Source of the DNA: a virus
Length of the DNA stretch: 26,502 bases
Virus record (IMG/VR): IMGVR_UViG_3300032236_000881
Span: 1-26,502 of that record
Reading direction: 5' to 3' (one strand)
The notes beneath the pieces are model-generated. The model did not search any database, was not told where the DNA came from, and saw only the letters and a list, made by a program, of their open reading frames with translations. A program made the translations under genes and the position numbers. Each line of letters begins with the position of its first letter. Position 1 is the first letter of the stretch. Shown piece after piece: positions 1 through 26,502 of the stretch.

Positions 1-12
1 GAACCAACTCAT
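1..12 (-). CDS. 5' end of a gene leaving the window
   Basis: An ATG at 12-10 overlaps the stop codon of the upstream gene (ATGA) and sits five bases after a GGTGAA Shine-Dalgarno-like sequence inside junction repeat copy A. Only four codons (M-S-W-F) are inside the window, so nothing can be said about function. The geometry matches two other junctions in this window (near 260 and 3003), which is why I think the start is real. Confidence 0.4.
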
Positions 13-260
13 CCCTGTTCACCGTCTAACGCCTCGTTATATTGAATGTTTAATGCCTGAACAATCCGAATCAGATACAAATCATCTTCCGTAAATGAAT
101 CAGGGTGCTTTATGAGATAGTGGCGCATCAAACCAAACGGAGTCAGTTTTTTAATCCTCATGCGCGACCAACCCTTTTTGGCTTCTTCCTTACGCTTCTT
201 TGTCCTACATGCTCCACACTTAACTCGTGATGGCATGGCTGGGACTTCTACTTCATTCAT
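9..260 (-). CDS. Small zinc-finger-like protein, 83 aa
   Basis: I do not recognise a family. The basic protein has a CGAC knuckle (Cys15, Cys18) followed about 30 residues later by His47 and His52 in MRHYLIKH, a plausible C2H2-type metal site, so DNA or RNA binding is a reasonable inference. Its C-terminus reads EALDGEQG, a tail shared with other genes here. I chose the ATG at 260 over the GTG at 263, because the ATG lies five bases after GGTGAG in junction repeat copy B and overlaps the upstream stop as TGATG. The gene is AT-rich compared with the structural genes. Confidence 0.6.
   Translation of the reverse strand: MNEVEVPAMPSRVKCGACRTKKRKEEAKKGWSRMRIKKLTPFGLMRHYLIKHPDSFTEDDLYLIRIVQALNIQYNEALDGEQG
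16..36 (-). repeat. Junction repeat copy A (ALDGEQ tail plus SD)
   Basis: This 21-base segment matches copies B and C at 18 of 21 positions. It encodes the ALDGEQ-type end of the upstream protein and supplies the GGTGAA ribosome-binding sequence of the next gene, whose ATG follows five bases later. Confidence 0.7.
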
Positions 261-559
261 CACTGCTCACCGTCTAACGCTTTGATAGTTGGGCATGGAA
301 ACTCAACCGTTCGGCAATGGATGCACATAGGTTGGTCGTCAAGGTATGCCTTTCCTGACTTATGCAACTCACGCACACGTTCGATGGCTTCTGCCATTGA
401 AATAATGCTTTGATCACTTGCATCAACACTGAGTTCTAAATTGGAATCATCGCCAATGTAGTCTTTTGCTTCTTTGATAGTCTCAAAACTTCCAACGGTG
501 ATGTATGAACAGCAGTCACAACCTGCATCTATCATTTCGACAATAAATTGAATGCTCAT
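260..559 (-). CDS. Hypothetical acidic protein, 99 aa, Cys-rich
   Basis: Unrecognised family. The N-terminus has a CxCC cluster (GCDCCSY, residues 14-17), the C-terminal part has CIHC (Cys79, Cys82) and another Cys in FPCP, so a metal site built from both ends is possible. It ends TIKALDGEQ, the shared C-terminal tag, encoded by junction repeat copy B. The ATG at 559 overlaps the stop of the 58-aa gene upstream as ATGA. The sequence around its start is very AT-rich (16 G or C in 541-600), unlike the structural genes. Confidence 0.6.
   Translation of the reverse strand: MSIQFIVEMIDAGCDCCSYITVGSFETIKEAKDYIGDDSNLELSVDASDQSIISMAEAIERVRELHKSGKAYLDDQPMCIHCRTVEFPCPTIKALDGEQ
264..284 (-). repeat. 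Junction repeat copy B (identical to copy C)
   Basis: These 21 bases are identical to 3007-3027. They encode the end of the 99-aa protein (KALDGEQ) and carry the GGTGAG ribosome-binding sequence for the ATG at 260. Confidence 0.75.
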
Positions 560-732
560 TTTTGTTCACTTTCATTTAATAATTTGAATGCAAGGTCATC
601 AAGACGCTTCTGCTTTTCGGCTAATTCAAAAAATGCTCTCAAACCACGTTCACGAGATAGTTGTGAACAAACGCAAGGATTGAGTGGGCACAACGAATCG
701 TGAACTGGCTTCTTTGGCTTCCAAAACTTCAT
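556..732 (-). CDS. Small hypothetical protein, 58 aa
   Basis: Read from the ATG at 732 to a TGA that overlaps the next ATG (ATGA at 556-559). The protein starts with a basic, Lys/Pro-rich stretch (MKFWKPKKP), has a CPLNPCVC cysteine cluster at residues 15-22 and then a charged amphipathic helix (LRAFFELAEKQKRLDDLAFKL). It could bind metal or nucleic acid, but I recognise no family. The real frame differs from a longer open frame over the same DNA. The overlap with the downstream gene and the small gap to the upstream stop (735) support this choice. Very AT-rich. Confidence 0.6.
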   Translation of the reverse strand: MKFWKPKKPVHDSLCPLNPCVCSQLSRERGLRAFFELAEKQKRLDDLAFKLLNESEQK

Positions 733-734
733 CT

Positions 735-1148
735 CTACTCATCTCCGTGATTGATGTTGTCGCAGAATCGGTCATGCTTGATGCGACCGTTGACGCGCTT
801 GCAGGTGTCACCGTCAGGGCAGGGTGACTCGGGGATTTCGATGCCTTGTCCTTGCTTCTCAATTGCCTCACACTCGGCACAACCAGACTTCCAGCGATCG
901 TCACAATCTTCTGGCTCATGCGGCCATTCGTAGCCTGGCAATTCTGTTGGGTCAACTGGTCGACCAGTAATAGCGCAATCGAGCCTGATGATAATTTCTT
1001 CGAGGTTGACGAGCGTGGTTTCTTCTTCGCTGTCGTGAAACTGTCGCTTCAGTTCATCATGAAAGTTGGCAACTCGAACGGCAATGTCTGCTCCAATGCT
1101 GAGGCTCAAGAACTTTCCGTCAGGAATAGTGACTGTGTTCTCGCTCAT
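735..1148 (-). CDS. Hypothetical protein with Cys-rich C-terminus, 137 aa
   Basis: The start is the ATG at 1148, overlapping the upstream stop as ATGA; a longer frame to 1304 lacks support. The N-terminal half looks like a small alpha/beta fold (TVTIPDGKFLSLSIGADIAVRVANFHDEL). The C-terminal third is acidic and Cys-rich: C84, C92, C95, then C112, C118 and C131 in an extended tail, suggesting metal binding. I do not recognise the family. It lies in the early operon downstream of the structured interval at 1390-1562. Confidence 0.6.
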   Translation of the reverse strand: MSENTVTIPDGKFLSLSIGADIAVRVANFHDELKRQFHDSEEETTLVNLEEIIIRLDCAITGRPVDPTELPGYEWPHEPEDCDDRWKSGCAECEAIEKQGQGIEIPESPCPDGDTCKRVNGRIKHDRFCDNINHGDE

Positions 1149-1360
1149 ACTGTGCCTCCAGCGTTCGTGCCGGTCTGGGTTGGCTTGTCGATGGTGAAGT
1201 TTGGAAGGCTGACGCAGTTCTGGTGCACGTCGATGAGGCTCAGCACTTTGGTGATGGCTTTTCGTGCGCAGTCGTAGCATTCGCCTACGCCACCGTCTGG
1301 GCATCCAGTGCGAACTTCAGCCATCAGGGCTTCAGCAACTTCGGTTGGAATCTTAAACAT
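1145..1360 (-). CDS. Small hypothetical protein, 71 aa
   Basis: The product starts MFKIPTEVAEALMAEV and has three cysteines (C20, C28, C31) in CPDGGVGECYDCARK, a compact potential metal knuckle. A helix then ends at DVHQNC, followed by a Thr/Gly-rich tail. The ATG at 1360 follows the repeated leader element (GGACAA three bases before the start), and the stop overlaps the next gene as ATGA. It is the first gene after the 208-base gap, so its translation could respond to the RNA structures there. Function unknown. Confidence 0.6.
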   Translation of the reverse strand: MFKIPTEVAEALMAEVRTGCPDGGVGECYDCARKAITKVLSLIDVHQNCVSLPNFTIDKPTQTGTNAGGTV

Positions 1361-1363
1361 AAC

Positions 1364-1378
1364 TTGTCCTTTGTTTGT
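1364..1378 (-). promoter_or_regulatory. Repeated leader/RBS element, copy 1
   Basis: The minus strand reads ACAAACAAAGGACAA here, identical to 2035-2049. GGACAA acts as the Shine-Dalgarno sequence, three bases before the ATG at 1360. It resembles, in principle, the start-associated sequences known from some mycobacteriophages. Confidence 0.6.
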
Positions 1379-1389
1379 GTGTGTTGGGA

Positions 1390-1509
1390 GTGAGGATTGG
1401 TCGGGCCAGGCAACGTTCTAAGCCTTTCCCACAACATGAATGTGACCGTCAATCACGTTGCCGTTCTCCAGCGTAAAGAAACTGGACAGGCGCTCCGACC
1501 AATCCTCAC
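1390..1509 (-). other. Candidate structured RNA or DNA element with 15-bp closing stem
   Basis: A perfect 15-base inverted repeat (1390-1404 with 1495-1509, arms GTGAGGATTGGTCGG and its complement) encloses 90 bases. Inside are an 8-bp stem (1409-1416 with 1455-1462, GGCAACGT) and a 5-bp hairpin (TCCAG/CTGGA with a 10-base loop), giving a multibranch shape on the minus-strand transcript. No convincing gene occupies the interval, and no U-tract follows the closing stem, so it is not a simple terminator. It could be a cis-regulatory leader, a small RNA or part of a replication origin next to the ssDNA-binding gene. Confidence 0.5.
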
Positions 1510-1515
1510 GGGGTG

Positions 1516-1562
1516 TTGAAAGGCTCGGCGCGACCTTCCCCTGCCACAGCCGAGCCTTTCAA
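1516..1562 (-). terminator. 14-bp perfect hairpin after the ssDNA-binding gene
   Basis: The arms 1516-1529 and 1549-1562 (minus strand TTGAAAGGCTCGGC and complement) pair without mismatch around a 19-base loop, seven bases beyond the stop codon at 1569. The 3' arm ends CCUUUCAA but is not followed by a true U-run, so intrinsic termination would be weak. It could also block exonucleases or be one state of a switch: the same 3' arm could pair with a second GAAAGGCT at 1421-1428. Confidence 0.45.
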
Positions 1563-1568
1563 GTTTGG

Positions 1569-2030
1569 TTACTTGCCAGCGGTCAACTGTGCGATGAGCG
1601 CTTGGATTGCTGGGTCGTTCACGTCAGCTGCAGGAGTGACGGCTGGCGCTGGCGTTGGCGCTGGCGAAGCGATGTTGCCAGTTGCCTTTGCCTGAACATA
1701 GGCGATGGCTTTCTGGGTGTCAGCGTCGGTTGCAGCCTCAAGCACCCAAGGTGCTGACTGTCCAGGTCGTGCGATACCTTGAGCCATACGTCCGAGAACT
1801 TGAGCGCCAATGTTTGACTTGAGGTTGGCGATGAGGCCACGTCCGAAGAAGAGAACGTCGTGGAACTCTTCAGTGGTGTCAAGGTCGACTAGGTCGACTG
1901 CGATCGCTGACGATTCGCCGAACGCTGTGGTGATGGATTCCTTGAACTCCAGCGGTGTCACTAGCAGTAGGTGTCCGAGTAGGTCTGCTGGCTTGACTGT
2001 GTCTGAGCCAGATGATGGTTGTGCAAACAT
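1569..2030 (-). CDS. Putative phage ssDNA-binding protein, 153 aa
   Basis: The sequence follows a pattern I associate with actinophage single-strand-binding-type proteins: KPADLLGHLLLVTP (residues 13-26), an acidic VDLVDLD strand, VLFFGRGLIANLK and LGRMAQGIARPGQSAPWVL, as expected of an OB-fold core. A flexible Pro/Ala-rich linker (about residues 120-140) precedes a short helix (IQALIAQLTAGK), resembling the tail through which SSBs contact partners. It would protect single strands during replication or exonuclease-driven recombination. The ATG at 2030 follows leader-element copy 2. The assignment rests on pattern memory and is unverified. Confidence 0.6.
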   Translation of the reverse strand: MFAQPSSGSDTVKPADLLGHLLLVTPLEFKESITTAFGESSAIAVDLVDLDTTEEFHDVLFFGRGLIANLKSNIGAQVLGRMAQGIARPGQSAPWVLEAATDADTQKAIAYVQAKATGNIASPAPTPAPAVTPAADVNDPAIQALIAQLTAGK

Positions 2031-2034
2031 GCGT

Positions 2035-2049
2035 TTGTCCTTTGTTTGT
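2035..2049 (-). promoter_or_regulatory. Repeated leader/RBS element, copy 2
   Basis: Identical over 15 bases to copy 1 (ACAAACAAAGGACAA on the minus strand). It places GGACAA four bases before the ATG of the ssDNA-binding candidate. Confidence 0.6.
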
Positions 2050-2074
2050 TTTCCCGTGCGTTGTGCACGGAAGC

Positions 2075-2266
2075 CTAGTTGGTGTTTTGGTCGTCTTTGA
2101 ACTTATCGTAATCATCGAGTCCGACAGCCCAAGGGTCAGGTGTGAGGTAGTCCTTGCGAACCTGCTCCTCGCGTGAAGCCTGTCCTAGTGCTTGCAGGAA
2201 TAGTGCCAGCCCGAAGCCAATGAAGATTCCTGCCATCGTGGCGATGAGGTAGAAGATTGCGGTCAC
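2075..2266 (-). CDS. Small single-pass membrane protein, 63 aa
   Basis: From the GTG at 2266 the product has a hydrophobic segment at residues 3-28 (AIFYLIATMAGIFIGFGLALFLQAL), then a charged cytosolic-type tail containing DPWAVGLDDYDKFKDD. The GTG overlaps the upstream exonuclease stop (GTGA) and is preceded by a strong AGGAGG seven bases away, so I prefer it to the ATG at 2284. Tiny membrane proteins are common in actinophage early operons. The role is unknown; superinfection exclusion or membrane anchoring of replication are only possibilities. Confidence 0.65.
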   Translation of the reverse strand: MTAIFYLIATMAGIFIGFGLALFLQALGQASREEQVRKDYLTPDPWAVGLDDYDKFKDDQNTN

Positions 2267-3003
2267 TTTGAGCCTCCTGGGCATCCTGTAGCAAGGTCGG
2301 TTGAGCCGGGCACGAACCAAGGACACCAAGTGCATGTCCGTGACTCTGATGCTGGCACTAACTCCCAGCGTTCAGGGTTGGCTTCTGGGTCAAGCATAGC
2401 CAGCAACTGCTTCGTCGTGTCGATTCGTGCAAGGGCATCGATTGCCACCTGCGGCTCGTAGTCACCAACCCAGACGTGAGCACTGGTCAGAAGTCCCCCG
2501 AACGGGTAGAACATCAGAGCAATGTTGTTGACTTTGTAGCCTTGCTGTTCCAGCCCGTATCCGTACAGGTTGAGTTGCACCTTCTGCTTCAATGTCGGCC
2601 CGTATGTCTTGGCATACTTTAGCGACGTTGCTCCGACACATTTGTGATCGATGACCATCCCGGCATCGATGTCAAACAGGTCGAGCGAACCTCCTGGCTT
2701 GTCGTCAAGTGTCACTTTGTGTTCAACGAGCCAGTTGTGTTTCTTATCTGCTTTGAATGCTTTGGCGAGCCAGTCATGGATTGCCGTTCCGCAGGTAGCC
2801 GCCCAAGGGTCACTGCCTGTGTTGACCTTCGGCCAGTCAAGGAGTCGGTAGGAAAGTTTTCGTAGGCATTCTTCACCAATTTCTGATGGCCCAATGTGCT
2901 GCTGCTTCGAGCGTGGGTTTCCGTTAGCGCGTGTCAGGATGACGCTATTGATTCGGTCACGGAGTGCACGCTCGGGTGTCACAGCTGAGGCGAAAGCGGT
3001 CAT
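2263..3003 (-). CDS. Cas4/RecB-like PD-(D/E)XK exonuclease, 246 aa
   Basis: The protein has the nuclease core GPSEIGEEC (38-46), GTAIHDWL (His76), GGSLDLFD (Asp108), VIDHKC (Asp119, Lys121) and QLNLYGYGL (Gln143), the motif order of Cas4/RecB-family exonucleases. Cys46 plus Cys224, Cys227 and Cys241 (CTWC...GC near the end) match the four cysteines that hold an Fe-S cluster in Cas4-type proteins. In phages such enzymes resect DNA ends for recombination. The preceding 107-aa gene resembles partners of such nucleases. No cas genes are nearby, so a CRISPR adaptation role is unlikely. ATG at 3003 overlaps the previous stop as ATGA. Confidence 0.8.
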   Translation of the reverse strand: MTAFASAVTPERALRDRINSVILTRANGNPRSKQQHIGPSEIGEECLRKLSYRLLDWPKVNTGSDPWAATCGTAIHDWLAKAFKADKKHNWLVEHKVTLDDKPGGSLDLFDIDAGMVIDHKCVGATSLKYAKTYGPTLKQKVQLNLYGYGLEQQGYKVNNIALMFYPFGGLLTSAHVWVGDYEPQVAIDALARIDTTKQLLAMLDPEANPERWELVPASESRTCTWCPWFVPGSTDLATGCPGGSK

Positions 3004-3350
3004 TCCTGCTCACCGTCTAACGCTTTGTTAATACTCATACCAGCCACTTTGAATTCACAAGTATGTTCACAATCACACTTCAGCAATTCTTTAGCCAGTT
3101 CGCGCACGCGCTGGATGGCAAGTTTGTTTGCCGTGACATCACAAATCCACGCTCTGCCTTGACCAAGTTCGGGCAAGAATCCACGTTGCCTTGACAGTTT
3201 TATCCACTTTCGAACTGTTTGTTTTGGCGCTCCGTATTGTTCGGCAACGTACGCTAACGGTCGTTTTTTGTCTCCAGAATTGACGTTCTCTAAGTAATGC
3301 TGTGCTACTTCCTGCAAAAACTCGTCTGTCATTCTTCTCATAGTTCGCAT
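3000..3350 (-). CDS. Helix-turn-helix protein, 116 aa
   Basis: Residues 7-22 (MTDEFLQEVAQHYLEN) and 31-58 (PLAYVAEQYGAPKQTVRKWIKLSRQRGFL) form an HTH pattern frequent in small actinophage proteins, with the recognition helix around QTVRKWIKLSRQRG. A Cys cluster follows (CDCEHTC, 92-98), and the protein ends INKALDGEQE, the shared tail. It is probably a phage transcription factor or DNA-binding accessory. The gene is AT-richer than both neighbours (about 46% GC in 3001-3300 versus 60% in 3361-3420), suggesting insertion of a foreign cassette. ATG at 3350 overlaps the upstream stop as TGATG. Confidence 0.7.
   Translation of the reverse strand: MRTMRRMTDEFLQEVAQHYLENVNSGDKKRPLAYVAEQYGAPKQTVRKWIKLSRQRGFLPELGQGRAWICDVTANKLAIQRVRELAKELLKCDCEHTCEFKVAGMSINKALDGEQE
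3007..3027 (-). repeat. Junction repeat copy C (identical to copy B)
   Basis: These 21 bases are identical to 264-284. They encode the KALDGEQ end of the HTH protein and supply the GGTGAG that sits five bases before the exonuclease ATG at 3003. Confidence 0.75.
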
Positions 3351-3673
3351 CAGTAGGTCTCATTCCCGGTGAGGACTGTGAACCGTCGGCTGAGTGTTCG
3401 CTTGGTGACGACATCGAGCGCCTGTTGTGGCAGGATTTCACGCAGTTTCTTCACGTCGATGCGCTCGGATTCCACGACTGCCCAACGGACTACAGGTTGA
3501 CCTGCCACAGTGCCAATTTCGTGCGAGCCGAGTGCAGCCTCAATGTGGCTTCGTGCGATGTCGATTTGCTCGGCAATCTGTGCAGCCTCTAACTTGAGGC
3601 GCTTGTATTCGTCGACCCAGCGTGCAATCTCAGGGTCGAAGTCAATTTCGATGTTGTTGATTTCGACGCTCAC
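3350..3673 (-). CDS. Exonuclease-partner-type coiled-coil protein, 107 aa
   Basis: A helical, coiled-coil-like N-terminus (EYKRLKLEAAQIAEQIDIARSHIEAALG, about 24-50) leads into a small beta domain (GTVAGQPVVRWAVVESERIDVKKL) and ends KRTLSRRFTVL. This layout matches small proteins I know as neighbours of YqaJ/Cas4-type recombination exonucleases. Here it is one gene away from such a nuclease, so it likely works in the same recombination pathway. The start is a GTG that overlaps the upstream stop as GTGA. The function is inferred from context. Confidence 0.65.
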   Translation of the reverse strand: MSVEINNIEIDFDPEIARWVDEYKRLKLEAAQIAEQIDIARSHIEAALGSHEIGTVAGQPVVRWAVVESERIDVKKLREILPQQALDVVTKRTLSRRFTVLTGNETY

Positions 3674-3855
3674 AGTTCGATTCCCATCTCTCGTGCGAGA
3701 CCTGCACCGATTGGGTTGCCGGTCTTGTTGTCAGCGGTAATCTGTGCGACCAGTTCGTCAGCTGCAGTTTTGATGTCTCGCAGTGTGATGAACTTGCCGA
3801 CGTGGTAAGCCACGCCAGCGGTGACGGCTAACGAAAGCCAGAATAATGGATTCAT
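3670..3855 (-). CDS. Small membrane-anchored protein, 61 aa
   Basis: A hydrophobic N-terminal segment (NPLFWLSLAVTAGVAYHVG, residues 2-20) could be a membrane anchor or uncleaved signal. The rest is a soluble helix (RDIKTAADELVAQI) and a short tail. The ATG at 3855 overlaps the WhiB stop (ATGA). Its leader, inside the end of the whiB frame, contains two consecutive GGACAA motifs, a variant of the repeated leader element. Unknown function; typical of small phage membrane proteins. Confidence 0.6.
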   Translation of the reverse strand: MNPLFWLSLAVTAGVAYHVGKFITLRDIKTAADELVAQITADNKTGNPIGAGLAREMGIEL

Positions 3856-4262
3856 TTCTTGTCCTTGTCCTTCTTGTGTTTGTTTGTGTATTTCTGGTAA
3901 GCACCAAGTGTGATGCCCACTTCTTTCAGTGCGTCGTGAAGGTTGAAGCCAATCCCTCGAAGTCGGTTCACTTCACGCGATCCACCTCGCTTGACTCTAC
4001 TTTTGCCCTCCGACATCCTGCGACGTTCTTCAGGTGACGTGCCACCGAAGTATCCTTCGAAATCTTTCGCATCCAGTGCCATCTGTAGACAGTCCTGCTT
4101 GACTGGGCACTTGTTGCAAATCCTCGCGATGATGGGTTCACGTTCGAGTGCTTCGGCCGCATTGACTGGGAAGAAATAGTCTGGGTCTGGAATGTCTAGG
4201 CAGTGTGCGCCTTGCCACTTGTCAGGATTCCCGAACGCAAAGTTGAACGGTTCAATTGCCAT
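3852..4262 (-). CDS. WhiB-family Fe-S transcription factor, 136 aa (first copy)
   Basis: The four cluster ligands are Cys21, Cys49, Cys52 and Cys58 (CNKCPVKQDC), the C...CxxCxxxxxC pattern of WhiB-like proteins. The beta-turn motif is GYFGGTSPEER (70-80), a variant of the usual G(V/I)WGG. A basic region follows (SRVKRGGSREVNRLRG), and the protein continues into a Lys/Asp-rich end. WhiB proteins bind a [4Fe-4S] cluster and usually act through the primary sigma factor. Phage copies such as that of TM4 are known to interfere with host WhiB function. Overlaps the upstream nuclease by 11 bases. Confidence 0.88.
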   Translation of the reverse strand: MAIEPFNFAFGNPDKWQGAHCLDIPDPDYFFPVNAAEALEREPIIARICNKCPVKQDCLQMALDAKDFEGYFGGTSPEERRRMSEGKSRVKRGGSREVNRLRGIGFNLHDALKEVGITLGAYQKYTNKHKKDKDKK

Positions 4263-4599
4263 GACCGGCCTTCTTCAACAATTCGACAGCCTCACCGAGT
4301 GGCATGATGGCCCACCAGTTACCCGTGTTCGCTGAGCCAACTCCGACAGGTTTCACCACAAGGATTCCGACCTGAGCCTTCGAGTTGACTTTCTCAGCTG
4401 CTAACTCTTTGAGCCATGCAGGGATGCTGTATGACTTGTGAGCCTTCACTTCGATGCATACGCCTGGCAGTCCGGCAACGTCACCTTTGTCGTTGACACC
4501 TGCCAGTGCTCGTCTTTCAGCGTGTAGGAATCCTTGCGCGATGAGGTAGTTGACGACTGCGGTTTCGGCTGATGTGCCTTTGGCTTTGTTCTTGCTCAT
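4252..4599 (-). CDS. PD-(D/E)XK nuclease, Holliday-junction-resolvase-like, 115 aa
   Basis: The motif set is KGTSAETAVVNYLIAQGF (Glu12), ERRALAGVNDKGDVAGLPG (Asp40) and CIEVKAH (Glu50, Lys52), the E...D...ExK core of small archaeal-Hjc-like and VRR-related nucleases. The length suits a single-domain resolvase. It may resolve branched replication or recombination intermediates before packaging, in concert with the exonuclease and ssDNA-binding candidate in this operon. The start is the ATG at 4599, overlapping the upstream zinc-ribbon stop (ATGA), not the longer frame to 4680, which has no independent support. Confidence 0.75.
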   Translation of the reverse strand: MSKNKAKGTSAETAVVNYLIAQGFLHAERRALAGVNDKGDVAGLPGVCIEVKAHKSYSIPAWLKELAAEKVNSKAQVGILVVKPVGVGSANTGNWWAIMPLGEAVELLKKAGHGN

Positions 4600-4694
4600 T
4601 TGACGAACCCTGAGCACCAACGGCAAAGCCACACTTTGGCTTTTGGATACCACGCCATCTGACGGCAGCAGTCTCCGCATAACGGATTGTTCAT
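4596..4694 (-). CDS. Zinc-ribbon miniprotein, 32 aa
   Basis: The frame from the ATG at 4694 reads MNNPLCGDCCRQMAWYPKAK and ends VWLCRWCSGFVK. CGDC (Cys6, Cys9) and CRWC (Cys24, Cys27) give a classic zinc-ribbon spacing. Both ends overlap neighbouring genes as ATGA (upstream WhiB at 4691-4694, downstream nuclease at 4596-4599), so the two genes fit together only if this tiny frame is translated. It probably binds zinc and contacts nucleic acid or a partner protein; the target is unknown. Confidence 0.7.
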   Translation of the reverse strand: MNNPLCGDCCRQMAWYPKAKVWLCRWCSGFVK

Positions 4695-5059
4695 TGTCCT
4701 TGCTCCTGTTCTTTCTTGCGCTTGTCCCTGAGTTCTCGTCGTGCTTTTGCTTTCGGATTCATGGAGACGAACAACCTGTCCAGTTCGTACTGTGCATGAA
4801 TGCTTCGTGATTCGATGCCAAGTTCCTTGCGCATTCTCCGACGATCACCGAAAGTTGTGCCACCCCAGATGCCTTCAACTTCGACGTACAACGCGTACGT
4901 CAGGCACGCCTGTAGAACTGGGCACGAGTCACACAAGTCTTTGATTGGTTGAAGATGCTTTGATGTCAACTTTTCACAAGGACTTGGAAAGAAGTGTTCG
5001 AACCCTACTTGTGCACATGCTGCGTCAGAAAGGTCTGGGAACTTGTATGGGTCGGTCAT
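4691..5059 (-). CDS. WhiB-family Fe-S transcription factor, 122 aa (second copy)
   Basis: Cys15, Cys43, Cys46 and Cys52 (CDSCPVLQAC) give the cluster-binding pattern, with an extra Cys28. GIWGGTTFGDRRR (63-75) matches the canonical GxWGG turn followed by the basic DNA-binding segment better than the first copy. The C-terminus is strongly basic (KAKARRELRDKRKKEQEQ). The start is the ATG at 5059, overlapping the previous stop as ATGA. This copy and the 3852-4262 copy differ widely in sequence, so they are old paralogues or separate acquisitions, not a recent duplication. Confidence 0.9.
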   Translation of the reverse strand: MTDPYKFPDLSDAACAQVGFEHFFPSPCEKLTSKHLQPIKDLCDSCPVLQACLTYALYVEVEGIWGGTTFGDRRRMRKELGIESRSIHAQYELDRLFVSMNPKAKARRELRDKRKKEQEQGQ

Positions 5060-5172
5060 GCTGTGACCTGCTGGGGTAGGTGGCGCTCGACATTGAAGGA
5101 CAAGTGCAATGGAGCGCCACCAGGAGCGTTGCAACACTCGTCTTTCATCATACCGAGATAGTTAGACTTCAC
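5056..5172 (-). CDS. Very small hypothetical protein, 38 aa
   Basis: Starts at a GTG (5172) overlapping the preceding stop (GTGA), with GGGGAG three bases upstream. It ends at a TGA overlapping the WhiB ATG (ATGA). The product (MKSNYLGMMKDECCNAPGG then a short tail) has one CC pair. I recognise nothing. The case rests on the fit between the two coupled junctions and the good ribosome-binding site. Confidence 0.5.
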   Translation of the reverse strand: MKSNYLGMMKDECCNAPGGAPLHLSFNVERHLPQQVTA

Positions 5173-5324
5173 TGCTCTCCCCTTAGTGCTGTCTCCAGAC
5201 GTTCGGTGATGTAACTCAACGTCACAGCTCCGTCCGGGGACACTTTCAGGTTGTGCTTCAGTTCGTCGAGCACTTCCCCGACGAGGCACAGGGTCTCTAG
5301 CATCTTGACTTCTGTCTTGCTCAT
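5169..5324 (-). CDS. Small helical hypothetical protein, 51 aa
   Basis: Begins at the ATG at 5324, overlapping the 43-aa gene's stop as TAATG. It reads as one or two amphipathic helices (TEVKMLETLCLVGEVLDELKHNL, then SYITERLETALRGEQ). The end, ETALRGEQ, resembles the ALDGEQ tail of three other genes, and the DNA below it is a degenerate version of the junction repeat (13 of 21 positions). Function unknown. Confidence 0.55.
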   Translation of the reverse strand: MSKTEVKMLETLCLVGEVLDELKHNLKVSPDGAVTLSYITERLETALRGEQ

Positions 5325-5455
5325 TACTGCCAGCCCTTCGGTTGGCACATGATGGCGAACATGAAGAGAAGTTCGAGTGTGATTTCGATGGCGCTTTTGA
5401 CCTTCAGGCCACGAGCAGTCCAGGGCAGGTTGTTCCATGTGTGAAAGAGCTTCAT
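5324..5455 (-). CDS. First gene of the left operon, small membrane protein, 43 aa
   Basis: The ATG at 5455 follows AACAAAGGACAAG, a copy of the repeated leader element, with GGACAA three bases from the start. The product has a polar N-terminus (MKLFHTWNNLPWTARG) and a hydrophobic segment at about 21-37 (SAIEITLELLFMFAIMC), so probably a membrane peptide. It is the first gene after the regulatory gap at 5456-5621 and should be strongly expressed early. Function unknown. Confidence 0.6.
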   Translation of the reverse strand: MKLFHTWNNLPWTARGLKVKSAIEITLELLFMFAIMCQPKGWQ

Positions 5456-5467
5456 GTCTTGTCCTTT

Positions 5468-5497
5468 GTTCAAGTCGGTTGTCCTTCCGACAAGAAC
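5468..5497 (-). promoter_or_regulatory. Leader hairpin with SD-like loop
   Basis: The arms 5468-5478 and 5487-5497 pair as 5 bp (GTCGG/CCGAC), a 2x2 U-U internal loop and 4 bp (GTTC/GAAC). The 8-base loop AAGGACAA is the same motif as the true ribosome-binding site 12 bases further on. If transcription starts near 5492 only the 5-bp stem would form. It could influence ribosome loading. Confidence 0.35.
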
Positions 5498-5498
5498 T

Positions 5499-5526
5499 AG
5501 ATTACGCCTTCCAGAGCGTAAGTCAA
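5499..5526 (-). promoter_or_regulatory. Candidate SigA-type promoter for the left operon
   Basis: On the minus strand TTGACT (5526-5521), a 16-base spacer and TAATCT (5504-5499) fit the actinobacterial housekeeping pattern TTGAC...TANNNT. Transcription would start near 5492 and read leftward into the 43-aa gene, the WhiB genes and the recombination genes. Confidence 0.6.
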
Positions 5527-5559
5527 CACTCATTTGGTAACAATTAGGTCACGGCTGAC

Positions 5560-5586
5560 TGCAACATTTACGTTACGTTTGTTGCA
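5560..5586. promoter_or_regulatory. Candidate operator, inverted repeat TGCAACA-N13-TGTTGCA
   Basis: Two perfect 7-base arms (5560-5566 and 5580-5586) flank 13 bases containing the tandem TTACGTTACGTT. It lies between the two candidate promoters, upstream of the -35 at 5526, a sensible place for a dimeric repressor or activator. Which protein binds is unknown; no repressor is in the window apart from the small HTH and WhiB proteins. Confidence 0.45.
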
Positions 5587-5599
5587 TTTGGACGCACGA

Positions 5600-5608
5600 A
5601 ATATAACA
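5600..5608 (-). promoter_or_regulatory. Possible extended -10 promoter
   Basis: The minus strand reads TGTTATATT, an extended -10 (TG-N-TATATT), just downstream of the DUF6378-type gene's end. I see no good -35. If used, its transcript would begin near 5593 and include the inverted repeat at 5560-5586. Confidence 0.35.
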
Positions 5609-5621
5609 AACGCTCCCAATT

Positions 5622-5903
5622 TCACAGTTTGTCGAAGTTGACCAGTTCCCCAGCAATGGCCAGATAAGCCGCGCCGTCAATGTACGAATCCATGTTGTCG
5701 GGATTCCCTGCGAGTCGTGCCAACTTCAACCCTGCCATGCACAGCGCTACTTGGAACGGCTCTATCTTGTAGCCAAGAATGACCGACCAGATGTGTGCGA
5801 TGTTGTCATGGTTGACGTATGGATGCCCGTGCTGGTCATTCCTGTCACCATAGGTCAGCGCTGTCGCAGCCTCGAGGATGTCTTTGCGGTTGAGGTCTTT
5901 CAT
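5622..5903 (-). CDS. DUF6378-type phage protein, 93 aa
   Basis: The pattern ILEAATALTYGDRNDQHGHPYVNHDNIAHIWSVILG, then ALCMAGLKLARLAGNPDNMDSYIDGAAYLA, matches small phage proteins classed as DUF6378 (GDR...YG.p...n...ia..W...MaglKlaRl....D...D.agY). The family is all-helical with conserved His and Asp residues; its biochemical role is not established, though a nucleotide-related function has been suggested by fold likeness. ATG at 5903 overlaps the metallophosphoesterase stop (ATGA). Confidence 0.7.
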   Translation of the reverse strand: MKDLNRKDILEAATALTYGDRNDQHGHPYVNHDNIAHIWSVILGYKIEPFQVALCMAGLKLARLAGNPDNMDSYIDGAAYLAIAGELVNFDKL

Positions 5904-7102
5904 CTGTTTTCCCCTGCTAGTACGGACAAATCTCTGCGTGGATCGTAACCTTCGCCCATTACGAATGAGACAATGCCGGTCGGTGACTCCAACCCTGCCT
6001 TGTCACGCCACCAGGGTGAGCCACCGTCCATCGCTGGAATCTGCACCCATAGGCGTGGCCCGACTTGGCTGACCTTGTAATGGTGATAGTGAGCCGTGAG
6101 AAGCACATCAGCGTCACCGACTGGCGTTCGCCCTGTCGCCTGTCCATGCCACCACTTCACAGCATCACGCGACTGGTGACCATGCGCCAGCCCAAGGATT
6201 GAACTTGACACGTTGATGGCGAGTGTCTGGTGATCGTGGTCGGGATAGCGGAACTCGACGTGAGCCAGTGCAGGGTTCTCTGCGCAAGCATCCTGCACAG
6301 CTGAGACCACTTCAATCTGCCACGAGTCGGTGGCTTCACCAATGACGTATCTCTGAGCCTCATCATGGTTGCCAGGGACTACTGGCACGACAAGGTTCTC
6401 GGTCAATGGTGCGAATGCTTTTATCCATGCAAGGAGCATTCGACGAGCAACCCTGACCTGCTGGGTGGTGCTGAGGTCTACGCGTCCCAAAATCTTTGAG
6501 TTCTGGCTCACGTTGCCTTCGATGCAGTCACCCATTTGTGGCAGGACAACAGTTCCGAGCGGTCGACCGATACGGATGAGGTCACGGTGTCGTTGCACTG
6601 CTTCCTCGATACCGGTCAGGACACGCCTCACTGTGCCTTCTGTACCGTCGCCAGCATCTTTGCCCCACTGTGTATCGCCGATTGCGTAGACAGCGCTCAG
6701 TTCCCCTGTGTGTGCCTTGATTCGGGCATGAGGTCGCCACCGTTCAACATGGTCGATGAGTGCCTGGAAATCTTCGTCGTCAGCTGACGAATGAACCTGC
6801 TCCGCTGGAACAATGCTGACCTTGGCAGACTCCAGCCAGTCTCCGTCATACTTCTGCCACATCGACCGCCGAACGCCAGTGACACGCCACACGTTCGGGT
6901 CGAGGTCGAAGTCTGCGAGCAGGTCGATGGCATCTGGCAGTTCCCCGGCGGTTCTGGGTGTGGAAACAAAGAAACCGCCCGAAGCGCTGTCAACCTCAAG
7001 GCGAGGTCGATAGGCTTCGGGCGTGTTTGTGGAGCGAGTGTCAGAGCCAGATTTTCCTGCGCTGGCGAGTTTGGCGAGATCGTCAGAAAGGTTCACAGTC
7101 AT
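5900..7102 (-). CDS. Calcineurin-like metallophosphoesterase, 400 aa
   Basis: The metal-site motifs appear in order: GDTQWGK (Asp143, Gln145), MGDCIEGN (Asp192), GNHDE (244-248), GLAHGHQ (His307, His309) and TAHYHH (His338, His340). The first motif has Gln where the family usually has His (DxH), as in some phage and SbcD-like subgroups. The N-terminal about 130 residues are a separate region. Likely a nuclease or phosphodiesterase acting on DNA or nucleotides. The ATG at 7102 overlaps the previous stop (ATGA) and has AGGTG upstream, so I prefer it to a GTG at 7111. Confidence 0.78.
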   Translation of the reverse strand: MTVNLSDDLAKLASAGKSGSDTRSTNTPEAYRPRLEVDSASGGFFVSTPRTAGELPDAIDLLADFDLDPNVWRVTGVRRSMWQKYDGDWLESAKVSIVPAEQVHSSADDEDFQALIDHVERWRPHARIKAHTGELSAVYAIGDTQWGKDAGDGTEGTVRRVLTGIEEAVQRHRDLIRIGRPLGTVVLPQMGDCIEGNVSQNSKILGRVDLSTTQQVRVARRMLLAWIKAFAPLTENLVVPVVPGNHDEAQRYVIGEATDSWQIEVVSAVQDACAENPALAHVEFRYPDHDHQTLAINVSSSILGLAHGHQSRDAVKWWHGQATGRTPVGDADVLLTAHYHHYKVSQVGPRLWVQIPAMDGGSPWWRDKAGLESPTGIVSFVMGEGYDPRRDLSVLAGENR

Positions 7103-7353
7103 CTGGGACACCTGCAGCCACTCGATTCCCCACGATTACGGTGACGGCTGACAGTTATGGCACTGACAATGAATCCACGATTTTGGAGGACGGTTGCAAG
7201 GTCAGTGTGACGGATTTGTTTGTTGTCGAGCGCGACCAGTAGGGCATCACGGTCGGCTTCGGGAAGGCTTTCAAGCACATGATGAATAGAACATCTAGGC
7301 TTGGCGACACTTTTGATGTTGTGCAGTTCTTGCAGTTCGGCTATGAAGTCCAT
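7099..7353 (-). CDS. Small HTH-like DNA-binding protein, 84 aa
   Basis: The pattern CSIHHVLESLPEADRDALLVALDNKQIRHTDLATVLQNRGFIVSAITVSRHRNRG (about 21-75) is a compact HTH seen in small actinophage proteins: a Cys, a leucine-rich helix, then a winged-type recognition region ending RHR. The C-terminus has CRC (Cys80, Cys82), a possible half metal site with Cys21. It is coupled (ATGA) to the metallophosphoesterase and lies next to the lysis genes. Regulatory role likely but not shown. Confidence 0.6.
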   Translation of the reverse strand: MDFIAELQELHNIKSVAKPRCSIHHVLESLPEADRDALLVALDNKQIRHTDLATVLQNRGFIVSAITVSRHRNRGESSGCRCPR

Positions 7354-7369
7354 GAGCCTAGACTAAAGG

Positions 7370-7588
7370 TTAAGACTTCGGACTTCCAACCCCGTAGTGA
7401 GTATCTTTCGGGTTGAGTGCTTTCATCGCTACTGGCAGGAATGAAGCCCAAATAGCGTTGCCAATCTTCACAAGGTCTGAATGTGTCATGGTGAATGGTG
7501 TGACACCTAGCGACATCATCGCTGTAGCAATACATGCCAGGAGGCTTTGAGCGTAGGTCGCGAGGACTGCTTGAAGTTTCGGATTCAT
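7370..7588 (-). CDS. Holin candidate, 72 aa
   Basis: Two hydrophobic segments (about 8-29, VLATYAQSLLACIATAMMSLGV, and 43-57, GNAIWASFLPVAMKA) separated by a short polar loop, then the C-terminal ALNPKDTHYGVG. That ending (LNPxDxxYGxG) is a recurring signature of small holin-like proteins in actinophages. It lies directly after the CHAP lysin, as expected in a lysis cassette. It would form membrane lesions that let the lysin reach peptidoglycan. Confidence 0.75.
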   Translation of the reverse strand: MNPKLQAVLATYAQSLLACIATAMMSLGVTPFTMTHSDLVKIGNAIWASFLPVAMKALNPKDTHYGVGSPKS

Positions 7589-7590
7589 GG

Positions 7591-8010
7591 TTACGCCTTC
7601 GTTGGTAGTTTGCCGAGTTGCAGGTCAACGTCGTTGTATTGGGAAGCCCAACCGAGGAGCTCTTTTCCCCACTTCTTCACAAAGTAGTCAACAGGCACTT
7701 CGCCGATGTAGCCAGCGGATGGAGCGTCGGTTGAGATGAGGATACCTACACGATCCGATTGAATCGCCACATGGCCATACAGACCGCCAGAGAAGAACAC
7801 TGGTGCACCGATAGGCGCTTTGCTCATGTCAGTGTGGCGGTGAGCCTTAGGCACATGATTCCACGCGTCAATGGCGCTCATGTATTTGACCGGCAAACCC
7901 CAAGCGTTCTGGCAGGTAGCGTGACAGCGCCCAATCTCAATCTGCTTGTGCTGAAGTAGCCACTGGTGCATGTGAGCGAACGCTTGCATCCCCGTAATCT
8001 TTGAATACAT
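7591..8010 (-). CDS. CHAP/NlpC-P60-like endolysin, 139 aa
   Basis: A cysteine-peptidase-type arrangement: GRCHATCQNAWGLP with Cys29 as the probable nucleophile (Cys33 is the alternative), SAIDAWNHVP, PIGAPVFFSGGLYGHVAIQSD with His80, and GILISTDAP. It ends with WGKELLGWASQYNDVDL, a pattern common in actinophage CHAP lysins. No cell-wall-binding domain is visible, so this is a compact, single-domain enzyme that would cut amide bonds in peptidoglycan. Neighbours are a holin and a membrane-anchored coiled-coil protein. Confidence 0.8.
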   Translation of the reverse strand: MYSKITGMQAFAHMHQWLLQHKQIEIGRCHATCQNAWGLPVKYMSAIDAWNHVPKAHRHTDMSKAPIGAPVFFSGGLYGHVAIQSDRVGILISTDAPSAGYIGEVPVDYFVKKWGKELLGWASQYNDVDLQLGKLPTKA

Positions 8011-8018
8011 GACAACTC

Positions 8019-8318
8019 CTAGTCAATGTGGTTGTCGAACTCGCCCTGAAGGTGAGCCAACTTTTCCGTGATAACGATTTGACGTTCCTCGATCTTGTCA
8101 ACCTTGTGGGACATCTCATTGACTGCTTGACGTAGACCGCCACCGTTCGGCCCGAACTGAGCAGCGATGAAGTTCAACCTGTCAGAGATTCTGAGTTGTT
8201 GACTTTGAAACTCATTCTGGCGTGATTCAATTCTTCGCCATACGCTGAAAGCGCCAGCCAGAATCGCTGCAAGGAAACTGGCAATCGTGGCGACGCTCGA
8301 AGTGTCGGACAAGTTCAT
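8019..8318 (-). CDS. Membrane-anchored coiled-coil protein of the lysis cassette, 99 aa
   Basis: From the ATG at 8318 (a TTG at 8333 lacks support) the protein has one transmembrane segment (about 8-25, VATIASFLAAILAGAFSVW) followed by a long charged coiled coil (RRIESRQNEF...EMSHKVDKIEERQIVITEKLAHLQGEFDN). It resembles DUF2746-type small membrane proteins next to actinophage lysins. It may be a second holin, an antiholin or a lysis-assisting anchor. I cannot tell these apart from sequence. Confidence 0.62.
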   Translation of the reverse strand: MNLSDTSSVATIASFLAAILAGAFSVWRRIESRQNEFQSQQLRISDRLNFIAAQFGPNGGGLRQAVNEMSHKVDKIEERQIVITEKLAHLQGEFDNHID

Positions 8319-8322
8319 GACA

Positions 8323-8577
8323 CTACTTCTCAATCACAGCGACGTAAACAATCGTCGAGCCGGTATTAGTCACCGCATACATCGGGCCAGTGTGCGTGTT
8401 GAAAGTAATCTTGTCGCCGTTGTCCAGTTTCAGGCCGTTGGAAGTTGTCACGCCAGCATCGCCGACATAAAGCAAACCGCCAGAAGTGTGCAGGTGCACT
8501 TCTTCAGCTGCGACAGTGTCTGCAACAATCAAGGTTGCTGTTGTTCCGATTGAGTATTGAGCGGTTGAGATAGCCAC
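8323..8577 (-). CDS. Small beta-rich structural protein, 84 aa
   Basis: The product is made of short beta strands (ATLIVADTVAAEEVHLHTSGGLLYVGDAGVTTSNGLKLDNGDKITFNT, then GPMYAVTNTGSTIVYVAVIE). I have seen this pattern in small actinophage proteins near tail or lysis genes that look like a jelly-roll or decoration domain. The GTG at 8577 overlaps the previous stop (TAGTG) and has AAGGAG at good distance. Probably a minor virion protein; the location in the particle is unknown. Confidence 0.6.
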   Translation of the reverse strand: MAISTAQYSIGTTATLIVADTVAAEEVHLHTSGGLLYVGDAGVTTSNGLKLDNGDKITFNTHTGPMYAVTNTGSTIVYVAVIEK

Positions 8578-8723
8578 TAGGACTCCTTAGTTTCGACTGG
8601 TGTCTTGTCTGTGATTTCGTTATGGCATCCGCCACAGATCACAAGTTCGGTCGGGTCAGGAAATTGCACAGTGAAGCCGTCGTTGACGCAGCCTTCAGTG
8701 TGACAAGTAAGATTCCAAAGCAT
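8577..8723 (-). CDS. Zinc-ribbon miniprotein, 48 aa
   Basis: From the ATG at 8723, with AGGGG upstream, the frame reads MLWNLTCHTEGCVNDGF and later VICGGCHNEITDKT. Cys7-x4-Cys12 and Cys30-x2-Cys33 are spaced as in a zinc ribbon. The stop overlaps the next gene's GTG. It fills the otherwise unexplained gap between the tail genes and the 84-aa protein. Small ribbon proteins of this kind occur in actinophage late regions, with no known role. Confidence 0.65.
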   Translation of the reverse strand: MLWNLTCHTEGCVNDGFTVQFPDPTELVICGGCHNEITDKTPVETKES

Positions 8724-8731
8724 CAGTTCCC

Positions 8732-9187
8732 CTAGTTGTTGTCAGCCGCAGCCGAAGTCATTTGGATGGCGTGATAGTGAATGTACGAGTTTGTGATTGT
8801 GATCGCTGTCGGACTGACATTCAAGAACCGAACAATGAAACCAGTCGTTGTGACCGTTCCGAGCGACATCGAAGCGTAAGCGGTGGTTGGTGTGGTTTCA
8901 AGGTTCGCTGTCACGATTGGGTTCTGCGTGAATCGTGAACTGCTAGCAAACGTAATCGTCACCGCAGCGCCAGCATTCTGTGCAATGTTCGTTGCATAGT
9001 TGATTTTGTTGGTCGACGTGGCAAACGGTAGCGGTCGAAGTTGTGAGCCGTAAGTGTAGGACAACTGACCAGGATAAGTTCCTGCGTTGTAGATGAGGTT
9101 CAGCGTTCCACCCAAGTCGTTCAAGTCTGACGCAGGGAGGACTGCGCCGTCACTGAATGAAGTTTTCGCTGGGAATCCAACAGACAT
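8732..9187 (-). CDS. Receptor-side tail protein with H-type-lectin-like end, 151 aa
   Basis: The N-terminus (FPAKTSFSDGAVLPASDLNDLGGTLNLIYN) is the short helix and loop often found at the start of phage fibre proteins. The rest is beta sandwich-like: VTITFASSSRFTQNPIVTANLETTP, then SMSLGTVTTTGFIVRFLNVSPTAITITNSYIHYHAIQM. The F...P.V...(short loop)...VTTTGF.V pattern recalls H-type lectin domains in tail fibres. This would place a carbohydrate-binding tip at the end of the tail. I am unsure of the exact fold. Confidence 0.55.
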   Translation of the reverse strand: MSVGFPAKTSFSDGAVLPASDLNDLGGTLNLIYNAGTYPGQLSYTYGSQLRPLPFATSTNKINYATNIAQNAGAAVTITFASSSRFTQNPIVTANLETTPTTAYASMSLGTVTTTGFIVRFLNVSPTAITITNSYIHYHAIQMTSAAADNN

Positions 9188-9195
9188 TTCTGTTC

Positions 9196-10638
9196 CTAAC
9201 TTCCGGGGCTAAGTGTGAGAGACATCCGCCAAGAGTTCGGCATGATGTCGTGGTTCATTTCCTGAATATAGCAATTGTAAGACAGCGTCGAGCCGTAGAT
9301 TGGGTTACGAACTACCTGCACCGCTGAACCTAAATCAGAGTAGAGAATGTTGTACCATAGCGTGCTGGAGAACCCGACGCATTCGAAACTGATGCTGTCC
9401 ACGCGATACAACGGCAAAGCGAACTGGTCAGCGAGTTGCTGAGTGATTGTTGCAATGTTGCCCGTCGAATAGAACGTGTCAATCTGCTTCGCAAACGTCC
9501 CATACAAAGCGACACTCTGCTGATTGAACTTAGTCACCGTGCTGGGGTACTTGTTAGGGTCAGTGTTCTTCGCTGTCACAGTGTTGATGCGATACTTCTC
9601 GCCACCAGTGACACTGATGTCGTCATACTCGACAACGTCAGCACTAGCTCGAGTGTCAGTCATCACAAACGACACAGTCTTCGAATCCCAAGAGCCAGGA
9701 GCAAACACACCATAATTCAGCCATGTTGCTTGACCGCTGGTGTTGACATAAAACAGCGCTCCAGGCTGAGTGCTGACGATAGGGTCAGTCATCGATAGTG
9801 CATCGTTAGGGTCAATCGACCCGACAATGTAAAGATTGTTTCTGCTTCCTGCAGTGCCGTAAATCCAGCCTGAAGAATCTAAGATGCGCGAAATCGCTGT
9901 GTAATCACCCAAACCTGACGTGTCAATGTTGGTGAACAGTTTCGCCATCTTCGCCAAACCATCAACACAAGTGATAGTCACGGTCGGTTCGAGCGACAGG
10001 TCTTTGTCGAGCTGCTCGATGAAACCTGAGAACAACGGAACTTCGACAGGGCCACCACCATAAGTGATTGTTCCAGTGACACGAACACCAGTTCCGGCGA
10101 CCAGTATTGGGTCAACATTTGTTGTCACATAGCCTGAATCGTACTGTCCAGCCTGACCGGTACAACTGCCAGTAGCAGAGTTGGAAACTGTGAACTGTGT
10201 GCTGGTTACTGAAGTGACCGTTTGAAGTTTCAAGTTCAATGCTGGGACGCTCAAGAACAAGACGGTGACAACATCACCAACCTTCAAATTGTGGTTCGAA
10301 GTGTAGGTGACGGTTGTTCCGTTGCCACTGGCTGCAGTGACCACTCCAGACTTCACAAACTCAGGGTCGTAAGCGCCCGAAGTGTTATCGAGAGTCAACG
10401 TCAAACTGCCAGGCTGAACCTGCTGATCCTCACGAGTACGACCTCGACGGATGCTGATTTTCTTCACATCAGTCGTCGGCATTTGAGTCAACGAACTGAA
10501 AGGTGTGTAACTGCCAAGGACATTTGTGCCACTAGGGGCAAGAGTTGACCAGCCGAGCGTGAACAGCCCGTTGTTACGGTTGCCGGTGTCGAGGTAGACC
10601 TTAATCTGTGGCGCGTTCGTACCGTCATAAAGTGACAT
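9196..10638 (-). CDS. Minor tail/baseplate protein, 480 aa
   Basis: Directly after the tape measure, where siphophages carry distal tail or baseplate proteins. It opens with IKVYLDTGNRNNGLFTLGWSTL, has the tail-hub-like IRRGRTREDQQVQPGSLTLTLDNTSGAYDPE (about 63-93) and SGFIEQLDKDLSLEPTVTITCVDGLAKMAKLF (205-236). A separate small beta domain (about 99-160, VTAASGNGTTVTYTSNHNLKVGDVVTVLFL) is inserted between them. This type of insertion is a mobile decoration module in phage tail proteins. ATG at 10638 is three bases from the tape measure stop. Confidence 0.72.
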   Translation of the reverse strand: MSLYDGTNAPQIKVYLDTGNRNNGLFTLGWSTLAPSGTNVLGSYTPFSSLTQMPTTDVKKISIRRGRTREDQQVQPGSLTLTLDNTSGAYDPEFVKSGVVTAASGNGTTVTYTSNHNLKVGDVVTVLFLSVPALNLKLQTVTSVTSTQFTVSNSATGSCTGQAGQYDSGYVTTNVDPILVAGTGVRVTGTITYGGGPVEVPLFSGFIEQLDKDLSLEPTVTITCVDGLAKMAKLFTNIDTSGLGDYTAISRILDSSGWIYGTAGSRNNLYIVGSIDPNDALSMTDPIVSTQPGALFYVNTSGQATWLNYGVFAPGSWDSKTVSFVMTDTRASADVVEYDDISVTGGEKYRINTVTAKNTDPNKYPSTVTKFNQQSVALYGTFAKQIDTFYSTGNIATITQQLADQFALPLYRVDSISFECVGFSSTLWYNILYSDLGSAVQVVRNPIYGSTLSYNCYIQEMNHDIMPNSWRMSLTLSPGS

Positions 10639-10641
10639 GAC

Positions 10642-12237
10642 CTAGACCCCCAGAATGTTTGGATTCAAACCTCGACGACGCATCAGCTGAGCGATGTGAT
10701 CGCGGACGCTGACAGCCAAATCTCTTTCATGCACCACCGAACCTTGCACGTTGATGACGACACTCATTCCGCCTGAACCGCCAAGACCGTGAGGTGTGAT
10801 AGCGCCACTGGTTGATGGTGTGAAGATTTCTGGGCCATTCTCGCCGACCATGTAGGAAGCGCCACGCATCACCGAACCACCAACAGCGCGGTATCCAGTC
10901 ATTCCGACACCAGGAACTTTTTTGTGCAGACCAAACAATGGCTGATTCTTCGTGCTGTGCATCCAAGGTCGTTCAAACTGCTTGTAACCATTGAACCAGA
11001 CCAAACCACTGCCAGCCTGAGCGCTTTCTGGCGAATGTAATTCCGTCCATCGAGTGCGCTGTGCCTGGTCAGAACCAGTCTGCTTCATGCCAGTTTGTTC
11101 GCCACGTTGTTTCTGAGAAGCGGTTTCCTTTGGCATACTCATGCCACCCCAAAGGCTTGACATACCAAATGCAGCAAACACTGCGCCAGCCGCTAAAGCC
11201 TGAGCCGCAATCAAAGCTCCGCCAGAAGCAGCAGCCTCAGCGGCAGCAGTTGAAACAGCGACCGTCTCAGTCGCCATCAACGCGCCTCGAATCGCAGTGA
11301 ATGCAGTTTTAATTGTTGACACTGCAGCACCAATTTTGCCCACAGCCCAGAAACTCGCAAAGGCTGCAGCAAAGTCAACGACAAGTTTCTTGTGATCGCC
11401 AATCCATTTGACGACCGACTTGACTTCTTGTCCCCACTTGTAGACCGACTGGTATGCCTCACCGCCAGAGTTCTTCACACCGGTCAGGCCGTCAACAAAC
11501 GCCTGAACATTCGGGACAACCGTGTCCGTCAAATACGTCGCCATCGTTTCGAGCGTAGGCATCAAGGCGTAACCAATCTGCTCCTTCGCCTCATTCACAT
11601 GCTGTTGAACAATAGCCATACGACCAGCGAACGTGTCAGCCCCAGCCTTCGCCGAACCCTTAAACGTATTCGTCAGAACCTGCAGAGCCTTATTGAAATC
11701 CTTCGACTTGATGATGCTCTTATCCAACGGCACACCAAGACGAGTCAAAGCACCAATGTTGCCGTTGTGAGCCTTAGCCAAAGCCAAAGACACAGCCGAC
11801 AAATCCTTACCAGTGCCAGCGGAAACATCCATCGCAACCTGCATCAGGTTCTGCGAATCAGTCAAGTTCCCTGTTGATCGAGTAAGAATCGCAAACGCTG
11901 GACGCAACTTGTCATCAGCCACACCATACGTCAACTGCATCTTCGTGATGAAGTCTTCAGTTGACTTCACCTGCGCATCAGTAGCCTTCGCAGTGTTCTT
12001 GATGGATTGAGCCAAAGCCTTCTGAGACTTCTCATCTTCCGCTGCAGCCTTCGCAGCTGACAAAGCAAACCCGACCGCTGCAGTACCTGCTGCAAGGAAA
12101 GATGCTGCAGCAACCTTGCCCATCTTCTTGAACTGGTCGCTGGCGTTGTTCGCTTCCTTGCCGACACCTTTCAAAGCCTTGCTTGCAGTCTTGTCGTGAC
12201 CGTAGATTGCAAACACCATGTCAGTTGTTTTTGACAT
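10642..12237 (-). CDS. Tape measure protein, 531 aa
   Basis: The opening DMVFAIYGHDKTASKALKGVGKEANNASDQFKKMGK is a standard tape-measure start, followed by hydrophobic helices (about 42-65), a long helical body and an Ala-rich membrane-like segment around 320-365. The C-terminal GGSVMRGASYMVGENGPEIFTPSTSGAITPH is conserved in actinophage tape measures. At about 1.5 angstrom per residue the predicted tail is near 80 nm. It sits after the frameshifted chaperone gene, as is usual, with AGGAG upstream of the ATG at 12237. Confidence 0.9.
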   Translation of the reverse strand: MSKTTDMVFAIYGHDKTASKALKGVGKEANNASDQFKKMGKVAAASFLAAGTAAVGFALSAAKAAAEDEKSQKALAQSIKNTAKATDAQVKSTEDFITKMQLTYGVADDKLRPAFAILTRSTGNLTDSQNLMQVAMDVSAGTGKDLSAVSLALAKAHNGNIGALTRLGVPLDKSIIKSKDFNKALQVLTNTFKGSAKAGADTFAGRMAIVQQHVNEAKEQIGYALMPTLETMATYLTDTVVPNVQAFVDGLTGVKNSGGEAYQSVYKWGQEVKSVVKWIGDHKKLVVDFAAAFASFWAVGKIGAAVSTIKTAFTAIRGALMATETVAVSTAAAEAAASGGALIAAQALAAGAVFAAFGMSSLWGGMSMPKETASQKQRGEQTGMKQTGSDQAQRTRWTELHSPESAQAGSGLVWFNGYKQFERPWMHSTKNQPLFGLHKKVPGVGMTGYRAVGGSVMRGASYMVGENGPEIFTPSTSGAITPHGLGGSGGMSVVINVQGSVVHERDLAVSVRDHIAQLMRRRGLNPNILGV

Positions 12238-12245
12238 TGAAACTC

Positions 12246-12715
12246 CTATTCAGATTTCGCGGAAGCGAGAAGAAGGTCGAACTCCTCGCTGGTCAAGTCC
12301 CACACATTCCAAGGAGTGATGCCGGGGAATGTGTGCATGAGAAGTGGCAGGTTGGTCAGGACTCGGTCTCTGACTGTTCTGCCTGAACCTCTAAAGGGTC
12401 GGCATCGTTCTCAATCACATCTAGAGCCTCAACTTCAACGTCGATGGCTTCATCGAATGTGAGGTTTTCGCCAGCACGTCGGCGAGCAATCCACACCATC
12501 GCAAGAAACACTTCACGCGAAGCGACTTCCAGCTCGTCCTGCTTTTCTTCAGACAGAGACTTTCGTGCCTTCTCTGACATATTAAAGATAGAGAACATCT
12601 TCTCCATCGGCTTTTTGAATTGACGCTCGATGAGATTCTGTTCACCCATAGTGATGCCACGTTCACCGTCATCACCTGGCAGTTTGTAGACCTTGTCGTT
12701 AATTTTGACTGGCAT
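12246..12715 (-). CDS. Tail assembly chaperone, -1 frameshift product (gpGT-like), 156 aa
   Basis: Ribosomes that slip -1 at CCCTTTA (12398-12392) after codon 108 read 48 further residues to the TAG at 12248-12246. The new tail includes TFPGITPWNVWDLTSEEFDLLL, and PG.TPW.VWDL is the hallmark of actinophage gpGT C-termini. I read the coding region as join(12715..12392, 12392..12246). Together with the unshifted form it helps assemble tail tube protein round the tape measure. The frameshift is inferred from the heptamer, the matching frame and the location. Confidence 0.85.
12356..12715 (-). CDS. Tail assembly chaperone, unshifted form (gpG-like), 119 aa
   Basis: From the ATG at 12715: MPVKINDKVYKLPGDDGERG, then a helical, acidic body (EVASREVFLAMVWIARRRAGENLTFDEAIDVEVEALDV) that matches the gpG part of tail assembly chaperones. 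It ends at the TGA at 12358-12356. A longer open frame to 12835 only overlaps the previous gene in another frame. The start has a repeated-type leader rich in ACAAAC. It is expected to be the major product, with the 156-aa form a minority. Confidence 0.85.
   Translation of the reverse strand: MPVKINDKVYKLPGDDGERGITMGEQNLIERQFKKPMEKMFSIFNMSEKARKSLSEEKQDELEVASREVFLAMVWIARRRAGENLTFDEAIDVEVEALDVIENDADPLEVQAEQSETES
12392..12398 (-). promoter_or_regulatory. Slippery heptamer C-CCT-TTA for -1 frameshifting
   Basis: The minus strand reads CCCTTTA with codons CCT and TTA in the zero frame, so both tRNAs can re-pair after a one-base backward slip. Downstream the -1 frame stays open for 48 codons and encodes the conserved PG.TPW.VWDL ending. 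Confidence 0.85.
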
Positions 12716-12734
12716 TGTTTCCCCTTGTTTGTTT

Positions 12735-13286
12735 CTAGATTTGTTGTTTCTTTTCGATTTCGACGAACGCTTGCTCGACGGCCTTTTGCATAGCCAACTG
12801 GAACTCAGGTTTGTGTTTCTCAATGGACTTTTCAAACCAGTAAGGCTGGGTCTTTTGAGTTACCCACTTCTCTGGCTTGTCCATGTTCTGTCCGAACAAG
12901 GGATGTTTCCACCGTTTGATTCTTCCATCAACATAGCGTGGAAGTTTGCCAAGTTTCGTGCCTGTACGGCCACCAGCAAGGCTCAGCATGGCGAACTTCT
13001 TCGCATCGACACGAATGAACACGCCAGACCGCTTCTTGGTGGACTTGAACGAAATCTTGATTGACTGAGCAATCGACTCACGCAAACCGACATGAGGTCG
13101 AGGAGCGTTCGGAATCTCGTGATGGCCAGTTGAAGGGAGGCTGCGAACTGCGGATTTGGAATCCTCAGCCGCAGGTGTCGCAGCCTTCTTCAACTCTTTC
13201 TTCATGTTCGCAAGAATCTTCTTGTCGATGTTGCGAGTGTTGATGTAAAGATTTCGGAAGTCTGATTCCTTAATCTCAACAGCCAT
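12735..13286 (-). CDS. HK97-gp10-like tail completion/connector protein candidate, 183 aa
   Basis: A mainly basic protein, with an N-terminal helix (NIDKKILANMKKELKKAATPAAEDSKSAVRSLPS), the strand region LRESIAQSIKISFKSTKKRSGVFIRVDAKKFAMLSLAGG and the ending HPLFGQNMDKPEKWVTQKTQPYWFEKSIEKHKPEF. The HPxFG...W......P.wF motif is typical of HK97 gp10-type proteins. These usually sit before the tube gene; here it follows it. A role in tail completion or joining head and tail is likely. Confidence 0.62.
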   Translation of the reverse strand: MAVEIKESDFRNLYINTRNIDKKILANMKKELKKAATPAAEDSKSAVRSLPSTGHHEIPNAPRPHVGLRESIAQSIKISFKSTKKRSGVFIRVDAKKFAMLSLAGGRTGTKLGKLPRYVDGRIKRWKHPLFGQNMDKPEKWVTQKTQPYWFEKSIEKHKPEFQLAMQKAVEQAFVEIEKKQQI

Positions 13287-13288
13287 GA

Positions 13289-14272
13289 CTAGAGCGTGGA
13301 ATCTAGAGTGCGGTAGTTGATTGTGAACGGAGCGTTCGTGCCGTCGTCGTAGACCGTGAATGAGAATGACACGTCGATAACGCCTGGGCCTGAAACCATA
13401 GGAACGTCACCGTCGAACTTCGCGGCAGGGATAACCACTTCGAGCAATTCGGTTGTTGAACCGATAGTTCCACCAGTGAACGTGACCTTCAAGCCAGCAG
13501 TCGTGTCGTTCAGGAACTTGGTGAGCAGAACAGTGTCGGTGAACTCAGCTGTGACCTTGCCGGTGATGGCTCGGAAACCGTTGATGATTTGCTCAGCCTT
13601 AGCACCTGCAGCACCGAGGTTGTAGCGATCAGTCTTGAGTGAGTTGTCCACGCTGAACGTGAAGTCTTTGATGTTTGCGTAAGTTGTCGACACGTTGTCT
13701 GTCACTGCACCTTGAGCGAAGTGGAACAAGTTCGTGGTCGCAAAGTTTGAGTATGCAGGTGTTGCTGACGTTGATGAGCCTGAAGTGAAACCTGCACCAT
13801 CGAGCGTGAACTTACCCTTGGCTATGTCGCCAGCACCAACAGACAGTTCGAACGAGTTCATCTTGCAACCAGTCAAAGTCTTGTAGGTGAGTGTTCCACC
13901 GTACTGTGGCACAGCAACCTGAGTGGTGAACGAATCGCCAAGCAAATCGTCAGGCGTGAAAGCGTAAGTGTAAGCGCCATTGGCAAGAGTGCCGGTCGGG
14001 ACAGAGCCAGTTGCAAGGCTCAGAAGTAGACCTAGACCGCGAGAAGGAAGGTCAATTTCGAAGTCGCCTTCACTGCCGAAAGTAGTGACAACACGACGGT
14101 TCGCACGAGGAGTTAAACCGCCAGCGCGGAGACCTTGACCAACAACAGTGTTCTTGTTGTATTTGGTTGATTCGCTGTTGAACTCGTAGAAACGATCAAC
14201 TGTTACTGCAGTGTTGAATGATGACTCTTTCTTGATGCCAAGCCACGAGCCAATACCAGAACCGATAGCCAT
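13289..14272 (-). CDS. Major tail tube protein, 327 aa
   Basis: The N-terminus (GSGIGSWLGIKKESSFNTAVTVDRFYEFNSES) and the pattern GLTPRANRRVVTTFGSEGDFEIDLPSRGLGLLLSLATG are standard for actinophage tail tube subunits. KMNSFELSVGAGDIAKGKFTLDG and TDNVSTTYANIKDFTFSVDNSLKTDRYNLG follow, as in the beta-rich tube fold. The C-terminal domain (after about 225) may add an Ig-like surface lobe. It has a strong GAGGAG upstream. Many copies assemble around the tape measure. Confidence 0.85.
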   Translation of the reverse strand: MAIGSGIGSWLGIKKESSFNTAVTVDRFYEFNSESTKYNKNTVVGQGLRAGGLTPRANRRVVTTFGSEGDFEIDLPSRGLGLLLSLATGSVPTGTLANGAYTYAFTPDDLLGDSFTTQVAVPQYGGTLTYKTLTGCKMNSFELSVGAGDIAKGKFTLDGAGFTSGSSTSATPAYSNFATTNLFHFAQGAVTDNVSTTYANIKDFTFSVDNSLKTDRYNLGAAGAKAEQIINGFRAITGKVTAEFTDTVLLTKFLNDTTAGLKVTFTGGTIGSTTELLEVVIPAAKFDGDVPMVSGPGVIDVSFSFTVYDDGTNAPFTINYRTLDSTL

Positions 14273-14274
14273 TA

Positions 14275-14478
14275 TTATTTCTCCTCTTGAGACTCAGTCG
14301 ATACGACTGGATTGGGTGATTGTTCCTTGCCATCCCCTGATGCCCAGTTGAAAGGTGCTTCGAGCATACGAGCCGCCATCTCATCTGAAACTTCAACAAC
14401 CTCGCCGAACGCGATGTCAATGCCCAATTCAGGCACATACAAATCGCCCAACGGGCACACATTCTTAATTTTAGCCAT
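14275..14478 (-). CDS. Small pre-tube protein, 67 aa
   Basis: The sequence MAKIKNVCPLGDLYVPELGIDIAFGEVVEVSDEMAARMLEAPFNW follows a pattern seen between the terminator and tube genes in actinophages: a short beta hairpin and a helix, with a disordered Pro/Ser/Glu tail (GKEQSPNPVVSTESQEEK). The role is not established; it may be a small structural or assembly factor. Two bases separate it from the tube gene. Confidence 0.62.
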   Translation of the reverse strand: MAKIKNVCPLGDLYVPELGIDIAFGEVVEVSDEMAARMLEAPFNWASGDGKEQSPNPVVSTESQEEK

Positions 14479-14486
14479 TGTGACTC

Positions 14487-14945
14487 CTAAGTTCTGGCTC
14501 GGTAAGTGATCGTAAAACTAATGTTGACCGCTGCACCCTGGTCAGTCTGCAAATACGTCATCTGATGCGACGATAACAGGCTGTAGATGCATGAGCCAGC
14601 AAGCGTGGAATCCGCACGGATAGCAGAGTCGACGGCCGACAAGATAACGCCAGCACGAGTGCGACGAGCTGACAAACTTGTCCCACCGTCCCACGTTGAC
14701 AGGAAGCACTCAACCGAGCCGTCCTCAAACTGCTTCATGTTGCCGAGTTGCTCAAACACTTGAGTCACATTGGCAACCGACACTTCGCCATCTTCCGAGC
14801 CGTCGTGACCGACAGCGATGAAGTCGCTCGGATAACTCATGTCAATTTCAGGGCCGTCGAAGATACGCACACCAGACAGCGCTGACGATGCACCAAGAAC
14901 AGAGATGATGCCGTTAATGACCTGTGGAACTGCAGTGGTAGCCAT
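14487..14945 (-). CDS. Tail terminator-type protein, 152 aa
   Basis: An alpha/beta protein starting with a helix (AVPQVINGIISVLGASSALSGVRIFDGPEIDMSYPSDFIAVGHDGSE), followed by strands that hold a short-range dimer or hexamer fold (VSVANVTQVFEQL...GSVECFLSTWDGG) and a helix (TRAGVILSAVDSAIRADSTL). The position between the connector and the tube and the length are those of tail terminators. It would cap the tube and join it to the head. The identification depends mostly on position and length. Confidence 0.6.
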   Translation of the reverse strand: MATTAVPQVINGIISVLGASSALSGVRIFDGPEIDMSYPSDFIAVGHDGSEDGEVSVANVTQVFEQLGNMKQFEDGSVECFLSTWDGGTSLSARRTRAGVILSAVDSAIRADSTLAGSCIYSLLSSHQMTYLQTDQGAAVNISFTITYRART

Positions 14946-15794
14946 TTAAGCGATACCCGGCAGACTGGCAGGATCGAGCAACTCCATTGCCCGACGTGGC
15001 AAGGAATAGGTCGGGGTGGAGTAGAAGTCATCTCCTGCACCCATGCGATTCATGACAGTTGCAGCGCCACGCTGAGTCTGCCAAAGATGACGCAAGATTT
15101 CGAGCACACCTTGCTGAACTGCTGGAGGAGTCACCGTGTAGCCAGCGATATAGGTCACCGTCACAGCATTCACGCCAGAAGCCCAGAAGCCATACGCGCC
15201 AAACGACGATGAAGCCGAGATGGTCGAGGTAGTCAGACGGTAGAGTCGCTGACCGGTATCGTCCAGTTTGTATTGGCTCGAATCCAACGTCACGCCAGAC
15301 TCCACAACCGTCGTGATACTAATCGCACGAGGTGAGCGCAGACGAAGCACATCAGTCTGACCGTCATAAGTTTCCACGATCGTGCGACGGCCAAGGACAG
15401 CGCCAACATAATTCTCGGCAAGGTCTTGGGCAGCATCAATGAACCGGCGAATCTCATCCTCGTCAGCTGACGCGGCAGGGATGTTGAGATGGCTCAGCGC
15501 CATGTCATACGACACGACCGGCAAGGTAGTCAGGTCGCGGACACTGAACTCGTCAGTGAACGCTGAAGCATTCGTGCCAGTAGCCACCCAACGAACAACA
15601 TGGCGACCCGACAGCGTCGGAGTGTACGCCACATCATAAAGACCAGCACCCGAATTAGTAACGCTAGGCGTGACCGTAGAGCCGTCAGGAAGAGTGATGG
15701 TGCACACCACAGACGTTGCATTCTGAGCAGTCCCTGCAGCGTTAGTGATAGTGATGCCAAGAGCGGCAACATCACCCAAGTCGTAAGATGCCAT
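14946..15794 (-). CDS. Head-tail connector with N-terminal Ig-like domain, 282 aa
   Basis: Residues about 90-282 (PVVSYDMALSHLNIPAASADEDEIRRFIDAAQDLAENYVGAVLGRRTIVETYDG, later LRSPRAISITTVVESG and PPAVQQGVLEILRHLWQTQRG) match gp6-type head-tail connectors. Residues 1-88 form an independent Ig-like beta domain (LGITITNAAGTAQNATSVVCTITLPDGSTVTPSVTNSGAGLYDVAYTPTLSGRHVVRWV). The fusion is tolerated in phage connectors and would face outward. Stop and next start are adjacent (TAA ATG). Confidence 0.75.
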   Translation of the reverse strand: MASYDLGDVAALGITITNAAGTAQNATSVVCTITLPDGSTVTPSVTNSGAGLYDVAYTPTLSGRHVVRWVATGTNASAFTDEFSVRDLTTLPVVSYDMALSHLNIPAASADEDEIRRFIDAAQDLAENYVGAVLGRRTIVETYDGQTDVLRLRSPRAISITTVVESGVTLDSSQYKLDDTGQRLYRLTTSTISASSSFGAYGFWASGVNAVTVTYIAGYTVTPPAVQQGVLEILRHLWQTQRGAATVMNRMGAGDDFYSTPTYSLPRRAMELLDPASLPGIA

Positions 15795-15797
15795 CAG

Positions 15798-16001
15798 TTA
15801 TCTCGCTTTCATCGTGGCGGTCTGGACAGTTCGAGGTTTCGTGCTGGCGGTCGCACTCGTGCGGAACTTCATTAGACCGTTACTGCCAGGAGTCTGGTTG
15901 TACAAGATGTGCGCGTTGTAAGTCACACTCGCATTGTAGGTCGAGGCCACGCTCGACGATGAAGTCGGAACGCGTGGAGTCATCGTTGTTCTGGCAACCA
16001 C
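15798..16001 (-). CDS. Small hypothetical head protein, 67 aa
   Basis: A Ser/Thr-rich basic protein from a GTG at 16001 (VARTTMTPRVPTSSSSVASTYNASVTYNAHILYNQTPGSN, then KFRTSATASTKPRTVQTATMKAR). I recognise no domain. Its stop ends four bases before the connector's ATG and its start follows a miniprotein stop by four bases, so it fits the gene-tight layout. The residue composition suggests an extended rather than globular chain. The exact start is uncertain. Confidence 0.5.
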   Translation of the reverse strand: MVARTTMTPRVPTSSSSVASTYNASVTYNAHILYNQTPGSNGLMKFRTSATASTKPRTVQTATMKAR

Positions 16002-16005
16002 AATG

Positions 16006-16104
16006 TCACTTCACTTTCAAACTAGTGCGATCAATCGAAATCGACTTGCAGCAGTCAGCGTAAGAATCACAGTCCTGAGTCGGACATCCAGTTCGGCAAG
16101 CCAT
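16006..16104 (-). CDS. Cys-rich miniprotein, 32 aa
   Basis: From the ATG at 16104, overlapping the fibre stop as TAATG, the frame reads MACRTGCPTQDCDSYADCCK and ends SISIDRTSLKVK. Cysteines at 3, 7, 12, 18 and 19 suggest metal binding. A GC.TQ(D/H)...a.C pattern occurs in tiny ORFs in head modules of actinophages, from memory and unverified. The evidence is the coupled start, the fit with the gap and the biased composition. Confidence 0.55.
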   Translation of the reverse strand: MACRTGCPTQDCDSYADCCKSISIDRTSLKVK

Positions 16105-18344
16105 TACGGAGTTATCCTTGCCCAGAGTGCAGCAGCAAGAACTGTGGGTGCTGTGAAAGTTGTGCTAGTTGTCACGTCTGCCGCAGTGCCGGGCTGATAC
16201 TGACCCACAAGCAAACCGGGATTTCCTGCTGCTGCGTATCCGCTTGAGTTCATGTTGCTTGAAGCAAGCGAAGCAAAGGTTGCAGTGCCAAGCGTGCTGG
16301 CATACTGAATGACACCAATCATGTAGTAGTTGCCCTCAGTTAAAGTTGCTGTTGCATCGAACGTGCCTGTGTAAACCACGTTCGCAACGCTCAGCAAACC
16401 AGCAGGTGACAAAGTTGTTGTTGTTGTCGCACCTGATGCGTAATAGGCGGAAATGTTTCCTGTTCGGGCAATTACCGAATAAGTACCACCAGAAACGCTC
16501 ATGAGAACCACACGAGTGATGAAACCTGAACCTGTACCAGCAACAGCAGCAACTGCACCAGCAAACAAAACAGTTGATGAAGCGGTGATGTTGTATGTCT
16601 TGTCCGCATAGAAACCTGTAAAAGGAATGTATCCGTTATTTCTTGCACCAGTGCTGGAAGTTGCAGCGTAACGGGGGATAGGTTCAATCGCTCCGACAGG
16701 TGACGATGGTGAACGCTGAGTGCTGAGTTTAGATGAAGCAATCGCAGCCAAAGATGAAACGTCAGCATCTGCAATGAGCGACGAAGTAAATGCAGTTCCT
16801 GCACCGTTCGCGTGAACAATACCCGTAACCAAAGGTGTGACAATACCGCCAGCAGGGTTGATGGCAGTCAACACTGTCCCGTCAGTGCGTTGCCATTCCT
16901 GCAAGTTCTGTTGCGTACCTGATGCAGTTAATTTGCCACCTGTACCAGTGCCATCTGTTGAGTTCAAAGAAATAACACGGATTGAAGTGGCAAACACAGA
17001 TTGAATAGTTGTAGGGGTAGAACTGTTGAAGTTAGCGTTGCTGAAACCTGAAAGAGTCACAGACTGCCCTACATACAAACCAACTATGTTTGCCGTTGTG
17101 AAACCTGTAATGGTGTCATAAGCAACACCTGAACCGCCAGAGTGAGTCGCGGTCAAACCAGTCACAGTGAACGAACCCTTAGGTGCGACAACAACCGCAG
17201 GGACAGCAGTCGAAGTGGTATTCGCCGCCAACTGTGTAGTCGGAGTGATCGTGCCAGCAGTCACGTTTCCTGACGCATCAATCTTCGCCAGAATCGTTGT
17301 GCCATCCGACTGGGTCACTTCAACAATGTTCGCCGACTGTGTCGCGCTGTTGCGCTTCACGCGAAGGCCGACAGTTGCGTCTGAACCTGTCGCAATCGTT
17401 TGAGTGCCAGTAGTGAAAGAGTTTGCAGTCCCAAGAGCTGCGCCAGTTGTTGAAGTCAACAAAGTTGCAGATGCAGGAATGGTTGTGCTGTTCACCGAGG
17501 TGACGTTCGGAAGTGAAGTCGTAGAAGTAGTGACACCATTTGTCACAGTTGCAGCGTTGCCCGAAATGTTTATTCCTGCAGTACCCGAAGAAAGTTTTGT
17601 TGGATCAAGAGATGAACCTGAAGTCAACAAAGTTGCAGATGCAGGAATGGTTGTGCTGTTCACCGAGGTGACGTTCGGAAGTGAAGTCGTTGTTGTGTAG
17701 ACACCGTTCGTGACAGTGCCAGCATTGCCCGAAACATTGCCTGTCACGTTGCCCGTCAACGGGCCAGTGAAGCCTGGAGCAGTCACAGCGCCAGTGCCAT
17801 CAACCTTGAACAAGATTGTGTTGCTAGAGTTCAGCAGCTCGATAGCGTTAGCCGAAGCAGCGCCGAACTGTTTCATGCCAATGAAGCGAACGTCACCTGT
17901 GTATGTGGTGTCCAAACCGAGCGTGGCATTGGTGACAAGTGCACCCACGCCAAGTTGACCGTTCGGACGCATGCGAGCAATTTCAGTTGTGCCATCAGAC
18001 TGCAGAACACTCACAATGTTTGCTGACTGTGTAGCAGAGTTGCGTTGCAGGATTAGCGCAGACAAAGTGTCCAAGCCAGTCTTGATGAGTTGAGCGCCAG
18101 TAGCGAAAGTGTTAGCAATCGCCAGACCAGCCTTCCCTGCCACCGTCGAATCCAAAGCCGTCAGGCGAGCCACAACGGTCGCAGACGAGCCTTGAGGATT
18201 CACCCCAAGTGTGGACTCAATCGCCTCGATAGCGTCGTTAGCGTTAGCGTGCTGGCTCGCATGAGGCACTGTGGCCGAGTCAAGCGTGTCCGACGCTGTC
18301 GGGTTGGTGAAGTTGTCCAAACCGCCAGGATAACTAGAAGCCAT
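16104..18344 (-). CDS. Repeat-bearing fibre protein encoded in the head module, 746 aa
   Basis: The start (MASSYPGGLDNFTNPTASDTLDSATVPHASQHANANDAIEAIESTLG) is typical of actinophage fibre proteins. Three related repeats follow: residues 102-131, 332-361 (NSATQSANIV...QSDGTT) and 479-502 (LQEWQRTDGTVL). Residues 218-241 and 274-297 are identical 24-mers. A beta insert lies at about 390-470, and the end (FYADKTYNITASS onward) is a probable receptor or carbohydrate-facing domain. It lies between glycosyltransferase and connector, so a capsid fibre is a candidate. A tail fibre encoded out of order is also possible. GAGGAG precedes the ATG. Confidence 0.7.
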   Translation of the reverse strand: MASSYPGGLDNFTNPTASDTLDSATVPHASQHANANDAIEAIESTLGVNPQGSSATVVARLTALDSTVAGKAGLAIANTFATGAQLIKTGLDTLSALILQRNSATQSANIVSVLQSDGTTEIARMRPNGQLGVGALVTNATLGLDTTYTGDVRFIGMKQFGAASANAIELLNSSNTILFKVDGTGAVTAPGFTGPLTGNVTGNVSGNAGTVTNGVYTTTTSLPNVTSVNSTTIPASATLLTSGSSLDPTKLSSGTAGINISGNAATVTNGVTTSTTSLPNVTSVNSTTIPASATLLTSTTGAALGTANSFTTGTQTIATGSDATVGLRVKRNSATQSANIVEVTQSDGTTILAKIDASGNVTAGTITPTTQLAANTTSTAVPAVVVAPKGSFTVTGLTATHSGGSGVAYDTITGFTTANIVGLYVGQSVTLSGFSNANFNSSTPTTIQSVFATSIRVISLNSTDGTGTGGKLTASGTQQNLQEWQRTDGTVLTAINPAGGIVTPLVTGIVHANGAGTAFTSSLIADADVSSLAAIASSKLSTQRSPSSPVGAIEPIPRYAATSSTGARNNGYIPFTGFYADKTYNITASSTVLFAGAVAAVAGTGSGFITRVVLMSVSGGTYSVIARTGNISAYYASGATTTTTLSPAGLLSVANVVYTGTFDATATLTEGNYYMIGVIQYASTLGTATFASLASSNMNSSGYAAAGNPGLLVGQYQPGTAADVTTSTTFTAPTVLAAALWARITP
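17451..17522 (-). repeat. 72-bp perfect direct repeat, copy 1, inside the fibre gene
   Basis: Bases 17451-17522 are identical to 17619-17690. The offset is 168 bases, exactly 56 codons, so the frame is kept and both copies encode TTSLPNVTSVNSTTIPASAT plus four more residues. Complete identity in a region of varied codons shows recent duplication or gene conversion. Confidence 0.9.
17619..17690 (-). repeat. 72-bp perfect direct repeat, copy 2, inside the fibre gene
   Basis: Second copy of the 72-base identical block. On both sides the sequence keeps partial similarity (GNAGTVTNGV versus GNAATVTNGV in the protein), so the identical block is the conserved centre of a longer, diverged tandem unit. 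Confidence 0.9.
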
Positions 18345-18401
18345 ACCTACTCCTCAAAGAAAGCCTCGGTGACAGAGCAGGGGTTCACTGCCACCGAGAG
18401 A

Positions 18402-19088
18402 TTAGTGTTGCGCTTTCCACATAGCGTGGTGACGCTCATCAAGCCAGAACTGCTTGTGATGCGCCAAGATAGCGCCAGTGTGCGCAAAGATAGGGAAGCC
18501 CAGAGCCGTCGCCTTACGACAGAACAGCAAGTCCTCACTGAACCAACGGCCATCAAGAGCGCCATCGAAGAACCAGCACCAGTCAGTCCCTTGGTTCGGA
18601 CTAGCCTTCTCACGCATCGCCTCAAGAACCGAACGATGAACCAGCAGACAGCCAGTCCCTGCGCCGTCAATCTGCGTCACTTGATTCTTCGGGTAATCGT
18701 CAATCGGAAGCATCGCGCCGTCAGCTGTAATGTTGTAAATCGCAGGGACAGGCCGAAGCACTTCGTTGTCGTAGAAAGCCGCGAACACGAGACCGGCAAC
18801 GATAGGTCGGTCATCCTTGTGAGCAGTCTCAACCAGAAGGTCGAAGACTGACAGTGGAAGCGACTGGTCGGAGTCAATCATCAACAACCAGTCAGCGTGA
18901 GAACCATCAAGGAAGTTTTTCACAATCAGGTTGCGAGTTCGAGCCAGAAGGCCCAGCCCTTGCACGCACTGCAGTGAGTCAATCCTCGGTCGACGTTCAC
19001 GCATCAAACCCACAAGGTCGATAGTTAATTGTGTATCAATCAAACCGTCGTGAGGAATAGCGATGCAGACAGTTTCGCGCGACCTCAT
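18402..19088 (-). CDS. GT-A-like glycosyltransferase, 228 aa
   Basis: The key features are an early strand (VCIAIPHDGLIDTQLTIDLVGLMRERRPR), the turn LLARTRNLIVKNFLDGSHADWLLMIDSD with the DxD-type metal motif at Asp72-Ser-Asp74, then GAGTGCLLVHRSV (142-154) and FSEDLLFCRKATALG (Glu185, Asp186), which fits a GT-A family 2-like catalytic domain. It lies between the capsid gene and the fibre. Glycosylation of virion proteins by such enzymes has been reported for some mycobacteriophages, so the fibre or capsid is the likely target, although a host surface target is possible. ATG at 19088 overlaps the miniprotein stop (ATGA). Confidence 0.78.
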   Translation of the reverse strand: MRSRETVCIAIPHDGLIDTQLTIDLVGLMRERRPRIDSLQCVQGLGLLARTRNLIVKNFLDGSHADWLLMIDSDQSLPLSVFDLLVETAHKDDRPIVAGLVFAAFYDNEVLRPVPAIYNITADGAMLPIDDYPKNQVTQIDGAGTGCLLVHRSVLEAMREKASPNQGTDWCWFFDGALDGRWFSEDLLFCRKATALGFPIFAHTGAILAHHKQFWLDERHHAMWKAQH

Positions 19089-19231
19089 CGAGTCTCACGA
19101 TCCGATGTAGTCACCCGAATGTCAGACACTTGGTCGACAGTTTCCAACACTTGCTCAATCGTGCCGTCAGCTTCAAGCACCTTCTCGATGGCGATTGCAG
19201 CCTCAAGAAGTAAAGTCTTAACTTTCCCCAT
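19085..19231 (-). CDS. Small helical protein after the capsid gene, 48 aa
   Basis: From the ATG at 19231, following AGGGGAT, the product MGKVKTLLLEAAIAIEKVLEADG, then TIEQVLETVDQVSDIRVTTSDRE, forms acidic amphipathic helices. Its stop overlaps the glycosyltransferase start as ATGA. An ATG seven bases upstream is out of frame. It lies just past the hairpin at 19262-19295. Function unknown; possibly a small capsid-module assembly factor. Confidence 0.6.
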   Translation of the reverse strand: MGKVKTLLLEAAIAIEKVLEADGTIEQVLETVDQVSDIRVTTSDRETR

Positions 19232-19261
19232 TGTCCATCCCCTGATGTAGTGAAGTGCCAA

Positions 19262-19295
19262 GTGGCGACCCTAGACCTAAGCCTAGAGCCGCCAC
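19262..19295 (-). terminator. 13-bp hairpin after the capsid gene
   Basis: Arms 19262-19274 and 19283-19295 around an 8-base loop pair over all 13 positions in minus-strand RNA, with two G-U wobbles. On the opposite strand these would be A-C mismatches, so the structure belongs to the transcribed strand. No U-run follows, so it may be a weak terminator, a processing site or an mRNA stabiliser lowering downstream expression relative to capsid. Confidence 0.6.
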
Positions 19296-19309
19296 CCGAC
19301 GAAGTCCGA

Positions 19310-20656
19310 TTAGTAACCGGAAGGTGTGACCGTACCTGTACCAGTGATGGCAGTGACAGCCTTCGCGAAGCGGTGAGCGAATGCAACATACTCGTATGAC
19401 TGCAGACGGACGCTAAGGTTTGCCGACAGCACGTCTGGGAGTACGCGAGTCTTCGTGCCACCTGAGAACAAGTATGAATCATCAAACTTGCCAACAAGGA
19501 TTGGCGACTGGTTAGTACCAACAGCGTTCTTGAGCGTGGCATCCAAGTAGACCGGAACGCCCATGATTGCACCAGCAAGACCAGCAGCGCCACCAGGCAT
19601 AGCGTTGATGCCCTGAGCGTTGAATGGGCCAGCAGCCGTTGGAACGATGATTGGACGACTCTGACCGTCAACCTGTGCGGTTAGCCAGTACCAAGTCGAA
19701 GGTGACATTACGATGCCAGTGACATCGCGGAAACGGTTGGTGACAACGCCAGAAATGGCCTTGCTCAACGCGCCAATGAAACCAGTCACAGATGGAGTGG
19801 CTTCAGTCCAAGTAGTAACAACACCGTTAGTGCTGTCAGTTCCAAGGTTGGTGTAACCACGAAGACCACCTGAAGTGCCGTCGCCGTTACCTGCAACAGC
19901 AGTGTTCAGCTGCAAAGCCTGGTCTGCAATGAGGTCTCCGAATACGAGACGATCAAGTCCGGCAGCAATCGGTGACTGCTCCAAAAGTTGAATCGACACG
20001 TTGAGGAAACCTGAGATAGTACGAACAGGTGCAGTCACCGTTGCGGTAACAAGGTCACGAGGACTTGTTGGTGCGTATGTGCTCGATGCGTCGGCTGCTT
20101 GGAAGCCAGTACGAGTACCAGTGGTGATTGCAGGGATGTTGATTGAATCTGTTCCTGCAGGAAGTGCCATCGCAGTTGCAAGGTTACGAGTTACAGAAGC
20201 CGCACGAGCGAACTCTGCAAACTCATTGATGAGGTACAAAGGTGGAACGAAATCGCCACCAGAGCCGTCAACACGAGTTGTGTCGCGAGTTTCAACAGCA
20301 ACTTCCTGCTGGTGACGTGCAAGACGTGACCAAGCGTCAGAATCGTTGCGAACATTCGCATTGATCATGTCGCGGTAGAAAGAGTTGTTTGAACCCTTGT
20401 CGTAAGTCATGGCCTCACGGGTAACTACGGCAGAGCCGAAGGTTGGAACATTCGCAGCAGCGCGAACTTCCTTAAGTTCAGCAGTACGAGCCTCTAGTGC
20501 TTCTGCTGTCTTAATCTTGCTGTCGAGATCTGCGATCTCTGCATGACGTGCTTCTGCTGCATCGAGTGCCTCAGTAGTCACTTCACCAGCAAGGAGAGCT
20601 GCAGCATCGGCTGCGGCGGTAGCGCGAGATTCGCGCAAAGAGTCCAACATGGACAT
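19310..20656 (-). CDS. Major capsid protein, HK97 fold, 448 aa
   Basis: The first about 95 residues (RESRATAAADAAALLAGEVTTEALDAAEARHAEIADLDSKIKTAEALEARTAELKEVRAAAN) form a charged, coiled-coil scaffolding-type delta region. The rest is HK97 coat: ALAGNGDGTSGGLRGYTN-type loop, IVMSPSTWYWLTAQ, PFNAQGINAMPGGAAGLAGAIMGVPVYLDATL and the end DVLSANLSVRLQSYEYVAFAHRFAKAVTAITG. The adjacent protease presumably cleaves off the delta region. AAGGAG precedes the ATG at 20656; a second ATG lies at 20650. Confidence 0.92.
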   Translation of the reverse strand: MSMLDSLRESRATAAADAAALLAGEVTTEALDAAEARHAEIADLDSKIKTAEALEARTAELKEVRAAANVPTFGSAVVTREAMTYDKGSNNSFYRDMINANVRNDSDAWSRLARHQQEVAVETRDTTRVDGSGGDFVPPLYLINEFAEFARAASVTRNLATAMALPAGTDSINIPAITTGTRTGFQAADASSTYAPTSPRDLVTATVTAPVRTISGFLNVSIQLLEQSPIAAGLDRLVFGDLIADQALQLNTAVAGNGDGTSGGLRGYTNLGTDSTNGVVTTWTEATPSVTGFIGALSKAISGVVTNRFRDVTGIVMSPSTWYWLTAQVDGQSRPIIVPTAAGPFNAQGINAMPGGAAGLAGAIMGVPVYLDATLKNAVGTNQSPILVGKFDDSYLFSGGTKTRVLPDVLSANLSVRLQSYEYVAFAHRFAKAVTAITGTGTVTPSGY

Positions 20657-20732
20657 GGCTACTCCTTAAAGTAGGTTAGTGGGTTTGTGAGTCGCCGGGG
20701 CAGAAGCGCCGGGGACATCCCTAGAGTCACCC

Positions 20733-22625
20733 CTAGAGAGAATCAAGTTTGAACTTCAGCGCCAGTTTGCGCTTGCGAAGTTCGAGGTCGTCATCGGCTG
20801 CATCTTCCGAACGCATACCGACAGACGAAGCGTCATAGGCTGGCCACGTCACAACCGAAACCTCAAACAGGTTCAGGTCGGTTAGTGTGCGAAGACCTTC
20901 CTCACGAGTGTCACCGCCAGGAGCAACACTGAAAGCGAATGACATCTTGTCAACGTCGCCACGAGTAAGAGCCGAAGCCAACTCGGCAGCGCGAGGATTC
21001 GAAGGGTCAAGCGTTGCTTCCATGCGAAGACCGACATTGTCCTCAGACAGAGTCAGAGTGCCACCCTGCGTTGAGGCAAGAGGCAACTGGTCGGTGTCAT
21101 GGTTCACAAGTAAGAACACTGGGTCGCCAGACTTCAATGATCGAGTGAAAGCGCCAGGCGCAATCATTTCACGGAAGTTTAGACCGGTCGCTTCCTTGTT
21201 GAACTGTGCAGCATAGCCACCAATTCGAAGTGAGCCGTCATCGGTAGCAATCGAGCGAACCTCAGCGTTAAAGGTTAGGCGCTCAGCTGAAGCAATAGCA
21301 GACTTGCGTTCCTGCAAATCGTGAGACATCGAGCGAGGCTCAAACGGAACAACAAGGCTCGGGTCTTCAAACTTCGTGGCCATCTTGTCGTAGTAGTCAG
21401 ACACCTTCGCCTTAATCTTCGCAACATCCTCTGCAGGAATGTCAACACCACCGCGTGAACCATTCAGTACCGCAGCAACAGCAAAGATTCCACGAGGAAT
21501 CGCAGTCAAAGTTCCGCCAATGATGTCGGCGAACTGCAACTTGTAGCCACCAAACTGTCCCTTCTTGTCAGGGTTGACGTAGAAGAACGCTTGACCATAC
21601 TTGTTCCAGTCACCATTCGCCCAGTCACGGACACGCTTGTCAGCATCCGAAGCGCTCCACGCGTAGTCGCGTGAACCAATCGGCAAATCCATCGAACCTG
21701 AAGCAGCACGCATCATCGGGTAAGCCTCATCCATCATCGGCATGGATTCCTCAGCCATGTCATCAAGATCATTGCCCTGAGCATCCACCGGGTCAGGAGA
21801 AGGCTGAGTGACTTCCTCACCAAGCGAAGCAGTCAATTGCCACTTGTAGAACTGCTGGTCGTCAATAGCGCCAGCAATGAAGTTAGCGATACCCTGCTGG
21901 CCATAAGCGGTTGCACAATCAAACACGTCTGAAAGTTCATCAAGGAAGATGTCGTTCGCTGTCAGCAAATCGCGTGCAAGACTCATCGGGTCTTGACCAG
22001 GAGTCGCGTCCTGCAAGTATCCGAGCTGCATGAACTCAGCCAGACGGAACGGAGCAACCGAACCAATCTTGCGAAGGTTCTCCGCGATCGGGTCAATCAA
22101 CTCGTAGGCGGTCTCATAAATCTTCTGGAACAGTTTGTGGTATTCGCTGAAGTCAGCGCCCTTCACGTTCCAGTGTGCACCATGAGCGCGGAAGTAGAAC
22201 TGAACCGCAGTTCCAAGCAACTCTCGCAGTTCCTCAACCAAGTCAGGAACTGTTGCCGAATCTCTTTTCTCCATTGTTTCTCCAATGATTATTGCCGACC
22301 GAGCAGCCATTTTGTCGCGAATCGAACTCGCCCAAGTGAACCCTGCATCCCCACCCCAAGCAGACCAAGCCACGCGGCCAGCACTCGGGAAACCATCTTC
22401 ACCAGCATTGAAGCCAGTTGCTTTCTTATCGACCTCGTGACGCTTGAAGAACGAATACATTCTGAAGATCACATCGAGGGACACAGGCTTACCTGCAGCC
22501 AAATCGCTCGCACGCTTCCGGCCAGTGTCAGTGAACCCTGAGCCAGCCTTACCGTCAGCAAGCCACTTCAATGCACGAGAAGCCTCATCGCGGACACCCT
22601 GCGGAGGTCGGAAAGTTTCAGCCAT
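20733..22625 (-). CDS. Dps/ferritin-like domain fused to HK97 prohead protease, 630 aa
   Basis: Residues 1-106 form a domain (LKWLADGKAGSGFTDTGRKRAS, FPSAGRVAWSAWGGDAG) known from some head polyproteins. Residues about 127-270 read like Dps: AHGAHWNVKG (His151), His163, Asp178 and Glu182 have the spacing of E. coli Dps H51, H63, D78 and E82, although the equivalent of D67 is Gln167. A linker and a further domain (about 318-420, AWSASDADKRVRDWANGDWNKYGQAFFYV) follow. Residues 445-605 are a prohead protease: NHD with His509, and KMSFAF with Ser562. ATG overlaps the portal stop (TAATG). Confidence 0.85.
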   Translation of the reverse strand: MAETFRPPQGVRDEASRALKWLADGKAGSGFTDTGRKRASDLAAGKPVSLDVIFRMYSFFKRHEVDKKATGFNAGEDGFPSAGRVAWSAWGGDAGFTWASSIRDKMAARSAIIIGETMEKRDSATVPDLVEELRELLGTAVQFYFRAHGAHWNVKGADFSEYHKLFQKIYETAYELIDPIAENLRKIGSVAPFRLAEFMQLGYLQDATPGQDPMSLARDLLTANDIFLDELSDVFDCATAYGQQGIANFIAGAIDDQQFYKWQLTASLGEEVTQPSPDPVDAQGNDLDDMAEESMPMMDEAYPMMRAASGSMDLPIGSRDYAWSASDADKRVRDWANGDWNKYGQAFFYVNPDKKGQFGGYKLQFADIIGGTLTAIPRGIFAVAAVLNGSRGGVDIPAEDVAKIKAKVSDYYDKMATKFEDPSLVVPFEPRSMSHDLQERKSAIASAERLTFNAEVRSIATDDGSLRIGGYAAQFNKEATGLNFREMIAPGAFTRSLKSGDPVFLLVNHDTDQLPLASTQGGTLTLSEDNVGLRMEATLDPSNPRAAELASALTRGDVDKMSFAFSVAPGGDTREEGLRTLTDLNLFEVSVVTWPAYDASSVGMRSEDAADDDLELRKRKLALKFKLDSL

Positions 22626-23848
22626 TAGTCCAAGACTCCCATGACAGGTGCACTCGGGTCAGCATCCTCACCCAGCGAGGACAAGTCACCGCCAGCAACC
22701 ACGTTACCCATGAGAGCCTGATTGAACGAATCGCCGCCATCGTAAGGTTCACGACCAATGATTTGGCGAGCCTCATTCGGAGTTGAAACACCCTTGTCGA
22801 TGTAAAGACCAGCAACACGAGCTTGAGTCAACGAATCCGTGCGAAGTAGCGAAGCGAAGTCGAACACGACATCCTGACCGGTAGGCAGAAGTTCAGAAAG
22901 CGCAGTTTCAAGACGGCGAACCCAAGGGGTCAACGTGTGCGTCAGGAAGTTCAAGTTCGCCTGTTCAACATTCTGGTAAGTCTGGTTATCGCCAGTAACA
23001 CCCATAAGGTGACCGGGGATGCGGTAGATACGAGCAATGTCACGAATCAACTGCTCGCGAGTAGCAATCATTTCCATGTCAGCTGCGCTGGTCGTGATAG
23101 GCGTGAACTTCAGACCATCAGACAAGACCGCTGGACGGCGACGGCGACGGTGAGTCGCTTCCCACGTCCCCTGAATTGTGCGTGCCTGGTCGAGCGTCAA
23201 CTTCTGGTCAGTGCTCAACACGCCAGAAGGAGTAGCGCCTTCACCGTAGAACTGCGACAGGTGACGATCCATAGCGAGCGACAAACCGACAAGGGTTCGA
23301 GATTGAATCAAAGGTGACACACCAACCAGCGATTGCGGTGGCGTGAACCAACGAATGTGCATCAACGAGTCATTCGCCATCTCATTACCGAGATGCAAAT
23401 ACACGCGACCAATCTGGTCACCAGTCGGCAACACCTGCATCTGGTACGGATGCAACGGCACTAGACCAATCAGATTCCCACGAGTGTCCACATCCTTGTG
23501 AATGTACGCATTGCCATGCAAGACAAGCGAAGCCATCACCTGATGAATGAACTCGAACGTGTTCGTTCCCGAAATAATGTCAGGCTGAGCCAACGCAGTC
23601 GGCAACGGAACATTCTTCCGCTGACCATCAACCACCTCGTAACAACGAAGCGGAAGCGAAGCCACCGAATCACACAGCAAAGTGACAGCAGACATGACAG
23701 CCGAAACGCCAAGAGCCGTCCACTCATCAACACGCTCACCAGCACTCGAAGTGACCTGAGTCTGACCATACAGCTGAGACAGCGGAGCAACATAGTTGTT
23801 GAACTGTGGGTAACGGCCAACAACCGCAGACCGGCGAAGAATACTCAT
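22625..23848 (-). CDS. Portal protein, HK97 family, 407 aa
   Basis: The features of HK97-type portals are clear: AVMSAVTLLCDSVASLPLRCYEVVDG (about 50-75), TNTFEFIHQVMASLVLHGNAYIHKD, GVSPLIQSRTLVGLSLAMDRHLSQFYGEGATPSGVLSTDQKL and IRDIARIYRIPGHLMGVTGDNQTYQNVEQANLNFLTHTLTPWVRRLETALS. The C-terminus (NEARQIIGREPYDGGD) is also standard. It forms the dodecameric ring at one capsid vertex through which DNA enters. ATG at 23848 overlaps the stop of the small membrane protein (ATGA). Confidence 0.93.
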   Translation of the reverse strand: MSILRRSAVVGRYPQFNNYVAPLSQLYGQTQVTSSAGERVDEWTALGVSAVMSAVTLLCDSVASLPLRCYEVVDGQRKNVPLPTALAQPDIISGTNTFEFIHQVMASLVLHGNAYIHKDVDTRGNLIGLVPLHPYQMQVLPTGDQIGRVYLHLGNEMANDSLMHIRWFTPPQSLVGVSPLIQSRTLVGLSLAMDRHLSQFYGEGATPSGVLSTDQKLTLDQARTIQGTWEATHRRRRRPAVLSDGLKFTPITTSAADMEMIATREQLIRDIARIYRIPGHLMGVTGDNQTYQNVEQANLNFLTHTLTPWVRRLETALSELLPTGQDVVFDFASLLRTDSLTQARVAGLYIDKGVSTPNEARQIIGREPYDGGDSFNQALMGNVVAGGDLSSLGEDADPSAPVMGVLD

Positions 23849-23994
23849 TCGTTACCTGCTAAATACGAGAAGACAAGAGCAAAGATGCCACCAACAATAA
23901 GACCGAAATCGACACCAAAATGAAGACTGATTCCTGCACAGACTGAGCCAGCGCCAGCAATCTCAACCGCTGTCGTGATGCGTTCACGATTCAT
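23845..23994 (-). CDS. Small membrane protein between terminase and portal, 49 aa
   Basis: The ATG at 23994 lies within the last codons of the terminase gene, and the TGA at 23847-23845 overlaps the portal ATG (ATGA). The product (MNRERITTAVEIAGAGSVCA, then GISLHFGVDFGLIVGGIFALVFSYLAGNE) has one weak and one strong hydrophobic segment and so is a membrane peptide. The frame fills an otherwise gene-free 135 bases. I recognise no family. It may be a moron or a lysis or exclusion factor. Confidence 0.65.
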   Translation of the reverse strand: MNRERITTAVEIAGAGSVCAGISLHFGVDFGLIVGGIFALVFSYLAGNE

Positions 23995-25546
23995 CAAACT
24001 CACCCATTCCGTCTAGATCATCAAGGTCAAAAATCATTGGCATTCCGCCACCCTGCCCACTCCACCAGACAGCACGCTCGAGGCCCATCACCGCAGCAAC
24101 CGCCAAGTCAATCCGTCGAGAAGAGTTCTTCGACTCCTTCGACAAGCGAGAACCGCGTGAATCCACTCTAAGCGTCGCATTGCCCACATGACGAGCAAAC
24201 ATCGGGTCGCCGTCATGAGTCATCGACTTATTCATCACGGCCTCGAACAGGCGTGTGGTGGCTGGAGTCATGCGTGAAGCGCTCTGAGGGAACAACGTCA
24301 CAGGTAGATTCTCATCCTCAAGAATCTGGAAAGTACGCGCCCAGCGATAAGGGTCGCAAGCAATCTCCTCAACCTGCCACTTCAAACAAGCATCACGAAT
24401 CGACTGCTCAACATCCATCACAGGAACTTGCCAGTCCGCAGACTCCCCGTCAGGCTTCTCCCACGCCTCAACCACAAACGCGTGAGGCACATCCTCAACC
24501 GTCACACCAACAATCGCAGTGCAGTCACCATTGAACGAACCATCGAACGCCAGAACAACAGCAGTTCCAGGCTCAACCGTACGGTCAGAAGCCACAGCAT
24601 CCCAAGCGCCAGCCGGCAACCAAGTGTCCGAAGTAGACATCCACTGATTACAGCGCTTAGTTCGAAACTCAGACTCAGGCGTTCGGTTAATCACCGACTC
24701 GAAATCTGAGGCGGCAACAATGTCATCAAAGCCCGGATTCGCGTCACGCCACGTCTTCGGGTCACGATGGTCAGACTCAGCTGACGCTTCCCACCACGAG
24801 AAGAAGAACGACGGGTCAGTGATCTCGCCCGAAGCAACCTTCTGGCCGTACTGATAAAGCCCATAACACAGGGAATCCTTACCGCTGGAATCAGTCTTGA
24901 CACCTGCGGTTGTGATGCCCACCATCATTGGTTCTTTGCGAGCGCCCTGAGCAAGGCTCATGACATCCCACAGTTCACGGTTAGGTTGGGCGTGAACCTC
25001 ATCGAAGATTGTCAGCGTTGGGCTGAGACCTTCCTTGGTGAAACTTTCAGACGATAGAGCGCGGTAAGTCGTGCCACTCTTCGGGTTGTAAATCGTATCT
25101 CGGAACACCTGCAAGAAATCCGACAGTTCAGGCTGGAGACGAATCATCTCCTTGACAGTGCCAAACACAATCTTTGCCTGATCGCGGTCAGCGGCGCAAG
25201 AATAAATCTCACCGCCAGAAGGGCCGAGAACTAAATGCTCAAGGGCAATCGAGGCAGCCCAAGCAGACTTGCCATTCTTTCGAGGTAGACCTATCAGAGC
25301 CGTTCGGTGGCGTAATGTGCCATCAGACTTGAGCGCAAACAGTTGACGAGTCAATTCCTTCTGCCAAGGTCTGAACACCATCGGTGAACCGGCATCGCCA
25401 GCAATCGACTCCTTCGTAATCTTGCACAGCGCCTCAGCGAAGTCGACAACTTCCTCACCGCGAGAACGCTTCAAGTCGGCAGGAGGCACAGGAGTCAACC
25501 ATCGAGGTGGCCACGCCTGAATCTTGCTTCTCCCCTGAGCCGCCAT
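23984..25546 (-). CDS. Large terminase, 520 aa
   Basis: The ATPase has Walker A GLPRKNGKSA (86-95), Walker B LTIFDE (178-183) and coupling motif ITTAG (211-215); the nuclease has AFDGS (Asp335), CDPY (Asp398) and IDLAVAAVMGLE (Asp480). This corresponds to the Terminase_1-type family. It cuts and pumps DNA into the prohead. I start it at the ATG at 25546, which overlaps the kinase stop (TGATG) and has GGGGGA upstream. A TTG at 25582 would add 12 residues and looks weak. Confidence 0.95.
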   Translation of the reverse strand: MAAQGRSKIQAWPPRWLTPVPPADLKRSRGEEVVDFAEALCKITKESIAGDAGSPMVFRPWQKELTRQLFALKSDGTLRHRTALIGLPRKNGKSAWAASIALEHLVLGPSGGEIYSCAADRDQAKIVFGTVKEMIRLQPELSDFLQVFRDTIYNPKSGTTYRALSSESFTKEGLSPTLTIFDEVHAQPNRELWDVMSLAQGARKEPMMVGITTAGVKTDSSGKDSLCYGLYQYGQKVASGEITDPSFFFSWWEASAESDHRDPKTWRDANPGFDDIVAASDFESVINRTPESEFRTKRCNQWMSTSDTWLPAGAWDAVASDRTVEPGTAVVLAFDGSFNGDCTAIVGVTVEDVPHAFVVEAWEKPDGESADWQVPVMDVEQSIRDACLKWQVEEIACDPYRWARTFQILEDENLPVTLFPQSASRMTPATTRLFEAVMNKSMTHDGDPMFARHVGNATLRVDSRGSRLSKESKNSSRRIDLAVAAVMGLERAVWWSGQGGGMPMIFDLDDLDGMGEFDES

Positions 25547-25983
25547 CAGTTCCCCCGAACGATTGTTTCGATACTTCCCCAAGGTTCAAGGTGGAGAGTT
25601 CGAAGTGATTTGTTCAAGTCTTGATGATACTTGGACACAATCGACTTTGGCACTGGTGCAGTTCTGTAATCCTGCGCCTTGTGAAGAAGGAGCAGGGAAG
25701 TCTTAAAGACAATCAGTCGAGTTTCAGCGCCAGCCTCGGTCGCGAGCTGAAGCCAGAAGGCGCGATGTCGACGGTCAATGTGAGTTCCGTCAGCGATAAC
25801 GTCAAGGCCACCATGAGCGGCAACCTCAGCACGACGGCGCAACTGGTTCATGAAGATGTTCGAATCCAAAGATCGGTCAGCCCGAAGAGGTTCAGTGCTG
25901 GCGATGTGTTCCTCGCCTGTGGAATTACGAGCAAGCCACGTCGACTTCCCTGCGCCAGGAGCGCCCATCAAGACCGTAATCAT
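25546..25983 (-). CDS. P-loop polynucleotide-kinase-like protein, 145 aa
   Basis: GAPGAGKST (residues 7-15) is a textbook Walker A. DVIADGTHIDRRHRAFWLQLATEAGAETRLIVFKTS continues with the acceptor and lid pattern of AAA_33-type kinases, the group of T4 polynucleotide kinase and zeta-toxin relatives. It is coupled at both ends (ATGA with small terminase, TGATG with large terminase), so it is translated together with the packaging motor. Possible roles are end repair, DNA or RNA 5'-phosphorylation, or an inserted moron. The substrate cannot be deduced. Confidence 0.75.
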   Translation of the reverse strand: MITVLMGAPGAGKSTWLARNSTGEEHIASTEPLRADRSLDSNIFMNQLRRRAEVAAHGGLDVIADGTHIDRRHRAFWLQLATEAGAETRLIVFKTSLLLLHKAQDYRTAPVPKSIVSKYHQDLNKSLRTLHLEPWGSIETIVRGN

Positions 25984-26429
25984 TTCGCCTGACGCTTGGC
26001 AATCAAGTTGTCCAGTGCGCTGGCACGTTTAACCTCAGCCACGCCAAGGCGAGAACGTGAAGTCGGATCGAAGCCAAGACTGGCAAGCGCATCAGACAGC
26101 GACTTGGCCAAAGCGACAACCGCACGAGCGTCAGCAGGTTCAGTTGTTGCCCGATACCTAGCGCGAGCAATGGACAAGTCGTCAGCTGCGCGACAAGCGT
26201 TCTCAATCGCCGACAAGTCAGAATCTGGTGAAAGCCAAGTGATCGCCATCGACCAGGCACGAGACCACAGTTCAAGGCCATCCTTGCCCAAATCCGCTGG
26301 AGCGTCAGGAATCGTGATGGCCATCGGCAAAGTTTGAACAACCGCCAACTCCGGAAGTTTACGTCGTCCAGGATTCCCCTGAGCACGCTTCAATTCCGCT
26401 GGTTTTGGAGGTCGACCGTTGGTTGCCAT
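25980..26429 (-). CDS. Small terminase subunit, P27 family, 149 aa
   Basis: The opening NGRPPKPAELKRAQGNPGRRKLPE is the signature of P27-type small terminases. The rest is a helical bundle (DLGKDGLELWSRAWSMAITWL, IENACRAADDLSIARARYRATTEP, ALAKSLSDALASLGFDPTSRSRLGVAEVKRASALDNLIAKR). It would recognise the packaging site and recruit the large subunit. It is the rightmost gene; the 57 bases upstream (26430-26486) hold only AGGACA as an RBS and no clear promoter. Confidence 0.92.
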   Translation of the reverse strand: MATNGRPPKPAELKRAQGNPGRRKLPELAVVQTLPMAITIPDAPADLGKDGLELWSRAWSMAITWLSPDSDLSAIENACRAADDLSIARARYRATTEPADARAVVALAKSLSDALASLGFDPTSRSRLGVAEVKRASALDNLIAKRQAK

Positions 26430-26486
26430 GTGCTTTTGTCCTGACTTTTAGTCCAATTCAAAGTTTTGCGAGTGTGTGCAAAGGGG

Positions 26487-26502
26487 AGATCGGAAGAGCG
26501 TC
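26487..26502 (+). other. Illumina TruSeq adapter sequence
   Basis: AGATCGGAAGAGCGTC is identical to the start of the reverse complement of the universal TruSeq adapter. It is not phage DNA. It marks the end of a library molecule, possibly at a real genome terminus. Confidence 0.93.

Follow-up and report, generated by a model that had tools for sequence, protein, structure and literature searches.

The 26.5 kb virus record analysed here (the window) carries, at 20733..22625 on its minus strand, an open reading frame that runs from ATG to stop without an internal stop codon and encodes a 630-aa prohead protease polyprotein with an internal Dps domain. The gene sits between the portal and major capsid protein (MCP) genes, as HK97-type proteases do; the portal gene (22625..23848, minus strand; PF04860, E=1.8e-75) lies immediately upstream, its stop codon overlapping the polyprotein ATG (TAATG), and the MCP gene (19310..20656, minus strand; PF05065, E=4.9e-16; PHROG 2263) lies immediately downstream. 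The TerL gene was located by Pfam search at 23984-25582 and the TerS gene, with a PF23931 score just below the cut-off, at 25980-26429, while head-tail adaptor and tail genes lie downstream of the head genes. An AAA/polynucleotide-kinase-like ORF (25546-25983) is found between the small and large terminase genes, and a glycosyltransferase-like gene (PHROG 34859; 18402-19088) lies within the head region, on the downstream side of the capsid gene. Elsewhere, two WhiB-like regulators (3852-4262 and 4691-5137) flank a RusA-like resolvase gene (4252-4680). As the WhiB family is actinobacterial, these two genes suggest that the host of this phage is probably an actinobacterium. Judging from IMG dataset numbers, the relatives are presumably largely from freshwater.

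Module organization of the polyprotein

The N-terminal module A comprises residues 1-108 (22302..22625, minus strand; AF2 pLDDT mostly 71-91), of which residues 6-104 match PHROG 2859, a family of unknown function, in a PHROG profile search (E=1.8e-38). It is followed by the Dps/ferritin-like domain at residues 129-270 (21816..22241, minus strand), recognized by Pfam, PHROG and fold, and by module C at residues 313-432 (21330..21689, minus strand; pLDDT mostly >75), which is without a Pfam or PHROG name. The HK97-type S78 prohead protease domain occupies residues 453-608 (20802..21269, minus strand), with residues 454-608 matching Peptidase_S78 (PF04586; E=1.2e-39, 136.5 bits vs a cut-off of 21) and a further match to TIGR01543 (E=3e-31, 108.5 bits vs a cut-off of 59). 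Its catalytic residues, His509 (codon 21099-21101, minus strand) and Ser562 (codon 20940-20942, minus strand), are invariant among 49 aligned sequences. By these profiles the protease part is a complete HK97-type S78 domain, with cleavage of the capsid protein and of the polyprotein itself predicted. The profile matches and the uninterrupted 630-aa frame bear out the original prediction, made from the DNA alone, that a protease with His509 and Ser562 shares a frame with the Dps part; module A, the unnamed domain at about 313-432 and the probable internal starts described below lie in that same frame and go beyond what it had proposed. In the full-length AF2 model, confidence between domains is poor (pTM 0.32) and the protease part is of low confidence, so that the domains cannot be placed relative to one another.

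Module A is likewise N-terminal in Roseobacter phage protease-capsid fusions. In Roseobacter phage CRP-811 (L082, 3986-6436), module A, Hva1_TUDOR, an S78 protease and a major capsid domain are joined in a single protein of 816 aa whose annotation names only the major capsid protein. In the Actinomycetia phage DSL-LC01 (L083, 3006-5569), a gene named 'high potential iron-sulfur protein' directly precedes a module-A gene named 'capsid maturation protease', and Pfam backs neither name.

A Dps fold with a conserved four-ligand site

The claim of a Dps/ferritin-like domain held far above chance in every comparison. Residues 131-269 match Ferritin PF00210 (E=6.1e-13, 49.3 bits vs a gathering score of 24.5), residues 128-269 match the phage Dps-type family PHROG 3636 (E=4.1e-18), and the closest solved sequences in a PDB phmmer search are H. 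cinaedi CAIP, B. burgdorferi NapA and V. cholerae Dps, at E about 5e-14 to 7e-14. An AlphaFold model of the domain, built from the window and 48 relatives (mean pLDDT 94.1, pTM 0.89), is a four-helix bundle whose B-C loop holds a short BC helix, its helices at 9-33, 39-66, 75-81, 93-120 and 124-147 following the A, B, BC, C, D pattern. Dps chains align to this model with Z of 20-22 and rmsd of 1.4-3.3 over 142-154 residues (VIA-align), and the Dps region of the full-length model matches HP-NAP with a target TM of 0.92. Judged on sequence profiles and predicted structure, this is a true Dps-fold module inside a prohead-protease polyprotein.

The original prediction had assigned His151, His163, Asp178 and Glu182 to the E. 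coli Dps ferroxidase residues H51, H63, D78 and E82, and Gln167 to D67. All five occupy those positions, in an AHWNVKG context, with an offset to E. coli numbering of exactly 100; alignments to Dps proteins were also used. The codons lie on the minus strand at 22173..22175 (His151), 22137..22139 (His163), 22125..22127 (Gln167), 22092..22094 (Asp178) and 22080..22082 (Glu182). Absence of a ferritin fold, or loss of the four residues in homologues, would have spoken against the assignment; the predicted structure has the fold, and no such homologue was seen, all four residues being invariant across 97 distinct fused domains. With 35 of 141 core sites invariant in this set, the chance that four given sites are all invariant is about 0.003, kinship ignored. 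This constancy is accompanied by synonymous turnover, most evenly at His151 (CAT 52, CAC 52) and also at Asp178 (GAT 61, GAC 43) and Glu182 (GAG 85, GAA 19), with His163 encoded by CAC in 102 cases and CAT in two. Median pairwise dN/dS is 0.088 for the Dps domain, 0.109 for module A and 0.161 for the protease; by this measure, purifying selection is stronger on the Dps domain than on the protease, and the site of two His, one Asp and one Glu is conserved at the sequence level.

The fifth position behaves differently. Across the same 97 domains, residue 167 is Q, L, N, A, G, R, K or M and never D or E, and the acidic fifth ligand of E. coli (D67) is thus absent throughout the fusions. Since Gln also stands at this position, by alignment, in two solved Dps proteins (2pyb and 5lbh), Gln167 alone does not remove the domain from the Dps family; given the loss of the fifth ligand, iron oxidation may nonetheless be weak or absent. 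The domain has a net charge of -11 in the window and of -10 to -17 across the family, and both of its ends are linked to other modules, leaving no free basic tail of the kind with which some Dps proteins bind DNA. On account of this charge and the missing tail, direct DNA binding by the Dps domain appears unlikely, and its acidic core resembles Dps proteins that do not bind DNA. The mini-ferritins of the Dps/NapA type (H. cinaedi CAIP, 5lbh; B. burgdorferi NapA, 2pyb; V. cholerae Dps, 3iq1; L. innocua Dps) share with the fusion the monomer with its BC helix and the equivalents of His51, His63, Asp78 and Glu82. Unlike them, the fusion's Dps domain is embedded in a viral protease polyprotein, has no free N- or C-terminal tail and never has an acidic fifth ligand.

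Related phages and the alternative module

In IMG/VR, 181 relatives were retrieved with the whole protein as query and 263 with the Dps domain, and the best 80 of each were kept. The same fusion occurs in about a hundred related phages, the source of the 97 distinct fused domains. More than 1 kb of upstream DNA is available for 87 fusion loci, and in every one of them the portal gene is directly upstream; the MCP gene is downstream in 92 of 105. As assigned with module HMMs, the commonest architecture is A-Dps-C-Tudor-protease (58 complete ORFs), and modules A, C and Tudor are each optional among the relatives; the C and Tudor labels are approximate, since some of the Tudor columns are also covered by the C model. 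In locus L041 the Tudor module is Hva1_TUDOR (PF11160).

Because the first scan could favour Dps, we also scanned with the protease alone. The 80 loci recovered comprised 54 with Dps, 18 with an alternative module and eight that were cut, with none carrying both modules or neither. Likewise, in a protease tree of 117 rows, from which N-terminally cut rows with neither module were omitted, the slot holds Dps in 101 and the alternative module in 16, never both or neither. The occupant changes at least six times on this quick tree, of which well-supported branches force only two changes. The alternative module (L102, L103, L108, L109, L113, L115, L117, L119, L121 and L129) is helical, about 60 aa long with an acidic tail, and has the motif ADASIDAAQ ... 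QAYYLxxAADxALDxVIxxLG; it takes the place of Dps, with module A or the N-terminus on one side and the following module on the other. It has no Pfam name and no match in a phage collection of 50,697 records. No Dps gene was found elsewhere in four alternative-module contigs (17.6-31.8 kb), from which we conclude that this head type can do without metal handling. In 15 Dps-positive records searched, no separate Dps gene was found either.

Among the matches listed from the same collection of 50,697 phage records, the fusion was not seen; whole-protein matches fell on the protease, N-terminal matches on module A, and Dps matches on standalone genes or unannotated records. The best Dps match, a fecal contig (L081), was set aside, its Dps being standalone and not fused. 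A scan of genome contigs gave two loci only. One (L177), on a 4.7 kb contig of a betaproteobacterial MAG, is probably a mis-binned phage. The other (L178), from an Actinomycetota MAG, is a distant fusion with a Dps domain 48% identical; PF00210 occurs in 16 of 40 genomes of that MAG's order, which is uninformative on need. This fusion (L178:3542-5257) has an extra Cys-rich stretch (CASCCFF...CAKWDAGCDPEGYC) between module A and Dps, which looks iron-sulfur-like by eye and has no Pfam match.

Several known systems overlap with parts of this protein. HK97-family prohead proteases (PF04586, TIGR01543, PHROG 80) share the complete S78 domain and the position between portal and capsid genes, and the protease is about 40% identical to those of isolated phages; in contrast to them, the fusion adds the N-terminal modules A, Dps and C, and many relatives add Hva1_TUDOR (PF11160). 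Standalone Dps or ferritin genes of phages are already known (PMC8008677, PMC6669764, PMC6802176, PMC10892097). Those of Proteus phage Privateer, Lactobacillus phage Semele and gut Gratiaviridae (PHROG 3636) likewise place a Dps domain in a tailed phage, but as a separate gene, among DNA-metabolism genes in the two cases checked (Privateer and L. plantarum phages), whereas the Dps domain of the fusion is part of a head protein. In BFVD, which is built on UniProt, eight uncultured-phage proteins of 290-763 aa match the Dps domain; the name is prohead protease for three of them and Dps or ferritin for the rest. Four UniProt entries from uncultured Caudovirales phages (A0A6J5RFH1, A0A6J7WPK9, A0A6J7WIS1 and A0A6J5N5R9; 432-763 aa) are 41-46% identical over the Dps domain and bear the names 'prohead protease', 'DNA-binding protein Dps' and 'Ferritin/DPS protein domain containing protein'. 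Judged on the Dps domain and these names, they are most likely the same fusion, which has therefore very probably already been deposited under piecemeal names. We found no paper on a prohead, capsid or head maturation protease fused to Dps or ferritin among the open-licence PMC papers searched, in keeping with the earlier statement that no well-described example was known. Both families are known, and what is new is the domain architecture that combines them.

Probable internal starts and a proposed role of the Dps module

In most relatives, a Met codon at the boundary between module A and Dps follows a strong Shine-Dalgarno sequence, such as AAGGAGGATGCA-ATG or GAGGAGGGTGAC-ATG, which is kept while the peptide encoded there differs (SEEGD, SKEDA, YKENN, IGET). 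Measured against shuffles that preserve protein and codon usage, Shine-Dalgarno strength was -8.1 vs -5.1 kcal/mol before Dps (32 distinct heptapeptides, p=7e-7) and -6.6 vs -3.7 kcal/mol before the protease (52 distinct heptapeptides, p=2e-8), both p values being made optimistic by kinship. In control regions inside domains it was weaker than expected, and before the alternative module such starts were not enriched. This pattern suggests that internal Met codons give nested co-terminal products. The window has a probable start of this kind at the Dps module boundary (GGAG, a 5-nt spacer and the ATG of Met118; 22272..22283, minus strand), which would yield a 513-aa Dps-to-protease product and which scores -6.4 kcal/mol, next to -6.8 for the gene start. 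The window thus probably makes the full-length and the Met118 products. A protease-only product is likely in relatives; the corresponding candidate in the window, Met433, is too weak at -1.9 kcal/mol to be proposed as a start, the pre-protease start being supported in relatives only.

We tentatively favour a reading in which the polyprotein serves head morphogenesis in a small tailed phage that infects Actinobacteria and is known only from metagenome DNA. Its Dps module would organize the protease in the prohead and then leave in the capsid a metal-binding cage that limits radical damage. The polyprotein and shorter co-terminal forms from internal Met codons would enter the prohead with the capsid protein. 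Ligands of known Dps proteins are contributed by two subunits, and the Dps modules would likewise pair, probably assembling into 12-mers by which the protease is brought together within the shell. Self-cleavage of the linkers would then free a metal-binding cage which, too large for the shell pores, would stay beside the packaged DNA, bind iron or another metal and limit radical damage, protecting by metal uptake and not by DNA binding. We infer the assembly role from the slot being always filled and the metal role from the invariance of the ligands.

Close behind this stands a purely structural explanation, possible if somewhat unlikely, in which the Dps fold is only an oligomerization or scaffold module of the protease precursor and any metal bound at the site does no more than staple the dimer together. 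In its favour are the constant filling of the slot, in which a small helical module unrelated to Dps can stand in, the lost fifth ligand and an acidic core without a DNA-binding tail. Against it, four ligands that stay invariant through codon turnover, next to a fifth that drifts, are what a working metal site would show. Alternatively, the module could act in the infected cell before packaging, with the polyprotein or an internally started product acting as a Dps in the cytoplasm to bring down iron and radical levels. This is how standalone Dps and ferritin genes of phages have been read (PMC8008677, PMC6802176), and a probable internal start does precede the Dps module. Even that product, however, would still be attached to the protease, and its coding sequence lies with the head genes, and the 15 Dps-positive records searched have no separate Dps gene, making this account rather doubtful. 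Least likely of the functional readings, and very improbable, is that Dps is packed as cargo and leaves with the DNA for the next host, or that it carries iron by which the phage exploits host iron uptake (Ferrojan-type); a tail tube should not let through a folded 12-mer of Dps, which measures about 9 nm. The same idea was proposed for a Vi01-like phage in which a ferritin-like protein was found by mass spectrometry, but the one host tested showed no dependence on the pathway (PMC10892097). That the module is a captured bacterial dps gene, decaying and tolerated in frame, could accommodate the lost ligand and the slot swaps, but is already contradicted by a dN/dS of 0.09, below that of the protease, and by the many invariant core sites, and can hardly be entertained.

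A bolder form of the preferred reading, in which assembly and metal uptake are combined in the capsid, is unlikely but worth stating. The head would be assembled around Dps assemblies brought by its own protease in several nested lengths from internal starts, and the resulting virion-internal compartment would scavenge metal and shield the genome from radicals, a counterpart in phages to encapsulin-ferritin compartments.

Encapsulins, which have a common origin with HK97-fold capsids, carry ferritin-like cargo; a ferritin-like module within a phage's own head protease would be a viral parallel to them. The probable internal starts hint at a way in which several assembly proteins may come from a single head gene. 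Close relatives that differ in whether this slot holds the Dps module provide a natural comparison, and the fusion opens a direct way to ask whether metal or radical damage is managed by phages inside the virion.
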